Assembly (NCBI RefSeq): GCF_031432215.1
Contig: NZ_JAVKGN010000001.1
Span: forward strand, 1,355,421-1,419,420
DNA length: 64,000 bases
From: Halodesulfurarchaeum sp. HSR-GB
GTDB taxonomy: Archaea > Halobacteriota > Halobacteria > Halobacteriales > Halobacteriaceae
Direction: 5' to 3'
Position 1 is the stretch's first letter; every line of letters starts with the position of its first letter. The notes beneath the pieces were generated by a model, which saw nothing but the letters and a program-made list of their open reading frames with translations, searched no databases and was not told the DNA's origin. A program made the translations under genes and the position numbers. This document shows positions 1 through 64,000 of this stretch, piece by piece.

Positions 1-15
1 ACGGGGGTGGCCTGA

Positions 16-480
16 ATGGGACGTTTCGATACGCCATACTTCGGGCTCGTCGGCGTTGTACTCGTGGCCGCCGGGGCGGTCTCGGTCCTGCTGGGACTGA
101 CCGGCGGGAGCCTCGAATACTGGCCGCTCGCGATTGCGGGTCCCTTCTCCATCTGGCGAGGCGCCGTTGTTCTCGCCGCGGGGGCCTTCTACCTCACGGC
201 CGTCAACGGTCGGATTACGAATCGCGAGGACGAAGCCCTCGTCTTCATGGGAAGTCTGATGATCTGGATCGTGGGCGGCATGGAGGTGCTCTCGATCCTG
301 CTGGGCGCGATTCCCGGTGGCCCGGAGGTGTGGATCGCCGGCCCCACTGAGTTCTTGGCTGCAATCGCTCCACCCTACTCGCCATCGGTGCTTGCGATCC
401 CACTCTCGCTTCCGGCGTTTCGATACGCCGAGGAGGACGTTGTGACGGTACTCAAGCGACTCTTCTCCGGAGAAAATTGA
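16..480 (+). CDS. small multi-pass membrane protein, unknown
   Basis: I do not recognise this 154-residue protein. About four hydrophobic segments can be seen (near residues 8-28, 40-58, 73-98 and 120-135), followed by a short charged tail, so it should be an integral membrane protein. The ATG directly follows a TGA at bases 13-15 that probably ends an upstream gene cut off by the window edge, which suggests the last gene of an operon. Composition is typical of the GC-rich chromosome, unlike the AT-rich gene that follows. No catalytic motif is visible. Confidence 0.7.
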   Translation: MGRFDTPYFGLVGVVLVAAGAVSVLLGLTGGSLEYWPLAIAGPFSIWRGAVVLAAGAFYLTAVNGRITNREDEALVFMGSLMIWIVGGMEVLSILLGAIPGGPEVWIAGPTEFLAAIAPPYSPSVLAIPLSLPAFRYAEEDVVTVLKRLFSGEN

Positions 481-664
481 AGCCAGTTGTTTGATTCACG
501 CATTATTTTTTGTTGGATTTCTTTTTGGATTATTTTCTCAATGTCAAAATCCGCAGTCTCCTCGATAGATTGACATTTTCTTAAAACGATTTCACTCCGA
601 TCCGTGATGCCTCGAAATGGTGATCGAGCACTTCGGTGAGTATTAAGTACGCTCTCAATGATAT

Positions 665-1756
665 ATGGGTATGAAAGAAGGATCTGAGTTGGGCAAAAAC
701 TCGCGTATACAGCGACTCCGGACTGCCATGCGAGCAGCCAATATAGCGTGGTGGGAGATGGAGATGCCGGAGGGCACGACTAATTTTCATGATCGAAAAG
801 CAGAAGTCCTCGGATATGATCCCTCAAACTTCAATAATTATGAGGATTTTACCTCGCTCCTACATCCCGATGACTACGACCGGGCAATGACTGCGATGAA
901 ACGGCATCTAAATGGTGAAGCAGAGCGGTATGAGGTTGAATATCGGATTGAAGCAAACGACGGGTCCTATCATTGGTTCCACGATATTGGTTCTATAACT
1001 GATCGTTATGACGACGGAGCTCCAAAGCTAGTTTCGGGGTTAGTTATTGACATTTCAGCTCGGAAAGAGTACAAAGAGCAAATAGCCGAACAGCGCGATA
1101 ACCTTGAGGTACTCAATCAAGTACTAAGGCACGATATACGAAATGATTTACAACTTATATCGGCATACACTGATTTGCTTGCAGAAAACCCCGAAGAGAG
1201 CCAAGAGTATATTGACAAAATCCAGAAAAACGCAAGGCACGCAATCGACCTAACGACTACTGCCCGGGATATGGCAGAGGTGTGGGTGTCAGAAACGGAG
1301 AACTTAGTGGAGGTACCAATCAAGCCCGTCCTTGAAAGTGGGATCCAAAATGTCCAATCCACTGCTCGTGATCCTGGTGTGTCCACAAATGGCTCGATAC
1401 CAGACCGATCTGTTCGTGCTGATAATATGCTCAATTCAGTGTTCAATAATATACTGATGAATGCCGTACAGCACAACGACAAGAGTAGACCAAAAATTGA
1501 AGTGGAAGTTGAGGAATCAAACGAGTTTCTGCAGGTGCGAATAGCTGATAACGGCCCCGGAATATCAGACGACCAAAAGGAGGCCATCTTTGGGAAGGGC
1601 GAAAAAGGGCTTGATAGTACTGGGTCCGGTCTAGGCCTTCACCTGGTGAAATCGCTTGTAGAACGGTACCATGGTGACATTTACGTCGAAGACAACAACC
1701 CAGAAGGCGCAGTTTTCGTCGTCGAATTACCGAAATACACTCCTTCCTCAAGCTAA
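665..1756 (+). CDS. PAS-domain sensor histidine kinase
   Basis: Cytoplasmic two-component sensor kinase of 363 residues with no membrane segment. A PAS domain (about 20-135) is followed by the phosphoacceptor helix with the H-box LRHDIRND (His156), then a HATPase domain with an N-box (NILMNAVQHND), a G1 box DNGPGI and a G2 box GSGLGL. All elements needed for autophosphorylation are present. No response regulator lies beside it. The gene and its AT-rich upstream region (481-664) are much poorer in GC than their neighbours, suggesting recent acquisition. A TATA-like TATTAAGT lies about 25 bases before the ATG, consistent with a leaderless transcript; an in-frame ATG six bases downstream is an alternative start. 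Confidence 0.9.
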   Translation: MGMKEGSELGKNSRIQRLRTAMRAANIAWWEMEMPEGTTNFHDRKAEVLGYDPSNFNNYEDFTSLLHPDDYDRAMTAMKRHLNGEAERYEVEYRIEANDGSYHWFHDIGSITDRYDDGAPKLVSGLVIDISARKEYKEQIAEQRDNLEVLNQVLRHDIRNDLQLISAYTDLLAENPEESQEYIDKIQKNARHAIDLTTTARDMAEVWVSETENLVEVPIKPVLESGIQNVQSTARDPGVSTNGSIPDRSVRADNMLNSVFNNILMNAVQHNDKSRPKIEVEVEESNEFLQVRIADNGPGISDDQKEAIFGKGEKGLDSTGSGLGLHLVKSLVERYHGDIYVEDNNPEGAVFVVELPKYTPSSS

Positions 1757-1835
1757 TGCCCGAGGTTTTCGGACTGTCACCCAAATTCTAAAGTCAAAAA
1801 TCCCAGTTAAGTGAACCGACGAAACGATTCTGACG

Positions 1836-2084
1836 TTAGTTCTTCTGGATGTAGTAGATGACTGCCACCAGTCCGACCGGAACTAGCAGCTGTAGGAAGG
1901 AGACTCACAGTGGACCCCGGTCCGCGGTCGACGGGTCTTCCAGTGTGATAGTAGTGGTTGTCGAGGACCCGGTCGTTCCATCCGTTTGTGCCACCGTGAC
2001 ATCCCTGCTCGCGCCATCCGTCCGTCCAGCGTCGTTCGCGACGGCTACTTGAACAGTGTGCTCACCCATTCCAACAGATTCTCG
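1836..2084 (-). pseudogene. C-terminal remnant of a CARDB/PKD-like exported protein
   Basis: The minus strand encodes GEHTVQVAVANDAGRTDGAS, which resembles the end of a CARDB-type beta-sandwich, then a Thr/Ser-rich linker, an in-frame TGA (1905-1907), and a hydrophobic anchor (FLQLLVPVGLVAVIYYIQKN) ending at TAA. The open frame has no start codon in a sensible place and follows the ATPase fragment below after a stop. This looks like the tail of a membrane-anchored extracellular protein of an ABC export locus, now broken. The assignment rests on pattern recognition of a short stretch. Confidence 0.5.
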
Positions 2085-2087
2085 TCA

Positions 2088-2387
2088 CAGTTTCGCTCGT
2101 TTTTGCCAAGTTCGGCGTATTTCCGCCGACGATTTGGCCTTTCCTCTTGGTGAAACGTCCAACCTGGCGAGTAAGTGTAGTGCGGTGGATTTGCCACTAT
2201 CACTTGTCCCTTCAAGGCCGACGATCTCCTCCGGAGCGACCGACAGCGAAACTGAATCTATGGCAACAACTGTCTGTCCGATTCGGCTCCGACTGAATAA
2301 CCCGCAAGTAGATCCACCGCGGGTATACTCTTTAGTGACGTTTTGCCAGGCGACAAGTAACGACGATGGCGATTCGCCATTTAACTC
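2088..2387 (-). pseudogene. N-terminal fragment of an ABC transporter ATPase
   Basis: The minus strand reads through a LolD/MacB-type ATPase amino terminus: VTKEY, then VVAIDSVSLSVAPEEIVGLE, then a decayed Walker A GTSDSGKST (normally GxSGSGKST) and HLLARLDVSPRG. The Q-loop, signature motif and Walker B are missing; the frame runs into a stop and then the CARDB-like fragment. An internal deletion that fused the start of an ATPase gene to the end of a neighbouring exported-protein gene would explain the arrangement. A plus-strand ORF over the same bases is only a shadow. Confidence 0.6.
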
Positions 2388-2390
2388 TTA

Positions 2391-2450
2391 CAGGCTAAGT
2401 CCCCGTCCTCAAGGAGCGAACCGCGCAAGCGGTGAGCGAGTAGGGTGGGG
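2391..2450. repeat. IS200/IS605-like terminal hairpin remnant
   Basis: A long imperfect stem is bounded by CCCC (2401-2404) and GGGG (2447-2450), with an inner hairpin ACCGC-GCAA-GCGGT. It is preceded by AGGCTAAGT. It resembles the structured right end that follows tnpB in haloarchaeal IS1341-type elements, but no transposase gene is attached. It sits next to the broken ABC locus and may mark the element that damaged it. Confidence 0.45.
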
Positions 2451-2625
2451 TATTTCACTGTATTGCGTGAGCCCTGGCCGAATTCTATTATCAATTGTCT
2501 ACCCTGGAGTAATCAAAGTGATGCGCTGGCCGCTGAAAGACCCAACTCCGAAACCGGTTGGCGCAATTATTATAAATTTCAATCCTGGGCAAACATTTAT
2601 GCTGGATACCGATAGTAGATACAAT

Positions 2626-3000
2626 ATGGTCTCGGTCGGCGACATGCAGATGGTCGATCCGGATGGCCCATACGCGGAGTTGATGCAGCGACTGCTGGAG
2701 GCCACCGAAGACGAGTTGCGGCTCGTCTTTCAGTACGACTCCGAATCGGTCGATATCGCCTTTCTTCGGGAGGACTTTTTGAGCGAGGACATGGTCCCGC
2801 GGGTCGACGAGCTACACAGCCGAGCCAAGATCATCGAGACAATGCCGACCGAGGATACACAGGCAGCCTACGGTGACCTGGAAGCCAACGTCACCGTCCA
2901 CGAGGACGTTTTCGTGCTGCACTTCTTTGGGACGGAGGGGGACGGGCTCGTCGCCGTCGTCGACAGGGGAAATGGCTCGGTTATTCGATCTATCTTCTAG
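2626..3000 (+). CDS. DUF7522-like haloarchaeal protein
   Basis: Small acidic cytoplasmic protein of about 124 residues resembling the haloarchaeal DUF7522 family, whose role is unknown. The recognisable part begins near MQMVDPDGPYAELMQ and carries an FLREDF-like segment in the middle. The open frame extends far upstream through the pseudogene region, but that part has no coding character. TATA-like TTATAAA near 2570 would suit a leaderless ATG at 2599; a second AT-rich patch near 2594 suits 2626, which fits the family length better. Start is therefore uncertain by nine codons. Confidence 0.65.
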   Translation: MVSVGDMQMVDPDGPYAELMQRLLEATEDELRLVFQYDSESVDIAFLREDFLSEDMVPRVDELHSRAKIIETMPTEDTQAAYGDLEANVTVHEDVFVLHFFGTEGDGLVAVVDRGNGSVIRSIF

Positions 3001-3061
3001 AACTGATTTTGGATTTGTTGGGAGGGGATCCTTCTAGTGGCCTGGTGTCGTAGGGGTCCCT

Positions 3062-4000
3062 ATGAGCGCCAACGGCTGGACTGACGCCGACCTCCCGGAC
3101 CTCTCAGGTCGAACGGCGATCGTGACGGGGGCCAACAGCGGAATCGGCTACGAGTTGACCCGGATGCTTGCCGAGGCGGGCGCACACGTTGTCATGGCCA
3201 CGAGGAGTGTCAAACGCGGCCAGGCGGCCGCAAGGGACCTTCGGGGTGAGCTGGACGGTGAACTTTCCGTTCGGCGGTGTGACCTGGCGGACCTCGATTC
3301 GGTTCGTGCGTTCACGTCCGATTTCATCCGGGACTTCGAGCGCCTCGACTTGTTGTTCAACAACGCCGGCGTGATGGCGATCCCCCGCAGCGAGACCGCA
3401 GACGGCTTCGAGACACAGTTCGGCGTCAATCACCTGGGGCACTTCGCGCTGACTGGCCTGCTCTTCGAGATGCTACGTGAGACCCCCGGTGAGAGTCGCG
3501 TGCTGACCCAGTCGAGTGGGTTCCACCAGCGCGGGCAAATTGACTTCGAGGATCTCCAGAGCGAAGCGTCCTACGACAAGTGGGACGCCTACGCCCAGAG
3601 CAAGCTGGCGAACGTGCTCTTTGCCTACGAACTCGACCGACGGATCGACCGAGCCGGAATCGAGGGGATCACGAGTGTCGCCACCCACCCCGGCTACGCG
3701 GACACGAACCTCCAGCGCCGCGGCCCCGAGCAGGCCGGTTCGCAATTCCGGCTCTGGCTTATGAAAGCCGCCAACGCCCTCTTCGCCCAGTCACCTCGAA
3801 AGGGTGCCTGGCCGATGCTGTACGCCGCAACGGCCGAGGAACTCACTGGTGGGGAGTACGTGGGACCGACCGGACTGTTCAACATGCGTGGCCCACCGGG
3901 GACCCAGTCCTCCAGTGACCGCTCCTACGAACCCGAGACCGCAGAACGGCTCTGGGACGTTTCGAAGGGACTGACGGGGATCGACTTCGAAATCGAGTGA
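3062..4000 (+). CDS. short-chain dehydrogenase/reductase
   Basis: NAD(P)-dependent oxidoreductase of 312 residues, retinol-dehydrogenase-like branch of the SDR superfamily. Seen directly: the Rossmann motif TGANSGIG (22-29), NNAG (100-103), the catalytic Ser near 151-152 and YAQSK with Tyr177 and Lys181. The long C-terminal substrate loop matches the WWOX/retinol dehydrogenase-like group. The substrate cannot be read from the sequence. Its stop codon abuts the stop of the convergent SOUL gene with no gap. Confidence 0.85.
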   Translation: MSANGWTDADLPDLSGRTAIVTGANSGIGYELTRMLAEAGAHVVMATRSVKRGQAAARDLRGELDGELSVRRCDLADLDSVRAFTSDFIRDFERLDLLFNNAGVMAIPRSETADGFETQFGVNHLGHFALTGLLFEMLRETPGESRVLTQSSGFHQRGQIDFEDLQSEASYDKWDAYAQSKLANVLFAYELDRRIDRAGIEGITSVATHPGYADTNLQRRGPEQAGSQFRLWLMKAANALFAQSPRKGAWPMLYAATAEELTGGEYVGPTGLFNMRGPPGTQSSSDRSYEPETAERLWDVSKGLTGIDFEIE

Positions 4001-4633
4001 CTACGCCTCCGGCGGTTCGACTTCGATGCCGACCTCGTTCCGACGCATGAAGGGCGGCGTCCCGGGGTCGTCGTATCGCAGCAGGAACGGCTCCCCGACC
4101 ATTTCGATCCCGGCGGATTTGAGCACGGATCGCAGGCGATCGCGATAGGCCCGTACCCGCCAGTCCGGCGCGTACCACGAGAACTCGATGACGGCCAGCG
4201 TCCGGGCTGGCTCCTCGCGGAGCTCTACATCCGCGTCAGTTGGCTCGGGAGCGGACTCGAGGTCGTACTCCGCCGGGAGGTAGAAGGCCATCCGGGTCAG
4301 TTCGCCCTCGCCAGCCGATTCGGAGCGAACGGGGGCGGTCATCGAGATGGACTGCCCGGCTGCGGTCTTGACTGGCGCGGTCATCGAGACCGATTCGCGG
4401 GCCTCGTTCGAGCCCGTGATGTAATCGAAGAGTCGCCGGAAGGCGGTCATCTCGTTTCGAGCGGTCGTTTCGGCGACGACGGTTGGGGGATACTGGCGAA
4501 TCTCAACGTCCTCGTAGGTGTCCCGTACTTCGTAGGGAACGGTCTCGGCCGACCGGCCGGCGTACAGGCCCCACGCGACCCAGCCTGCGAGGAGCCCGCC
4601 ACCGATTGCAACGGCTTTCGTAAGTGTTCGCAT
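4001..4633 (-). CDS. SOUL family heme-binding protein
   Basis: SOUL/HBP family proteins bind heme or related tetrapyrroles in a beta-barrel fold. The 210-residue protein has one N-terminal hydrophobic segment (about 5-22), so it is probably membrane-anchored or exported. The family part contains YEVRDTYEDVEIRQYPP, two SMTAPV repeats and a C-terminal PPFMRRNEVGIEV. The ATG at 4633 is chosen over a longer upstream frame because the hydrophobic leader follows at once and the longer frame would cross the promoter of divergent proS. Confidence 0.85.
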   Translation of the reverse strand: MRTLTKAVAIGGGLLAGWVAWGLYAGRSAETVPYEVRDTYEDVEIRQYPPTVVAETTARNEMTAFRRLFDYITGSNEARESVSMTAPVKTAAGQSISMTAPVRSESAGEGELTRMAFYLPAEYDLESAPEPTDADVELREEPARTLAVIEFSWYAPDWRVRAYRDRLRSVLKSAGIEMVGEPFLLRYDDPGTPPFMRRNEVGIEVEPPEA

Positions 4634-4761
4634 ACGTAGACCTTCGAATCCCCAACACATTAAGCTCCCGTCAATTTCCAGCACTGCCAGCCGTCGGCGC
4701 CAGGGACGGTTGCACGCAGGCTTTGGCAAGCCCTAAGAGACTGCACAAATTCATCGGGGAT

Positions 4762-5975
4762 ATGCGACGAACAGATCTCTTCGTTCCAACCTCGAAGGAG
4801 GCCGAATCGAGCGCCCAGGTCCGGAGCGCCGAACTCGCGCTCCGGAGTGGCCTCGTCGATCACCCCGGTGCGGGCATCTTCAGTTACTCCCCGACCGGCG
4901 AGCGTGTGCGCAAGAACATCTCCGATATCATCCGGGAGAAAATGAACGAGATCGGGGCTCAGGAGGTCTCCCTCCCCGGGCTCCAGTACGCCGATATCTG
5001 GCGGAAGAGCGGCCGGTGGGAGGAATTCGAGGGCGAGATGTTCACCTTCCAGAATCGGGAGGGCAAGGACATGTGCCTGGCGACCACCCACGAGGAACCC
5101 ATGGCCGGTCTCGTCCGCGAACGGGTCCGATCCCCGAAGAACATGCCGCTGGTCCTCTACCAGATCGGCGAGAAGTACCGGGACGACCACCCGCGAAACG
5201 GGCTGCTTCGGGCCAAGCAGTTCACTATGAAAGACGCCTACTCCTTCACCACGGACGAGGCGGCCCTGGACGAGATCTATCAGGAGATGCGGGCGGCCTA
5301 CATCGAGATCTTCGACGAACTGGGTGTGGAGTACGCCATCGTGGACGCCGACCCGAGTTCGATGGGCGGCACCGCCTCCGAGGAGTTCCAGGCCCCCGCC
5401 GAAGTCGGCTCCGACGAGATGGCCTACTGCCCGGCCCCGGACTGTCACTTCGGGACGCTGGATTTCGATGTCGATGCGTGCCCCGAGTGTGGAACCGACC
5501 TCGTCGAGACCAACTCGATCGAACTGGGCCACATCTTCAAGCTCGGGACCCGGTACAGCGACCCGATGGACCTGACCTACGACACCGAGTCCGGCCAGGA
5601 AGAGGTCATCATGGGCTCCTACGGGATCGGGGTCAGCCGGCTGATTCCCGCCCTCATCGAACAGCGAAACGACGAGAACGGCATCATCTGGCCTGAATCG
5701 GTCGCGCCGTTCTCCCTGAGTGTGGTTCCGCTCAACGAGGATCCCGAAATCATCGAGATGGCCGAGGAGATCCACGACCGTGTGGGCTCCGAGGAGGTCC
5801 TGCTCTTCGATGGCGACACCGCGATCGGCGAGAAGTTCGCCGAATCAGATTTGATCGGGGTCCCCGCGAAGGTGATCCTGGGGAACACCTTCCTCGAAGA
5901 CGGCGAACTCGAAGTCGAGTTCCGTGACGGCGGCCGCGAGTACTACGAACCGGCGGACTTCTTCGAAACCTACGC

Positions 5976-5979
<4 letters not shown>
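4762..5979 (+). CDS. proS: prolyl-tRNA synthetase, bacterial type, no editing insert
   Basis: Charges tRNA-Pro with proline. The 405-residue sequence follows bacterial-type ProRS: N-terminal MRRTDLFVPTSKEAES, class II motif 2 (RDDHPRNGLLRAKQFTMKDA) and motif 3 (MGSYGIGVSRLIPALIEQ). The roughly 180-residue INS editing domain of typical bacterial enzymes is absent; in its place is a short four-cysteine stretch (CPAPDC, then CPEC) that could bind zinc. Most haloarchaea use the archaeal/eukaryal type, so this looks acquired. The ATG at 4762 matches the family start. The TGA stop is made by the right end of the IS inserted at 5976; without it the ending would be GCG TAA, coding for the same last residue. 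Confidence 0.9.
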
Positions 5980-7503
<1,524 letters not shown>

Positions 7504-7540
7504 GTAATCCGAGGACTCGCTTTCTTCGAAAGGACCCGAC

Positions 7541-7819
7541 TCAGTCACTCGCGCTCTGTCCCGCTTGCAGGTAGGCCGTTCCCTGTTCGGTGACCATGTA
7601 ACTGGTCGGTCCCTGGATATCGCCCATCGGGCAGGAAGCGGACATCGGACACACGTCACAGGAGTCATCGACACAGCCGAGTTCCCGGAGATGCCCCTCT
7701 CGAAGCATCGACTCGACCATTCCACGGAGCGCGTCGGGACGAACGTCGAGGTCGGAACTCACTGTTTCCAGTGAGTGGCCACGGTGTATCCGTTCGAGGA
7801 CGGTGCGATACGTGTTCAT
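7541..7819 (-). CDS. FeoC-like winged-helix protein with cysteine cluster
   Basis: Ninety-two residues. An N-terminal winged-helix part (about 1-48) is followed by four cysteines (49, 54, 57, 63; CVDDSCDVCPMSASCP) that could hold an Fe-S cluster, as in FeoC-like regulators of ferrous iron uptake. It lies 15 bases downstream of feoA on the same strand, so the two are co-transcribed. No feoB lies beyond it: the next native gene is convergent proS. It may act on a FeoB encoded elsewhere. Confidence 0.7.
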   Translation of the reverse strand: MNTYRTVLERIHRGHSLETVSSDLDVRPDALRGMVESMLREGHLRELGCVDDSCDVCPMSASCPMGDIQGPTSYMVTEQGTAYLQAGQSASD

Positions 7820-7834
7820 GTCAAAAACCGGGCG

Positions 7835-8125
7835 CTACTCGAGCGAAACGATAATCTGGCGGGCGTATTCGCGACTGAGAGAGGTCATGGAGTGACCGAC
7901 CGAGACGACGACAGGTCCGTTGAAGGGCTGTTTCGTGTGAAATTCGAGTTCCTGTCCCGGGCGGACGCCCATGGAGGTTACCTGCTTTCGGATCTCGGCA
8001 CCGACCCGTTCGATCCGGCCGGTCTGACCGGCCTCCATCTCCGCGACGACCGTCCCAGATTCCTCGGAACTGTTCATATCGGAACCCTGCGACCCTGTCA
8101 GACTTGGTTTAGAGGTGACACCCAT
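7835..8125 (-). CDS. feoA: FeoA-domain protein
   Basis: FeoA is a small SH3-like partner of the ferrous iron permease FeoB. Of 96 residues, the domain occupies about 24-96 with the recognisable run SMGVRPGQELEFHTKQPFNG. The first 17 residues are polar and poorly conserved, so the ATG at 8077 (MNSSEES) is a possible alternative start. The 8125 start is supported by a palindrome just upstream that looks like a metal-regulator operator over the promoter. First gene of a two-gene unit with the FeoC-like gene. Confidence 0.8.
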   Translation of the reverse strand: MGVTSKPSLTGSQGSDMNSSEESGTVVAEMEAGQTGRIERVGAEIRKQVTSMGVRPGQELEFHTKQPFNGPVVVSVGHSMTSLSREYARQIIVSLE

Positions 8126-8135
8126 GATTTGGCCC

Positions 8136-8148
8136 GCCTAATTTAGGC
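8136..8148 (-). promoter_or_regulatory. putative DtxR-family operator before feoA
   Basis: GCCTAATTTAGGC is a perfect 6+1+6 inverted repeat lying 10 bases upstream of the feoA ATG, where the promoter or start of a leaderless transcript would be. TTAGGC half-sites of this kind are typical of iron-responsive DtxR/IdeR-type repressors. A DtxR-family gene is at 12124-12819. Binding is inferred. Confidence 0.55.
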
Positions 8149-8276
8149 ATTACTAACTGAGAACTCGGGGGCCATAAACCTAGCGAAGGTTCGCCGAACG
8201 CTGGAACGGGTCCCTGGTCGATTGACCGTTCGTTCAAAAGGTACTTGCCCCTGCTCCTGTTGGGGCCAGTGAAGTA

Positions 8277-8298
8277 CCCCGCGCACGGTGGCGCGGGG
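8277..8298. repeat. GC-rich hairpin, possible old IS end
   Basis: CCCCGCGC-ACGGTG-GCGCGGGG forms an 8-bp perfect stem preceded by GAAGTA. It sits ten bases before the TTAC target of element 2. It could be a terminator-like hairpin or the surviving end of another IS200/IS605 relative. The rest of 8149-8311 shows no gene. Confidence 0.4.
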
Positions 8299-8407
8299 CG
8301 TCCGTGTTTACGGAAAATCTAGGAGAAAGCCCCGTGCTTTAGCACGGGGATGAATCCGACGAGACATTTAACAAACCACCGGACGTAGCTCACTTGTAAT
8401 CCATACG

Positions 8408-8417
8408 TTTATATTAA
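8408..8417 (+). promoter_or_regulatory. TATA box of tnpB (element 2)
   Basis: TTTATATTAA begins 30 bases upstream of the GTG start at 8438. Element 3 has the same box at exactly the same distance from its GTG. This spacing predicts a leaderless transcript. Confidence 0.65.
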
Positions 8418-8437
8418 TAGACATATTATCTTGACGT

Positions 8438-9838
8438 GTGAGCAACCGGCCACAACGAACGAACACGTACACTGCCGAGCCGGTAAGTGACCGGTATCGG
8501 GAGTGCCTGTTCGACTGGCTGGCCGCACACGCTCCGCTCTGGAACCAGATCAACTACCGCCGCCGTCAACAGTACTTCGACGAAGATGGCGACGTATGGG
8601 ACGCCGAATACACTGATCTCTACGACGACTACGCACCCATCCTCGGCAAAGCAACGTGCCAGCAACTCGCCCGGAAAAACAGTGAGGCCTGGCGCAGCCA
8701 CTTCAAATTGCTCTCACTATATCGTGATGAATCTGAGCAGACGGTGACGGAGAAACCGTCACCGCCCGGCTATTGGGGGAACCGTGATGAGGGCTACGAG
8801 TTGCACGGCGTCGTTCGAAATGACTTGTACGACTTCGACTGGAACGAACAACGCAGTACACTCGAATTCGGCGTCGGTGACGTGCTTGAAGACCGCTACG
8901 ACTTCGATCATAATGAGCGCGTGACACTCAAAGTGCGTGGTAATCCGCACTGGCGTGGCGATGACAGTCGATTGGAACTCATCTACGAGGAACACGCTGA
9001 CCAGCTTCGTGTCCAGCACCCTGTCCGCATTCAGTCAGATAAACTACAATCACAGCGGCAGGCTGCCTTCACTCACACACTCGAAACCGAGAACACGACC
9101 CACTCAGCAGCGATCGACGTCGGGGCAAACAACACACTCGCGATCGTCACCGAAGGCGGGGACACCGCCGTCTACCACGCTCGCCCAGAATTTGAACGGT
9201 TCCAGCAGCAGTCGGAACGAATCGCAACACTTCAATCGGAACTCCCGGACGGCCAGTACACTAGCACACAGATCCAACGCCTGTACGACGAGCGGACACG
9301 GCAGCGTGATCATGGCCGTGATGCCGCGGTGAAACACGCCGCCGAGTGGCTCCTCGAACGCAATGTCGAGACGGTGTACGTCGGTGACTTAACGGATGTA
9401 CTGGAGACACACTGGTCGGCTGACGTGAACGAGAAGACACACGAGTTCTGGTCACATCGCCAACTCGTTGACCGAATCACACTCACGCTTGGCGATGTTG
9501 GGATCAGTGTACGGGAGACTGGTGAGTATAATTCGAGTAGTGAGTGCCCGAAGTGTGGGAGTACTTCTGTCATTCGGAGTGGTGATTCGTTCCGGTGTGA
9601 CGCGTGCGAACTAGAGGCGCACGCGGATGTCGCTGGGGCGTGGAATATCTTGCAATCGGAAGTTGGGCCGATGGCTCGGCCTGCTGCCCTGTCTGCTGAA
9701 CGCGGCAGGGACGCACCCTATGAGGGGGCGTACTGGCAGTGGAACGACCACGACTGGACACCCGCCAGTTTTGGGGAACAGTTATGGTCGCCTGACCAAC
9801 CCAGCCTCAGCGAACCCGCAAGTTCACAGCCGGGGTAA
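8438..9838 (+). CDS. tnpB: TnpB-like RNA-guided nuclease, variant RuvC-II
   Basis: IS1341-type TnpB of 466 residues starting at GTG. Visible: RuvC-I AIDVGANN, RuvC-II YVGDLTD (no glutamate at the usual VED position), conserved VNEKTHEFW just after it, zinc ribbon CPKC/CDAC and RuvC-III HADVAGAWN. The tail after VGPMARP (about 60 residues) matches elements 1 and 3 and runs into the structured right end. Very similar to the interrupted copy at 27557-30310. The reading frame is intact. Confidence 0.88.
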   Translation: MSNRPQRTNTYTAEPVSDRYRECLFDWLAAHAPLWNQINYRRRQQYFDEDGDVWDAEYTDLYDDYAPILGKATCQQLARKNSEAWRSHFKLLSLYRDESEQTVTEKPSPPGYWGNRDEGYELHGVVRNDLYDFDWNEQRSTLEFGVGDVLEDRYDFDHNERVTLKVRGNPHWRGDDSRLELIYEEHADQLRVQHPVRIQSDKLQSQRQAAFTHTLETENTTHSAAIDVGANNTLAIVTEGGDTAVYHARPEFERFQQQSERIATLQSELPDGQYTSTQIQRLYDERTRQRDHGRDAAVKHAAEWLLERNVETVYVGDLTDVLETHWSADVNEKTHEFWSHRQLVDRITLTLGDVGISVRETGEYNSSSECPKCGSTSVIRSGDSFRCDACELEAHADVAGAWNILQSEVGPMARPAALSAERGRDAPYEGAYWQWNDHDWTPASFGEQLWSPDQPSLSEPASSQPG

Positions 9839-9946
9839 TCGACTGACTGGATTACCCACGGAGGAATCCCCGCCGTTCACGGCGGGGAGGAAGTCAATTG
9901 CGCGTGGTATCAGCGGGGGACCTGGCGGGAGAAGCGACTGGCCTGA

Positions 9947-11401
9947 TCACTCGACGGTGACGTTGATGGGGTTCTCGGTGACGTGCATGTAGGTCAGGTA
10001 GTACCCCTCCGTCGTATTGAGTGAGACATAGCCCGTCGAGATCTCCTCTTCGACGGTATCCTGTGAGGAGTCGGCCACCGTGAGTTCAGCACTCGGCCCC
10101 ATGAGCGCCAGATAGTGATTGGTAACGTGTGAAACGTTCGCCGTACTCCCCGTCGTGTAGGTCGTATTCTCGTCCGCCGGATGCTCGTCGAAGGTCACGC
10201 TGTCGTCGAAGGTTGACGCATCGAAATCGCAGTTCGACATCGAGTTCACGTTGTTTTCCTCGAAGTACTCCGCCGTTGCTGATCCCGTGAAATCCAGAAC
10301 CAGCCGTTTGTCCTGCTGGTCGCCGTCTCCGTTCCAGTCAGCGTCCGCGGCAGCTTCCGTTTCAAACGTGAAGTCCTCTGTTTTCCAGGTCTGATAGCGC
10401 GAACCGTCAGGGGAGTAGTAGATGATCGTTTCCGCCGGGTCGCCGTCCCCGGTTCCCGTGTCTTTGCTGACTCGAATCTCGAACTCCTGACTGCCGGACT
10501 GGCTACACATCGACCAGTCGAGATTGTTGAATTTGGCGCTGTCATCCTGATCGTGAAACAGCGTTAGCGTGAAGTTCTCCACCTGGTGACCCCTGACTCC
10601 CTGGAGCGTGAGGCTGTTCCCATCCAGTGGCATATCAAAGCCCCCCATCGTCCCGGGGGCGACCAACTCTACGGCGGCCGTTTCGTTTTCGTTGTCGATG
10701 CTCACCTCCCCCGAAGTTCGAGTCCGGAAGTACTCGCCCCAGGCCCGGTAGTACGTGCTCTCGACGGTCACCGTTACGATGCCGCCGCCGACCGGATTGA
10801 CCCACTCCTCGCTGCTGTTTTTCAGCGTCGCCGACTCGTTGGGGAAGACCACCGTGCTCGGGACCGGCTGTCGAACCACTCCCCGTGGATTCCCAGCGAC
10901 GCTGCCCTGACCACCGATCCGGATGACTGGTAACGTCAGTGTCGACTTGCGATAGTGAAATTCCGGTGGCGAGAGCATGACACTGCCCTCGTCCATGCGC
11001 CACACGCCCCCGCCCTGATAGCCGATTTCGGTGTCGCCGTCGCTGTACCGGACGGCGCCGAACGGTTCGTCGTAGAATACCGTCGTGTCGTTGGTCTCCT
11101 GGTCCTCGTGTGTCACCCGGATCGAGCCGGCATCCGGATCGACGGTGTAGGTTCCCTGTTGGCCGGCCCCGAAATTGACCGTCTGGATATCGCTTCGGCC
11201 CAGGGCGACCATCGAGGCTCGCGAGTCGAACTGACTCATCGCGTGTTCGGCGTTTTGGGCCCCGATTTGGGCCTGTGTCGTGTCCAGGGTCGCCCCGCCG
11301 AAGGCCGCTATCGCGCCGACGCTGATCAGCGTGAACCCGAGGATCAGGGCGAACCCGATCGTCTCGCTTTGTCCCCGGGTCCGGTCCATAGTCTCACTCA
11401 C
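9947..11401 (-). CDS. DUF7289-type type IV pilin-like exported protein
   Basis: 484 residues beginning with a type III signal of the archaeal pilin kind: RGQSETIGFALILGF followed by a hydrophobic stretch (about 13-38). The rest is a large, Asp/Glu/Thr-rich, beta-rich extracellular region with several N-glycosylation sequons (NTT, NES, NET, NVS). This matches haloarchaeal DUF7289 proteins, thought to be exported through pilin-like processing; their role is not established. It stands alone on its strand. The element-2 insertion lies 48 bases beyond its stop. Confidence 0.7.
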   Translation of the reverse strand: MSETMDRTRGQSETIGFALILGFTLISVGAIAAFGGATLDTTQAQIGAQNAEHAMSQFDSRASMVALGRSDIQTVNFGAGQQGTYTVDPDAGSIRVTHEDQETNDTTVFYDEPFGAVRYSDGDTEIGYQGGGVWRMDEGSVMLSPPEFHYRKSTLTLPVIRIGGQGSVAGNPRGVVRQPVPSTVVFPNESATLKNSSEEWVNPVGGGIVTVTVESTYYRAWGEYFRTRTSGEVSIDNENETAAVELVAPGTMGGFDMPLDGNSLTLQGVRGHQVENFTLTLFHDQDDSAKFNNLDWSMCSQSGSQEFEIRVSKDTGTGDGDPAETIIYYSPDGSRYQTWKTEDFTFETEAAADADWNGDGDQQDKRLVLDFTGSATAEYFEENNVNSMSNCDFDASTFDDSVTFDEHPADENTTYTTGSTANVSHVTNHYLALMGPSAELTVADSSQDTVEEEISTGYVSLNTTEGYYLTYMHVTENPINVTVE

Positions 11402-11446
11402 TCCGCCCGAGGGAATGAAAGTGCCGGCCTGGATCGATTCTCCGAA

Positions 11447-12127
11447 TTAGAGCACAGAGAGGACGACCTGTGCTATCGCGTCGGTGACCGTCTCCCAGAC
11501 CGAGACGTCATAGAACACCGCAAGCAGGGTGTCGACGCCGAAGAAGGCAAAGAGCGTGGCGCCCACGTAGTGAGCCACGTGCAGATCGAAGTACTGGGAG
11601 AACCGATGGAAGAAAAAGGCGTTAACCATGCTCACTGGGATGATTGCGGCCATCTCCCCGAACCAGATCGCCGGATGAGCCCCGTACTGGGCAGCAAGCC
11701 CGATCGTCACGAGCTGGGTCTTGTCGCCGAACTCGCCGGCGGCCATCATCGCGAAAATCGGGAGGTACCCGCCGAGATACGGGGGGATATCGTACCCGAG
11801 GATCGTCACGTCGAGTTCGACGGCGTCAAGTTCCGCTTCCGAGGGCGTCCTATCCGCCGGGCGTGACCGCCAGAGCAGGACCGCAAACAGCAGGAACAGA
11901 CCCGCCGTGAACAACTCCAGGTAAATACCCGGCAACATGTTCATCAACGCGTTCCCGACGACGAGTTCGATGGCGGTCCAGCCCGCAAAGGCACTCCCCG
12001 CGGCGGCCACGACGATCCAGGGGTTGAAGCGAGTCGAGAGGCCAGCGATGATGAACTGTACCTTTTCCCCGGGGAGCACCGCGAGCTGGGCCGTCATCGC
12101 GATCACGAAAATCTCGACCCAGCTCAT
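11447..12127 (-). CDS. GDT1/TMEM165 (UPF0016) family cation transporter
   Basis: Integral membrane protein of 226 residues with two repeats of the UPF0016 fold. Each repeat of this family carries an E-x-G-D-K-(T/S) motif. The second is intact (GEFGDKTQ), the first is LPGEKVQ, in which the acidic residue is shifted. Family members move Mn2+ or Ca2+. The gene overlaps the DtxR gene by four bases (ATGA), so the two are translationally coupled, which favours a role in Mn or Fe homeostasis. Confidence 0.85.
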   Translation of the reverse strand: MSWVEIFVIAMTAQLAVLPGEKVQFIIAGLSTRFNPWIVVAAAGSAFAGWTAIELVVGNALMNMLPGIYLELFTAGLFLLFAVLLWRSRPADRTPSEAELDAVELDVTILGYDIPPYLGGYLPIFAMMAAGEFGDKTQLVTIGLAAQYGAHPAIWFGEMAAIIPVSMVNAFFFHRFSQYFDLHVAHYVGATLFAFFGVDTLLAVFYDVSVWETVTDAIAQVVLSVL

Positions 12128-12819
12128 GCCTCCTGCTCCGCCCGCGGGTCCTCGTGCCCGTCACGATCGGCCGGCCGAACCCACAGCACGTTTGCGGTCG
12201 ATTCGGGGAGATGTCGGGTTGTTCCCTCGACTGTGACCTGATAGACCCCGAGTGGTGTCCGGTCCCGAATCACGAGTTCCGTTCCCGGTTCGATTCCGAT
12301 CTCGCCGAGGTGGGTGAGAATCGCCGGGTCTTCGTCCCGGACTCGACAGACCAGCACTCGATCACCAGGTTCGAACGTCGTGAGGGGACTGGTGTCGTCC
12401 TCGGTCACGGTCAGATCCGTCCCTGGAATCGGGTCCCCGTGTGGGTCGGTTCGTGGGTGGCCAAGTGCCTCGGCGACTCGTTGCTCGAACTCCTCGCTGA
12501 TGTGGTGTTCGAGCACCTCGGCCTCGTCGTGGACCTCCGACCACTCGTAATCGAGGTGTTCGGCCAGGTAGGCTTCGAGCAACCGGTGATGGCGCAGTAT
12601 TTCGAGGGCAACTGTCTCGCCCTCCGGTGTGAGCCTGACGCCGGTGTACTTCTCCCGCTCGACGAGTCCTCGCTCTTCGAGGGACTCCATCATACTCGTC
12701 ACCGTCGGAGCCGTCACGTCGAGTCGCGCTGCAATCTGGGAGGGTGGAATCGGCGGCTCCTCGCTCTCCTGGAGGGTAAAGATCGCCTTGAGATAGTCCT
12801 CCATGACGTCGCTCAGCAT
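12124..12819 (-). CDS. DtxR/SirR-family metal-dependent repressor
   Basis: 231 residues. An N-terminal winged helix (MLSDVMEDYLKAIFTLQE, recognition region IAARLDVTAPTVTSMMESL), a dimerisation and metal-binding helix (HRLLEAYLAEHL, EVLEHHISEEFEQRV) and a C-terminal FeoA/SH3-like domain (about 148-220) are visible. Such proteins repress uptake or activate efflux genes when Mn2+ or Fe2+ is bound. First gene of a two-gene operon with the GDT1 transporter. An inverted repeat just upstream suggests autoregulation. Confidence 0.9.
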   Translation of the reverse strand: MLSDVMEDYLKAIFTLQESEEPPIPPSQIAARLDVTAPTVTSMMESLEERGLVEREKYTGVRLTPEGETVALEILRHHRLLEAYLAEHLDYEWSEVHDEAEVLEHHISEEFEQRVAEALGHPRTDPHGDPIPGTDLTVTEDDTSPLTTFEPGDRVLVCRVRDEDPAILTHLGEIGIEPGTELVIRDRTPLGVYQVTVEGTTRHLPESTANVLWVRPADRDGHEDPRAEQEA

Positions 12820-12831
12820 TCGATAGCTGGA

Positions 12832-12845
12832 TTAGACGCATCTAA
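12832..12845 (-). promoter_or_regulatory. putative operator before the dtxR-GDT1 operon
   Basis: TTAGACGCATCTAA is an inverted repeat (TTAGA, four-base spacer, TCTAA) extended by GG/CC on the flanks, 13 bases upstream of the dtxR ATG and next to AT-rich CCAATAAATA. It differs from the TTAGGC palindrome before feoA, so either one regulator tolerates both or two regulators are involved. Confidence 0.5.
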
Positions 12846-12922
12846 CCAATAAATACGTCGATTCAAACAACTTCAGACGCGAGTCAGCAACGTTCAAATC
12901 GCTGGCGGATGACCCCGTTCAC

Positions 12923-13336
12923 ATGGAGTTCACATCTACCGAGCAGGGTATCGTCGTCCTGCTGGAACCGGGAGACGAGGTCCTCGAATCCCTGGCCACC
13001 GTTCGGGAAGCGGCCGACGTGACCGGCGGCTTTTTCACCGGCATCGGGGCGGTCGACCGAGCGACGCTCGGTCACTACGACACGGACACCCAGGAGTACA
13101 CCGAGGAGACCTTCGAGGGGCAGTTCGAGGTGACGGCCTTCAGCGGGAACGTCGGGCCGGACAAGATCCACGCACACATCCAGCTCGCAAAACGGGACTT
13201 CTCGACCATCGGGGGGCACTGTTCCGGGGCGCGTGTCTCCGGGACGTTCGAAATTCTGCTTGTCCCGAGTGGGACGACACTCGAACACGAACTCGACGAG
13301 CGAACCGGCCTCGACGTGTTCGACCTGCCCGAGTAG
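12923..13336 (+). CDS. PPC (DUF296) domain protein
   Basis: A 137-residue stand-alone PPC domain, the fold also fused to AT-hooks in plants. Prokaryotic members form trimers; a role in DNA binding is often annotated but not proven. Visible: GFFTGIGAVDRATLGHYD and the metal/ligand region IHAHIQLAKRDFSTIGGHC with clustered histidines. It stops flush against the stop of convergent ppc. Confidence 0.85.
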   Translation: MEFTSTEQGIVVLLEPGDEVLESLATVREAADVTGGFFTGIGAVDRATLGHYDTDTQEYTEETFEGQFEVTAFSGNVGPDKIHAHIQLAKRDFSTIGGHCSGARVSGTFEILLVPSGTTLEHELDERTGLDVFDLPE

Positions 13337-16033
13337 TTACCCGGTGTTTTTCATCCCCGCTGCGATCCCTTTCACCGTCAGCCGCAGGGTTCGCTCCTCC
13401 TGGGGCGTGCGATGTGACCGGGAGAGCAACTGGATCTGGAGGAAGTTCAGCGGATCCACGTAGGGATTCCGTCGGTCCAGACTCTCGCGGAGCCAGCTTC
13501 GGTCGACCAAATCCTCGCGGGGGATGATGTCAAGCACTCGCTCTTTGGATCGCTCGTACTCGTTCTCGATGGCCGGGAAGATACGGGCCTGGAGATCGTC
13601 GTCCGCGAGGGTGGCGTACTCGCTGGCGATTTCCATCTCCGTGCGGGCCAACGAGAGGGCCGCGTTGTCGAGCATCGTCTGGAAGAACGGCCAGGACTCG
13701 TACATCGCCTTGAGCCGTTCGAGGCCGTCGTCGGTCTCTGCGAGGTAGGCGTCGATCCCCGAACCGATTCCAAACCAGCCCGGGATGATGGCCCGGGACT
13801 GCGTCCAGGCAAACACCCACGGGATGGCCCGGAGGTCCTCGACGTTCCGCTCGTCGCTGCGTGAGGCGGGCCGGGAACCCAGGTTGAGCCCCTCGATCGT
13901 CTTGATCGGGGTCGTCTGCTCGAAGTAACTGACAAAGCCCTCCGTCTCCAGGAGCGAGCGGTAGGTCTCTCGTGCCGTGTCGGCCATCTCGTCCATCGCC
14001 TCGACCCAGGGCTCTGGCAGGGTCGGGTCCGGCTCGCTCATGTTGGCATGCCGGGCGCGGATCTGTGCGTTGAGCATCTGTCCCATCTCCCGACGGGCGA
14101 TCCGCGCGTTGCCGTACTTCTCCGAGATGGCCTCGCCCTGCTGGGTGAACTTCACTTCACCCGTGACTGTCTGCTTGGGCAGGGCCAACAGCGCGTCGTT
14201 CATCGGGCCCCCGCCACGGGAGATGGTGCCGCCTCGGCCGTGGAACAGACGCAACTCGACGCCGTAGTCGTCGGTGATCTCGGCCAGCCGGCGCTGGGCC
14301 CGGTCGAGTTGCCAGTTTGCGGCCAGGTAGCCGTTCTCCTTGTTCGAATCCGAGTACCCCAGCATGATCTCCTGGGTCTCGTCCCTGGCCCGCATCGCCG
14401 CGCCGTAGGCCTCGTTCTCGAACAGCGTGCCGATGATGTCCCGGGCGTTCGAGAGCGCCGATTCGGTCTCCAGAAGTGGGACGATGTCCAGCCCCGAATA
14501 ATCGGGATAATCGACGACGCCGGCCTGATCAGCCAGGAAGAGCACTTCGAGAACGTGACTGGGCTCCTCGGTCATGCTGATGCAGTAGGCGTCGATGCTG
14601 TCGGGGCCGAACTCCTCGTGCCAGTCGGCCAGGCGGTCGAACCGTTCGAGGACCACTGCCGTCTCCGCGGTGAACTCGCCCCGATCCGCCAGGTCGAGCA
14701 CGGGGGCCGACCGCGTGATCGCCTCCGTCAGGAACTCCTGGCGCTCGGATTCGTCCATGCCCGCGTAGTCGATGTCTTCGGCTCCAAGTGCCTCCGAGAG
14801 GGCCTGGGTGTGTTGTTGCCGGTGATCGCGCAGGTCCAGCGAGGCGAGGTGGAAGCCGAAGGTCTGGACCTGGCGTTTTAGTGGCGTGACGAACTCCGAG
14901 ACGATCGAATCCAGGCCCTCGGCCGACAGTCCTGCTGCAAGCGCGGAGAGGTCCTCGAGGAGTGCCTCGCCGTCCTCGTACCCGCCAGGACGGACACTCT
15001 CGACGCGGTCGACACGCTCCAGGATGACCGTCGTCGCCTGGCGGAACGGCTCACGGGGGTAGCGTTCGGCGGCCGTCTCGGCGATGGATTCGGTCGTCGA
15101 CTCCCCGGTCATGATCGTATCGAGGTACGTATCGACGTCCACCCGGGTCCCGTCCTGGCTCAGCACACCGAGTAAGTCCTCCAGGGACTCACGGTAGCGG
15201 GCGAGCGCGAGCGATCGCTGTCGGTGGAGGGTCTTGTCGGTAACCTCGGGGGTGACATTGGGGTTGCCGTCGGCGTCGCTGCCAGCCCAGGACCGGAATT
15301 CGAGCACGTGAGCCGGGTCAGGTGGGTCCTCGAAGTTCTCCTCGAGGGCCGCTTCCAGTTCGGCGTAGATCTCCGGGATCACGTCGAAGATCACGTTGTC
15401 GAGGTACCACTGGACGTTCCGGGCCTCGTCGAACGGTTCCGGTCGCCGGTCCCGAATATGCTTCGTGGTATAGAGACTTTCGACGACCGCGTTCAGGCGC
15501 GCGATGAGCGCTGTCTCCTCCTCGTTGGTCAACCGCCGCTCGTCGAGGTCCTCGAGAATCTGCCCGACTCGCTGAAGGATGCCCTTGACGGTCTTCCGTC
15601 GGGCTTCCGTCGGGTGGGCGGTGAACGTCGGCACGACGTGCACGTCCGAGAGGATCTGGCCGACCGTCTCGGCCTCTGCCCCCGACTCCGCGAGGTTCTC
15701 CATTGCCTCCGTGATCGAGTGGGAGATCGTTCCCTGCTGGCGGAAGGTTCGCAGCGCGCGCACTCGCTCTCGCTCCTCAGCGAGGTTGATCAACTGGAAG
15801 TAGATGGTGAAAGAGCGCGCGAGAACGGCGTTTACGGCCTCGGAATTCGAGCCGACGACCGAAGTCAGCGGTTCGCGATCGTCGGTTCGGCCACGCCGGT
15901 AGGCAATCGCTTCGTTACGTGCCGACTCGACGAGTTCGAAACTCTCCGGTGGGCTGTGAGCGGATACGACATCTCCGAGGAGCGCCCCGAGTTCGCGGAT
16001 GTCCTGTCGGACGCTCCGGTTGTGTAGATCCAT
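13337..16033 (-). CDS. ppc: phosphoenolpyruvate carboxylase
   Basis: Fixes bicarbonate onto phosphoenolpyruvate to give oxaloacetate, refilling the TCA cycle. The 898-residue length is that of bacterial-type enzymes. Catalytic motifs seen: TAHPTEARR with its histidine near residue 140, the glycine-rich loop FHGRGGTISRGGGP, and a C-terminus ending in GIAAGMKNTG, the usual terminal tetrapeptide being xNTG. Stand-alone gene, divergent from the nuclease gene across 134 bases. Confidence 0.97.
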   Translation of the reverse strand: MDLHNRSVRQDIRELGALLGDVVSAHSPPESFELVESARNEAIAYRRGRTDDREPLTSVVGSNSEAVNAVLARSFTIYFQLINLAEERERVRALRTFRQQGTISHSITEAMENLAESGAEAETVGQILSDVHVVPTFTAHPTEARRKTVKGILQRVGQILEDLDERRLTNEEETALIARLNAVVESLYTTKHIRDRRPEPFDEARNVQWYLDNVIFDVIPEIYAELEAALEENFEDPPDPAHVLEFRSWAGSDADGNPNVTPEVTDKTLHRQRSLALARYRESLEDLLGVLSQDGTRVDVDTYLDTIMTGESTTESIAETAAERYPREPFRQATTVILERVDRVESVRPGGYEDGEALLEDLSALAAGLSAEGLDSIVSEFVTPLKRQVQTFGFHLASLDLRDHRQQHTQALSEALGAEDIDYAGMDESERQEFLTEAITRSAPVLDLADRGEFTAETAVVLERFDRLADWHEEFGPDSIDAYCISMTEEPSHVLEVLFLADQAGVVDYPDYSGLDIVPLLETESALSNARDIIGTLFENEAYGAAMRARDETQEIMLGYSDSNKENGYLAANWQLDRAQRRLAEITDDYGVELRLFHGRGGTISRGGGPMNDALLALPKQTVTGEVKFTQQGEAISEKYGNARIARREMGQMLNAQIRARHANMSEPDPTLPEPWVEAMDEMADTARETYRSLLETEGFVSYFEQTTPIKTIEGLNLGSRPASRSDERNVEDLRAIPWVFAWTQSRAIIPGWFGIGSGIDAYLAETDDGLERLKAMYESWPFFQTMLDNAALSLARTEMEIASEYATLADDDLQARIFPAIENEYERSKERVLDIIPREDLVDRSWLRESLDRRNPYVDPLNFLQIQLLSRSHRTPQEERTLRLTVKGIAAGMKNTG

Positions 16034-16167
16034 GCGTTGCCGGCACTACGGGCGGGGGGCCCTATGAAGTTCAGGGAAAGACGAAGATTTGAGTCACGAA
16101 CTCGTGTCCGATCCGGTCCGCACTCCGGACCACAAAAGTTAGGCCGGTTCTGGGGCTCCGTCGGGCT

Positions 16168-16722
16168 ATGCGACGAGCCATTGGCGGTGTCTTGCTCCTG
16201 GTTTTACTGGCCGGCTGTGCCGGCCTGCCGATGGGCCCTGGGACTGGGACCGCCGATCAGGCGGTGAACGTCACCGTCACCGAGGTCGTCGACGGTGACA
16301 CCATCGACGTGCGGTTCGCCGACGGTCGAACCGACCGGGTTCGGCTCCTCGGGGTCGACACCCCCGAAGTCCACGTGGAGAACGATCCGGCCGAATTCGA
16401 GGGTGTTCCCGATACGGCCGCCGGGGAGCGCTGTCTCCGAGCCGCTGGGGAGAACGCCACGACGTTCGTCGAGAGTCGGGTGGCCGACTCGACGGTTCGG
16501 CTCGAATTCGATCCCCTGTCTGATCGCCGCGGGGGTTACGATCGACTCCTCGCCTACGTCTACCTGAACGAGACGAACCTGAACCACCAACTGGTCGAGA
16601 CGGGCCACGCCCGGGTCTATGACTCCGAGTTCACGATGAGCGGGGAGTTCTACGCGGCCGAACGGGACGCCCAGGCAGCAACCCGTGGCGTCTGGAACTG
16701 CACGACCCAGGCGGCGAGCTAG
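16168..16722 (+). CDS. secreted staphylococcal-nuclease-like lipoprotein
   Basis: 184 residues. The N-terminus has a lipobox LLAGC (Cys17), so the protein is likely a lipid-anchored exoprotein. The SNase/thermonuclease fold follows: VVDGDTIDVRFADG, the active-site region RLLGVDTPE, and RGGYDRLLAYVYL containing the second and third catalytic positions. Expected to degrade extracellular DNA or RNA in a Ca2+-dependent way. It ends flush with the convergent cysK stop. Confidence 0.9.
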   Translation: MRRAIGGVLLLVLLAGCAGLPMGPGTGTADQAVNVTVTEVVDGDTIDVRFADGRTDRVRLLGVDTPEVHVENDPAEFEGVPDTAAGERCLRAAGENATTFVESRVADSTVRLEFDPLSDRRGGYDRLLAYVYLNETNLNHQLVETGHARVYDSEFTMSGEFYAAERDAQAATRGVWNCTTQAAS

Positions 16723-17646
16723 TCACTCGAACACTCCCTCTAGAAGGTATCGCTCGCCGGTGTCGGGAAGGATCGTGACGACGGTCTGTGACTCGTCGGA
16801 TTTTGCAACGCTGGTGGCGACGTTCACGGCCGCGCCCGCGGAAACGCCGGCCAACAGGCCAGTTTCCCTGGCGAGTTCCCGGGCCGTCTCCCGGGCCGCC
16901 TTGGGGGTCGTTCGCTCGACCGTGTCGATCAACGCCAGTTCGAGGACATCCGGAACGAACCCGGCCCCGATCCCCGGGATGTTCTCGTTGCCCGGCTCTC
17001 CACCCTCGAGAACCCGCGAGTCCGCCGGTTCGATCGCGACCACCTCGAAGTCCGCCCGGCCCAGGTCTCGCTTGAAGTACTGGGCGATCCCCGTGATCGT
17101 TCCGCCCGTTCCGACACTCGCGACCAGGACGTCGACCTGATCCAGCGCGGCCTCGATTTCGGGCCCGGTCTCCGTCCGGTGGGCAGCGGGATTGGCCGGG
17201 TTCTCGAACTGCCTGGGTCGGTAGGTGTTCCCCGTGGCGGCGATGGCGTCCGCCCGCTCGATGGCCCCAGGCATCCCCTCCTCGGCGGGAGTGAGTTCGA
17301 GATCCGCGCCCAGGCCCCGGAGGATCTGTCGGCGCTCCTCGCTCATCGACTCGGGCATCACGAGACACACCTCATAGCCCATCGCCGCGCCGGCGAATGC
17401 CAGCCCGATCCCCGTGTTGCCACTCGTCGCCTCCACGACCGTCGTCTCTGCGTCGAGTTCGTCGTTTGCCGCGGCCCTCTCCAGCATGTTGACGGCGACC
17501 CGGTCTTTCACGGATGAGAGCGGGTTGAACGATTCGACTTTCCCGTAGAGGTTCGGCGCGAACTCCTTTAGGTGCAAGATCGGGGTCTCTCCCACGAGGT
17601 CAGTCAACCGCTCGGCAACGGGGCCGGAGCCAGCGCGTTCGGGCAT
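16723..17646 (-). CDS. cysK: cysteine synthase (O-acetylserine sulfhydrylase)
   Basis: PLP enzyme of fold type II, 307 residues. The Schiff-base lysine is in NPLSSVKDRV (Lys47); the substrate loop TSGNTG and the phosphate-binding GTGGTITG are present. It makes cysteine from O-acetylserine and sulfide; related family members include cystathionine beta-synthase, but no CBS or extra domain is present here. Monocistronic, with 101 bases to the next divergent gene. Confidence 0.92.
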   Translation of the reverse strand: MPERAGSGPVAERLTDLVGETPILHLKEFAPNLYGKVESFNPLSSVKDRVAVNMLERAAANDELDAETTVVEATSGNTGIGLAFAGAAMGYEVCLVMPESMSEERRQILRGLGADLELTPAEEGMPGAIERADAIAATGNTYRPRQFENPANPAAHRTETGPEIEAALDQVDVLVASVGTGGTITGIAQYFKRDLGRADFEVVAIEPADSRVLEGGEPGNENIPGIGAGFVPDVLELALIDTVERTTPKAARETARELARETGLLAGVSAGAAVNVATSVAKSDESQTVVTILPDTGERYLLEGVFE

Positions 17647-17747
17647 CGGGTGCTCTCCGGGGCCGAGACTGAAAAGCTCCGCCCCGGGACCGGTTGCAGT
17701 CTGTGTGAACCCGAGCGTTCATGACGATTGGGCAACAAACTAACCGT

Positions 17748-18092
17748 ATGGTAGTTGGTGCAATCGTTTCGTTCGTCGTCGCCCTCCTCATCGGTGGCCT
17801 TGGCATCTATCTCGGTGCCGCCTTCGTCACGGACGTAGAGGATTACAAACACGCGGTGATTACTGCGTTCATCGGCGCGATCGCCTGGGGGCTGGTGAGC
17901 TGGATCCCACTGGTCGGCGGCCTGATCGCCCTCGTGGTCTGGATCGCGGTGATCAACTGGCGATACCCTGGCGGCTGGGTCGACGCCGCCGTGATCGGCC
18001 TGCTCGCGTGGATCGCCACGACAGTCGTCCTCTGGATCCTCAACTCCCTGTTCTCGCTCGGCATCGGTGCGTTCGGCGTGCCCGGGGTCTGA
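17748..18092 (+). CDS. small membrane protein, unknown
   Basis: About 114 residues, nearly all hydrophobic, with roughly four transmembrane segments (6-26, 37-55, 60-75, 85-105). No family recognised. ATG 17748 (MVVGAIVSF) is preferred; an in-frame ATG at 17721 would add nine polar residues. It lies 60 bases before the AIM24-like gene on the same strand and may be co-transcribed. Confidence 0.65.
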   Translation: MVVGAIVSFVVALLIGGLGIYLGAAFVTDVEDYKHAVITAFIGAIAWGLVSWIPLVGGLIALVVWIAVINWRYPGGWVDAAVIGLLAWIATTVVLWILNSLFSLGIGAFGVPGV

Positions 18093-18152
18093 TCAACTCG
18101 GTATTTGAGCGACGCGAACCTTCTTCCGGTCGGCCAGCGCAGTCCGGGGCAG

Positions 18153-18827
18153 ATGCAAACCGAACTAACCCACCGGCCGTCTTTCACCCACCTGATCGTC
18201 GATCTCGACGCCGGCGAGTCGATTCGTGCCGAGCCAGGGGCGCTGGTCGGCCACTCCGAGACGATTCATGTCGAGACGACGACCAGCCGTGGCGGGTTGC
18301 TCAGCTCCGCGAAGTCCATGCTGGGCGGGGAGTCGATGTTCGCAAACGAGTTCGTCGCGGAGGACGGCCCCGGTCGGGTGACTTTCGCGCCCGGGACGCC
18401 GGGGGACGTCATGGAACACGAACTTACTGGGGAAACCCTCTATGCCGCCGATGGGGCCTTTCTGGCGGCCACGCCCGGAATCGACATCGACTCCGAACTC
18501 GGCGGACTGAAGTCCGTCCTTGGCGAGGCCGGGCTGACGCCGCTCGCGCTCAAGGGAACCGGGTCGGTGTTCATCGATGCCTACGGCGGACTCGAGCGGA
18601 TCGATCTCGACCCGGGCGAGTCCTACGTCCTGGATAACGAGCACTTGATCGCCTGGGACAGTGAGATCGACTTCTCGACCCGGACGGTCGGTGGCCTGAA
18701 ATCGACGCTTCTGGGCGGCGAAGGCCTGGTCTTCGAGTTTACCGGGCCTGGCACCGCCTGGTACCAGACCCGGGATCTAGACGCGTTCGTCTCCTCGATC
18801 GCGCCGCGGCTGCCAAACGACCAGTAG
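18153..18827 (+). CDS. AIM24/TIGR00266 family protein
   Basis: 224 residues of the AIM24 (TIGR00266) beta-barrel fold, a widespread family of uncertain role (mitochondrial biogenesis in yeast). Typical features: GALVGHSETIHVETTT, a GG-containing loop (RGGLLSSAKSMLGGES), and the C-terminal TGPGTAWYQTRDLDAF. ATG 18153 gives the family start MQTELTHRPSFTHL; the longer frame overlaps the preceding intergenic stretch. It ends flush with the stop of the convergent thiamine-binding protein gene. Confidence 0.85.
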   Translation: MQTELTHRPSFTHLIVDLDAGESIRAEPGALVGHSETIHVETTTSRGGLLSSAKSMLGGESMFANEFVAEDGPGRVTFAPGTPGDVMEHELTGETLYAADGAFLAATPGIDIDSELGGLKSVLGEAGLTPLALKGTGSVFIDAYGGLERIDLDPGESYVLDNEHLIAWDSEIDFSTRTVGGLKSTLLGGEGLVFEFTGPGTAWYQTRDLDAFVSSIAPRLPNDQ

Positions 18828-19145
18828 TCACTCGGTCCGGGTCGACCTGGCCGGTCGTCCCAGTTCAGCTTCGACGGACTCGACTTTCGCACTGGCGTCG
18901 TGATCGGCCGTTCGCTTGTCGTCGATCTTCAGAACCGTACTCACCCGGTCGGCCTCGATGGCCTTGTGGGCGGCTCCGACGGCTGCAAGCAACGTGTCGA
19001 TGTCCGGGGCCTCGATGGTGGTCGCCATCGGGTTCGTCTCGTAGGCGACATCGTAGTCGTCCAGTGCCTCGATGGCTGCGGCCACGTCTTCGGCCATGTC
19101 CCCGTCCCGAACCGGTGCCACCGAGAGCAGTGCGAAAACGGTCAT
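18828..19145 (-). CDS. MTH1187/YkoF-like thiamine-binding protein
   Basis: 105 residues of the MTH1187 (UPF0045, DUF77) family: ferredoxin-like fold proteins that bind thiamine or a related ligand. Seen: an N-terminal strand FALLSVAPV, the conserved NPMATTIEAPDIDTLL segment and the helix AAVGAAHKAIEADRV. Probably a cytosolic thiamine carrier or sensor. It lies 50 bases downstream of the amine dehydrogenase gene on the same strand. Confidence 0.85.
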   Translation of the reverse strand: MTVFALLSVAPVRDGDMAEDVAAAIEALDDYDVAYETNPMATTIEAPDIDTLLAAVGAAHKAIEADRVSTVLKIDDKRTADHDASAKVESVEAELGRPARSTRTE

Positions 19146-19195
19146 AGTCGGGCTACGGGTCTGCCGAAATTGAAGCTACCGGGCGAGTGCCCTGA

Positions 19196-20188
19196 TCAGG
19201 GCCGCTCGGCAAATCGTGGAGTCGCCAGGTCGATCATCGTCGCCAGTCCCGGTCGGCCGCCTTTGACACGTGGGGCGGCGTTCACCACGACTGCGGGAGT
19301 GGTTACGTCACCGTGGAATCCGCCGTCGACGGTCACGTGCAGGTCCGGAGTCCCGGAAATCTCGATTTCGTCGCGTGGGTTTTCGGCCCCCAGGAACATG
19401 CTGAGGTCCAGTTCGATCGCCGGCTCGCCATCGACGTACCCCGTTCCAATCTGGTGGATGCCAGCGACTTCACCCGGTTCGGCAGTGAAATACTCGCTCT
19501 CGGTCCGGGTCTCGGCGACGACCGGGTCGATCGTCTCCTCGATCGACTCCAGGTCCCAGTCCAGCGCGGCTGCGAGCATGGCGATGGACTCGGGGAGGCC
19601 AACGTGGCCCGCCTCCGGCGCGATTTCCTCCTCCCAGACCTCCTCCGCGAGCCCCGCGCCGACCTTCTCCTGGAGTGGCTTGCGGCGCTGGCTCGCGTTC
19701 TGTACCCGGGTGATTTGCACTCGGTCGAGGTCCTGACAGGGCGTAGTGAGGACCGCCGGCAGCGTGTCCATCGCGAATCCGGGGTTGATCCCGGTTCCAA
19801 GCACCGTCTGGCCGTTCTCCCGGGCGATCTCGTCGAGTTCCGCGGCGGCATCCGGCTGGTGATACCAGGGGTAGGAGAGTTCCTCGGTGGTCGATATCAC
19901 GTCCGCGCCGGCAGCGACCGCGGCCTCGATCTGTGGGGTGATGGCGGTGACGTCCGAGAGCGTGGAGTGAAAGACCACGTCGGGCTCCTCGGCGAGTGCC
20001 GTGTCGGGATCGTCGGTCACCGTTACTCCCGTCTCGGTATCGAGATTCGCGACTGCAGCGAGGTCCTGACCAACTTTCTCCGGGTCGATGTCGATGGCCC
20101 CGACGAAGTCGATGCCGCGTGCGGCTGCCACCTGGACGATTCGCCTGCCGATCGGACCGATCCCGTATTGAACTGCTGTCGTTGTCAT
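19196..20188 (-). CDS. NAD(P)-dependent amine dehydrogenase (diaminopentanoate dehydrogenase-like)
   Basis: 330 residues. An N-terminal Rossmann domain (YGIGPIGRRIVQVAAARGIDFVGAIDID) is followed by a DapB/diaminopentanoate dehydrogenase-like catalytic part with GTGINPGFAMD and a C-terminal beta domain. Relatives oxidise 2,4-diaminopentanoate or reduce imines. The start overlaps the stop of the class III aminotransferase gene by four bases (ATGA), so the two enzymes are translationally coupled and probably act on the same amine or amino acid. The substrate cannot be read from sequence. Confidence 0.75.
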   Translation of the reverse strand: MTTTAVQYGIGPIGRRIVQVAAARGIDFVGAIDIDPEKVGQDLAAVANLDTETGVTVTDDPDTALAEEPDVVFHSTLSDVTAITPQIEAAVAAGADVISTTEELSYPWYHQPDAAAELDEIARENGQTVLGTGINPGFAMDTLPAVLTTPCQDLDRVQITRVQNASQRRKPLQEKVGAGLAEEVWEEEIAPEAGHVGLPESIAMLAAALDWDLESIEETIDPVVAETRTESEYFTAEPGEVAGIHQIGTGYVDGEPAIELDLSMFLGAENPRDEIEISGTPDLHVTVDGGFHGDVTTPAVVVNAAPRVKGGRPGLATMIDLATPRFAERP

Positions 20189-21516
20189 AGAACCTCCTCC
20201 GCCTGTAGTTCCTGTATCACTTCCTCGCTCGATTCGAGCAGGTCTTCGAGTTGTGCCTCCGTCGTCTGGTAGGAGACACTCCCCATGTGTCCCGGGAGGT
20301 GGTAGTGTCCCCGGTCGATCAGCCGGTCGTGGAATTCCACGAGGGCGGATCGATTCGTTGCCGTCTCGACTGCTTTCACGTCGGTCAGGGGTGCTTCTGG
20401 CTCGAAGTGCGGACAGAAGAGCGAACTCGTTCCAAGTACCCTGGCGTCCACACCCCGGTCCGCGAAGATTTCAGCGAGTCCTGAGCGCACCGTCTCGCCC
20501 CAGGATTCGGTGTGCTCGTAGACTGGCTCTGATTCGAGCACCTCCAGGGTGGCCAGGCCCGCCGTCGCGGTCATCGGATTCATCGTGAACGTCCCGCCGC
20601 CCGCCAGGATTGCCTGCTCCGGAGGCACGTTGGCGTTCGGTTTCGCCCGCTCGAAAAGATCCGCACGACCGGCGAGGCCGCCGATCGGAAGCCCCCCGCC
20701 GGCGACCTTGCCGAAGGACGTCAGGTCGGGCTCGATACCGACTCGCGCCTGATAGCTTCCGGGTGAAACCCGGAACCCGGTCACCACCTCGTCGAAGATC
20801 AACTGGGCGTCGCGGCGTCGGGTCTCCTCCCGGAGAAAGGCCAGGAAATCCGCCTCGCACTCGACCCCACCGCCGGCGAGCAACATGGGCTCGACGATGA
20901 CACCGCCCACGTCGTACTGCTCGAACAGGTCCTGGACGGCCGCTTCGTCGTTGATCGGGAAGGCGTGAACGTGCTCCTCGACTCCCGGCGGGAGTCCGGC
21001 TGTCGTCCGTCGGTCGAAGGGGCTGTGGACGGCACTCGACAGGTCCGAACTGCCCCCGTGCCAGCCGCCCTCGGCCTTGAGGATGTGGTCCTTGCCAGTC
21101 GTGGCCCTTGCGAGTCGGACGGCGTACATCGTCGCCTCGGTCCCAGAGGACGTAAATCGCAGGCGTTCGGCGGCTGGAAAGGCCTCCAGGATCTTCCGCC
21201 CGAAGGCGAGTCCCCGTTCGTTGGGGGTGCCATAGTGCAGTCCGTCGGCCGCCTGCTCCTGGACCGCTTCGACGACCGTTGGGTAGGCATGCCCCAGGAC
21301 GCTCGTCTGGTGGTTCATCCAGTAATCGACGTACTCGTTGCCGTCGACGTCCCGGATCGTCGCGCCGCTCGCTGACTCGACGTAGAGCGGGTGTGGCTCG
21401 TGGTATCTGATGTTGTGTGAGACCCCGCCCGGGAAGACCTCGGTCGCGGATTCGTGGAGGCGCTCGCTCCCGGGGGTCGTCCGTTCGGCGTGGTGTTTGT
21501 TACCGCCTGATTCCAT
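20185..21516 (-). CDS. class III aminotransferase (glutamate-1-semialdehyde aminomutase-like)
   Basis: PLP enzyme of about 443 residues. Seen: VFPGGVSHNIR, the substrate-entry run FTSSGTEATMYAVRLARA, the PLP-stacking region FDEVVTGFR and the Schiff-base lysine in LTSFGKVAGGGLPIGG. The family includes GSAM and many omega-aminotransferases. It is not necessarily the heme-pathway enzyme: the coupled amine dehydrogenase points to amino acid or diamine metabolism. ATG 21516 (MESGGNKHH) is favoured; ATG 21543 (MARPTEL) would also fit. Divergent from the MgtC gene. Confidence 0.8.
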   Translation of the reverse strand: MESGGNKHHAERTTPGSERLHESATEVFPGGVSHNIRYHEPHPLYVESASGATIRDVDGNEYVDYWMNHQTSVLGHAYPTVVEAVQEQAADGLHYGTPNERGLAFGRKILEAFPAAERLRFTSSGTEATMYAVRLARATTGKDHILKAEGGWHGGSSDLSSAVHSPFDRRTTAGLPPGVEEHVHAFPINDEAAVQDLFEQYDVGGVIVEPMLLAGGGVECEADFLAFLREETRRRDAQLIFDEVVTGFRVSPGSYQARVGIEPDLTSFGKVAGGGLPIGGLAGRADLFERAKPNANVPPEQAILAGGGTFTMNPMTATAGLATLEVLESEPVYEHTESWGETVRSGLAEIFADRGVDARVLGTSSLFCPHFEPEAPLTDVKAVETATNRSALVEFHDRLIDRGHYHLPGHMGSVSYQTTEAQLEDLLESSEEVIQELQAEEVL

Positions 21517-21602
21517 AGTCGGCAGTTCAGTTGGCCGCGCCATTACGTTTTGGTTCGTGATGGCCCCCATCGATTTTGTACTCGGGCGTCGAAGGGAGGG
21601 CC

Positions 21603-22844
21603 ATGCCCGAACCCTCCCTCTCGCTCGGACTCTCCGTGGCCGTGGCCTTCGGGATCGGTGCGATCATCGGCATGGAGCGCGAGCAGAGCGAGTCGGGAGG
21701 GGCCTACGCCGGGAGTCGCACGTTTCCGCTCTTTGCACTGTACGGGGCCCTCGTCTCCGCGTTCTTTCCGGCAGGGGTTCCACTCGCGCTGTTCACCGTA
21801 GCGCTGCCGCTGACCGTTGCCTACGCGGCGAAGATACACATCGAGGGGGACATGGGGCTCACGACGCTGGTCGCGGGCCTTGTCACGGTGGTTCTGGGAG
21901 CGATGACCACCCACTCCGACCGGGCGATGATCGCGGCTATCGTGACCGCAGGGATCGTCGTCGTGCTGCTCTCCTCGAAGGGGTGGATTCACGGTATTGC
22001 CGACAACATCGGTGAGGCCGAGCGCCGCGCGAGCGTGAAGTTCATCGTGGTCGTGCTCGTGGTGCTGCCCCTGTTGCCCGACCGAAATCTGGACGTGCTG
22101 TTGGGGCTCAATCCGCGGTACGTCTGGTTGATGGTCGTCTTGGTCTCGGGCCTGAGTTTCGCCGCGTACCTCCTGGGAGAGACGATCGGGGCCAAGCGAG
22201 GGATCGTCGCGACCGGGGTGCTCGGTGGTTTCGTCTCCTCGACTGCGACGGCGATGTCGATGGCCGAACGGACCCGGGAGGCCCCGTCGCTGTACCACAT
22301 CACGGCGTTCTCGGCAGTCATCGCGTCGATCGTGATGTTTCCCCGGGCGCTGGTCGAGGTCGCAGTCGTCAATCCGGCGTTGTTCCCACTCGTGCTCGTC
22401 CCGCTCGGGGGCATGACCGTCGCCGGGGCGGCGATCGCGGCCGTCGTCTACTGGCGGTCGACCGCTCACCAGAAAATCGAGGCCGACATTCAGAACCCGT
22501 TTCACCTCAGACCGGCCCTCGTCTTCGGGGCAGTGTTCGCCGTCGTCCTGCTGGTCTCGGAGTACGCCAACACCTGGTTCGGGGTCTCGGGGATCTACGG
22601 AACCGCGTTCGTCTCCGGGCTGGCGGACGTGGACGCGATCACGCTCTCGCTGAGTACCCTCTCGGCGAACGGTGAGATCTCGGATGCGGTCGCGACGACG
22701 GGGATCGTGATCGCCGCCATCGCGAACACGCTGGTCAAAGCGGGGCTCACCTGGGTGCTGGGGACCCGCGCGCTGGGACGCCTGGTGACGGCGATTCTGG
22801 GCACGGTGGCGATCGTGGGCGTGGTCCTCGTGCTCCTGCTCTGA
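21603..22844 (+). CDS. MgtC/SapB-DUF4010 membrane protein
   Basis: 413 residues. The N-terminal domain has the MgtC signature GIGAIIGMEREQ with an acidic residue inside the first hydrophobic hairpin, followed by the DUF4010 C-terminal membrane domain (GVLGGFVSSTATAMSMAERT, then ISGIYGTAFVSGLADVDAITLS-like region). Around ten transmembrane segments. MgtC relatives influence Mg2+ and phosphate homeostasis; DUF4010 fusions are uncharacterised. It lies 87 bases upstream of a cation P-type ATPase on the same strand, hinting at a shared role in divalent cations. Confidence 0.8.
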   Translation: MPEPSLSLGLSVAVAFGIGAIIGMEREQSESGGAYAGSRTFPLFALYGALVSAFFPAGVPLALFTVALPLTVAYAAKIHIEGDMGLTTLVAGLVTVVLGAMTTHSDRAMIAAIVTAGIVVVLLSSKGWIHGIADNIGEAERRASVKFIVVVLVVLPLLPDRNLDVLLGLNPRYVWLMVVLVSGLSFAAYLLGETIGAKRGIVATGVLGGFVSSTATAMSMAERTREAPSLYHITAFSAVIASIVMFPRALVEVAVVNPALFPLVLVPLGGMTVAGAAIAAVVYWRSTAHQKIEADIQNPFHLRPALVFGAVFAVVLLVSEYANTWFGVSGIYGTAFVSGLADVDAITLSLSTLSANGEISDAVATTGIVIAAIANTLVKAGLTWVLGTRALGRLVTAILGTVAIVGVVLVLLL

Positions 22845-22931
22845 GGAAGTTGGAACAACGGCGATTGTGACACTCCAAAAGTTAACCTGGTGACGTGTGA
22901 AGCATTCAAACACCGATACTCGGGAGACGAA

Positions 22932-25655
22932 ATGAACGACAAACCGATCGAAACGCCGTGGGCGGCGGACGCCTCGACGGTCACAGAGCACTACGAGGTG
23001 GACCCTGAGACTGGGCTCTCCGATCGTGCCGTCGCCGCCCGGACGGACCAGTTCGGCCCGAACACGCTCCGGGAGCAGGAGCAGCGCTCGGCTTGGCGAA
23101 CCCTTTTCGACCAGTTCCGGAGTGCGATCGTCCTGCTGTTGGCCGCTGCCGGGGTGGCCGCGTTCCTGCTGGGAAAGTTCGTCGAGGGGGTCTCGATCTT
23201 CGTCGTTCTGGTGATCAACGGGGCCATCGGGTTCGTCACCGAACGGCGAGCGATCGCCTCGGTCGAAAGCTTACAGGAACTCTCGGAGATCGAAGCCCGT
23301 GTTCGACGTAACGGGGAGGTAGTGACGATCTCGGCTGCCGAGCTGGTGCCCGGCGACGTCGTAATTCTGAACGCGGGGGCGGTCGTGCCGGCCGACCTGC
23401 GGGTGCTAGAGGCCTCGAAGTTACAGGCTGATGAGTCCGCACTCACGGGTGAATCCGTCCCGGTTGGGAAATCCAGTGCGCCCGTCGATGCCGACACACC
23501 CCTCGCCGAGCGGGAGAACATGCTCTACAAGGGGACTCACGTCACTCGCGGCACGGCGGAGGCGGTCGTGGTTGCGACGGGGATGGACACCGAACTCGGC
23601 ACGATCTCGGCCTCGCTCGCGGAGACCGCGAGGGAAAAGACCCCGTTGCAGGCTGACCTCGACGAACTCGGACACACCCTGGTCCCGTTTCTGCTCGTCG
23701 TCGCGGCGATCGTCCTCGTTTCGGGGTGGTTCCGGGGTCAGGACCTCTTCTTGATGGTCGAGACGGCGATCGCGCTGGCCATTGCCACAGTCCCTGAGGG
23801 GTTGCCGGTCGTGGCGACGCTGTTGCTCGCGAGGGGGATGTGGCGGATGGCCGATCGTGATGCCCTCGTGAGTAATCTGGCATCTGTCGAGACGCTGGGC
23901 TCGACGAACGTCATCTGCACGGACAAGACCGGCACGCTGACGGAAAACGAGATGACTGTCACCGAGTATCTCCTTCCCAGCGGGTCCGTCTCGGTGACGG
24001 GGACCGGGGTCGATTCGACCGGGACCTTCGAGCAAGCGGGTGAACCGATCGAGACGCCATCGGGGCCGCTCCTGGAAGCCCTGGAAGTGGGTGTGCTTTG
24101 TAACAATGCTGCTGTGGAACCCGGATCCGAGGGTGACCTGGCGGCAACAGGTGACCCGACGGAGGTCGCACTCCTGGTGGCCGGGCTGAAAGCCGGTATC
24201 GACCGATCGGAACTGCTCGAAACCGTCCCGGAGGCCCGGGAGGTGTCCTTCGATCCGGCGCGGAAGATGATGGCGACCTACCACGAGGCGGATGGGCAAT
24301 ACCGGGTCGCTGTCAAGGGCGCGCCGGAGGCGGTAGTGGAAGCCGCGGACAGGGTGCTTGGGGAAGATGGGACGGATTCGCTCTCGGAGGCCGACCGAGA
24401 GGCGTGGCTCGCGGAGAGCGAACGCATGGCCGAGGACGGCCTTCGGGTGCTCGCGCTCGCGACGAAGACGGTCGGCGACTCCGAGGCCCCACCCTACGAG
24501 GGGCTCTCACTGATCGGCCTGGTCGCGATGATCGACCCACCCCGAACGGCGGTCGCGGAGACGATCCAGCGCTGTCAGGACGCGGGTGTCAGGGTTGTCA
24601 TGGCGACTGGTGATCACGCCGGGACGGCCAGGAACGTCGGCCGGAGCGTCGGCCTGGCGACGGACGAGGATCCCGAGCCGGTCCTTGGGTCGGCCCTTGA
24701 CGATCCCGAGTCCCTCGCAGAATCGGAGCGCGAGCGCCTGCTTGATGCCTCGATTTTCGCCCGGGTGAGTCCCGAGAACAAACTCGACCTCATCGAACTC
24801 CACCAGACGGCCGGGTCGGTCGTCGCCATGACCGGCGATGGGGTGAACGACGCGCCGGCCCTGAAAAACGCCGATATCGGGGTTGCGATGGGGCAGCGAG
24901 GGACACAGGTCGCCCGAGAAGCCTCGGACATGGTCCTCCGGGACGACAACTTCGAGAGCATCTATCACGCCATCCGCGAGGGGCGGGTCATCTTTCGGAA
25001 CATCCGGAAGTTCGTCGTGTACCTCATGTCCTGTAACCTGAGCGAGTTGCTCGCGATCCTGCTGGCCTCGATCGTCGGATTTCCGCTCCCACTGTTGCCG
25101 CTGCAGATCCTCTTTCTCAACGTCGTGACCGACATCTTTCCGGCCTTTGCGCTGGGTGGCTGTGCCGGTGATTCGGAGATCATGTGTCGGCCGCCGCGGG
25201 ACCAGGACGAGCCGATTCTGACCCGCGCTCACTGGACGGAGTTGGGTCTCTATGGGGCTTTGATCGCGGTCGCGACCGTGGGGGCATTTGCCCTCGGCGG
25301 GCAGCTCTACGGCGGGATGGGCCACCCGGAAGTCGTGACCATCTCGTTTTTGACCCTGGCCTTCGCTCAGCTCTGGCACGTGTTCAACATGCGCGATCCC
25401 GCTTCGGGGGTGTTGCGAAACGAGGTGACCGAGAACGGGTACGTGTGGGGCGCACTCGCGCTCTCATCGCTGCTTGTGGTGGGCACGGTCTACCTGCCCG
25501 GCGTTTCGCTGGCGCTCGGGACCGCACCGATTCAGGCCGAAGGGTGGCTGGTGGTCCTCGGGATGAGCCTGGTGCCACTCCTGGTGGGCCAGGTGGTGTT
25601 GGCGCTCAGAGATCGCCTGAACTCGCCCGACCCCGACAGTGGCAACCGTTCGTAA
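22932..25655 (+). CDS. P-type cation ATPase (P2A Ca2+-like)
   Basis: 907 residues with the full P-type architecture: N-terminal cation ATPase domain, actuator loop (ALTGES), M4 signature PEGLPVV, phosphorylation motif CTDKTGTLTENEM, ATP-binding KGAPE, hinge TGDGVNDAPALKNADIG, and M6 with FLNVVTDIFPA. The M4 and M6 motifs resemble SERCA/PMR1-type Ca2+ or Mn2+ pumps rather than heavy-metal pumps. ATG 22932 (MNDKPIETPW) follows a purine-rich GGGAGACGA and matches the family start. Confidence 0.92.
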   Translation: MNDKPIETPWAADASTVTEHYEVDPETGLSDRAVAARTDQFGPNTLREQEQRSAWRTLFDQFRSAIVLLLAAAGVAAFLLGKFVEGVSIFVVLVINGAIGFVTERRAIASVESLQELSEIEARVRRNGEVVTISAAELVPGDVVILNAGAVVPADLRVLEASKLQADESALTGESVPVGKSSAPVDADTPLAERENMLYKGTHVTRGTAEAVVVATGMDTELGTISASLAETAREKTPLQADLDELGHTLVPFLLVVAAIVLVSGWFRGQDLFLMVETAIALAIATVPEGLPVVATLLLARGMWRMADRDALVSNLASVETLGSTNVICTDKTGTLTENEMTVTEYLLPSGSVSVTGTGVDSTGTFEQAGEPIETPSGPLLEALEVGVLCNNAAVEPGSEGDLAATGDPTEVALLVAGLKAGIDRSELLETVPEAREVSFDPARKMMATYHEADGQYRVAVKGAPEAVVEAADRVLGEDGTDSLSEADREAWLAESERMAEDGLRVLALATKTVGDSEAPPYEGLSLIGLVAMIDPPRTAVAETIQRCQDAGVRVVMATGDHAGTARNVGRSVGLATDEDPEPVLGSALDDPESLAESERERLLDASIFARVSPENKLDLIELHQTAGSVVAMTGDGVNDAPALKNADIGVAMGQRGTQVAREASDMVLRDDNFESIYHAIREGRVIFRNIRKFVVYLMSCNLSELLAILLASIVGFPLPLLPLQILFLNVVTDIFPAFALGGCAGDSEIMCRPPRDQDEPILTRAHWTELGLYGALIAVATVGAFALGGQLYGGMGHPEVVTISFLTLAFAQLWHVFNMRDPASGVLRNEVTENGYVWGALALSSLLVVGTVYLPGVSLALGTAPIQAEGWLVVLGMSLVPLLVGQVVLALRDRLNSPDPDSGNRS

Positions 25656-25695
25656 CCGGGAAAGTGTCTTTGGGACTGCCCCCCACCCTCCGTTC

Positions 25696-26592
25696 ATGGA
25701 ACCGGAAACCGTCTCGCGGGTCTCGCCCGGATCGGCCCTCTACTATCTCGATCCGGGGGCGTTCGGGCCGGCGACCTACTGTTCGGTGTACGTTTATGAC
25801 ACTCCGCGACCGGCCGTGATCGACACCGGCCTGGGGACGAACTATCAGGCGATTCTAGACGCTCTGGAGGCGCTGGGCATCGACTGTGGGGAGTTGGCCA
25901 TCATTCCAACCCACGTCCATCTGGATCACGCGGGCGGGGCTGGCTACCTCGCCGAGGCGTGTCCCGGGGCCGAGGTATTGGTCCACGAGGCGGGAGCGTC
26001 CCATCTGGTCGATCCGGCCCGGCTCTGGGCGGGGACGAAGGCCGCCGTGGGCGAGCAGATTCAGTACTACACCGAACCGAAACCGGTCCCGGAAGCACGG
26101 ATCGTCGAACTCGGTGATGGGGACAGAATCGACCTGGGCGACCGAGAGCTTTCGGTTCACCACGCGCCAGGGCACGCGTTCCACCAGGCGGTGTTCCAGG
26201 ACGAGGCCACTGGCGGAGTGTTCACCGCTGACGCGGCCGGCATTCATACTCCCGGTGTTGACGGTGTCCGACCGACCAGTCCGCCACCCGGGTTCGATCT
26301 GACGGGCTGTCTGGCGGACATCGACCTGATCCAAGAACTCGATCCGACGGCCCTCTACTACGCACATTTCGGTCCGGCCGAGCCAGCGGACTTGCTCGCG
26401 GAGTACGCCACAGTGCTCGAATCCTGGGTCGAGTCAGTTGCAGACAAGCGACGGGAGTTGGGTGCCGATGATGCGGTCGTGGAGTATTTCGTCTCGCGAA
26501 CGGACACCGTCGAGGCCTGGGGCCCGGTCAAGGCACGGGCGGAGGTCGCGATGAACGTGCGAGGTGTGTTGGAGTATTTGGACGGCGAGTGA
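25696..26592 (+). CDS. MBL-fold metallo-hydrolase
   Basis: 298 residues. The dinuclear metal motif HVHLDHAGG (HxHxDH), the later His (HHAPGHA), Asp (FTADAAG) and the C-terminal YYAHFGP are all present, so it should be catalytically competent. It belongs to the glyoxalase II/RNase Z-like branch with a C-terminal helical extension; the substrate is unknown. It is the last gene before the accessory block starting at 26593. Confidence 0.85.
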   Translation: MEPETVSRVSPGSALYYLDPGAFGPATYCSVYVYDTPRPAVIDTGLGTNYQAILDALEALGIDCGELAIIPTHVHLDHAGGAGYLAEACPGAEVLVHEAGASHLVDPARLWAGTKAAVGEQIQYYTEPKPVPEARIVELGDGDRIDLGDRELSVHHAPGHAFHQAVFQDEATGGVFTADAAGIHTPGVDGVRPTSPPPGFDLTGCLADIDLIQELDPTALYYAHFGPAEPADLLAEYATVLESWVESVADKRRELGADDAVVEYFVSRTDTVEAWGPVKARAEVAMNVRGVLEYLDGE

Positions 26593-26599
26593 AGTGACG

Positions 26600-26691
26600 A
26601 AATCTCCGCAGACTGTTAGGGTGACGTCGCGCTCCCGCTGGTTCAGGATCACCCGCCGACCGTCGGGATCGCGGTAGTTTTTGAGTTGCAT
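26600..26691 (-). pseudogene. N-terminal scrap of a tyrosine integrase
   Basis: On the minus strand from an ATG at 26691 the sequence reads MQLKNYRDPDGRRVILNQRE, which resembles the first residues of haloarchaeal XerC/D-like site-specific integrases. The frame then loses resemblance within about ten residues and runs into the MBL gene; none of the catalytic R-H-R-Y region is present. The match is short, so the call is tentative, but it lies exactly where the conserved chromosome gives way to accessory DNA. Confidence 0.4.
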
Positions 26692-26777
26692 CTTCGTCCG
26701 AGTTATCGATAGCCCGGACCATAACCCAAAGATTTGGGCCTCGATCGAGCCCGATCGGCGGCGAACCAGACCTAAAG

Positions 26778-26806
26778 TGTCCGACTTCACCATGACTTCT
26801 CGGACA
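26778..26806. repeat. TGTCCGA hairpin, left copy
   Basis: TGTCCGA (26778-26784) pairs with TCGGACA (26800-26806) around a 15-base loop. The ten bases TGTCCGACTT recur at 27394, so the membrane-protein gene between them is bracketed by two related hairpins. Confidence 0.5.
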
Positions 26807-26833
26807 TCAAATTACACCTGAATAAATTTGGGT

Positions 26834-27352
26834 CTATGTGAATACCAGTAACGCAGAGAGTATTCCAAACCCGAAAAGTAGTAAAAGAGTATTGTAAAAT
26901 CTCCATTTGCTTACGTTTGTAGTTGTTTTCGCAATACTGTCATTTAGATCATTGTAGTACTCCATTAGGTTCCTTAGGGCCTCGGTATATTCGCTTGATT
27001 CACTCTCGATCTTTTGAAATAAACCAGGGTTATAGCCGATGTGATAATTTCCTGAATCACTATATTTGACAGCAGTATATGCGATTCCAATTAATGAGGG
27101 TGCTAACGGATATATGACTTCTACCCCATTTAGATATTCCATGCCTCCCGCTGGCATCACTCTGCTCGTTGTCAGGATAAATCCAATAAATACCAAATGG
27201 TAATAGATGAAATTGAATAATGATTCACGAGCTGAAGAAAGGGCCACTATTTGTCTCTTTGTTCGCAAATGAGCTTCGTTAAGACCTTTCTCCCAGAATT
27301 TCTCTTTGTGTGTTAGCTCTCCTTTTCCCCAATTATCAGATTCAGATTTCAT
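26834..27352 (-). CDS. low-GC three-TM protein, unknown
   Basis: 172 residues, much poorer in GC and less acidic than its neighbours. A charged N-terminus (1-45) is followed by hydrophobic segments near 46-62, 78-93 and 152-171, with a polar, possibly coiled region (110-148) before the last. No family recognised with certainty. The size and layout are reminiscent of membrane effector proteins of defence systems (SLATT-like), but there is no partner nucleotidyltransferase or protease beside it. It stands alone between two TGTCCGACTT hairpins in the accessory block. Confidence 0.75.
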   Translation of the reverse strand: MKSESDNWGKGELTHKEKFWEKGLNEAHLRTKRQIVALSSARESLFNFIYYHLVFIGFILTTSRVMPAGGMEYLNGVEVIYPLAPSLIGIAYTAVKYSDSGNYHIGYNPGLFQKIESESSEYTEALRNLMEYYNDLNDSIAKTTTNVSKWRFYNTLLLLFGFGILSALLVFT

Positions 27353-27393
27353 AGTTCGGCATTGATGTGTTTTACAAATAAATCAACTTCCCC

Positions 27394-27422
27394 TGTCCGA
27401 CTTGTCTACGGAAAGTCGGACA
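27394..27422. repeat. perfect TGTCCGACTT hairpin, right copy
   Basis: TGTCCGACTT (27394-27403), nine-base loop, AAGTCGGACA (27413-27422): a perfect 10-bp stem. It lies upstream of the minus-strand gene ending at 26834 and eight bases before the left end of element 3. It may be a terminator, an old element end or a recombination site. Confidence 0.5.
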
Positions 27423-27526
27423 CGGATTACGGAAGTGCAAGGAGAAAGCCTCGCGCTTTAGCGCGGGGATGAATCCGAGGTTACAAACAATAAACCACCA
27501 GACACAGCCTACCCGTAATCCTCACC

Positions 27527-27536
27527 TTTATATTAA
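27527..27536 (+). promoter_or_regulatory. TATA box of tnpB (element 3)
   Basis: TTTATATTAA, 30 bases before the GTG at 27557, in the same place as in element 2. It predicts a leaderless transcript of the now interrupted gene. Confidence 0.6.
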
Positions 27537-27556
27537 TAGACAATATATTTTTGCGT

Positions 27557-28382
27557 GTGAGCGACCGGCCACAACGAACGAACACGTACACTGCCGAACC
27601 GGTCAGTGACCGGTATCGGGAGTGCTTGTTTGACTGGCTGGCCGCCCACGCTCCGCTCTGGAACCAGATCAACTACCGTCGACGTCAACAATACTTCGAT
27701 GAAGACGGTGACGTGTGGAAGGCTACCTACACCGACCTGTACGACCGATACGCCCCAATCCTCGGGAAAGCAACGTGCCAGCAGATCGCCCGCAAAAACA
27801 GTGAAGCCTGGCGCAGTCACTTCGAACTCCTCTCAGTGTACCAAGACGAGTCGAATCAGACTGTGACGGAGAAACCGTCACCGCCCGGATATTGGGGAAA
27901 CCGTGAGGACGGCTACGAGTTGCACGGTCTCGTCCGAAATGACTTGTACACGTTCGACTGGGACGAGGATACCAGCACGCTCGAATTCGGCGTCGGTGAG
28001 GTCCTCAAAGACCGGTACAACTTCGAGCATAACGAGCGGATAACGCTCCAGGTACGCGGTGATCCGCAATGGCGCGGTGAGGATAGTCGATTAGAGCTCA
28101 TCTACGATGAGCACGCTGAGACGCTTCGTGTCCAGCACCCTGTCCGCATTCAACCAGACAAACTGCAAGAACAGCGGCAGGCTGCATTCACTCAGACACT
28201 CGATACCGAGAACACGACGCATTCAGCAGCAATCGACGTCGGCGCAAACAACACACTGGCGGTCGTCACTGATGGGGGTGACACCGCCGTATACCACGCC
28301 CGCCCCGAATTTGAACGGTTCCAGAAGCAGTCAGATCGAATCGCAACACTCCAATCACGACTCCCAGCCGAACAGTACACGA
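27557..28382 (+). pseudogene. tnpB: tnpB of element 3, 5' part
   Basis: GTG start (VSDRPQRTNTYT). About 275 residues closely matching the element 2 protein up to LPAEQYTS, including RuvC-I AIDVGANN. The frame then enters the nested element and meets a stop at 28448. Removing 28383-29735 joins ACG A to GTA AAC AG, giving T-S-K-Q and restoring the frame into the 3' part. The truncated product has no RuvC-II or RuvC-III. Confidence 0.85.
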
Positions 28383-29735
28383 GTGAATCGCCTCGGGGTC
28401 AAGCCCCGAGGCTTCCCGTTTCCACGACGCGCTTTGCAGACACACGCTGAAAGTCAGGTGTGTCCGTAGGGAGCGCAGTCTCCACGGGCGTGTCTTCGGG
28501 CCATCCCAGCCCTAGTTCAGAAAAGCCTCTCTGCAAGACGTTCATCGCCGCGTTCGCGTCCCTGTTTGTCTCGAATCCGCACGCCGGACAGGAGTGTTCC
28601 CGTACCCAGATGGGCTTCGCTGTCTCCACACCACACGACGCACATTCTTTGGTGGTGCCTCGCGCTTCGACCTGCACGACGTGACAGCCGTACAGGTCGG
28701 CCTTGTATTCGAGGAGGGTGATGAACTGTCGCCACGCCGCATCCTGCTTGTTGCGAGCGTTGTGCGACTGTTCCAACATTCCCTTCACGTCCAAATCCTC
28801 GACAAACACCGCGTCGTACTCACGGACAAGCCACGTCGTAATCTTGTGCTGATAGTCCAGCACCTTCCGCTTGATGTGACGCTTGACCTTCGCCACCTCA
28901 CGACGCTGTTTCTTGTAGTTGTTCGACCCTTGCGCCTTCCGCGACAACTTGCGTTGCTCGCGTCGAAGACGCTCGTACTCGTCTTCGAGGCCAAGCCAAT
29001 CCACCGTCTTGCCGTCGCTGGTGTGGACATAGTTGAGGATTCCGAGGTCGATACCCACACTGTTGCTTGAATCTAACTCATCCAGCGCGGGTTTCTCGGG
29101 TAAGTCAGCGTCGTCGGTTTCGAGACCGAACGAGACGAACCACTCACCGGTCCTCTCTTTTTTGACCGTGACTTCTTTGATGTCCGCTTCGTCAGGGACT
29201 TCGCGGTGGTAGCGGATTTTGATGTCTCCGATTTTGGAAAGCCAGAGTATCGCGTGTCGGCCACTCGTGTTTTTGAGTTCGAAGCCGGACTGCGAGTACG
29301 TCATACTCTGGAAATCACGTGGCGACTTCCACTTGAGTTTCCCAACCTTGTTCCCGTTCTCTTTCTGGTCGTTCAAGTTCGAGAGGTTCTGGTAGAACCG
29401 TGTGACGGTTCGTTGCAGAGCCTTCGAGTTGACTTCCGAGAACACGGGGAACTGGTCTTTCCAGTTGGGGAGTCGGTAGTGGTGTTTGTACGCGGAGCCA
29501 ATATTGTCGGCGTCCACGTTCTCGTACTCGTACAGGGTGTAGTTGTACGCTTGACGATGAACGTCGATATGTCGTTCCAGTTCAGCCGCTACCTCTTGTG
29601 TCGGGTACGCGGGGTAGCGGTGACTGTACTCCATCGCTGTCTCTTGATTCGGGATATGTTAACTTAATGGTTTGTATCCCTGCCTATCGGATTCAACCCC
29701 GGGGTCAAGCCCCGGGGCATTCTCCTATACCGCTT
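28383..29735 (-). mobile_element. nested IS200/IS605-type tnpB element 4
   Basis: 1353 bases on the minus strand inside element 3's tnpB. The left flank is TTAC (complement of GTAA, 29736-29739). The left hairpin is CCCCGGGG-TCAAG-CCCCGGGG (29697-29717); the right hairpin is GCCTCGGGG-TCAAG-CCCCGAGGC (28390-28412). Its right end is TTCAC or TTCA depending on how one shared base is assigned, so it belongs to a different subgroup from elements 1-3. No tnpA. Confidence 0.85.
28399..29634 (-). CDS. tnpB: TnpB RNA-guided nuclease, canonical
   Basis: 411 residues with an intact canonical RuvC site: SVGIDLGI (Asp196), VFVEDLDVKGM (Glu279), RDANAAMN (Asp359), plus a zinc ribbon CASC/CPAC (Cys 331, 334, 349, 352). 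It belongs to the common IS1341-type branch, unlike the VGD-type copies in elements 1-3. Its TGA stop (28399-28401) lies in the loop of the right-end hairpin, so the coding end and the expected omega-RNA scaffold overlap. The gene looks functional. Confidence 0.92.
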   Translation of the reverse strand: MEYSHRYPAYPTQEVAAELERHIDVHRQAYNYTLYEYENVDADNIGSAYKHHYRLPNWKDQFPVFSEVNSKALQRTVTRFYQNLSNLNDQKENGNKVGKLKWKSPRDFQSMTYSQSGFELKNTSGRHAILWLSKIGDIKIRYHREVPDEADIKEVTVKKERTGEWFVSFGLETDDADLPEKPALDELDSSNSVGIDLGILNYVHTSDGKTVDWLGLEDEYERLRREQRKLSRKAQGSNNYKKQRREVAKVKRHIKRKVLDYQHKITTWLVREYDAVFVEDLDVKGMLEQSHNARNKQDAAWRQFITLLEYKADLYGCHVVQVEARGTTKECASCGVETAKPIWVREHSCPACGFETNRDANAAMNVLQRGFSELGLGWPEDTPVETALPTDTPDFQRVSAKRVVETGSLGA

Positions 29736-30310
29736 GTAAACAGATTCGGCGCGTGTACGATAAGCGGTCACGACAGCGCGATCATAGCCGAGATGCCGCG
29801 GTCAAACATGTAGCTGAGTGGTTGCTCGAACGCAACGTCGAAACGGTGTACGTCGGTGACTTAACCGACGTGCTGTCGACGCACTGGTCTACTGAGGTAA
29901 ACGAGAAAACGCACGCGTTCTGGTCACATCGTCAACTCGTGGAGCGAATAAAACTCACGCTCGGTGATGTGGGTATCACGGTGGCGGAGACTAGCGAGTA
30001 TAAATCGAGTAGTGAGTGCCCGGCGTGTAGAAGTGATGCAGTCACTCGGAATGGCGATTCGTTCCGATGTGAAGCGTGCGATCTAGAGGCACACGCGGAT
30101 GTTGCTGGAGCGTGGAATATCTTGCAGTCAAAAGTCGGGCCGATGGCTCGGCCTGCTGCCCTGTCTGCTGACCGCGGCAGGGACGCACCCACGGATGGGG
30201 CGTACTGGCAGTGGAACGACCACGAGTGGACACCCGCCACGTTTGGGGAACACTCGTGGTCGCTCGACCAACCCAGCGTCAGCAAACCCGCAAGTTCACA
30301 GCCGGGGTAA
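29736..30310 (+). pseudogene. tnpB: tnpB of element 3, 3' part
   Basis: Continues the interrupted gene from KQIRRVYDKRSRQRD: RuvC-II YVGDLTD, VNEKTHAFW, zinc ribbon CPAC/CEAC, RuvC-III HADVAGAWN and the VGPMARP tail, ending SSQPG as in element 2. It has no start of its own. No stop or frameshift lies inside this part, so decay after the nested insertion is slight and the event is probably recent. Confidence 0.85.
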
Positions 30311-30365
30311 TCGACTGGTTGGATTACCCACGGAGGAATCCTCGCGCTTCAGCGCGGGGAGGAAG

Positions 30366-30617
30366 TCAACAGTCTTGGTCGTAGATGTTTCGTCGATGAC
30401 CCAGGGTAAGGACGTAGACAGTGCTCTCGTCACGATCCCAGTCAACAATGACCCGATAGTCACCAACTCGAAGGCGGTGCCCGTCCACATCGGAGAGAGC
30501 CTTTAGATCACGTTGCGGATCGAGATCCCGAAGGGCGTCCTTGATGCGCTCGGCTGTGTCGTTCTCCAGGTCGTCGAGGCGGCCGCGAGCTCGGTCAGAG
30601 AGGAGGACAGAAGGCAT
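30366..30617 (-). CDS. relE: RelE/ParE-family toxin
   Basis: 83 residues of the RelE fold: MPSVLLSDRARGRLDDLEND, the central GHRLRVGDYRVIVDWD and the C-terminal VLTLGHRRNIYD with the catalytic-type Arg pair. RelE toxins cut ribosome-bound mRNA; ParE relatives poison gyrase. It follows a ribbon-helix-helix antitoxin gene by 66 bases. The last codons TGT TGA are built partly by the IS right end at 30366-30369; the reconstructed original ending is TGG TAA, so only the last residue changed (Trp to Cys). ATG 30617 is used; a TTG two codons upstream is less likely. Confidence 0.82.
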   Translation of the reverse strand: MPSVLLSDRARGRLDDLENDTAERIKDALRDLDPQRDLKALSDVDGHRLRVGDYRVIVDWDRDESTVYVLTLGHRRNIYDQDC

Positions 30618-30683
30618 GGCCAATGGTAGCCCGACATCCAGTATAAGCCTACTCCCGGTGGGGCGAAAGTGAAATCAAAAACC

Positions 30684-30905
30684 CTACTCAAGATCGTCGA
30701 GGGAGACGACGTCGCCGCTATCGATTTGCTCACGACTGACCCGGATATCCTCGCGGGCCTGTTCGGATAGTTGGGGCTCTTTCAGGAGATGTCGGACTGC
30801 ATCCCGAACGAACTCGCTTTTGTTCAGATAGTGCGGGTGATCTTCGAGGAAAGTGTCGATATCTTCGTCCATCTCGTCGGGGACTTTGACATTGAGTGTG
30901 CTCAT
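30684..30905 (-). CDS. ribbon-helix-helix antitoxin
   Basis: 73 residues. The N-terminal strand STLNVKVPDEM and the helices DIDTFLEDHP and NKSEFVRDAVRHLL form an RHH (CopG/Arc-type) DNA-binding domain; the acidic C-terminal part would wrap the toxin. It precedes the RelE-like gene in the usual antitoxin-first order and should repress their common promoter, upstream at about 30910-30940. Confidence 0.85.
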   Translation of the reverse strand: MSTLNVKVPDEMDEDIDTFLEDHPHYLNKSEFVRDAVRHLLKEPQLSEQAREDIRVSREQIDSGDVVSLDDLE

Positions 30906-31397
30906 GTTGTTACTAGGGAGTTACTCTCAGCACAAGAAAAAGATTGTGTATGTGAGTCTGCCTCTGTTCTTCGTTTAGGTTCAATGGGTAAACAGAATCA
31001 ATGGCCTTTGTAGCTGAATTCAGGACTTTGACGTGTATCATACCTGCCCTTGATGCTCGAAGGTGGCGATAACCGCCGAGTGTCTCGTGATCTCCGATAA
31101 ATTTGGCGAGTGCCTTGCGGAGCCACACGAGATGGCCCATTCGGGCCAATCTCCTCGAAGCCCAGACTGTCGCACCTCGCGACGAACCGACTCTCTTCGT
31201 TCAAACTCGAACATGAAACACATCCACGCAGTAGCATTCGTTGCTCTCGCCGTGCCCTTGGTAGTGATAGCATACCACGACGAGCGAAGCGAGTCGTGGT
31301 TTCACCGGGCGCGACCGCAGGGAGCGCCCGGCTTTTTTGGTGCAGATTTTTCGAGGAGTGGTGCGCCGAAGGCGCACCCGACAACGAAAAAGGTGCA
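30906..31397. other. non-coding accessory stretch
   Basis: About 490 bases of mixed composition. Several short frames exist (for example 30913-31149 minus) but overlap each other, have no recognisable family and no convincing promoter, so I call none of them. It holds the promoter side of the antitoxin gene and a pair of strong hairpins near 31274-31338. Confidence 0.5.
31274..31338 (+). terminator. double hairpin ending in a T tract
   Basis: ACCACGAC/GTCGTGGT (31274-31281 with 31293-31300) is followed by CCGGGCGC/GCGCCCGG (31305-31312 with 31324-31331) and then TTTTTT (31333-31338) and a second T run. This is terminator-like for plus-strand transcription, although no plus-strand gene is recognised before it. 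It may instead belong to a lost mobile element. Confidence 0.4.
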
Positions 31398-31413
31398 TGG
31401 ACTCGCCGGGATT
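31398..31413 (-). repeat. partial copy of the tRNA-Ala 3' end (distal)
   Basis: TGGACTCGCCGGGATT is identical to the complement of the last 16 bases of tRNA-Ala (31652-31667). It continues for less of the T arm than the middle copy. With the copy at 31482 it suggests repeated integration or excision at the tRNA 3' end. Confidence 0.6.
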
Positions 31414-31481
31414 CCCGCGAGCGAGTGTTAACGAGCGAGTGGGAAGACGGCGAGGGAACGAGACGAACGAAGTGAGTCGAG

Positions 31482-31504
31482 TGGACTCGCCGGGATTTGA
31501 ACCC
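31482..31504 (-). repeat. partial copy of the tRNA-Ala 3' end (middle)
   Basis: Twenty-three bases identical to 31652-31674, i.e. the acceptor 3' strand and most of the T arm of tRNA-Ala. No D or anticodon arm follows, so this is not a tRNA gene but an attachment-site type duplication. Between this copy and the tRNA lies GC-rich DNA with a T-arm-like GGGCTTCAAATCCC in the opposite direction at 31562-31575. Confidence 0.65.
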
Positions 31505-31651
31505 AGAGGAAGACGGTCCTGCTCGCCTCGCTACGCTCGACTGTGCGGGCTGCGCCTTCCAGGGCTTCAAATCCCGTCGTCGCCGCTGAACACCTCGCTT
31601 CCAACCGCGAGCGACACGAGCGTCGCTCGCGGGTTGGGTACCGAGGAGAAG

Positions 31652-31723
31652 TGGACTCGCCGGGATTTGAACCCGGGGCCTCTCCCATGCCAAGGGAGTG
31701 ATCTACCACTGATCTACGAGCCC
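31652..31723 (-). tRNA. tRNA-Ala (anticodon GGC)
   Basis: 72 nt on the minus strand. Acceptor GGGCTCG pairs with CGAGTCC and contains the G3:U70 wobble that identifies tRNA-Ala. D arm GATC...GATC, anticodon stem CTCCC/GGGAG with loop TTGGCAT (GGC), T arm CCGGG-TTCAAAT-CCCGG, discriminator A. CCA is not encoded and there is no intron. Two partial copies of its 3' end lie downstream. Confidence 0.93.
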
Positions 31724-31808
31724 GCATCCACCTGTATTCCAGGTTCACAGTTAAGCCCTCCGGATCGGAGCGAAGGCACACCGAAACCCTTTATGGGGCT
31801 GGCCACCC

Positions 31809-31895
31809 CGTTCCCTGTAGGGAACGCACGACCGCAAGTCTGACTCGCCGAATATCGGCTTGGGATTGCGGTAGTGCTCGACAGCGACTGTCGAG
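31809..31895 (+). promoter_or_regulatory. structured 5' leader of rpsO
   Basis: Two perfect stems lie between a TATA-like CTTTATGG (about 31789) and the rpsO start: CGTTCCCTGTAGGGAACG (31809-31826), and CTCGACAG-CGA-CTGTCGAG (31877-31895). The leader would be about 110 bases, long for a haloarchaeal mRNA. An autoregulatory site for uS15 is a possible reading; nothing in the sequence proves it. Confidence 0.4.
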
Positions 31896-31932
31896 AACTC
31901 ATCCTGCGGCTCGTGTCGTTCCAATCAGACAT

Positions 31933-32397
31933 ATGGCACGAATGCACACCCGTCGCCGGGGACAGTCCGGATCGGACAAACCGGCGACAGACGAACCACC
32001 GGAGTGGAGTGACGTCGACGCAGACACGATCGAAGAGCGAGTGCTCGAGCTGGCCGCACAGGGCAAAGACCCTTCCCAGATCGGCATCGCGCTCAGGGAC
32101 GAGGGCGTCCAGGGCACGCCCATCCCGGACGTGAAAGCCGCGACCGGCAAGAAGGTGACCACGATCCTCGCGGAAAACGACGCGGACCCGGAGATCCCCG
32201 AGGACTTCCGGAACCTGCTCGAGAAGGCTGTTAACCTCTACGAACACGTCGAGGAGAACGGCCAGGACCACCACAACAAACACGCCCTGCAGAACCTGGA
32301 GTCCAAGATTCGCCGCCTGGCGAACTACTACCGGGGCGACCAGCTCCCGGCGGACTTCAAGTACACCTACGAGAACGCCAAGGACCTCCTCGAATAG
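31933..32397 (+). CDS. rpsO: 30S ribosomal protein S15 (uS15)
   Basis: Binds 16S rRNA and helps assemble the small-subunit platform. The 154-residue protein has the archaeal N-terminal extension (MARMHTRRRGQSGSDK, PEWSDVDADTIEERV) and the uS15 core ending in HNKHALQNLESKIRRLANYYR. First gene of an operon with the recJ-like, pcc1 and rps3ae genes: its TAG is followed without gap by the next ATG. Confidence 0.97.
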   Translation: MARMHTRRRGQSGSDKPATDEPPEWSDVDADTIEERVLELAAQGKDPSQIGIALRDEGVQGTPIPDVKAATGKKVTTILAENDADPEIPEDFRNLLEKAVNLYEHVEENGQDHHNKHALQNLESKIRRLANYYRGDQLPADFKYTYENAKDLLE

Positions 32398-33501
32398 ATG
32401 GCGACGACGGGGACACCAGACGAGAACTGGACGCCTGACGGCCTGGCTGGCCACCTGCGCGAGGCTTCCCTCGCACGGGTGGTGAGCCGCGCCGACGGCG
32501 ACGGCCTCGCTGCGGCGGCCATTCTCGGCCGCGCGCTGGCCGCGAGGAACATCCCTCGCCATCTCTCGCTGTCCCCGACTGTTGCCGACGCCACCACCCG
32601 CCTCTCCGAATCCAGCACGGCAGTCACGCTGGGATTTCCGGTCGGCGAACACGTCTGCGACGCGGAGGCCGCGGCGCTCTGTGCCTACGCGGTTGCCCGC
32701 GAACTCGGGACCGATCCCGACCCCGGCCTGGCGATCGCCGGGGCCGTCGCGGCTGACATTGAACCCCACGGGCCCGCACTCGATGCGGCCCGCGAACGGG
32801 GCCTCACCAACCGGGCCGGGCTGGCGATTCCGACGACCGATCCGGCAGTCGGACTGGCTCACACGGGGCTCGTCCACGCGGACTTCTCCGGGAGCGTCGA
32901 GGCGGCAAGCGACTTTCTCGCACCGCTCGATCTCCCAGCGGAACTCGAGGCCGATGCCAACGAACGACTGGCGTCGGCGGTGGCACTTGCGGCCACGGAC
33001 ACGGCCCGACCCGATCGGGCAACGCGAGCTATCGAAGCCGCGATTGCACCCCGGAGCTCGCCGACGGACTTCGAGACGGTCGAAGGCTACGCCGACGTGC
33101 TCAACGCGAGCGCTGCGATGGCCCCTGGTCGGGCACTCGCGGCGCTCCTGGGGACACCGGAGCTGGCGACTCTTCGAACGTTGTGGGAGCAGTACGGGAC
33201 GGCCCTTCACCGGGCTGTCGACGATCTCGCCCCGTCCGCGGGGCCCGTCGCGATGGGCACCGTCGAGGCGATCCCGCCACGGGATGTCGCCCGACTGGGT
33301 CGAGATTTCCAGGTGGACGCCGATCGACTCTATGTCGCTGGTCCGGGTGCGATCACGCTCGCGACCAGCGAGGTCGACGCACGCGAACGGCTGGAAATCG
33401 AGTTCCCGTCGGAGGCGATTACCGGCACGGATCGACTCGCAACGGTCCAAACCGAAACTGACCTGGAGACAGTCCTCACGGAGGTCGAGCCCACACGATG
33501 A
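32398..33501 (+). CDS. RecJ-like DHH-superfamily protein
   Basis: 367 residues, Ala-rich and acidic. An N-terminal SRADGDGLAAAAILGRAL corresponds to the first DHH motif (xDxDG), but the DHH triad itself and the GGGH motif of DHHA1 are not seen, so it is a reduced RecJ-like protein and may be non-catalytic. In archaea such proteins sit in this operon and some bind GINS or exosome-type complexes. Starts directly at the rpsO stop and overlaps pcc1 by four bases. Confidence 0.7.
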   Translation: MATTGTPDENWTPDGLAGHLREASLARVVSRADGDGLAAAAILGRALAARNIPRHLSLSPTVADATTRLSESSTAVTLGFPVGEHVCDAEAAALCAYAVARELGTDPDPGLAIAGAVAADIEPHGPALDAARERGLTNRAGLAIPTTDPAVGLAHTGLVHADFSGSVEAASDFLAPLDLPAELEADANERLASAVALAATDTARPDRATRAIEAAIAPRSSPTDFETVEGYADVLNASAAMAPGRALAALLGTPELATLRTLWEQYGTALHRAVDDLAPSAGPVAMGTVEAIPPRDVARLGRDFQVDADRLYVAGPGAITLATSEVDARERLEIEFPSEAITGTDRLATVQTETDLETVLTEVEPTR

Positions 33502-33755
33502 TTCGACGAGCCACCATTCGATCCACGGTCGCTGATCCGGAGACGATCGCCGAAGCGCTCGCCCCGGACAACACCGATCAGATCGAGACCACGGTGGACG
33601 AGAACGAGGTACACACCACGATCGAACGGGAGACGACGGCTGGACTCCGATCGACGGCTGACGATTACGTGATGAACCTCTCGGTGGCGATCGAGGTTGC
33701 AGCGACGGCGAACAGACACGACACGAACGAGCGATCAGACCCTACTAACACATGA
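33498..33755 (+). CDS. pcc1: KEOPS complex subunit Pcc1
   Basis: 85 residues. Pcc1 is the dimerising subunit of KEOPS, which makes the t6A modification at position 37 of ANN-decoding tRNAs. The sequence IRRATIRSTVADPETIAEAL, followed by strands with TTIERETTAGLRSTADDYVMNL, matches the family's beta-alpha fold. It overlaps the upstream recJ-like and downstream rps3ae genes by four bases each (ATGA), so expression is coupled to ribosomal protein synthesis. Confidence 0.88.
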   Translation: MIRRATIRSTVADPETIAEALAPDNTDQIETTVDENEVHTTIERETTAGLRSTADDYVMNLSVAIEVAATANRHDTNERSDPTNT

Positions 33756-34366
33756 GCGAACGATCAGTATCCAAACGCAGTCAGGAAAAGCGGTGGTACT
33801 CCGTGCTTGCGCCCGAGCAGTTCGACCGGGCCGAACTTGGCACGACCCCCGCGATCGAACCGGAACAGGTTATCGACCGTACGATCCAGACCACACTCGG
33901 CGACGTGGTCGAGGGCGGTGAGAACAACGTCAAACTCACCTTCCAGGTGAACGACGTCGGGAGCGACTCGGCCTACACCGAATTCTCCCGGTACGAACTC
34001 ACCCGGGACTACAAACGGAGTCTGGTCCGCCGCGGGTCCTCGAAGGTCAAGGCCGTCTTGACCCTCCGGACCGCGGACGACCACCGGATCTCCGTCCAGC
34101 CGGTCGCCTTCACCACGAAGGTCGCCGACCGCAGCCAGAAAGAGGCCATTCGGGCGAAGATGACCGAACTGGTCACCGAGGCAGCCAAGGAACGGACCTT
34201 CGAGGAGTTCCTCGACAGCATCATCCAGGGACATCTCTCCAGTGCCATCTACAACGAGGCCAAGACCATCTACCCGCTCCGCCGGGTCGAGGTCGAGAAG
34301 GCCGTCCTGGACGCCAAGCCCGCGGAAGTCGAGGCCGAGGAGGAGACCGCGGCCGTCGACGAGTAG
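33752..34366 (+). CDS. rps3ae: 30S ribosomal protein S3Ae (eS1)
   Basis: 204 residues. eS1 family, found in archaea and eukaryotes only, located near the mRNA exit of the small subunit. Seen: KRWYSVLAPEQFDRAELGTTP, the central FSRYELTRDYKRSLVRRGSS and the C-terminal IYPLRRVEVEKAVLDAKP. An acidic tail follows, as in haloarchaea. Last gene of the rpsO operon. Confidence 0.96.
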   Translation: MSERSVSKRSQEKRWYSVLAPEQFDRAELGTTPAIEPEQVIDRTIQTTLGDVVEGGENNVKLTFQVNDVGSDSAYTEFSRYELTRDYKRSLVRRGSSKVKAVLTLRTADDHRISVQPVAFTTKVADRSQKEAIRAKMTELVTEAAKERTFEEFLDSIIQGHLSSAIYNEAKTIYPLRRVEVEKAVLDAKPAEVEAEEETAAVDE

Positions 34367-34406
34367 GTCGAAATCGGTAAGTCCCTTCTCTCCCGAGAAC
34401 GCATAG

Positions 34407-35075
34407 ATGCGGCGAGCCCTGCGTGCACTCGGCCCGGCAGACCTCATTACCGCCGCGAACGCGGCGATCGGTTTCGTGGCCGTGGCCCTGGCTCCAGTTG
34501 ACCCGGCCATCGCTGCTCGGCTGATCCTCCTCGCCGGCATCGCCGACGCACTCGATGGGATCGTGGCCAGACGGTGGGGTGGCTCCGAAGTTGGCGAGTT
34601 TCTCGATTCGCTCGCGGACGTGGCCTCGTTCGGTGTCGCCCCCGCAGCGATGGTGATCGCCACGCTCGGTGGGACACTGCAGACCGGAGTTGGGATCGCA
34701 CTCGGGGCGATTTTCGTCGGCGCGGCCGTGCTTCGACTCGCACTGTACACCGCCTACGACACCGACCAGGCGTATACACACGGGGTGCAGACGACCCTCG
34801 CGGCGACCATTTTGGCGGCGGGCCTCCTCTCAGGGGTGCCCACTGTCGCTTTGCTTTCAGGGCTGGGCGTGTTCGCGCTGTTGATGCTCGGTGAGATGAC
34901 CTACCCCGATCTGCGGGTTCGCGACGCCTTCGTGATGGGCACGATCCAGACGGCGGCGATCCTCGTTCCGACGACTGTTCACTCGCTTTTCCCGCGCGGC
35001 CTGCTCGCCTGGGCGCTGGCCTATCTGTTGCTCGGCCCATGGTTCTATCGCGGAGCGGAAGGGAAACGCTCATAG
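34407..35075 (+). CDS. CDP-alcohol phosphatidyltransferase (archaetidylserine synthase-like)
   Basis: Membrane enzyme of 222 residues that moves a CDP-activated lipid onto an alcohol. The complete catalytic motif DxxDGxxARx8GxxxDxxxD is present (DALDGIVARR, then GEFLDSLAD). Six to seven transmembrane segments. The position of the motif near the N-terminus and the length suit PssA-type archaetidylserine synthases; the head group is inferred. It may be co-transcribed with the HEAT-repeat gene 23 bases downstream. Confidence 0.85.
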   Translation: MRRALRALGPADLITAANAAIGFVAVALAPVDPAIAARLILLAGIADALDGIVARRWGGSEVGEFLDSLADVASFGVAPAAMVIATLGGTLQTGVGIALGAIFVGAAVLRLALYTAYDTDQAYTHGVQTTLAATILAAGLLSGVPTVALLSGLGVFALLMLGEMTYPDLRVRDAFVMGTIQTAAILVPTTVHSLFPRGLLAWALAYLLLGPWFYRGAEGKRS

Positions 35076-35098
35076 GAATTCTCCCGGAAGTCGGGGAT

Positions 35099-36451
35099 AT
35101 GAGTGACGGGGACGAAGAGCCAGCGGAGACGGAGGCCGATTCCATCGTATCGGAGTTCGAAGAACGACTCGAATCGGCATCACAGGCCGTCGAGGCGGCC
35201 GAGACGGAGGCCGACCTGGACGAGGTCGAAGCGACCCTCGAAGCGATCGGGGCGGACCTGGAGGACGCGGACATCCCGGTTCCCGAACCCGAAGACGAGG
35301 ACGAGGAGCCAACCGATCCGGCCGAGGAACTCGAAGACGAGCTCTCGGACCTGGAAGACGCCGTGGCGGACAAACGCGGCCCGTACGGCGAGGACGTCAT
35401 CGAGGCCATCGGGGATGTCCAAAGTACCATCACGGATACCCGATGGGCCGAAGAGGGCGAGAACGAACTCGTCCCGGGCGTCCAGGACTTCTTGGATACC
35501 ACCGCGGAGATCCTCGATGCGGACTTCGGCGAGGCCGTTCCGGATCCGGAGGAGCTGTCGGTGACCCTCGGAACGGTCACGGACGCAGTTGCGGACGCCG
35601 AGTACGACGCCGACGAGGACGCCGAGACGATCGCCTCGCTGCTCGATGCCACGGATACCCTGGCCTCGGCCGTCGATTCGTCGACGGCGTGGACGGATCT
35701 GGAGATTCGCGAGCGTCTGGACCGCGAGGGCTTCTACGAGCCACTCGAGGGGGCCAAGCACAAGGACTTCCCGCCGGAGTGGTCGGCGCTCAAGACCTGG
35801 CAGCAGCGTGGCAACGTCGAGATGGTCGTGCTCCTGCTCGACCTGATGGGCGATACGGACTACATCACCCGTCACTGCATCGAGGCCCTGGAGTACATGG
35901 GCGACGAGGCGGGTGTGGACGCACTCACTGACCTGGCGAACCGCCGGAACCTCAACGCGATCGACGCCATCGGCAAGATCGGGGCCGAGTCCGGCGTGAG
36001 TGCCGTGGAGGGCCACGCCGAATCTGGTCGGACACCGGAGCTGCAGGCGCGAGCGATCACGGCCCTCGGTGCCATCGGGGACGAGTCCACGACGGGCACC
36101 GTCGCCGACCAGCTGCTCGCGGACAGCGAGCGCGTGCGAACTGCCGCAACCCGCGCGCTGGGCATGATCGGTGACACCCGGGCCATCGACCCGCTCGCGG
36201 ACGTACTCGAGGACACGGACGAGGAGAACTCGGTCCGTGCGAGTGCCGCCTGGGCGCTCTGCCAGATCGGGACCGAAGCGGCGCTCTCGGCCGCTGCGGA
36301 GTACGCCGACGCCAGTTCGTACCTGATCGAAGCCGAGGCAGCCAAAGCCGCCGATGCACTCGGTCTGGAGGACGAGGACGATTCGGAGGACCCCGACGAC
36401 ACCGAGCAGGCAGCCGCCGAGGATGAGGAGTCGGACGAGGCGGCGGCCTAG
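35099..36451 (+). CDS. acidic HEAT-repeat protein
   Basis: 450 residues. The N-terminal 170 are very acidic and helical with many Glu pairs; from about 250 onward there are HEAT/PBS-lyase type repeats (NVEMVVLLLDLMGDTDYITR, LQARAITALGAIGDESTTGT, VRTAATRALGMIGDTRAIDP). Such proteins are protein-protein scaffolds; no catalytic residues can be seen. ATG 35099 is chosen because it opens the acidic family-like N-terminus. Its stop overlaps that of the convergent membrane gene. Confidence 0.8.
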   Translation: MSDGDEEPAETEADSIVSEFEERLESASQAVEAAETEADLDEVEATLEAIGADLEDADIPVPEPEDEDEEPTDPAEELEDELSDLEDAVADKRGPYGEDVIEAIGDVQSTITDTRWAEEGENELVPGVQDFLDTTAEILDADFGEAVPDPEELSVTLGTVTDAVADAEYDADEDAETIASLLDATDTLASAVDSSTAWTDLEIRERLDREGFYEPLEGAKHKDFPPEWSALKTWQQRGNVEMVVLLLDLMGDTDYITRHCIEALEYMGDEAGVDALTDLANRRNLNAIDAIGKIGAESGVSAVEGHAESGRTPELQARAITALGAIGDESTTGTVADQLLADSERVRTAATRALGMIGDTRAIDPLADVLEDTDEENSVRASAAWALCQIGTEAALSAAAEYADASSYLIEAEAAKAADALGLEDEDDSEDPDDTEQAAAEDEESDEAAA

Positions 36452-36687
36452 GCCAGGAAGGTACCCGTCAGCTGAAGCGCGAACGCGACCGCGATGAGTA
36501 TGGCACCGGCGCGACCGAAGAAGGTGTACTCGTCCGCGTCGTTCGGCGAGATCTCGACGCTGTAGCTCTCGAAGTCCCGGTCGAACCGAACGTAACTGGG
36601 TAGCTGGAAGAACTCCACGAACAGCAACATGGCTCCGACGACCCCGAGGGCCGACCCCGCGAGGTGGAGCTGTGTGGCAATGGCCAT
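36448..36687 (-). CDS. two-TM membrane protein, unknown
   Basis: 79 residues with hydrophobic segments near 8-30 and 59-77 and a polar loop between them (SYVRFDRDFESYSVEISPND). It resembles small haloarchaeal membrane proteins of unknown role. ATG 36687 gives a start just before the first membrane segment; an in-frame ATG 21 bases upstream is possible. Divergent from the phospholipase D-like gene. Confidence 0.65.
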   Translation of the reverse strand: MAIATQLHLAGSALGVVGAMLLFVEFFQLPSYVRFDRDFESYSVEISPNDADEYTFFGRAGAILIAVAFALQLTGTFLA

Positions 36688-36760
36688 ACCGTAGCGGGGC
36701 CGCCCCATCCAGATAAAGCCATCCGAACGTTTTTCCCCGAGAGTCGAACCAATCGGTCGC

Positions 36761-38302
36761 GTGCTGGCGGAACTACTCGTGATCACGTTACTGGCGACGG
36801 CTGGCCCCGTCACGATCGATGGGGTGTACCCCAACCCGACGACGGACGGCGATCGTGGTGAGTTCGTGATCCTCTCGGTTCCGGAGAACACGACCCCACA
36901 GAATCTGGAACTGACCGACGGCGAGGACACCATCGACCTCTCGGGAATCGAGGCGAACGGGCGGGTCGTCGTTACCGCCGATCCCGGCCCGGCGTCGAAC
37001 CTGACCGATTTGCCGATCCACGAGACTGACTCCTTTCTCTCGCTCTCGAACGGCGGCGAGTGGGTCACGCTTCGAGGCGAAACTTCGGCGAGCAATCTCA
37101 CCTATCCCCGCGCTCCCGAGGGCGAACTCTACCGGAATGGCCGGTTCGAACCGATCGCCCGCTCGAATTTCCGGCCGATGACGACTCGGAACGTCTCGGT
37201 TACAACTACAGTTCTGCCGGACGATCCGACGCCACTGACCCGAGCAATCGATTCCGCCGGGGACCGAATCCTCCTTGCCGGCTACACGTTCACCGACCCG
37301 TCGGTCACGGACGCGTTGATTAGCGCTCACCGGCGGAACGTGACCGTCAGGGCGCTCATCGAGGGCGGCCCGGTCGGCGGCATTTCTGGCCCGCAGATGA
37401 CCCAGCTCGATCGCCTGCATGCTGCTGGAGTTCCGATTGCCGTGATGGGGACCGACCGGGCGCGCTATCGGTATCAACACGCGAAATACGCCGTCGTCGA
37501 CGACCGCGCAGTGGTGACCTCGGAGAACTGGAAGCCAGGTGGAACCGGCGGCAACGGTTCCCGAGGGTGGGCAGCCGTCATGCACGATCCGAAGGTCGCA
37601 GCCGATCTGGCCCGCATCTTTCGAGCCGACACGGCCTTCGTCGACACGCGCTCCTGGGCGGAGAGTCGGCCGACGGAGCCGGTCGAAGGTGGGATGGACA
37701 CGACGAGGTATCCGACCCGCTTTCCCGCACAGTCGAGCCAGGCCGAACAGGTGACTGTTCTCACGGCGCCGGACAACGCTGCGGGAGCCGTCCGTGGAAT
37801 GCTTGCCAATGCGACCGAATCGATTCGAATTCAGCAGGTGTCGATCGACCCGTCGACGCCGCTTTTGAACGAGTCCATCGCTGCGGCGCGGCGTGGCGTC
37901 TCTGTCCGCATTCTACTCTCCGGGGCCTGGTACGCCGAGTCGGAGAATCGGGCGCTGGCGCGGTCCCTGCGGGATCGGGCCGAACGGGAGGACCTCCCAC
38001 TGACGGTCCGGTTGGCAGAACCCCGGAGCCGTTACGAACACGTCCATGCCAAAAGCGTGATCGTCGATGGCGAGTCGGTGCTTCTCGGCAGCCTCAACTG
38101 GAACCCCAACGCACTCCGGGAGAACCGGGAAGTCGCGGTCCGGATCGACGATCCGAAGGCGGGCACCTACTTCGAGCGCGTGTTTCGGGCGGACTGGCGG
38201 GGTGCCGCCTGGCGGCTGCCCTGGGGCGTGCTGTTCGGGGCCAGTGTAATCCTGTTCCTCGGGTTGGCTGCGGCGAGATCCTTCGCCGACTTCGAAAATT
38301 AA
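36761..38302 (+). CDS. exported phospholipase D-like protein with lamin-tail-like domain
   Basis: 513 residues. A GTG start gives a short signal peptide (MLAELLVITLLATAG). Residues 17-110 form a lamin-tail-like beta domain (VYPNPTTDGDRGEFVIL). Two PLD half-sites follow, HAKYAVVDD and HAKSVIVDG with the downstream GSLNWNPN, so a complete HxKx4D pair exists. A C-terminal membrane helix (about 490-507) would tether it outside the cell. It could hydrolyse phosphodiesters of lipids or nucleic acid; the substrate is unknown. Confidence 0.82.
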   Translation: MLAELLVITLLATAGPVTIDGVYPNPTTDGDRGEFVILSVPENTTPQNLELTDGEDTIDLSGIEANGRVVVTADPGPASNLTDLPIHETDSFLSLSNGGEWVTLRGETSASNLTYPRAPEGELYRNGRFEPIARSNFRPMTTRNVSVTTTVLPDDPTPLTRAIDSAGDRILLAGYTFTDPSVTDALISAHRRNVTVRALIEGGPVGGISGPQMTQLDRLHAAGVPIAVMGTDRARYRYQHAKYAVVDDRAVVTSENWKPGGTGGNGSRGWAAVMHDPKVAADLARIFRADTAFVDTRSWAESRPTEPVEGGMDTTRYPTRFPAQSSQAEQVTVLTAPDNAAGAVRGMLANATESIRIQQVSIDPSTPLLNESIAAARRGVSVRILLSGAWYAESENRALARSLRDRAEREDLPLTVRLAEPRSRYEHVHAKSVIVDGESVLLGSLNWNPNALRENREVAVRIDDPKAGTYFERVFRADWRGAAWRLPWGVLFGASVILFLGLAAARSFADFEN

Positions 38303-40176
38303 GTCGAGGAGCTACTGAGCGCCTCGTCCAGTTCCGCGTCGGCCATTTTCTCGATCAGGGAACCGATCACGGCCTCGCGCATCCCCGGGACGAACCGGAT
38401 GCTCCCGACGACGAGGTGGCCGCCGCCGCTAACACCCGCACCAGGCAGTTCGTCGTTGAGATCCGTCACCATCTCCGGGATGTCGAGTCGCACCCCGTCG
38501 CTTCGGAGCACCGCGAAGTCGGGCCCGTAGCCCACGGTGATCACGGGTTCGCCGGTGGCCTCGACCTTGCGGTCGTGGAGCTCGCCGGTGGTCTTTCCGG
38601 GCGGGGGATACGTGAACCGGTGGGCGAACTCATCGAGGTCGAGCCGATAGAGGTGGGCGCCGTTGGCGAGTCGCTCGTGTTCGACGTGGTCGGTGTTCGC
38701 CTCGAGTTGGCGCTCAGTGTCCTGACGGGCCCGATCCGCGAGCAGGTCGATCAGCTCCCGGTGGCGCTGCTCGTCGTCGATTCCCAGGAGATCGGTCACG
38801 AACCCGCGACCGGCGTCGTACCGGAGCACGTAGGCCGCATAATCCAGTGCGGCGACGATGTCGTCCAGATGGGACTCGTCGTAGCCCGCCTCGGCGGCCA
38901 GTTCCAGGTAGTCCGACATGGCGTCGGCCTTCGAGCGGTCCGCGAGCCCGGCGATCGCGGGGACGTGATCGAGTTCGTCGCCGAGCGAGGGATGGAGCAT
39001 GCGGGCGAGTTCGACGCTGAGCATGCCCGAGGTGATCCGGTAATCCTCGCCGTAGAGGTACGGGTTCACGTGCGTGTCGACGTAGGGATCGACCGCCTCC
39101 GGATCGGGATGGTGGTGGTCGATGACGATGACCGGGATGTCATAGGAGTCGAGGGTGCGGTAGGCCGGGGTATCCTCGGCGGTGCTCCCGTTGTCGATCA
39201 TCAGGAGGACGGGGAGTTTCTGGCCGTGGCGTGCCCGGTCGCCAAGCGAGTAGTTGAGGTCCCGCGTGGCGTCTTCCATCTCGTAGTACGGCGCTTTCGA
39301 GGGCAGGCGCTTGAGGAGGTGCCGCGGGGCCTCAGTGTCCTCGTGGACGTCCTCGATCAGGCGTTCGAGTGCGATCTCGACCGGGGCGGCCGCACACATG
39401 CCGTCGCCGTCGGCGTGGTGGCGAATGCGGATCGGTCGGCCCTCCAGGACCGCCCGTCTGAGCTGTCTGGCGACATCTGCGAGGTCGGAACGCATCTCGT
39501 CCAGGGCCGGCCAGTCGATCGTGGGCTCGACCGCGACGGGATCCGACTGACTTGCACTCGCGGCTTCCAGTCGCGCACCGACTGACTGCTCCTGGTCGCC
39601 CTCGAGCACGTCGAGTCGATCCACTTCGACCTGCACGCCACCGTTTCGGGAGCCGGCAGTCCCGGCGACGTGTACGAGGTCCCCGATTTGGACTTCGGGG
39701 TAGGATCTGACACCGGCTCCCTCGTAGGCCGTACAGGGGACGATTCCGGTCTCGTCTCTGACCTGGAAGACTGTCGGGCCACGGGTCTGTTTGATCTGGA
39801 CCACGGACCCCTCCAGATGGACGGTGTCGCCGTTCGATTCTCCAAGCGTCGACACGACACGTCGCTCGTACGCCGGGCGTTTCTCCACCAGGTCGTAGCT
39901 GTCGAGGTCCGCCGGCTCGAAGGAGACGTCACCGTCGGCCTTGATCTCGGCGACTTTCACGATCACGTCGTCCCCGACGGCGTACTCCGTGTCCAGACTC
40001 GATTCGTGGACCAAACCGGAGACGGAGTCGGAGACGTCGACGAAGACGCCGTACTCGACCACGCCGTTGACGGTTCCGCGGTAGTACTGTCCTGCTTCGA
40101 GATCCGAGCGCGTACACTCCGGATCGAGGTCATAGACGATGGGGGTGCCATCCGACTGGGATGACGATTCACTCAT
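38299..40176 (-). CDS. DHH phosphoesterase with S1 and OB domains (RecJ-like)
   Basis: 625 residues. An N-terminal S1 RNA-binding domain (GQYYRGTVNGVVEYGVFVDV), an OB-fold nucleic-acid binding part (about 110-190), then the DHH domain with HHADGDG, MIDNGSTAEDTPAY and DHHHPD, and the DHHA1 end with GAGVSGGGHLVVGS. All catalytic motifs are present. This is the large haloarchaeal RecJ-like family, expected to be a 5'-3' exonuclease on single-stranded DNA or RNA. ATG 40176 (MSESSSQ) is preferred to an ATG six codons upstream. Confidence 0.87.
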   Translation of the reverse strand: MSESSSQSDGTPIVYDLDPECTRSDLEAGQYYRGTVNGVVEYGVFVDVSDSVSGLVHESSLDTEYAVGDDVIVKVAEIKADGDVSFEPADLDSYDLVEKRPAYERRVVSTLGESNGDTVHLEGSVVQIKQTRGPTVFQVRDETGIVPCTAYEGAGVRSYPEVQIGDLVHVAGTAGSRNGGVQVEVDRLDVLEGDQEQSVGARLEAASASQSDPVAVEPTIDWPALDEMRSDLADVARQLRRAVLEGRPIRIRHHADGDGMCAAAPVEIALERLIEDVHEDTEAPRHLLKRLPSKAPYYEMEDATRDLNYSLGDRARHGQKLPVLLMIDNGSTAEDTPAYRTLDSYDIPVIVIDHHHPDPEAVDPYVDTHVNPYLYGEDYRITSGMLSVELARMLHPSLGDELDHVPAIAGLADRSKADAMSDYLELAAEAGYDESHLDDIVAALDYAAYVLRYDAGRGFVTDLLGIDDEQRHRELIDLLADRARQDTERQLEANTDHVEHERLANGAHLYRLDLDEFAHRFTYPPPGKTTGELHDRKVEATGEPVITVGYGPDFAVLRSDGVRLDIPEMVTDLNDELPGAGVSGGGHLVVGSIRFVPGMREAVIGSLIEKMADAELDEALSSSST

Positions 40177-40242
40177 TGGGCATCGATTGGTCAAGGGCGC
40201 GTTTACCGCTTACGAACGAGGGGCCGGAGTTTCGCTTCTCTG

Positions 40243-40932
40243 TCAGTCTGCGCCGTAGTTCCCGAGGTCGGTCTGTCCCGTCTCGCCCCCGACTGGTTCG
40301 ACGACGGCAGGCGAATCGTTTGTCGGATCGTTCACGAGCGTCGAGATTTCCCGGGCTTGCAACATCGGTTCCGGCGTTTCGAGCAGGTCTTGGGCCGTTT
40401 CGGGATCGCCATCGAGCCAGGACCGCTCAGCCGACCGATCCAGGACGACCGGCATTCGGTCGTGAATCGATTCCAGGCGGGCCGTCGCCTCGGTCGTGAG
40501 GATCGTGACCGTCGATAGCGGTTGGTTGGCTCCTTCCCATCGACTCCAGAGCCCGGCCATCGCGAAGAGTTCGTCGTCGGGGCGGGTGATCCGATACGGC
40601 TGCTTGCCCCCGCGGTCGCCGGCCCACTCGTAATAGCCGTCGGCGAGGACGAGGGCTCGCCGACTTTCGAAGGCATCCCGAAAGAGCCGGTTTTCCGACA
40701 CTGTCTCGACGCGGGCGTTGATCGGGCGGGGGCCTGTATCGGGGGACTCGGCCCAGGTGGGAACGAATCCCCATTCGTCGCTAGTGATCGTTTGCGGCGT
40801 CTCGTCGTGGATCACGTGGAGGTCCTGCTTCGGAGAGATGTTGTACCGCTCCTCGTACCCTGTCGCAAACTCGGCGTCGAACCGTCGCTCGATCGTGGAT
40901 TGGGCCGCGAAAAGCGAGGTGCGCCCGCACAT
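40243..40932 (-). CDS. SRAP (HMCES/YedK) abasic-site protein
   Basis: 229 residues. SRAP proteins form a covalent DNA-protein crosslink with abasic sites in single-stranded DNA through Cys2. Here the sequence begins MCGRTSLFA, and the active-site Asn (INARVETV), Glu (DGYYEWAG) and His (IHDRMPVVL) are all in place. The start at 40932 is fixed by the requirement for Cys at position 2. Divergent from a small membrane protein gene. Confidence 0.93.
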   Translation of the reverse strand: MCGRTSLFAAQSTIERRFDAEFATGYEERYNISPKQDLHVIHDETPQTITSDEWGFVPTWAESPDTGPRPINARVETVSENRLFRDAFESRRALVLADGYYEWAGDRGGKQPYRITRPDDELFAMAGLWSRWEGANQPLSTVTILTTEATARLESIHDRMPVVLDRSAERSWLDGDPETAQDLLETPEPMLQAREISTLVNDPTNDSPAVVEPVGGETGQTDLGNYGAD

Positions 40933-41037
40933 GGTCTTCCTTTCGGCGGCAATGCGGGTAGTCGTTTCGTCAGGTTCCCGTACTGTGAGCCCTCGAACGG
41001 GTACCAAGCTGATAGTGTTGGAGCACCAACAATCTGC

Positions 41038-41412
41038 ATGGTCGAAACACTCGAACAGTATGCCGCCGGTGGCGGGTTGGTGATCGGTGCCGGCGTTGGT
41101 GGGACCGTCGCGACGCTTTTCGGCCAGGACGGGTTCGCACTCATCGCAGGCTTCGGGGCGGCTGGTGGCCTTCTCGTCGGTGCGATGGCTGGACGCTATG
41201 CGACCGGGGCCCGGAATCGGGCGAACTGGCGGTATGCCGTCGTCGCGTTCACCCTGGCGCTCAGTTTCCTCGTCGGCAGCGTTCTCGGCGTGCTCACGGG
41301 ATGGATGCTTGACTCGTCGCTCCTCGATGCGGGCGTCGCTGGAGCCGTGGCTGGCGGGGTATTCGCCGTGTTGCTAACAGCGATTTTGCTTCGGACGGGC
41401 CACACGCAGTAG
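41038..41412 (+). CDS. small Gly/Ala-rich membrane protein, unknown
   Basis: 124 residues with four hydrophobic segments (about 9-25, 30-50, 64-84, 93-117) rich in Gly and Ala. No family recognised. The ATG at 41038 lies 12 bases after an imperfect repeat TGTTGGAGCACCAACA, which could be a regulatory hairpin over the promoter. A longer upstream frame over the SRAP gene is a shadow. Confidence 0.65.
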   Translation: MVETLEQYAAGGGLVIGAGVGGTVATLFGQDGFALIAGFGAAGGLLVGAMAGRYATGARNRANWRYAVVAFTLALSFLVGSVLGVLTGWMLDSSLLDAGVAGAVAGGVFAVLLTAILLRTGHTQ

Positions 41413-41423
41413 CCCCTCTCGGT

Positions 41424-41891
41424 TCACTCGAAGATGTCTGCGGGGTCGGCCCCGAGGACGGTCACGAGGTCCGCTGGATCCACGGCGGCGACCGTCTCTG
41501 GGGTTCCAGCCCCGCCCCAGATCGTCTCGAACTGCTGGAGCGCAGGGTCGATGAGCGTCCGATCGATTTCGTGACCCACTGGTGGGACGCCACCAATCGG
41601 CCAGCCACTGACTTCTTCTACCGTCTCCGGGTCGGCCAGTTCGACCACTTCGGCATCGAGTACCTCGGCCAGGGCGGATTCCGCAACCTCGTGGTGGCCG
41701 GCGGTATAGACGAGAACCGGCTCGCCGTCCCCGAGAAAGACGATGCTCTTGACGATGGCCTCGATCGAGCAGTCGAGAGCGGCTGCGGCGTCGGCGGCAC
41801 TGTGCGTGCCGGCCGGTAGCTCGCGCACTTCAGGGGTCGTTCCCAGCGTTTCGCGGGCGCGCCGACGGAATCGTGCAGTGGGTTCGTCCAT
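41424..41891 (-). CDS. YbaK/ProX-type aminoacyl-tRNA deacylase
   Basis: 155 residues of the YbaK/EbsC family, stand-alone relatives of the ProRS editing domain that remove Cys or Ala mischarged on tRNA-Pro. Seen: IVKSIVFLGDGEPVLVYTAG with the conserved Lys, and WPIGGVPPVGH. The ProRS in this window lacks its editing insert, so this protein is a candidate trans-editor. The ATG at 41891 begins the family-like MDEPTARFRRRA. Confidence 0.85.
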   Translation of the reverse strand: MDEPTARFRRRARETLGTTPEVRELPAGTHSAADAAAALDCSIEAIVKSIVFLGDGEPVLVYTAGHHEVAESALAEVLDAEVVELADPETVEEVSGWPIGGVPPVGHEIDRTLIDPALQQFETIWGGAGTPETVAAVDPADLVTVLGADPADIFE

Positions 41892-41935
41892 GTCTGTGGA
41901 GGATTGCTCGGTGCAGGAATAGGTTTCGAGGAGGT

Positions 41936-43435
41936 TCAGCCCCACACGACCGGGAGCCAGAGTGAACTTGCGACCGTGAGAAAGGCGATCCCGACGAGGT
42001 TGAGCCAGAAGCCGACCCGCGCCATGTCCGGAATCGTGAGATAGCCGCTTCCGAAGACAATAGCGTTCGGTGGGGTCGCTACTGGGAGCATGAATGCGAA
42101 GGAGGCGGCCACTGAGACCGTCGCCATGAGTGCGAGCGGGGAGACCAGCAGTGCAGCACCGAGACCGGCCATGATCGGGATGAAAAGCGAGGCAGTAGCA
42201 CTGTTCGACGCGATTTCCGAAAGGAAGACGACGAGCGTCGCAATCGCGAGGAGGACCCAGACGAACTCCACGCCCCGGAGGCCGACGAAGTGGCCGGCGA
42301 TCCAGGCTGAGAGCCCACTCACCTGGAACGCGTTCGCGATCGAGAACCCGGCTCCGAAAAGGACCAACACGCCCCAGGGAACTCGCGTCGTGTCCTGCCA
42401 CCGAAGGAGAAACTCGCCGCGACGGAGATCGACCGGGACCAAAAAGACCAGTATGCCGGCGACGACGGCGATTACCGTGTCGGTGAGCCCTGGGACGAGT
42501 GGCTCCAGGACGAACGGCCGGAGCAACCATCCGAGGACGAGAAACAGGAAGACTGCCACGACTCGCCGTTCGCCGGTGCCCATCGGGCCAAGGGCGTGCA
42601 GTTCGGATCGGATCTGTTCGTGTCCCGTCGGGAGAACCGTCTCTTCGGGTGGGACCAGGCGAAGGAGCAGGACCCAGGTGACGAGCAGAAAACTAACCGC
42701 CAGCGGGAGTCCGAACTGCATCCACTCGACGAACCCGATCTGGATTCCGAGTTGCGCGCGGGCGACACCAGCTAGAATGGCATTGGGCGGGGTCCCGATG
42801 AGGGTCGCGACCCCGCCGATCGAGGCCGCATAGGCGATCCCGAGCAACAGGGCCGTCCCGAAGTTCGACTGCTCGACCGAGCCGGCGTCCAGAACGTCAG
42901 CCGTCCGATCCGCTAACGGGTTTGCTTGTGTTGGCTCTCGAAGGGCCTGTCGCTGGGCTACCACGCCCATCCCGATGGGGACCATCATCATCGCGGTGGC
43001 GGTGTTCGAAAGCCACATCGAGAGGAAGGCGGTGATGAGCATGAATCCCAGAATCAGCCGTCGGGAGTCGGTCCCAAAACGGACGAGCAATTTCAGGGCG
43101 ATTCGGCGATGGAGCCCCCAGCGTTCGATCGCGAGCGCGACCAGAAACCCGCCCAGAAAGAGAAACACGATCGGGTTGGCGTACGGAGCTGTTGCCCCCT
43201 CGGCGCTTGTGACGCCACAAACCGGAAAGAGGACGATGGGAAGCAGGCTGGTGACTGGAATCGGTGCCGCCTCCGTCACCCACCACGTTGCGATCCAGAG
43301 TGTGCTCGCCAGGACCGCGTTTGCTGCGGGCTGGAGGCCAGCCGGGGTGACAAAAAGGTGAGTCAGGACGAACAGGGCCGGGCCAAGTCCCAGGCCGATC
43401 TGCTGCCGACGGTTGTACGAGGTGGCTTCGCTCAT
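41936..43435 (-). CDS. SLC13/DASS-family anion:sodium symporter
   Basis: 499 residues with about eleven transmembrane helices. Both substrate/sodium hairpin signatures of the DASS family are present: SNTATAMMMVPIG and, in the second repeat, SNSATASLFIPIM, as well as a second proline-rich IGTPPNAI. Members import dicarboxylates, citrate or sulfate with Na+. Which anion is carried is not evident. Monocistronic. Confidence 0.88.
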   Translation of the reverse strand: MSEATSYNRRQQIGLGLGPALFVLTHLFVTPAGLQPAANAVLASTLWIATWWVTEAAPIPVTSLLPIVLFPVCGVTSAEGATAPYANPIVFLFLGGFLVALAIERWGLHRRIALKLLVRFGTDSRRLILGFMLITAFLSMWLSNTATAMMMVPIGMGVVAQRQALREPTQANPLADRTADVLDAGSVEQSNFGTALLLGIAYAASIGGVATLIGTPPNAILAGVARAQLGIQIGFVEWMQFGLPLAVSFLLVTWVLLLRLVPPEETVLPTGHEQIRSELHALGPMGTGERRVVAVFLFLVLGWLLRPFVLEPLVPGLTDTVIAVVAGILVFLVPVDLRRGEFLLRWQDTTRVPWGVLVLFGAGFSIANAFQVSGLSAWIAGHFVGLRGVEFVWVLLAIATLVVFLSEIASNSATASLFIPIMAGLGAALLVSPLALMATVSVAASFAFMLPVATPPNAIVFGSGYLTIPDMARVGFWLNLVGIAFLTVASSLWLPVVWG

Positions 43436-43465
43436 CGGGCCAGAGGACGTAGATCGGGGGCTGGC

Positions 43466-43891
43466 TCACTCCTCGTCGCCGCTGTATCCGCCGCTATCGA
43501 CGATCTCGAAGAGCGATCCCCACCCCTCGTCGGACTCGCTTTCGGGCAGCGCATCCCGGAGTTGCCGGAAGTCCGAGGCCGGAACCTGGTCGTGCACCAG
43601 GTCGATGATGACACGGGCGTGGTAGGCTGCGTCCGCCCGGTCCGCGTTCTCGATTTCGCTGACACGGGTGAGAAACTCCGGCCAGTCGAATCGCTGCCCA
43701 TGTTCAGCAACTGCGCCAGTCATGTACCACTTGATCTCCATCGGGAGCGAGGCGGCCAGGTCTGCCGCATTGCCCTCGGGAATCCGTTCGCCGAGGGTCA
43801 TGAGTGTCGCTCTGATGGCCCGAAGCGTCTCGCCGGTGCCCGGAAACGACAGACGGTGCTGGACTGTCCCGGTGAATTCGTCGAACTGCAT
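43466..43891 (-). CDS. DUF2267 family protein
   Basis: 141 residues, acidic and helical, matching DUF2267: MQFDEFTGTVQHRLSF, TLMTLGERIPEGNAADLAAS and LPMEIKWYM. Function unknown; in haloarchaea such genes are common near stress genes, and here a Usp-type gene is divergent across 141 bases. No catalytic residues can be named. Confidence 0.8.
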   Translation of the reverse strand: MQFDEFTGTVQHRLSFPGTGETLRAIRATLMTLGERIPEGNAADLAASLPMEIKWYMTGAVAEHGQRFDWPEFLTRVSEIENADRADAAYHARVIIDLVHDQVPASDFRQLRDALPESESDEGWGSLFEIVDSGGYSGDEE

Positions 43892-44032
43892 CGGTTCATA
43901 ATTGATAGTGGGCCAACAAATACTCGCGTGACTGTTCCCAAGTGGTGAAAACCAGGCTAGCGGTGGGTTCGATTTCGGTGATGTCCCGGCAACAACCTAT
44001 TTGGGGAAACCTGCCGTCGGTTTAGCCCACGC

Positions 44033-44896
44033 ATGTACGACGACATCCTCTTGCCGTTCGACGGGAGTGACGGGGCGGCCGCGATCCTCCACCACGCGAG
44101 TGAGATCGCCCATCGGTTCGACGCCACGATTCGGGTGCTCTACGTCGCGGACACGACTCGCTATAGTGTCACCCGTGTTGGCGAGCAAACCGTCGATACG
44201 CTTGTCGGGAAAGGCAGGGAGGTCGTCGAGGAGGCGGGTCAGGTGCTTGACACGCTCGCCACGCCTTACGAGACCGACGTCGTGCAGGGCAACCCGGCTC
44301 CGACGATCGCCGCGTACGCCGAGGAGTACGATTATGATCTGATCATCCAGCCGACCCACGGACGGACCGGCCTGTCCCGACACGTACTGGGCAGCGTCTC
44401 GGAGAAAGTCCTCAGACTCGCTTCGGTACCCGTGCTCACCGCCCGAATGCGACCCGATGAGGAGACACTGACATTCCCGTACGAACGGATTCTGCTGCCA
44501 ACCGACGGGAGCGAGGCCGCCCGCCGAGCGGCCCGACATGGACTGTCCCTGGCGGCGTCAATCGACGCCTCCGTCCACGTACTCGCAGCCGTACCGGAAA
44601 ATGTGCCCGAACGAAGTCTCTTGGGGGACGAGGCGGTGGGCGAGGCGGCCGCGACCGAAGCGGTCGAGGCCGTTCTCGACGTCGCCGAATCGATGGACGT
44701 GGCCGAACCGAAAACACACGTGGCACACGGCGATCCTGTGGAGCGCATTCGGGAGACGATCGACGAACACGCGATTCACGCCGTGGTTATGGGGACGACT
44801 GGTCGGCGTGGCACCGATCGCATTCTGCTGGGGAGTGTCGCCGAGCGGACCGTTCGCACGGCTCCAGTGCCGGTCATCACGATTGGCGGCGAGTGA
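44033..44896 (+). CDS. tandem universal stress protein
   Basis: 287 residues with two UspA domains (about 1-140 and 148-287). Each starts with the strand (I/D)DILLPFDGSDGA- or YERILLPTDGSEAA- and ends with the nucleotide-binding glycine run (PTHGRTGLSRHVLGSVSEKV; GTTGRRGTDRILLGSVAERT), so both should bind ATP. Cytoplasmic stress-response role is inferred from the family. Preceded by DUF2267 on the opposite strand. Confidence 0.92.
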   Translation: MYDDILLPFDGSDGAAAILHHASEIAHRFDATIRVLYVADTTRYSVTRVGEQTVDTLVGKGREVVEEAGQVLDTLATPYETDVVQGNPAPTIAAYAEEYDYDLIIQPTHGRTGLSRHVLGSVSEKVLRLASVPVLTARMRPDEETLTFPYERILLPTDGSEAARRAARHGLSLAASIDASVHVLAAVPENVPERSLLGDEAVGEAAATEAVEAVLDVAESMDVAEPKTHVAHGDPVERIRETIDEHAIHAVVMGTTGRRGTDRILLGSVAERTVRTAPVPVITIGGE

Positions 44897-45060
44897 GCAG
44901 GCGCGGGACGAAGGCCTTATGGAGACTAAACGATCATTCAATATCAGATGCAGACGGTGTTTGGACCGCTTCTCGACTCCTCCTCATTTGCTAATTCCGG
45001 TGCCGGTGTCTGGTCGAATCGGTGCGGAGAACCCGGCGTGATGGATTCGGGGCGAGGATC

Positions 45061-46518
45061 GTGAGCAACCGCGAGGTCAACGTCACTGACGGGGCTTTGC
45101 TGAAGCCCCTGGTCGTGCTCTCGCTGCCGATCGTGCTCTCCCAGATGCTCCAGGTCGGCTACAACCTGGCCGATACCTTCTGGGTGGGCCGGGTCGGACA
45201 GGAAGCCGTCTCGGCGCTCTCTTACTCCTGGCCGCTGGTCTTTCTGATGATCTCCGTTGCAGGAGGTTTCACGGTGGCGGGAACGGTACTCGTCGCCCAG
45301 TACAAGGGCGCTGGCAAGTCCGAACTCGTGGATTACGCGGCCGGGCAGACGATCGCCTTCGTGGTCGTCGTTGCCGCGTTCTTCTCGATCGTCGGGTTTG
45401 CCCTCACGCCGTGGCTCGTGGATCTGGTCGGGGCCAGGCCGGGATCGACCGAGTATTTGCTCGCCGTCGAGTACACGCGGACGATCTTCCTGGGCGTGGT
45501 CTTCATGTTCGGCTTCTTCATCTTCCAGGCGCTGCTCCGTGGCTGGGGGGACACCCGAACGCCACTCTACCTGATGGCCTTCGGTGTCGCCCTGAACGTC
45601 GTACTGGACCCGTTCCTGATCCTGGGGTTCGAGGAGAACGTTCTCCTGGCCTGGCTCGGGCTGGACGGCCTGCAGGCGTGGCTGTATGGCGTGACTGGGT
45701 TCACCGGATTCGGCGTCCAGGGGGCAGCCATCGCGACGGTCTTCTCCCGAGGGGTCGGGGCCATTTTCGGCATGGTCTGGCTGTTCTCCGGGCGGGTTGG
45801 CATCCACCTCTCGCTCTCCGATCTCATGCTGGAGCGTGAGATGGTTCGCCGAATCATCCGGCTGGGCGCACCGTCGAGTGTCGAACAGTCCACCCGGGCA
45901 CTCGGTGTCACCGTTTTGACCGCGCTGGTAGCACTCGCGGGAGACGATGCCGTGGCCGCGCTCGGCATCGGCAACCGACTGAACTCGCTTGTCTTCCTGC
46001 CGGCACTCGGGCTGGCCCGTGGGACCGAGACCGTGGTCGGACAGAACCTGGGGAGTGAACACGTCGAGCGGGCGAAACGGGCCGTCGGGTACAGTAGTGG
46101 CATCGTCGCCGCGGTGCTGGCTCTCTTGAGTGTGCTCGCGTACGTCTTCGCGGAACCGATCACCGCTGCCTTCATCCCCGGCGAACCGGACGTCATCGCC
46201 ATCGGGGCGGACTACCTCCGGATTATCGGGCCGACCTTCCTGTTCATCGGGGTCTTCCAGGTCGTTCAGGGGGCCTTCCGGGGGAGTGGTTCAACCCGCC
46301 TGGCGATGTTCTTTGCTATCCTCTCGTTGTGGGTGTTCCGTCTCCCGCCGGCCTACGCCCTGCTCGTCTGGGCTGGCATGGGCGCGACTGGCGTCTGGTA
46401 TGCCATCGCGCTCTCGAACGTGCTCTCGATGGTCGCAGCCTCGCTTTACTTCCTCCGGGGGACCTGGACCGAGAACGTGGTGGAGTCCGAACCGACTCCC
46501 GAACCCCTGGAAGACTGA
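45061..46518 (+). CDS. MATE-family efflux transporter
   Basis: 485 residues with twelve transmembrane segments in two halves. The start LLKPLVVLSLPIVLSQMLQ and the signature AVSALSYSWPLVFL match the MATE/NorM fold; the second half shows TVVGQNLGSEHVERAKRA. MATE proteins exchange Na+ or H+ for drugs or other organic cations. GTG 45061 is chosen: the in-frame sequence upstream has no promoter-like or hydrophobic character. Confidence 0.9.
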   Translation: MSNREVNVTDGALLKPLVVLSLPIVLSQMLQVGYNLADTFWVGRVGQEAVSALSYSWPLVFLMISVAGGFTVAGTVLVAQYKGAGKSELVDYAAGQTIAFVVVVAAFFSIVGFALTPWLVDLVGARPGSTEYLLAVEYTRTIFLGVVFMFGFFIFQALLRGWGDTRTPLYLMAFGVALNVVLDPFLILGFEENVLLAWLGLDGLQAWLYGVTGFTGFGVQGAAIATVFSRGVGAIFGMVWLFSGRVGIHLSLSDLMLEREMVRRIIRLGAPSSVEQSTRALGVTVLTALVALAGDDAVAALGIGNRLNSLVFLPALGLARGTETVVGQNLGSEHVERAKRAVGYSSGIVAAVLALLSVLAYVFAEPITAAFIPGEPDVIAIGADYLRIIGPTFLFIGVFQVVQGAFRGSGSTRLAMFFAILSLWVFRLPPAYALLVWAGMGATGVWYAIALSNVLSMVAASLYFLRGTWTENVVESEPTPEPLED

Positions 46519-46556
46519 TAGTCATCCTTTTCATTCTACCGTTCTCAAAACGCACA

Positions 46557-48341
46557 ATGGCGACACTTCGGTCCCTGCTTCGGGCCGGCTGGTCACAGTT
46601 CGTGGCCGACCTCCGGACCGACCGCTTCCTCCGCTACATTCTGCTGCTCGCAGTCGTTTTGACTGGATTTTTCTTCTGGCATCGAATCCCGAACTTCGCG
46701 ACCCGCGATGAGTTCAGTCGGATTCTCGACGCGCTTGTCCCCTACGGCTCGGTCATCGAGGATCCGAGCTGGGAGTCACTCCGATCGGGGGTGGTCTGGG
46801 GGCGGACACCATTCGGGGCGACGACGTTCCTCTACGGGTTCCTGTTGCTACCGGTCGTCGTGATCGCGCTGTTCGCCGGCCAGGGTGAGGCCATCGCCGC
46901 CCTCGCATCTCCGGCCTGGGAGTTCGGGTTCTACGAGGCCTGGCATACTACTCCCGAGTGGATCTGGACCTTGTCTATCGCGCTCGTACGGCTCGCGAAC
47001 GTCGCCTTCGCGGTTGGCAGCGTCTATCTCACCTACCGGATCGGCGTCGAACTCGCCTCCCGACCGGCCGGGCGACTCGCCAGCCTGTTCCTGACTCTTT
47101 CCTTTGGCTTTCTCACCATCGCCCACGAGGGCGGCGAGGACATGCCCGCGACCTTTCTGGTGCTGCTCTCGATCCTGCTTCTGGCCCGCTACGTTCGCCA
47201 GGGTGACACCCAGCAGTTCCTCGCCGCGAGTGTGACTGGTGGACTGGCGATTGGGTTTAAACTCACGGCTGCGCCCGTGATCGGGGTGATCGCGGTGGCC
47301 CACCTGCTCCGGGTGCACCGGAGCGACCAATCCGGACTGGCCCGACTTCAGCCTGGACTGGTTCTGACCGGGGCGCTCCTGGGCCTGCTCTTTATTCTCG
47401 TCAGCTTTCCGACGGCGGTCGTGGGGAGACTGGATCTGGTCGTCGAACGGATCGTCGGTGGCTCGCTTTCGCGGGCCAGTCACCCGACCGGCCCGGATGC
47501 GCCCATCCTCTGGTGGTTCCTGCGAGGATACCTCAGCGCCCTGGGGCTCCCGCTTTTCGTCGGCTCGGTAACCGGCATCGCGGCCAGCCTCTGGCATCTC
47601 CGAGACAAACCCGCGTCCGCTCCGGCCGCAGTACTCGTTTTCACCGGGCTGTTTGGCTATCTCCTGCTCTTCTCGGGGTGGCACGATTTTCGGGTCCACC
47701 ATTTGCTCCCGACCATCCCGCTCGCCGCGATCTTGCTCGGCTGGACGGTAACTCGTTTCTGGGATCGTCGCCCCTCCCTTGCGGGCCCCCTTCTCGCGAT
47801 CTTGCTGATTACCTCTAGTCTCTATGCGGGTGTTGGTGTGGCTGGCTACGCCGATATGCCCCGGGACGACGCGGTAACGTGGCTCGAAACGGAGGCCGAG
47901 GAGGACGCCGTGCTGGAGGTCTACCGGCGTCACCTCCAGGACACCGCGGTCCCACACTCGATGACCGTCCAGCACGCCTACGGCGCGAGCGATGCTGGCG
48001 AGACACTCGATCCCTGCCCCACGTATATCCAACTCGGGTATCGTGATCTGCTCTATCTGGCCGAGGACACCTACTACCGGAACGGAATCGTCAGGGCATC
48101 CTACGTTCGCTCGCTTGTCTCTGAAGAGTACGGCTACGAGATCGTCGCCGAGTTCGGCCCGCGCCCACCGAACTTCGTCCCCGACCGGCCAACTCCGGGC
48201 GTCTATCACGAACTCATCCGACTGGGTATCGTCCCGCAAACTGACCAGTACGCGGACGAACAGGAGCTTCGACCGAACCAGTACACCCTCATCCTGGAGC
48301 GGACTGGCGAGTGTGACCAGTCCCGGGAGCAGCCCTTCTAG
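46557..48341 (+). CDS. GT-C fold glycosyltransferase (PMT/ArnT-like)
   Basis: 594 residues with about eleven to twelve transmembrane segments and an extracellular C-terminal domain (about 440-594). The first external loop carries acidic residues (NFATRDEFSRIL, PSWESLRSGVVWG), as in GT39/GT83 enzymes that take sugars from polyprenyl phosphate. Likely transfers a sugar to a lipid or protein on the outer face. It starts 38 bases after the MATE gene and converges on the LPG-synthase-like gene with overlapping stops. Confidence 0.75.
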   Translation: MATLRSLLRAGWSQFVADLRTDRFLRYILLLAVVLTGFFFWHRIPNFATRDEFSRILDALVPYGSVIEDPSWESLRSGVVWGRTPFGATTFLYGFLLLPVVVIALFAGQGEAIAALASPAWEFGFYEAWHTTPEWIWTLSIALVRLANVAFAVGSVYLTYRIGVELASRPAGRLASLFLTLSFGFLTIAHEGGEDMPATFLVLLSILLLARYVRQGDTQQFLAASVTGGLAIGFKLTAAPVIGVIAVAHLLRVHRSDQSGLARLQPGLVLTGALLGLLFILVSFPTAVVGRLDLVVERIVGGSLSRASHPTGPDAPILWWFLRGYLSALGLPLFVGSVTGIAASLWHLRDKPASAPAAVLVFTGLFGYLLLFSGWHDFRVHHLLPTIPLAAILLGWTVTRFWDRRPSLAGPLLAILLITSSLYAGVGVAGYADMPRDDAVTWLETEAEEDAVLEVYRRHLQDTAVPHSMTVQHAYGASDAGETLDPCPTYIQLGYRDLLYLAEDTYYRNGIVRASYVRSLVSEEYGYEIVAEFGPRPPNFVPDRPTPGVYHELIRLGIVPQTDQYADEQELRPNQYTLILERTGECDQSREQPF

Positions 48342-49372
48342 TCCTCGACCGAAAGCGTGGAGAGGTCCAGTCGGGCCGCCGGAATCCAGCCCAGCACCGC
48401 CGGCAGGTAGATCCCGAAGACCCGGTCGATGAACACGATCGGAACGATGGCACTTCCAGGAACGCCCAGGGAGACGAACACCGCCGTCGCAGTGGCCTCT
48501 GTGACCCCGACGCCGCCCGGCGTGAGTGGTAGCAAGGTCACGCTGTAGGCCGTGACGAGGTAGAACGGAAGCAACACGAGTGGCTCGAAAGGCACCCCGA
48601 ATGCGGCCAGCAACACCCCGACTCTGATTGCCGGGGCCACGACGAGTACGACCGCCCAGCTCAGGCCATACTGCAGCCAAACGTCGCGATCGGTCGCGAG
48701 GGTTCGGAACGCAGTCGTCGAAGCCTCGGTCATGTCGGTGAGTCCATCGATCCTGGTCGCGAGTGTGTCGCCGATGGCCGGGAGCAGGGAGGCGACGCTG
48801 GCCAGACCCCGCACGATCGGGTCGAGATATCGGAGGTTCGCCCCGGCCAGCAGGACCGTCGTGCCCGCGACGAAGTACAACCCGGTCGAGGCGGCAAGCA
48901 GTCCCAGGAGCCCGATGGGGACCGATTCGAGCATGGCGATCGCCACCAGGCCCAGCACCGAGATCGAGCCGTATAGCACGGCGTAGATTCCCGTGTGAAC
49001 TCCCGTCACTGCGGCGGCGTCGGCGTAGCCGAGTCCCGTGTAGCTCCGCACGACGAAAGGAGCGGCCAGCCGCCCCGAGAGTCGGGACGGGAGAAGCTGA
49101 TTGACGAAGTTGACCACCAGGGATGTGCTCGCCGCGGCCCTGAGGGTTGTCGGGGTGACCGCCCTGAGCACTGCGCGCCAGGTCTCGAACTGGGCGAGTG
49201 CCCCGAGCAGGCTCACCAGGAGCAGGATGGCAATCGTCCCGGCGTCCAGGCTGGCCAGCCGATCGATCACCGTCCCGACTTCGATCTGGGTGAGGAGCCA
49301 GCCGACTGCCAGCAGGGCGATCCCGTACTGGAGCACCGTGACCGCGAGTTCGCGAGGGCTCCGACGGCTCAT
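48338..49372 (-). CDS. LPG synthase/AglD-like flippase-domain membrane protein
   Basis: 344 residues, about eight transmembrane segments, of the UPF0104/LPG_synthase_TM family (also the C-terminal half of AglD). Diagnostic parts: NFVNQLLPSRLSGRLAAPFV and LLPLTPGGVGVTEATATAVF. Family members move or modify lipid-linked head groups. Overlaps the deacetylase gene by four bases (ATGA) and belongs to a four-gene minus-strand operon from 51266. Confidence 0.82.
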   Translation of the reverse strand: MSRRSPRELAVTVLQYGIALLAVGWLLTQIEVGTVIDRLASLDAGTIAILLLVSLLGALAQFETWRAVLRAVTPTTLRAAASTSLVVNFVNQLLPSRLSGRLAAPFVVRSYTGLGYADAAAVTGVHTGIYAVLYGSISVLGLVAIAMLESVPIGLLGLLAASTGLYFVAGTTVLLAGANLRYLDPIVRGLASVASLLPAIGDTLATRIDGLTDMTEASTTAFRTLATDRDVWLQYGLSWAVVLVVAPAIRVGVLLAAFGVPFEPLVLLPFYLVTAYSVTLLPLTPGGVGVTEATATAVFVSLGVPGSAIVPIVFIDRVFGIYLPAVLGWIPAARLDLSTLSVED

Positions 49373-50241
49373 TTCGTCGCCCCATTGGGCCCCTGGTCGG
49401 GGGCGGCGGTATCGAGATCGGCCTGGCGGAGCGCTTCACTGGCCGTCACGAACTCGAAATCGGTCGCAAGGATCCGTTCGATCGCCCGGCGCATCCACGC
49501 GCCGGTGTGCCAGTACACCCGTTTCGGGACGCCCTCGATTGACGGCAGGTCGACGAACTCCCACGGGTGGACATAAAGCACGGGAACCACCCCACGCCGC
49601 GCGAGCAGTCGCATGCCCAGAATCGTGTACCGCGGGCCGAAAAACCGGAGCCAGGTCCCGGTTAGCGGGAGCCTGAGCCCGGGCATGACACTCGTGGGCA
49701 ACTCGGCGATCGCCGGCGGCGCGGAGTCCCAGACTGCGGTGGCGGGGGCTGGCTCTGTGAGTTCGAACTCGCCGCCGTACCAGCCAGGAATCGATCGACT
49801 CGCGACGACACTCGCATCGTATTCGTAGCCAGCCGCTGCCAGATCTTGGAAGTGACCGGGGGCGATGTCGAAGGCGGGGGCCCGGAACCCCGTGACTGGC
49901 GCGTCGCTAACTGCTTCGAGGGCCTCCCTGGAAACTCGCATCTCCTCGCGACGCGTATCCGTGTCGAGTTCGCTCAACAGGCGGTGGGTACGAGTGTGTG
50001 AACCGATCTCGTGACCCGCCCTGGCGATCGACTCGACGGCGGCTGGGTTGGTCTCGGCTAGCTCCGAGACGGTGAACCAGGTCGTGGACACGCCGTGGGT
50101 CTCGAAGGCGGACTGGAGAAACGCCACGCCGTCGAGCCCGACAGTCTCGTCGGCCATTGTCCCCGACGCCGTCCGGTAGGCTGGCGTGTGTCTGAACAAC
50201 TCGAAGTCGACTGAGAGCACTGCCCGTGGTGTCTCACTCAT
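49369..50241 (-). CDS. polysaccharide deacetylase (NodB-like)
   Basis: 290 residues, carbohydrate esterase family 4 fold. The N-terminal VLSVDFELF supplies the catalytic base and metal Asp, HEIGSHTRTH the two metal histidines, and GFRAPAFD the arginine-containing motif 3; a later VLYVHPWEF supplies motif 5 His. Expected to remove N-acetyl groups from a sugar chain or lipid-linked sugar. No signal peptide, so it acts on a cytoplasmic intermediate. Overlaps both neighbours in the operon. Confidence 0.88.
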   Translation of the reverse strand: MSETPRAVLSVDFELFRHTPAYRTASGTMADETVGLDGVAFLQSAFETHGVSTTWFTVSELAETNPAAVESIARAGHEIGSHTRTHRLLSELDTDTRREEMRVSREALEAVSDAPVTGFRAPAFDIAPGHFQDLAAAGYEYDASVVASRSIPGWYGGEFELTEPAPATAVWDSAPPAIAELPTSVMPGLRLPLTGTWLRFFGPRYTILGMRLLARRGVVPVLYVHPWEFVDLPSIEGVPKRVYWHTGAWMRRAIERILATDFEFVTASEALRQADLDTAAPDQGPNGATK

Positions 50242-50590
50242 CCCGGTGGTCCTCGAGTTCGGCTCGCAGCAGGCTCACTTCCTCGTTGAGCCGCGAGACC
50301 TTCTCGTAGAGGCTGCCGATCCGGTTCAGCAGGTAGGTCACCAGAACGAAGAGGGTCAAATTCGCCATCACGAGAATGGCCCGGGCCTTGAGTTCGAGTC
50401 CCAGGACCGCCGCGACGAACTGGAAGGCGTCCGGGAAGAGCGCGACGAAGATCAGGCCCGCACCCACGAGCACCGACGTGGCGAAAAGGACCATATCCTC
50501 CCGTCCCCGCCGGACCATGTGATAGCCGTTGGCCAGAAAGATCACGCCGACAGCGAGGGCGATGGCATTGACGACGGTGAACTCGGCCAT
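50234..50590 (-). CDS. DUF2304 membrane protein
   Basis: 118 residues with three transmembrane segments (about 7-23, 35-55, 70-88) and a C-terminal coiled coil (RIGSLYEKVSRLNEEVSLLR). DUF2304 proteins are found next to DPM1-like glycosyltransferases and are thought to work with them at the membrane. Here it directly follows the GT2 gene (one-base gap) and overlaps the deacetylase by eight bases. Confidence 0.82.
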   Translation of the reverse strand: MAEFTVVNAIALAVGVIFLANGYHMVRRGREDMVLFATSVLVGAGLIFVALFPDAFQFVAAVLGLELKARAILVMANLTLFVLVTYLLNRIGSLYEKVSRLNEEVSLLRAELEDHRDE

Positions 50591-50591
50591 G

Positions 50592-51266
50592 TTATCTGAA
50601 GAGAAGGACACGAAGGGCGACATCGGTCATTCGCAGCGGGTAAAGGACGAACGTGTCCAGGGTGAACTGCGAGTTGCCCGTCTCGCGGGTCGGGATCTCG
50701 GTCGAGACCTCCGTGATGGTAAAGCCCCGCTTTGCCGCCTCCAGGGTCTGTTCGACCGCCCAGTGCTTGTCGGAGTGATGAAGAATCTCGGCCAGCATCG
50801 AGACGCGATAGACCCGGAACCCGCTCGTGACGTCGGTGATCTCGATGCCGCCCAGCGTATTGACCAGCCCCGTGAAAAACTGGATGCCGAGGGTCCGAAC
50901 CAGGGAGTACTCCTCGTGGCTCTCGTTCAGGTATCGGCTCCCGATCACCATGTCGGCCTCTGTCGCGGCCGAGAGCAACCGGGGGATCTGGCTCGGGTCG
51001 TGTTGCCCGTCGGCGTCTACCTGCACGACGAAGTCGTACGCCGCCTCGATGGCGTAGCGATAGCCGGTTCGAACCGCGCCGCCAACACCGGTGTTGAACG
51101 TGTGTTCGAGCACCCGTGCGCCGTGTTCCCGCGCGACTTGCTTGGTCTCGTCCGTCGAGCCGTCGTCGACGACGACCACTTCATCGACGTACTCCCGGGT
51201 CCCGTCGATAACGGACCCAACCGTGTCTGCCTCGTTGTACGCAGGAACGACGGCGACGGTTCGCAC
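50592..51266 (-). CDS. GT2 glycosyltransferase, dolichyl-phosphate mannose synthase-like
   Basis: 224 residues of a soluble DPM1-type GT-A enzyme: VVPAYNEADTVGSVI, VVVDDGSTDET, and the metal motif VQVDADGQHDP. It should transfer a sugar from a nucleotide donor to polyprenyl phosphate on the cytoplasmic face. GTG 51266 gives the family start VRTVAVVPAYNEA; upstream in-frame codons overlap the divergent phosphodiesterase promoter. First gene of the operon. Confidence 0.88.
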   Translation of the reverse strand: MRTVAVVPAYNEADTVGSVIDGTREYVDEVVVVDDGSTDETKQVAREHGARVLEHTFNTGVGGAVRTGYRYAIEAAYDFVVQVDADGQHDPSQIPRLLSAATEADMVIGSRYLNESHEEYSLVRTLGIQFFTGLVNTLGGIEITDVTSGFRVYRVSMLAEILHHSDKHWAVEQTLEAAKRGFTITEVSTEIPTRETGNSQFTLDTFVLYPLRMTDVALRVLLFR

Positions 51267-51361
51267 TAATTGGGTGACGGCTGGCCGAGCCCTTGAATGT
51301 ACCGTTCGATCAGTCCACGCGTGACGAAACAAAATTGAGGCTTCGTCCCCAGGTGCCAGCA

Positions 51362-52906
51362 ATGACGAGAACGTTCGTCGTCGGCCTGGATGGGGCGAGC
51401 TGGCGCTTGCTCGAACCCTGGATCGAGGCCGGTGAGCTGCCGAATCTGGAACGGCTCAGGGAAACGGGAACCTGGGCCGGCACGCGCAGTGAACTGCCGC
51501 CGGTGACGTTCCCCAACTGGAAATGTTATTCATCCGGGAAGAATCCGGGCGGCTTCGGGGTTTACTGGTTCGAGCACGTCGATCTCGAGGCTGGAACTAT
51601 CGATGTGGCCGACGGGAGTGACTTCCAGACGGTCGAACTCTGGGATTACCTGAACGACGCGGGCCAGTCGACTGGCGTGGTGAACATGCCGACGATGTAT
51701 CCGCCCCGGGAGATCGACGGACCGATCGTCTGTGGCGGGCCCGACGCCGCCGAGGGCGAGTACCGGGCCATCGACTCCGGCTACACCTCGCCGCCGGAGC
51801 TAGCGGCTGAGCTAGAGGAGCGCTTCGATTATCGGGTTCACCCCGACCCGCTGCTCTCGGGGAACGACGAGCGGGGTGCCGAGGTCGAGGCCATCCTGGA
51901 GCTACTCGATACGCACTTCGAGGCCGCACTTTCCCTCTTCGAGGAGCAGGACCTGGATTTCGTCCACGTGACCCTGTTCTATCTGAACGTGCTCCATCAC
52001 TTCTTCTGGGACGAGGAGCCGACCAGGCGGGCCTGGACCCTCGTGGATGAGTGGCTCGGCCGGATTGGGGAGCTGGAGGACACGAACGTCGTGCTCATGT
52101 CCGATCACGGAAGCGCCCCCACGACGACGGAGTTCTACATCAACGAGTGGCTCGCCGAGAACGGCTATCAGACCCACAGCCGGACCGTCGACGACACGTT
52201 GCAGCAACTGGGGCTGAACCGGGAGACCGTCCTGGGCATCGCAAAACGGCTCGGGCTGGTCGACACCCTCGCGGCGATCGTTCCGGAACGCCTCCAACAA
52301 CTCGTCCCGCAGGCGGACGGGCTCAAACGACAGCGAAAGCTCGAAGCGATCGATCTGGAGCACACACAGGCGGTCGCCAGCGGTCAGGGGCCGGTCTACC
52401 TCAACCCCGCCTTCGACGTCGATTCGGTTCGGGAACAGCTCATGGCCGACCTCCGCGAGGTCGAGGACGAACAGGGCCCCATTTTCTCGGCCGTCCATCC
52501 CGGCGAGGAGGTCTACAGCGGGCCCTTCCGCGACAGCGCGCCGGAAATCGTCGTCGACCAGCGCCCAGGGGTCCACGTCAACGACGGAATCGGCGGCGGC
52601 ACCATCATGTCCGGTCCGGATCGCTGGGCGGCGGAGAACACCCCCTTCGGCATCTTCGTCGCGAACGGGCCGTCCTTCGAATCCCACGGCGAACTGGATC
52701 GCATCAGCATTCTCGACATCGCTCCGACGGTGTTGGCCGCTCAGGGGGCCGACGTGCCGACCGACATGAACGGGTCGGTACTTCCGATACTCGCAGGCGA
52801 CTCCGATTGGGACTTCAGAGAACCTCTTGCCTTCGACGAACGCGCGGGGAGCGAGGACACCGCGACGGTCGAGAAGCGCCTTCAACAACTTGGGTACATG
52901 GAGTGA
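51362..52906 (+). CDS. type I phosphodiesterase/nucleotide pyrophosphatase-like protein
   Basis: 514 residues, alkaline phosphatase superfamily. Metal-binding positions are visible in VVGLDGASWRLL, the putative nucleophile region FPNWKCYSSGKNP, VLMSDHGSAPTT and the C-terminal DIAPTVLAAQGADVP. No signal peptide, so probably intracellular. The substrate may be a sugar-phosphate or lipid pyrophosphate, given its divergent placement next to the GT2 operon (95 bases). Confidence 0.83.
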   Translation: MTRTFVVGLDGASWRLLEPWIEAGELPNLERLRETGTWAGTRSELPPVTFPNWKCYSSGKNPGGFGVYWFEHVDLEAGTIDVADGSDFQTVELWDYLNDAGQSTGVVNMPTMYPPREIDGPIVCGGPDAAEGEYRAIDSGYTSPPELAAELEERFDYRVHPDPLLSGNDERGAEVEAILELLDTHFEAALSLFEEQDLDFVHVTLFYLNVLHHFFWDEEPTRRAWTLVDEWLGRIGELEDTNVVLMSDHGSAPTTTEFYINEWLAENGYQTHSRTVDDTLQQLGLNRETVLGIAKRLGLVDTLAAIVPERLQQLVPQADGLKRQRKLEAIDLEHTQAVASGQGPVYLNPAFDVDSVREQLMADLREVEDEQGPIFSAVHPGEEVYSGPFRDSAPEIVVDQRPGVHVNDGIGGGTIMSGPDRWAAENTPFGIFVANGPSFESHGELDRISILDIAPTVLAAQGADVPTDMNGSVLPILAGDSDWDFREPLAFDERAGSEDTATVEKRLQQLGYME

Positions 52907-52961
52907 GCCCGGTTCGAACCGCCCGGTAGTTCCTTGGTACTGGCACACATAGTATCTGAAT

Positions 52962-53390
52962 ATGCCATCGGATAGCACCAGACGAATCCGTGAACTCGAA
53001 GACCGCGTCGAATCCCTCGAAGCGTTGCGGGATACGCTACTCGAGGCCCTCGAAGCCACCGAGACCTATGCCTGGGAGTGGGACATCGAGTCGGACACCG
53101 TCGATCGCCATCCCGCGTTCGAGACACTCTTTGGGGTGGACGCGACCGAGTTGGAACCGATCTTCGAGAACTTCGTCGAGCGAGTCCATACCGCCTACCG
53201 CGAGGACGTCGTCGAGGCCTTCGAGACGGCTATCGAGGAGGGCTCCTCGTATCACGTCCAGTATCCCCTGACCCTGGGTGACGAGGAGATCTGGCTCGAA
53301 GGACAGGGACAGGTCGTCCTGAACGATGATGGAACGCCCGGGCGGATCGTGGGCACGACGCGTCGAATTCCCGAGCCCGAAGACACCTGA
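52962..53390 (+). CDS. stand-alone PAS domain protein
   Basis: 142 residues: a short coiled coil (RIRELEDRVESLEALRDT) followed by one PAS fold of the type 3 class (about 35-138), without kinase or output domain. It converges on a PAS histidine kinase (stop-to-stop 18 bases) and could feed or compete with it. Function is inferred from the fold only. Confidence 0.75.
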   Translation: MPSDSTRRIRELEDRVESLEALRDTLLEALEATETYAWEWDIESDTVDRHPAFETLFGVDATELEPIFENFVERVHTAYREDVVEAFETAIEEGSSYHVQYPLTLGDEEIWLEGQGQVVLNDDGTPGRIVGTTRRIPEPEDT

Positions 53391-53408
53391 TCGGTCGGTT
53401 CCGAGCCG

Positions 53409-54878
53409 TTATTCCGCACTGGGGAGTTCGATCCGGACGAGCGTCCCCCGCGGATCGTTTTCTTCAAACGAGATCGTTCCATCGGAGACCGTGACGATCC
53501 ACTGGGTGAGCCAGAGCTCGAGCCCACTGGAGTGAGCGAGGGGCGTTTCACGTCCGGCTTCCAGCGGGTCGATCTCGGCTTCTGGAATTCCAGGCCCGTC
53601 GTCGGCCACCGTGATCTCCACCGTCTCAGTCTCCGGCGGGTCGGTCACCGTCACTTCGACGGTCGGGGAGTCCCGATCGTTGTGTTCGACGGCGTTCGAG
53701 AGCACGTGATCGAGGGCGAGATCGAACCGTTCGCGAGCACTTGCAGTCGCCGATTCGGGGACCGACACCGAAACGGTGGCCTCGGGATACTCGTTTTTGA
53801 AGCCGATAACTTTCGTCTTCACCCGGGTCGCGACGTCGATGACGTTTTTCTCGGCCCCCTGGTCGTCGATTGCACTCTCGATGTGGCGGACGCTCTCGGC
53901 GATTCGACGCAGCCGATCGGACTCGTCGATGACCGTCTCGAGAGCGGTTTCGAGCTTCTGGGAGGAGGAACGGGCGAGTTCCGCGTTGCCCTTGATGATG
54001 TTGACCGAGGACCGGATGTCGTGGCGGAGAATCCGGTTCATGACCGAGAGGCGCTGGTGGAGTTGCTCGACGTGTTCCTTCTCGGCTTCGAGTCTCTCCT
54101 CGCGGCGCTTTCGTTCGGTTACGTCGCTGTTCACGGCGACGAACCGTTCGATGTCCCCCGCGGGACCTTCGATCGGTGCGATGGTCTGGGAGACGACGAA
54201 TGTCTCGCCCTCGGCTGACTCGTTTATGACCTCCCGCTGGAAGGTCTCCCCCGAGAGGATCGTCTCCCAGAGCGCCTCGTAGTAGGAGTCGCTCATCTCC
54301 CCGGACTGGAACATGCGTGGGTTCCGACCGATTGCTTCGGTTCGGTCATAGCCCGTGATCTCCTCGAAGGCGGGGTTGGCATACTGAATCGTGCCATCGG
54401 TGTCGGTCCAGTAGATCGAGTGGCCGGCGTTCTCGACGGCAGCCTTGAAGGCCCGGATGTCAGCTTCCTCCTTGACCGTTTTGCCGGTGTCCCGGACCGT
54501 CGCGAGCACGTATTTCTCATCGCCGATCTCAGTTGCTTCGAGCGTGATCGCAGCCCAGAAGACACTCCCGTCCCCGGCGGTCGCCTGACGGCGCAACGTT
54601 ACCGGCTGCCCGTTTGTGACCGTACTGAACACGTCGGTGGCCCGGTCCCGGGAGTGAGCTCCCAGGTCCGAACTCAGCGTGGCGATCGAGGTGCCCCGGA
54701 GCTCGTCTCGTGAATAACCGAACAGTGCCGTCGCCTTTGGGTTACACTCGACGACCCGGCCCGTCTCCGGGTCGAAGACGAGGACGGGGTCCGGCAGCGC
54801 CTCGAACAGATCACGATAGACATCCCCCGGTGTCGTCGCGTCGAACAGTTCGGGGGTGCTTGATTGGGTGTCGTCCAT
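53409..54878 (-). CDS. sensor histidine kinase, two PAS domains
   Basis: 489 residues, soluble. Two PAS domains (about 20-135 and 142-258), a coiled linker, an H-box ILRHDIRSSVN with His286, an N-box HVLSNAVEHND and G1 DDGPGIPEAE. The G2 box reads HSSGLELWL, with Glu replacing the second Gly of the usual GxGLGL; a Glu here may weaken ATP-lid closure. No response regulator adjoins. The upstream AT-rich patch near 54930 looks like its promoter. Confidence 0.9.
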   Translation of the reverse strand: MDDTQSSTPELFDATTPGDVYRDLFEALPDPVLVFDPETGRVVECNPKATALFGYSRDELRGTSIATLSSDLGAHSRDRATDVFSTVTNGQPVTLRRQATAGDGSVFWAAITLEATEIGDEKYVLATVRDTGKTVKEEADIRAFKAAVENAGHSIYWTDTDGTIQYANPAFEEITGYDRTEAIGRNPRMFQSGEMSDSYYEALWETILSGETFQREVINESAEGETFVVSQTIAPIEGPAGDIERFVAVNSDVTERKRREERLEAEKEHVEQLHQRLSVMNRILRHDIRSSVNIIKGNAELARSSSQKLETALETVIDESDRLRRIAESVRHIESAIDDQGAEKNVIDVATRVKTKVIGFKNEYPEATVSVSVPESATASARERFDLALDHVLSNAVEHNDRDSPTVEVTVTDPPETETVEITVADDGPGIPEAEIDPLEAGRETPLAHSSGLELWLTQWIVTVSDGTISFEENDPRGTLVRIELPSAE

Positions 54879-54977
54879 GGTCGGGTTTTGGATCGGCCGG
54901 GTGGTATCGGATGGGGGTACTCAGAACTAAAACATAACTGTTCTTCGTTCCGATGGTATCCGCCCGGTTGATGGGGA

Positions 54978-55259
54978 TTAATCGGCTTCGGACTCAGTGT
55001 CAGATTCCATCGGTTTCAGAGTCGGTTTCGATGGCGCTTCGAACTCGGGCCCATCGGATCGGCGGAGCGCGTAGACGCCGGTGAGCAGGACCAGAAGCGA
55101 CTGGATTCGGACCGCTGTGACGAACCACTGACGGGGCTCCAGATCCTCGGTATTTCGATAACTCGGTCCGAGCGCCAGGGTTTTCGACACTTCGATCACG
55201 CGTCTGGGAAAGAGCGATCCGACGACGCCGAGCAGGACCGCCAGGAGTTTCATTTTCAT
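54978..55259 (-). CDS. small membrane protein, unknown
   Basis: 93 residues starting MKMKLLAVLLGVVGSLFPRR, with a second hydrophobic segment near 48-64 and an acidic C-terminal tail. Resembles small haloarchaeal two-TM proteins of unknown role. ATG 55259 or 55253 are both possible. It is followed at 54977 by the kinase promoter region and preceded by the DUF1540 gene on the same strand. Confidence 0.65.
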   Translation of the reverse strand: MKMKLLAVLLGVVGSLFPRRVIEVSKTLALGPSYRNTEDLEPRQWFVTAVRIQSLLVLLTGVYALRRSDGPEFEAPSKPTLKPMESDTESEAD

Positions 55260-55315
55260 ACTAACAGGTTTGTCGGCCCCATAGAAAAATTTGTGCCCAA
55301 TTGCCGGGGTGTCCG

Positions 55316-55474
55316 TCACGGGAACTGATCGCGGTGGTAACTGTCCTGTTCCATCTCGCAGTTGCCGTCCGCGTCGATCACCAGGCGGCCGGAGTACCCA
55401 CAGGTTCGGGAACTGTTGTACTTGCAGCTCGTGTTCATGCAGTCGACGGCGTGTCGGTTGTCGCCAAAACTCAT
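55316..55474 (-). CDS. DUF1540 small cysteine protein
   Basis: 52 residues, matching DUF1540: VDCMNTSCKYNSSRTCGYSG, then VIDADGNCEMEQ, four conserved cysteines that could bind a metal. Function unknown. Too short to stand out by length alone, but the cysteine pattern and start MSFGDNRHAV are convincing; longer frames here are shadows of the Usp gene. Confidence 0.78.
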   Translation of the reverse strand: MSFGDNRHAVDCMNTSCKYNSSRTCGYSGRLVIDADGNCEMEQDSYHRDQFP

Positions 55475-55558
55475 ACGTTCACGTAGGAGGAGCAGTATCT
55501 TGAATCCAGGTGCTGCCCCGTGGAAAGCATGAAGGGGGTTCCACGCCACTCCATTGAT

Positions 55559-56452
55559 ATGTACGACCGGATCGTCGTCGCCGTCGATTCGAGTGCGGAG
55601 GCGGCCCATGCCGCCCGGACGGGCTTTGCGCTCGCCCAGACCCTCTCGGTCCCCGTCGACGTGGTGACTGTGCTGGAAGCTTCGATTCTCGACGCGTTGC
55701 GATCCGGGACCGGTCGTGATCGACTTCGCTCGGAGCGCGAGCAGTTGCTCGCCGATATCGAGTCCAGAGCCGGGGCGGTCTCGATTTCGACGACCCTGCT
55801 CGAGGGGCGGCCTGCCGATCGGATCGTGGAATTCGCACTCGACAGCGGGACGAACCCGTTGGTCGTTCTCGGTCGGCAAGGCCGGTCTTCCGTGTCTCGC
55901 CGGCTCCTCGGCGGCGTCACTGAAGGGGTCCTCGAACGTGGGGACCTGCCGGTACTGGTGGATCCAGGGCCCGGGGAAGCCGAGTCCGATTTCGACCCCT
56001 CGCGGATCCTCGTTCCGACGGACGGGAGCGAAAACGCCGACGTCGCACTTCCCCATGTCGCTGCGCTGGCGAACCAGTTCGACGCTGCGGTCACCGTTCT
56101 CTCCGTGGTTGACCTCCAGCGGGCAGGTGGCGTGTTCAACGCTGGCGGCCTCGACGCGGAATTTATCGAGGCCCTCGAGAGTCGGGCCGAGACGGCCACC
56201 GCGGCGGCCGAGGAGACGATTCAGGCGACGGAGTCGAGCCTGTCAGTAGAGTCGATGGTCCGCCGGTCGAAGGACTTCGAGGGGGTCTCCGGGGCGATCT
56301 GTGAGACCACCGTGGCCGAGAACGTCGATTTGGTCGTGATGGGATCACACGGTCGTTCGAACGTCCGTCGTCAACTGCTGGGAAGCGTGACGAGCACGGT
56401 GTTGCGCTCGATCGACGTGCCGACCCTCGTGGTCCCGCGCTCGCGGTCTTAA
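55559..56452 (+). CDS. tandem universal stress protein
   Basis: 297 residues with two UspA domains (1-140 and 150-297). Domain 1 starts MYDRIVVAVDSSAEA and has LGRQGRSSVSRRLLGGV; domain 2 starts SRILVPTDGSENADVAL and has GSHGRSNVRRQLLGSV, both ATP-binding type. ATG 55559 begins the first strand directly; an in-frame start 13 codons upstream is unlikely. Convergent with the lipoprotein gene, overlapping stops. Confidence 0.9.
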   Translation: MYDRIVVAVDSSAEAAHAARTGFALAQTLSVPVDVVTVLEASILDALRSGTGRDRLRSEREQLLADIESRAGAVSISTTLLEGRPADRIVEFALDSGTNPLVVLGRQGRSSVSRRLLGGVTEGVLERGDLPVLVDPGPGEAESDFDPSRILVPTDGSENADVALPHVAALANQFDAAVTVLSVVDLQRAGGVFNAGGLDAEFIEALESRAETATAAAEETIQATESSLSVESMVRRSKDFEGVSGAICETTVAENVDLVVMGSHGRSNVRRQLLGSVTSTVLRSIDVPTLVVPRSRS

Positions 56453-57033
56453 CTCGATTCCGGTACCAGTCCGTCGATCCCGTCCCCCGCGCTAACCGAG
56501 TCGGTCTCCTGGTCGCCCCACCCATCATGAATCGTGATTTCGGCGTCCGTCGGTGGCGTTCCATCGACGGTCACTCGCAACAGCGCCGACGGATAGGTGA
56601 TAACCGTCGCACAGGCCTCTTTGTCACCTGACTTGACGACCCGGGCGGTGGCCCGAAGCGTGCCGTCGATCAGGCGAACGTTCTCGAATTCCACCGTCCG
56701 GTAACAGGCCGACGGGCCGACTGACTCGACGAGTAGCAACCGTTCGGTCTGGTGATCCAAGCCTTCCAGCGACGATTCGATAGCATCCACCCGCTCGCCC
56801 GGGAGATCGAACGCTTCGAGGGCTACTGCCTGATCCTCGTCGCTCCCGATGAGCACGGCGTGTCCGACGACCCCCTCGTCGTGCCAGGCTGGCCGGGTGC
56901 TTCGTACCGCCAGCGGCACTGTCTCGGTCTCCGTAATCGTCGAACCCGATCCGGGAGCCGAGAGGCACCCGGCAAGCGTGAGTGTGAGCCCGCTCCCCAG
57001 GGCCCCAAGCGTCGACCGGCGTGTGTACTCCAT
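56449..57033 (-). CDS. Tat-type lipoprotein, unknown
   Basis: 194 residues. The N-terminus has a twin-arginine signal with lipobox: RRSTLGALGSGLTLTLAGC (Cys23). The mature part is acidic and beta-rich with one Cys pair (CYRTV, CATV). No family recognised. Exported, lipid-anchored haloarchaeal proteins of this layout are common and mostly uncharacterised. Confidence 0.8.
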   Translation of the reverse strand: MEYTRRSTLGALGSGLTLTLAGCLSAPGSGSTITETETVPLAVRSTRPAWHDEGVVGHAVLIGSDEDQAVALEAFDLPGERVDAIESSLEGLDHQTERLLLVESVGPSACYRTVEFENVRLIDGTLRATARVVKSGDKEACATVITYPSALLRVTVDGTPPTDAEITIHDGWGDQETDSVSAGDGIDGLVPESS

Positions 57034-57103
57034 AGTGGTCTAGAGGGGGCCGACCAGCGTCACCGTTTCGGAGCCTCAAAAGCCCCTTTGAGAACAGCCC
57101 TGT

Positions 57104-58660
57104 TCAGTCGTCCGCCACTTCGTTGCCGACCCGCTTGCCGGCGTAATCCCGGCCCAGGTAGTAGTTGAGCCAGGAGGAGGTCCCTTCCAGGTCGTAGTCG
57201 GGCGGCGGGATGTAGGTGTCCCGAAGTTTTTCACGGGCCTTCTCGAGGCCGCCGTCGGCCTTGAGTTTGCGATAGGCCCGGACGTAGATACACTCCTGCT
57301 CGCCGGGATAGACCTCACACCAGCCGTCGTAACTCCCGCCACAGGGGCCGTTGCGCTCGTTTTTCGGACACTGTGACATCGGACAGAGGTAGGCCAGATC
57401 GAAGAGCGCACAGTTGCCACACTCCTGGCAGTCATTTGAGATGGTCTTGGTGACCCGCTCGAAGGTCGTAAACGGCTCTTCGAGGGCCGAATCGTCGACT
57501 TTCTTCGAGAACCAGCGCATCGGGCCGAACAGCGGGCCGTCGGGCTCGAACATCAGTTCGTGGGCGACCTTGAAGCCCTTGTACTTCAGCCCAGTGCTGG
57601 GGTTCTCGGGGAGGATGGCGTGTTCGTCCGCGTTGAGCCCCGTCTCCGGGTCCCGCTCGTAGTAGTAAAAGCCGTCCTCCATCGGGAAGTCGAACTCGGA
57701 GACGTACGTCTCCCAGTCCGGGGCGAGCTCCTCGCCGCGCTCGACGATGTACTCGACGTCGTCGTAGTCCGCAGCGTGCCCACCGATGTGGACCCCGGCA
57801 AAGCCCATGCCCTTCATGAAGGCGTACATCTTCGCCGCACGTTCGAGCATCGCCTGATGGGGATCCTCGCCCTCCTGTTCGGCCTCGACCTCCTCGCGGA
57901 GGTCGTCGGTGACGATGGCTCCAGGGATCCGGTTCTCGTTCATCGCCCGGGCCGAGCCGGGATCGAGGACATAGAGGTTGCCGATCACCGGCACGTCGAG
58001 GTCTTTCTCGTCGATGAATTTGATGAGTTCGTGGAACTTCCGGGCGTCGAACCCGACCTGTGGGATGATGAATTCGGCCCCCTTCTCCACCTTCATCTCC
58101 AGCTTCCAGTACTGGGGCATCAACTCCGCTTCCAGGCGCTTGAACGGGGAGACGACCGCACCCGGGAAGAAGTCCGTCTCGGCGAGTTCGTTGTGCCGGC
58201 CGAAGTTGTCCTCGAACTCGAACCCGTCATTGAGATCGGAGACGAAATCCAGGGTCTGGACCGGGTCGAGGTCGTAGACGGCTTTCGCCTGGCCCTCGAA
58301 GGCCGGCCCCTGGTGATCGCCACTCATAATCAGGATGTTGTGGAGGTCCTCACGCTCCAAAGCGTGGAGCAGGCCCTCGATCTGGTTGCGGTTCTTGTCC
58401 TTGGTGGTGAAGTGAACGAGCGGTTCGATGCCCCGCTCTTTGAGCTTCATCCCCAGGTAATCGGCCGAGAGCGCGGGTGTCCCGCCAGGGTTGTCGGTTA
58501 GCGAGACCGCATCGACGACGTCCCCCGACGCCGCCGTCTCCGCGTCCTCGAACACCTCCTCTTGCTGGGGTTCGTGGGAACCCCGTCCGGGGATTAGCTC
58601 CCAGGTCACCGCGAAGCGGTCCTCGTCCTCGACGGCCGCACGAAAGTCTTGTCTGGTCAT
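57104..58660 (-). CDS. MetF-MetV fusion: methylenetetrahydrofolate reductase-like protein
   Basis: 518 residues. The N-terminal TIM-barrel (1-320) is a MetF-type methylene-tetrahydrofolate reductase: VTWELIPGRGS, AVSLTDNPGG, LVHFTTKDKNRNQIEGLL and IPQVGFD. The C-terminal part (about 405-475) has a cysteine cluster CQECGNCALFDLAYLCPMSQ followed by CPKNERNGPCGG, matching the MetV zinc/Fe-S subunit of acetogens and methanogens. Here both are one chain. Reduces CH2-H4folate (or a pterin analogue) to the methyl form, with electrons probably not from NADH alone. Confidence 0.85.
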   Translation of the reverse strand: MTRQDFRAAVEDEDRFAVTWELIPGRGSHEPQQEEVFEDAETAASGDVVDAVSLTDNPGGTPALSADYLGMKLKERGIEPLVHFTTKDKNRNQIEGLLHALEREDLHNILIMSGDHQGPAFEGQAKAVYDLDPVQTLDFVSDLNDGFEFEDNFGRHNELAETDFFPGAVVSPFKRLEAELMPQYWKLEMKVEKGAEFIIPQVGFDARKFHELIKFIDEKDLDVPVIGNLYVLDPGSARAMNENRIPGAIVTDDLREEVEAEQEGEDPHQAMLERAAKMYAFMKGMGFAGVHIGGHAADYDDVEYIVERGEELAPDWETYVSEFDFPMEDGFYYYERDPETGLNADEHAILPENPSTGLKYKGFKVAHELMFEPDGPLFGPMRWFSKKVDDSALEEPFTTFERVTKTISNDCQECGNCALFDLAYLCPMSQCPKNERNGPCGGSYDGWCEVYPGEQECIYVRAYRKLKADGGLEKAREKLRDTYIPPPDYDLEGTSSWLNYYLGRDYAGKRVGNEVADD

Positions 58661-58900
58661 CGGTTTGCCCTCCGGCCCACCACCTGACTCGGTCGGACTC
58701 CGTCACTGTTCCCCGTCCCGCCCGACCGGCCTGTCGTGATTCGGCGTCGACACGTGCTGGACATCGCAGTAACTGGGAGTAAGCCGGATGCAATCTTGAA
58801 CGTTTTCATCCTGGAAAAATAGCCCTGAACGACCGAAATCTGGTGGCCGCGGACGAATCAAAACGTTGATACTGGTCACCGATGATTCTTCGACACTGTC

Positions 58901-59314
58901 ATGTCCATGGACGACCTGCTTGCAGTTTTTTCCGCCGAAATCGAGCGAGTGAACGGCGATTACGTGATTTCGATCCCTGAGCGCGAACTCGAAGTGGGGG
59001 AACTGGACCCCGATTCGGTGTACCGCTTTGGCGTCCTGGGATCGGTCTCTCAGGGGACGACTCGGTCGAAATCCAGCACTACCGAGCGCTCGACCCCGCC
59101 GGTCGACGAGGGGGACACCCTCGAAGTCGAGATCGACTCGAAAGGGGAGGAAGGGGACGGAATCGCCTACGTCGAGGGCGGCTACGTCGTCTTCGTTCCG
59201 AATACCGCGATCGGAGATATCGTCACGGTCGAGGTCGTGAGTGTTGGCCCGCGCTTCGCCCGGGCCGAACCGGTCGATGGGACCCCGTCGGATTCTGATA
59301 TCGAAGCGATCTGA
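58901..59314 (+). CDS. TRAM-domain protein
   Basis: 137 residues. The C-terminal half (about 68-128) is a TRAM domain (PPVDEGDTLEVEIDSKGEEG, YVVFVPNTAIGD, VEVVSVGPRFARAE), an OB-like RNA-binding fold also found in tRNA-modifying enzymes; stand-alone TRAM proteins are RNA chaperone-like in archaea. The N-terminal half is unassigned. It ends four bases before the convergent ilvD stop. ATG two codons downstream (MDDLLA) is an alternative start. Confidence 0.82.
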   Translation: MSMDDLLAVFSAEIERVNGDYVISIPERELEVGELDPDSVYRFGVLGSVSQGTTRSKSSTTERSTPPVDEGDTLEVEIDSKGEEGDGIAYVEGGYVVFVPNTAIGDIVTVEVVSVGPRFARAEPVDGTPSDSDIEAI

Positions 59315-59318
59315 TCGG

Positions 59319-61040
59319 CTACTGTTCGGGTAGTTGAATCTCGACCCCATCCAGCGACGGGGCTTCGAGCACGCCGCCAGTTGCAGCGCTCGTCGCCATC
59401 GCTGCGTACTTCTCCAGCACGCCTGTCACCTCCGGTTCCGGCGGCGACCAGGATTTGGCTCGCGAACGAAGTGTCTCCGCCGGAACGTCGAGTTCGAGTC
59501 GGCCCGCATCGACATCGATCAGGATCTGATCGCCTTCCTCGACCAGCGCGATGGGACCGCCAGACGCGGCTTCCGGGCTCACGTGCCCGATGGCTGCGCC
59601 CCGCGTGCCCCCAGAAAAGCGCCCGTCGGTGATCAACGCCACCTCACCGGAGAGCCGGGGCGAACCGCTGACTTTCGACGTCGGCTCCAGCATTTCCGGC
59701 ATGCCGGGACCACCACGCGGCCCCTCATAGCGGATCACGATGACATCCCCCGGATCGATCTCGCCCCCATCCAGTGCTTCCAGGGCCGCACTCTGGGATT
59801 CGAAGACACGTGCCCGTCCCTCGAAGTGATGCATCGATTCGTCCATGGCGCCGGCCTTGACGACCGCGCCGTTCGGCGCCAAATTGCCGTCGAGGACGGC
59901 CAGACTTCCCCCGTCGTGAACGGGATCCGCCCGGGGCTGGATGACCGTGCCGCGCTTGTCCGCGTTCTCGATCCGATCGCCGATCGTGATGCCGTCGACC
60001 GTCTCTCGGTCCTGATGCATCTCGGCTTTGAGTTCCGCCATGACGGCCGGCACTCCACCGTCGTCCCGGAGGTGTTCCATCCGCCACGGGCCGGCCGGAC
60101 TCATGTGTGCCAGGTGGGGTGTCTCCTCGGCCAGGTTCTCGAAGTCCTCCAGGGTGATGTCGAGACCGGCCTCTGCGGCCACCGCTGGCACGTGGAGCAT
60201 GGTGTTGGTGCTCCCGCCCAGTGCCAGGTCGACCCGGAGGGCGTCCTCGAAGGCCGCCTCGGTGAGCAAATCCGAGGGGCGGATATCCTCCTTGACCAGC
60301 CGAAGGATCTCGCGACCGCTCTTGCGTGCGATCTCCTGTTTCGCCGTGTCGGTCGCTCCCGAGGTCGCACACTCCGTCCAGGAGAGGCCCAGTGCCTCGG
60401 TTACACAGGCCATCGTGTTGGCCGTGAACATGCCAGCACAGGATCCCTCGCCCGGACAGGCCGAACACTCCAGTTCGTAGAGCTCGTCGTCACTCATCTC
60501 GCCCTCGTGGTGCTGGCTCACGCCCTCGAAGACGGTCACCAGATCCGCTGGTTCGTCGTCGAAACTCCCGGCTGCCATGTGGCCGCCGGTGACGACGATG
60601 GCCGGAATGTCGAGCCGCGCCACGGCCATCAACATCCCCGGGACGATCTTGTCACACGAGGCCATCGCGATCAGCCCGTCGAACTGGTGGGCGTTGACCA
60701 TCAACTCGACCGAATCCGCGATCGTCTCCCGCGAGGGCAGACTCGAACGCATCCCCTCGTGTCCCATGGCGATGCCGTCGTCGACCGCGATCGTGTTGAA
60801 CTCCAGTGGGGTCCCACCGGCCTCGCGAATCCCGTCTTTGACGTGGGTCGCGAGTTCGTCGAGGTGGACGTGGCCGGGAACGATCTCGTTCCAGGAGTTC
60901 GCTACCCCGATGAGCGGTTGATGGATCTCCTCGTCGTCCAGTCCTGCCGCCCGGAAGAGCGAGCGGTGGGGGGCCCGATCGACGCCCTCGGTCACCGTCG
61001 CGCTCCGCATGTCGCTGTCCTTCTCGGTAAAGTCGGCCAT
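59319..61040 (-). CDS. ilvD: dihydroxy-acid dehydratase
   Basis: Dehydrates dihydroxy acids in the valine/isoleucine/leucine pathway. 573 residues with the Fe-S cysteines in SCDKIVPGM and CSACPGEGSCAGMFTANTMAC, the catalytic run GITIGDRIENADKRGTVIQP and the C-terminal GRFSGGTRGAAIGHVSPEAA. Full length and intact. ATG 61040 (MADFTEKD) is slightly longer than many homologues, which begin near residue 11. Confidence 0.96.
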   Translation of the reverse strand: MADFTEKDSDMRSATVTEGVDRAPHRSLFRAAGLDDEEIHQPLIGVANSWNEIVPGHVHLDELATHVKDGIREAGGTPLEFNTIAVDDGIAMGHEGMRSSLPSRETIADSVELMVNAHQFDGLIAMASCDKIVPGMLMAVARLDIPAIVVTGGHMAAGSFDDEPADLVTVFEGVSQHHEGEMSDDELYELECSACPGEGSCAGMFTANTMACVTEALGLSWTECATSGATDTAKQEIARKSGREILRLVKEDIRPSDLLTEAAFEDALRVDLALGGSTNTMLHVPAVAAEAGLDITLEDFENLAEETPHLAHMSPAGPWRMEHLRDDGGVPAVMAELKAEMHQDRETVDGITIGDRIENADKRGTVIQPRADPVHDGGSLAVLDGNLAPNGAVVKAGAMDESMHHFEGRARVFESQSAALEALDGGEIDPGDVIVIRYEGPRGGPGMPEMLEPTSKVSGSPRLSGEVALITDGRFSGGTRGAAIGHVSPEAASGGPIALVEEGDQILIDVDAGRLELDVPAETLRSRAKSWSPPEPEVTGVLEKYAAMATSAATGGVLEAPSLDGVEIQLPEQ

Positions 61041-61169
61041 CCTAGTCTGTTCGTACCTGGTCGTGGGGACCTTTAACCCACCCGATCAACGCGAGATCTG
61101 ATCACCGTGAACGCGACTGACGTGGCGTCCGACACACCCATGTCGGTAGAACGGGAGTCCACCGACAAG

Positions 61170-61189
61170 CCAACGGCTTCAGCCGTTGG
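61170..61189. repeat. TTCA-loop hairpin, possible solo IS200/IS605 end
   Basis: CCAACGGCTTCAGCCGTTGG is a perfect palindrome whose loop can be drawn as TTCA, the loop used by the right-end hairpins of elements 1-3. No tnpB is attached. The stop codon of the wHTH gene (TGA, 61179-61181) is read from the loop on the minus strand. It could be a plain terminator hairpin or an element remnant. Confidence 0.45.
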
Positions 61190-61811
61190 TAGCTGACTGG
61201 CGTCGATAGACAGCTTCGAGGACGAGCAGTGCGAGCAACCCACCGACCAGGACCATCGCTCCGGGCTCAACGAGGAAATTCCCGATCTGCTCGATCAAGC
61301 CCGGTGTCGCGTTCGCGGATTCCGTCGCGGTCTGGAGCATGACTTGATCGCCACCTGACTCCCCGGGCGAGATCCGCTCACCCAGGGCGAACTGCGCGAG
61401 AACCCCGCCCGCGAAAACCGCCGAGAGGCCCCCAACCATGCGTTTGAGTTTGTTTTCCATCTCCGATCGAGTGTGCTCTCCCTCGACGATCACCAGGGGA
61501 TCGCTGGTCGGGGCGTAGACTGACATCTCCGCTCCCTTCTCGGAGTACCGCGTGCCGACCGACTCGACGAGGTCGACCTCGCCGAGTTTCTCCAGGTGGT
61601 AGTGGACGTTCTGGAGGGATGTGTCGGTCGCGTCGGCGAGTTCGGAGGGCGTGGCCGGGTCTTCATAGAGGTGTTCGAGCATCCGTCGACGGGTCGCCGA
61701 AGAGAGGGCCTCGAAGACCGCGTCCACGTTCGGCCCGTCCAGGGGAACGACTCTGGGCTCGGTGGCCGCAGCTGACTCCCCCGGCCGAATCTGGGTGAGC
61801 GGGCTCGACAT
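61179..61811 (-). CDS. membrane-anchored ArsR-like winged-helix protein
   Basis: 210 residues. An ArsR-type winged helix (about 28-95: VFEALSSATRRRMLEHLYED, ELADATDTSLQNVHYHLEKL) is followed by a linker and two transmembrane segments (about 128-146 and 180-200). It should be a membrane-tethered transcription regulator, a haloarchaeal architecture whose signals are mostly unknown. The last residues (TNG) and the stop come from the adjoining palindrome, so the native end may have been altered. Confidence 0.85.
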   Translation of the reverse strand: MSSPLTQIRPGESAAATEPRVVPLDGPNVDAVFEALSSATRRRMLEHLYEDPATPSELADATDTSLQNVHYHLEKLGEVDLVESVGTRYSEKGAEMSVYAPTSDPLVIVEGEHTRSEMENKLKRMVGGLSAVFAGGVLAQFALGERISPGESGGDQVMLQTATESANATPGLIEQIGNFLVEPGAMVLVGGLLALLVLEAVYRRQSATNG

Positions 61812-61932
61812 GGGTACTTGCCACTTGTACTCACCCGTGGGTTAAAACTCTACCAGAAGATCAAACCGTGACTGTAGTCTTTCCTGGATCGGCCGGTGAC
61901 CCTATGTGTCCGGTCCCCGTTGGATCGGTCTG

Positions 61933-62793
61933 ATGTGGAACTACCGCGGGACGACGCCCATGGCGGACCGTCCGGACGGGTTTTTCGCGGACGGGCATTT
62001 CTGGGTCCGGGAGTTCGTCCTCGGCCGGGCCGTTGCGGTTCGGATGGACGAGTCGGGATTGCTCACGTTCGCCGGCCCCGAGGGTGAGTTCGATGCCGAG
62101 GAACCCCCCTGGTCGCTCCGTCGATCCATCGAGGCCGTTCGGTCGAACCTCGACCGTGACCGGCTTCGCAACGCCGCTGATGACGCCGGGGCGTACACCT
62201 TCTACCTGCTCGCGCCGCTCTCGATCGGTATCGACTACGATTTTGATACCCTCCCTCCGGCACTGGGAGTGGATATCTGGGATAGCTCCGCCGGGGAGTA
62301 CACCACCCTCGACGTGACCGAGCGGGTTTTCGAGGGAATCGGCCTGTGGACGGCCCCGACCATTGCGCGGGAAGTGCCTGCACGGGACCTCTCGCCGGAG
62401 ACCTACGAACTCCCGAGGTCGCACTGGGCGGACGAACAGGCCGCCGGCGTCGTCTTCCGGAAGAAACACGGTGGGGCCGTCAGACTCCTTCGAACCCCCT
62501 TCGAAAACACGACGTGGGAATCCCCGGAGTCGGCCGGCGTCCCGGATTTCGACGATTGGATCGGAGCGCATCTGGATGCTGACCGCGCCAGGTCACTTCT
62601 CAAGCGGACTGATCAGTCCCTCGATTCCGTGGGAATCGAAGCGGCGACTGCCCTAATCGGGGCTTCACTGGCCCAGCGGCAGTACGCAACGGTGGGTCAG
62701 ATCGCCGATTCGGATCCGGAACGGTTCCGAACGGCGATCCGAGACCGCCTCGTCGAAATACGCGAGACAGAAGCAAGCGAATCGGCTTCCTAA
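61933..62793 (+). CDS. RNA-ligase-like nucleotidyltransferase-fold protein
   Basis: 286 residues similar to a haloarchaeal family with RNA-ligase-like layout: an N-terminal FADGHFWVREFVLGRAVAVR where motif I (normally KxDG or E-x-x-DG) would be, GVDIWDS in the middle, and AAGVVFRKKHGG resembling motif V. No Lys is in the motif I position, so nucleotidyl transfer by the usual chemistry looks doubtful. ATG 61933 (MWNYRGTTP) is preferred; a GTG at 61906 is possible. It is on the same strand as the PilB-like gene but separated by 42 bases. Confidence 0.5.
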   Translation: MWNYRGTTPMADRPDGFFADGHFWVREFVLGRAVAVRMDESGLLTFAGPEGEFDAEEPPWSLRRSIEAVRSNLDRDRLRNAADDAGAYTFYLLAPLSIGIDYDFDTLPPALGVDIWDSSAGEYTTLDVTERVFEGIGLWTAPTIAREVPARDLSPETYELPRSHWADEQAAGVVFRKKHGGAVRLLRTPFENTTWESPESAGVPDFDDWIGAHLDADRARSLLKRTDQSLDSVGIEAATALIGASLAQRQYATVGQIADSDPERFRTAIRDRLVEIRETEASESAS

Positions 62794-62835
62794 CCTCCTA
62801 CAACTTTAACTGCGTGGTCGGTTAATCGGGGCATA

Positions 62836-64000
62836 ATGGGAACTGAGGAGGGTGGTGGGGAGGACGGGGCCACGAACCCGTCAGTCGATCCGGACGGTGG
62901 GGCGAGGGCACCGGATCAGGCTGAAACGAGCACCGCGGACAGAACGGACATGGAACGGGACGACAACGGAGATTTTTCCGGGCCGGCCGATCTTCGAGAA
63001 GCCATTCAGCGAGGTGTTACCGTAGCGGCTCGACTCGACGAAACCGTCACTCGTGCCCGACTGGGCCAGGCCGCGACGGACGCGGACAACCTCGACACGG
63101 CGGTCACCAATCTCATCGAGGGCACCGTCCCCGTCCGGAAAGGCGTCTACTCCTGGCTTCACTTCAAGTGGGAATACTACCTGGACGAGGTGGGCGACCC
63201 ACCACGGGACGACGACGGGACCCCTGAACCCTTCGATAAGGCAGCGTATCTCGGGTTCGAGCCCGGGGACATCGAGTCCACACTCAGCTACGGGGAATCA
63301 CGCGCGGACGCCCTTGCCGATCTTATCGAGGAACGAACCGTCAACGTCCAACCAGACCTCGACGAGGACGCCTTTTTCTCCACGGTCTCGGGGGCGACGA
63401 CGCTCACGAACCGCTACGACCTCGAACGGGCCGTCCCGATGGCGAAGAAGACCCACTTCGTCGAGGAGGAGCGCTACTGGGTGAACAAGCCCTATGCCTT
63501 CGTCGTCATCTTTCACTCCCGGAAGGAAAACGAGAAGAAGTACTACCTCATCGAGCCCTACCGCACGCCGATCGAGGCCGACCTCCGTGAGTTTCTCACC
63601 GAAAAGCTCCGGACGGCCATCAAATACGCCGAGGAAGGGGTTACAATCGGCGGGTCAGACGCCGAACGCCGGGCCGTCATCGAGCGTGAGACCGACCGGC
63701 TGTTGAACCGCTATGATCTCTACGACACGGCGCCGGACCGTGGGTTCAGGGAGACGATTGCCGACGGACTGGACTTCGGAGACCGGGATGGGTTCCTGGG
63801 CCGATTCACTGGGGACACTGGGGCAGTGGGCCAGCTCCGGAACTGGCTCGCCCCCGAGGCTGGACCCGAGGCAGATTCGAACCCGGAAGCACTCTCGGGA
63901 ATCGCGGCCAGGCCCGAACCGGCCCTTCTCGCGGAGGACGATCCCGAGTTAAACGAATACCAGGTGGAGAAGCTCCGGTACTTTCTGGCCCGGGATTTCA
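62836..64000 (+). CDS. PilB/VirB11-like type IV pilus secretion ATPase (partial)
   Basis: The first 388 codons, open to the edge of the window with no stop. After an acidic N-terminus of about 50 residues comes the region typical of haloarchaeal type II/IV secretion ATPases (KGVYSWLHFKWEYYLDEVGD, VNKPYAFVVIFHSRKENEKK, IEADLREFLTEKLRTAIKYA). The RecA-like core with Walker A lies beyond the end. ATG 62836 follows AT-rich CAACTTTAAC by about 25 bases. It would drive pilus or archaellum-like assembly. Confidence 0.8.
   Translation, partial: MGTEEGGGEDGATNPSVDPDGGARAPDQAETSTADRTDMERDDNGDFSGPADLREAIQRGVTVAARLDETVTRARLGQAATDADNLDTAVTNLIEGTVPVRKGVYSWLHFKWEYYLDEVGDPPRDDDGTPEPFDKAAYLGFEPGDIESTLSYGESRADALADLIEERTVNVQPDLDEDAFFSTVSGATTLTNRYDLERAVPMAKKTHFVEEERYWVNKPYAFVVIFHSRKENEKKYYLIEPYRTPIEADLREFLTEKLRTAIKYAEEGVTIGGSDAERRAVIERETDRLLNRYDLYDTAPDRGFRETIADGLDFGDRDGFLGRFTGDTGAVGQLRNWLAPEAGPEADSNPEALSGIAARPEPALLAEDDPELNEYQVEKLRYFLARDF

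Follow-up and report, generated by a model that had tools for sequence, protein, structure and literature searches.

Prolyl-tRNA synthetases (ProRSs) occur as a bacterial P-type and an archaeal/eukaryal E-type, and each is regarded as strictly specific to the tRNAPro of its own type (PMC12152171). Full-length P-type enzymes, such as that of E. faecalis (2j3l; TIGR00409, NF006625), carry the INS editing domain, whereas alpha-proteobacterial P-type enzymes, such as that of Rhodopseudomonas palustris (2i4l/2i4n; NF008979), do not. Departures from a simple match of enzyme and lineage have been described: ~22% of bacteria have an E-type ProRS, which works on P-type tRNAPro (a figure cited in PMC12152171), and Streptomyces and others carry ProRSx with tRNAProX, a second bacterial-type ProRS beside the canonical one. 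Here we describe a P-type ProRS without INS, or mini-ProRS, encoded in a 64,000-nucleotide stretch of the genome of Halodesulfurarchaeum sp. HSR-GB (the window), where the swap of types is reversed and the P-type enzyme is found with an archaeal tRNA. No such enzyme is reported for archaea or haloarchaea in the open-access literature as far as its available text goes, including PMC1920508, PMC8821087 and PMC9258230. The reading that we favour, with a probability of roughly 0.87, is that an acquired mini-ProRS, fitted to archaeal tRNAPro, became the sole housekeeping ProRS of Halodesulfurarchaeum and that the archaeal proS was lost. It draws on what can be read from sequence, namely the type of the enzyme, its lack of INS, the missing archaeal proS, the archaeal tRNAPro, the altered loop, the strong purifying selection and the single clade of its relatives.

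A bacterial-type ProRS gene in a haloarchaeon

The features of the window are collected in Table 1. The encoded enzyme passed the profile for bacterial-type ProRS (TIGR00409, proS_fam_II; 407.2 bits, cut-off 306.7) and failed those for the archaeal type (TIGR00408; 105.3 bits, cut-off 437) and for the alpha-type enzyme without INS (NF008979; 379.9 bits, cut-off 550), while a Pfam scan returned a class II core and an anticodon domain and nothing else. Its best solved relatives by sequence, full-length bacterial ProRSs, aligned as two stretches around the absent INS, and the INS columns of the alignment are gapped in the 405-residue protein. An AlphaFold2 model built from 16 haloarchaeal sequences (mean pLDDT 84.1, pTM 0.85; residues 1-19 poor) was nearest to the R. 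palustris enzyme (2i4n, TM 0.85), a bacterial-type ProRS of ~440 residues, followed by other P-type and full-length bacterial ProRSs, with archaeal ProRSs ranking below the bacterial-type ones. These results bear out two claims of an earlier, sequence-only reading of this DNA, that the motifs are bacterial and that INS is missing, a lack shared with 34% of bacteria, which are likewise without a functional INS (PMC3973320). The same ORF is open in a sister genome at 99% identity with a Ka/Ks of 0.024, and is therefore not a chance reading frame.

Table 1. Positions within the window of the features discussed in the text
Feature	Position	Strand	Basis or remark
mini-ProRS, bacterial-type (P-type) prolyl-tRNA synthetase without INS, 405 aa	4762..5979	+	ORF (ATG at 4762, stop ends at 5979), profile scores, AlphaFold2 model
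codon for Thr109, T-x-E loop	5086..5088	+	Thr in bacteria and window, Ser in accessory copies
motif 2 loop RDDHPRNG (residues 140-147)	5179..5202	+	one residue below bacterial RDE-x-RPR-x-G; His at first Arg of RPR
four-cysteine segment C223, C228, C240, C243	5428..5490	+	two INS-flanking cysteine pairs, short linker between
TnpB-like protein, IS200/IS605 family (OrfB_IS605, Cas12f1-like TNB)	6024..7370	-	convergent neighbour
YbaK/INS-like (PF04073) deacylase candidate	41424..41891	-	PF04073 match; only one in genome

Compared with described systems, the window enzyme stands close to the alpha-proteobacterial ProRSs, with which it shares the P-type fold, the lack of INS, a match in a single piece and a Ser in the MGxYGIG strand where most bacteria have Cys. 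The two alpha-proteobacterial rows of our alignment differ from it in a longer insert without cysteines, in a retained RPR loop and in the tRNAPro of their hosts. Full-length P-type enzymes have the same motifs and anticodon domain and, in some cases, the same cysteine pairs, but the window enzyme departs from them in having no INS, an altered RPR loop, Asp for Glu142 and an archaeal tRNAPro as partner. E-type ProRSs share with it the lack of INS and, presumably, G1:C72 A73 tRNAPro as substrate, but are of the other type and possess a C-terminal zinc domain that is absent here.

The sequence-only reading had taken the four-cysteine segment as a replacement for INS. The cysteines are present, but their arrangement argues against a replacement: in 14 of 78 bacterial ProRSs, all INS-bearing, one cysteine pair lies directly before INS and one directly after it, and in the haloarchaeal minis INS has been cut out between the pairs. 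Exactly 2+2 cysteines stand in 32 of the 35 readable haloarchaeal rows, the sister genome included, and the other three have one cysteine more or one fewer. Because the pairs flank INS in bacteria and INS was removed between them in the haloarchaeal enzymes, the segment is, as judged from the alignment, a remnant of the INS base, and it probably forms a metal-binding knuckle.

tRNAPro partners and the motif 2 loop

The pair ordinarily read by bacterial-type ProRS is C1:G72. None of the three tRNAPro of the window genome (TGG, CGG and GGG) has it, all three being G1:C72 with A73. A search with RF00005 found 44 tRNAs in this genome, and two of the three tRNAPro were recovered only by a pattern search. 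The TGG isoacceptor is 97% identical to that of a relative with archaeal ProRS only (G092), and G1:C72 A73 is likewise found in the tRNAPro of relatives with and without a mini-ProRS (13 genomes, 30 tRNAs, with incomplete recovery of isoacceptors). Since these nucleotides are common to the window genome and both kinds of relatives, the tRNAPro have not been rewired. At 31651-31723 the window encodes a tRNA-Ala with an ordinary G3:U70. As a side observation, the 170 kb contig C2 of the window genome carries, at 41897-42056 (L136), an adjacent tRNA-Gln(TTG) and odd-looking tRNA-Thr(TGT), which come on top of the chromosomal copies and may be spares carried by an extrachromosomal element.

Bacterial ProRS requires G72 and A73 in its tRNA, and within the RPR loop the first Arg (R144 in E. 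coli) makes a contribution of >1000-fold (PMC12152171). In Aeropyrum, G1-C72 is an identity pair (PMC9976931). The loop of the window enzyme is unlike that of the bacterial rows, with HPR and one residue deleted where bacteria have RPR (75/78) or RPK (3/78). At the position of Glu142, which is Glu in 78 of 78 bacteria, Asp is found in the window enzyme and in all 34 readable rows of its haloarchaeal relatives that coexist with an archaeal ProRS (the accessory copies, see below). The loops of these relatives are all one residue shorter than the bacterial one and read H-x-R in 31 of 34 and R-x-R in the other three. We infer that the loop changes would let the window enzyme accept G1:C72 tRNAPro, and it presumably charges all three isoacceptors. 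The loop is no marker of use as the sole ProRS, because Arg occupies the first RPR position in 3/34 accessory loops and the shared deletion is older than the takeover. This mismatch of types, a bacterial-type ProRS with archaeal tRNAPro, did not figure in the sequence-only reading and is more interesting than the editing that it emphasised.

Haloarchaeal relatives and their rates of evolution

Mini-ProRSs (E<1e-70) were found in 36 of 391 haloarchaea, comprising two Halodesulfurarchaeum and 34 others that span six families (7, 6, 10, 8, 2 and 1 genomes). All 34 accessory carriers possess an archaeal ProRS as well, and their mini-ProRSs are 46-55% identical to the window enzyme. A tree of 58 rows, rooted for drawing only, placed all 37 haloarchaeal mini-ProRSs (these 36 and one from a Salinarchaeum MAG) on one branch with support of 100/100, and the window genus split from the other 35 as their sister with 100/99, although the tree tool flagged possible long branches meeting. 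The horizontal acquisition proposed in the sequence-only reading is thus supported for the haloarchaeal clade as a whole. That the window enzyme descends directly from the accessory copies found in its family was rejected (AU p 0.016); a clade shared with the alpha-proteobacterial minis was absent from the tree, yet was not rejected (AU p 0.20). In a sample of the phylum, 6 of 148 genomes matched a P-type mini-ProRS, all six in the family of the window (the number of genomes outside the class is not listed).

Spread by plasmids and an origin from phage were both considered and set aside: among the matches listed from 141 plasmid records there was no full-length haloarchaeal one, and the phage search gave no specific match. 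In Haladaptatus halobius, stretches matching parts of the mini-ProRS (residues 1-234 and 327-399) were seen on chromosome 2 and plasmid unnamed6 (L039, L212), and these fragments on two replicons look like a decaying accessory copy.

The window gene lies among genes for a SOUL protein, a short-chain dehydrogenase and the TnpB-like protein, the last of which converges on it 45 bases downstream; no equivalent was called beside the gene of the sister genome. A gene of the same TnpB-like family lies ~5 kb from the mini-ProRS of another genome (G009). A conserved operon partner or gene cluster was rejected, as no gene family was common across groups beyond close relatives in the window and 20 other neighbourhoods (19 of the 34 accessory carriers and the sister genome, with genes called by a simple codon score). 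No tRNA lay within 1.5 kb of 25 of 29 mini-ProRS loci, and the remaining four have a tRNA-His. By eye, the accessory gene adjoins an EF-Tu-like GTPase gene of the GTPBP type in G112, G244 and G077 (L191, L192, L200) and lies between HisRS-like and TruA-like genes in G355 (L193).

A single residue cleanly distinguishes the window enzyme from its accessory relatives: at position 109, in the proline-binding T-x-E loop, it has Thr, like 78 of 78 bacterial ProRSs and both alpha-proteobacterial rows, whereas each of the 35 accessory copies has Ser. At T4, S29, T108, Q153, F235 and S252 it is the window enzyme that deviates and the accessory copies that match bacteria. Of these, T108 replaces a conserved Pro and Q153 a conserved Glu, departures that might reflect altered catalysis. 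Rates of change, calculated as Ka/Ks by the Nei-Gojobori method with our own script, also differ. The window gene compared with that of its sister genome (Ks 0.24) falls within the range of archaeal proS (0.016-0.094) and below that of the accessory genes (0.115-0.774). The latter gave 0.127, 0.774 (Ks only 0.03), 0.221, 0.115, 0.125 and 0.115 in six pairs; in four of these genome pairs archaeal proS gave 0.037, 0.048, 0.094 and 0.016, against 0.127, 0.115, 0.125 and 0.115 for the mini copy there. By this comparison, the mini-ProRS evolves like a housekeeping ProRS when it is the only one and more quickly when an archaeal ProRS accompanies it.

A wider proposal, which we put forward tentatively and at somewhat less than even odds, is that the haloarchaeal mini-ProRSs are a distinct P-type subclass rebuilt for G1:C72, of which an early branch became the sole ProRS in Halodesulfurarchaeum and the Ser109 branch spread as a second enzyme and changed its job. 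Resistance to inhibitors of archaeal-type ProRS would be one option for such a job, since halofuginone is far weaker on P-type ProRS (PMC12152171), and the handling of proline analogues would be another.

ProRS complement and editing in Halodesulfurarchaeum

An archaeal-type proS (E<=1e-60) was present in 386 of 391 haloarchaea. Two of the five genomes without it are Halodesulfurarchaeum, namely the window genome (2,247,336 bases in 3 contigs, 99.96% complete) and its sister (G006; 2,085,946 bases in one contig), the only other well-assembled member of the genus. The other three are drafts, G331 (94% complete), G339 (88%) and G389 (82%), in which neither archaeal ProRS nor mini-ProRS was found, most likely owing to draft gaps. 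No TIGR00408 match above the cut-off was obtained in any of the three genomes of the genus, the third of which (G515, 72% complete) shows neither enzyme, so that the swap cannot be confirmed there. Searches of the window genome with the mini-ProRS protein and with TIGR00408 found no second ProRS, and an archaeal-type proS elsewhere, named by the sequence-only reading as evidence against itself, did not appear. Apart from the mini-ProRS, all matches were far below the cut-off: a ThrRS, identified from its sequence, and two more class II loci that are probably GlyRS and SerRS. The window enzyme is the only ProRS found in its genome.

The surroundings of the missing gene agree in both species. 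In two other genera of the family (G092 and G220), proS adjoins the aCPSF1 gene (named by eye). The window and sister genomes keep aCPSF1 and its neighbours on the other side, assembled and adjacent, and proS is absent; a tblastn search for a remnant near aCPSF1 gave chance matches only in these two genomes (best E 2.4).

That the mini-ProRS has another job, be it ProRSx-like mistranslation or the activation of proline for other use, while the charging falls to an archaeal ProRS that is greatly diverged or escaped the searches, would fit the 34 relatives in which the family coexists with archaeal ProRS and can therefore be accessory, and ProRSx is an example of an accessory enzyme with a new job. 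We consider this improbable, however, given the weakness of the remaining TIGR00408 matches and the loss of proS from its usual place by aCPSF1, together with the retained Thr109 and slow evolution of the window enzyme. A ProRSx acting with an odd tRNA was specifically rejected: unlike ProRSx, the window enzyme stands alone in its genome, and no tRNAPro with a non-proline anticodon occurs among the 44 tRNAs and two extra tRNAPro there (other carriers were partly covered).

Slightly less probable still, and in our view very unlikely, is that the mini-ProRS and the YbaK-type protein of the window are a co-acquired split system of charging and editing. This extends the suggestion of the sequence-only reading that a YbaK-type deacylase serves as a linked separate editor. 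INS is indeed absent and a PF04073 protein present, and YbaK clears Cys-tRNAPro independently of the 1:72 pair (PMC3973320). The ORF and its PF04073 match are sound, but the protein misses the cut-off of the YbaK model TIGR00011 (50.9 bits against 153.25), and its gene lies ~35 kb off. One PF04073 match was found in each of 7 genomes scanned, and 37 of 59 haloarchaea encode a YbaK-like protein, with no relation to the mini-ProRS (present in 7 of 9 carriers and in 30 of 50 non-carriers; Fisher p 0.46). As its distribution is independent of the mini-ProRS, the YbaK-like protein is not a partner of that enzyme, although it may act as a general deacylase. Nor does the missing INS open a new gap in fidelity, as had been supposed: the haloarchaeal archaeal-type ProRSs inspected by sequence have no INS insert, so the swap took no in-cis editing from the lineage.

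Contamination or an assembly gap that hid an archaeal proS is the least probable explanation, with hardly any weight, for although the three other genomes without the gene are drafts, the same pattern recurs in two species, one of them with a single-contig genome, the genes flanking the place of proS are assembled and adjacent in both, and the window genome is nearly complete.

Under the preferred reading of a takeover by an acquired enzyme, a bacterial P-type ProRS would have entered the haloarchaea and lost INS from between its two cysteine pairs. It would then have been refitted to archaeal tRNAPro through the loss of one residue and a change of the first RPR Arg to His, accepting G1:C72 instead of C1:G72. 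Most carrier lineages would have retained it as a second ProRS; in Halodesulfurarchaeum it would have taken over, with loss of the archaeal proS. General deacylases, for example the YbaK-like protein, may clear Cys- and Ala-tRNAPro, as the archaeal enzyme would already have required.

ProRS (COG0442) serves as an archaeal marker gene (PMC9258230), and such practice is affected here, the ProRS of Halodesulfurarchaeum not being the archaeal gene. A P-type enzyme that serves archaeal tRNAPro in nature would provide a ready-made test case for rewriting the acceptor-stem code, with the 34 accessory relatives as intermediates for comparison.
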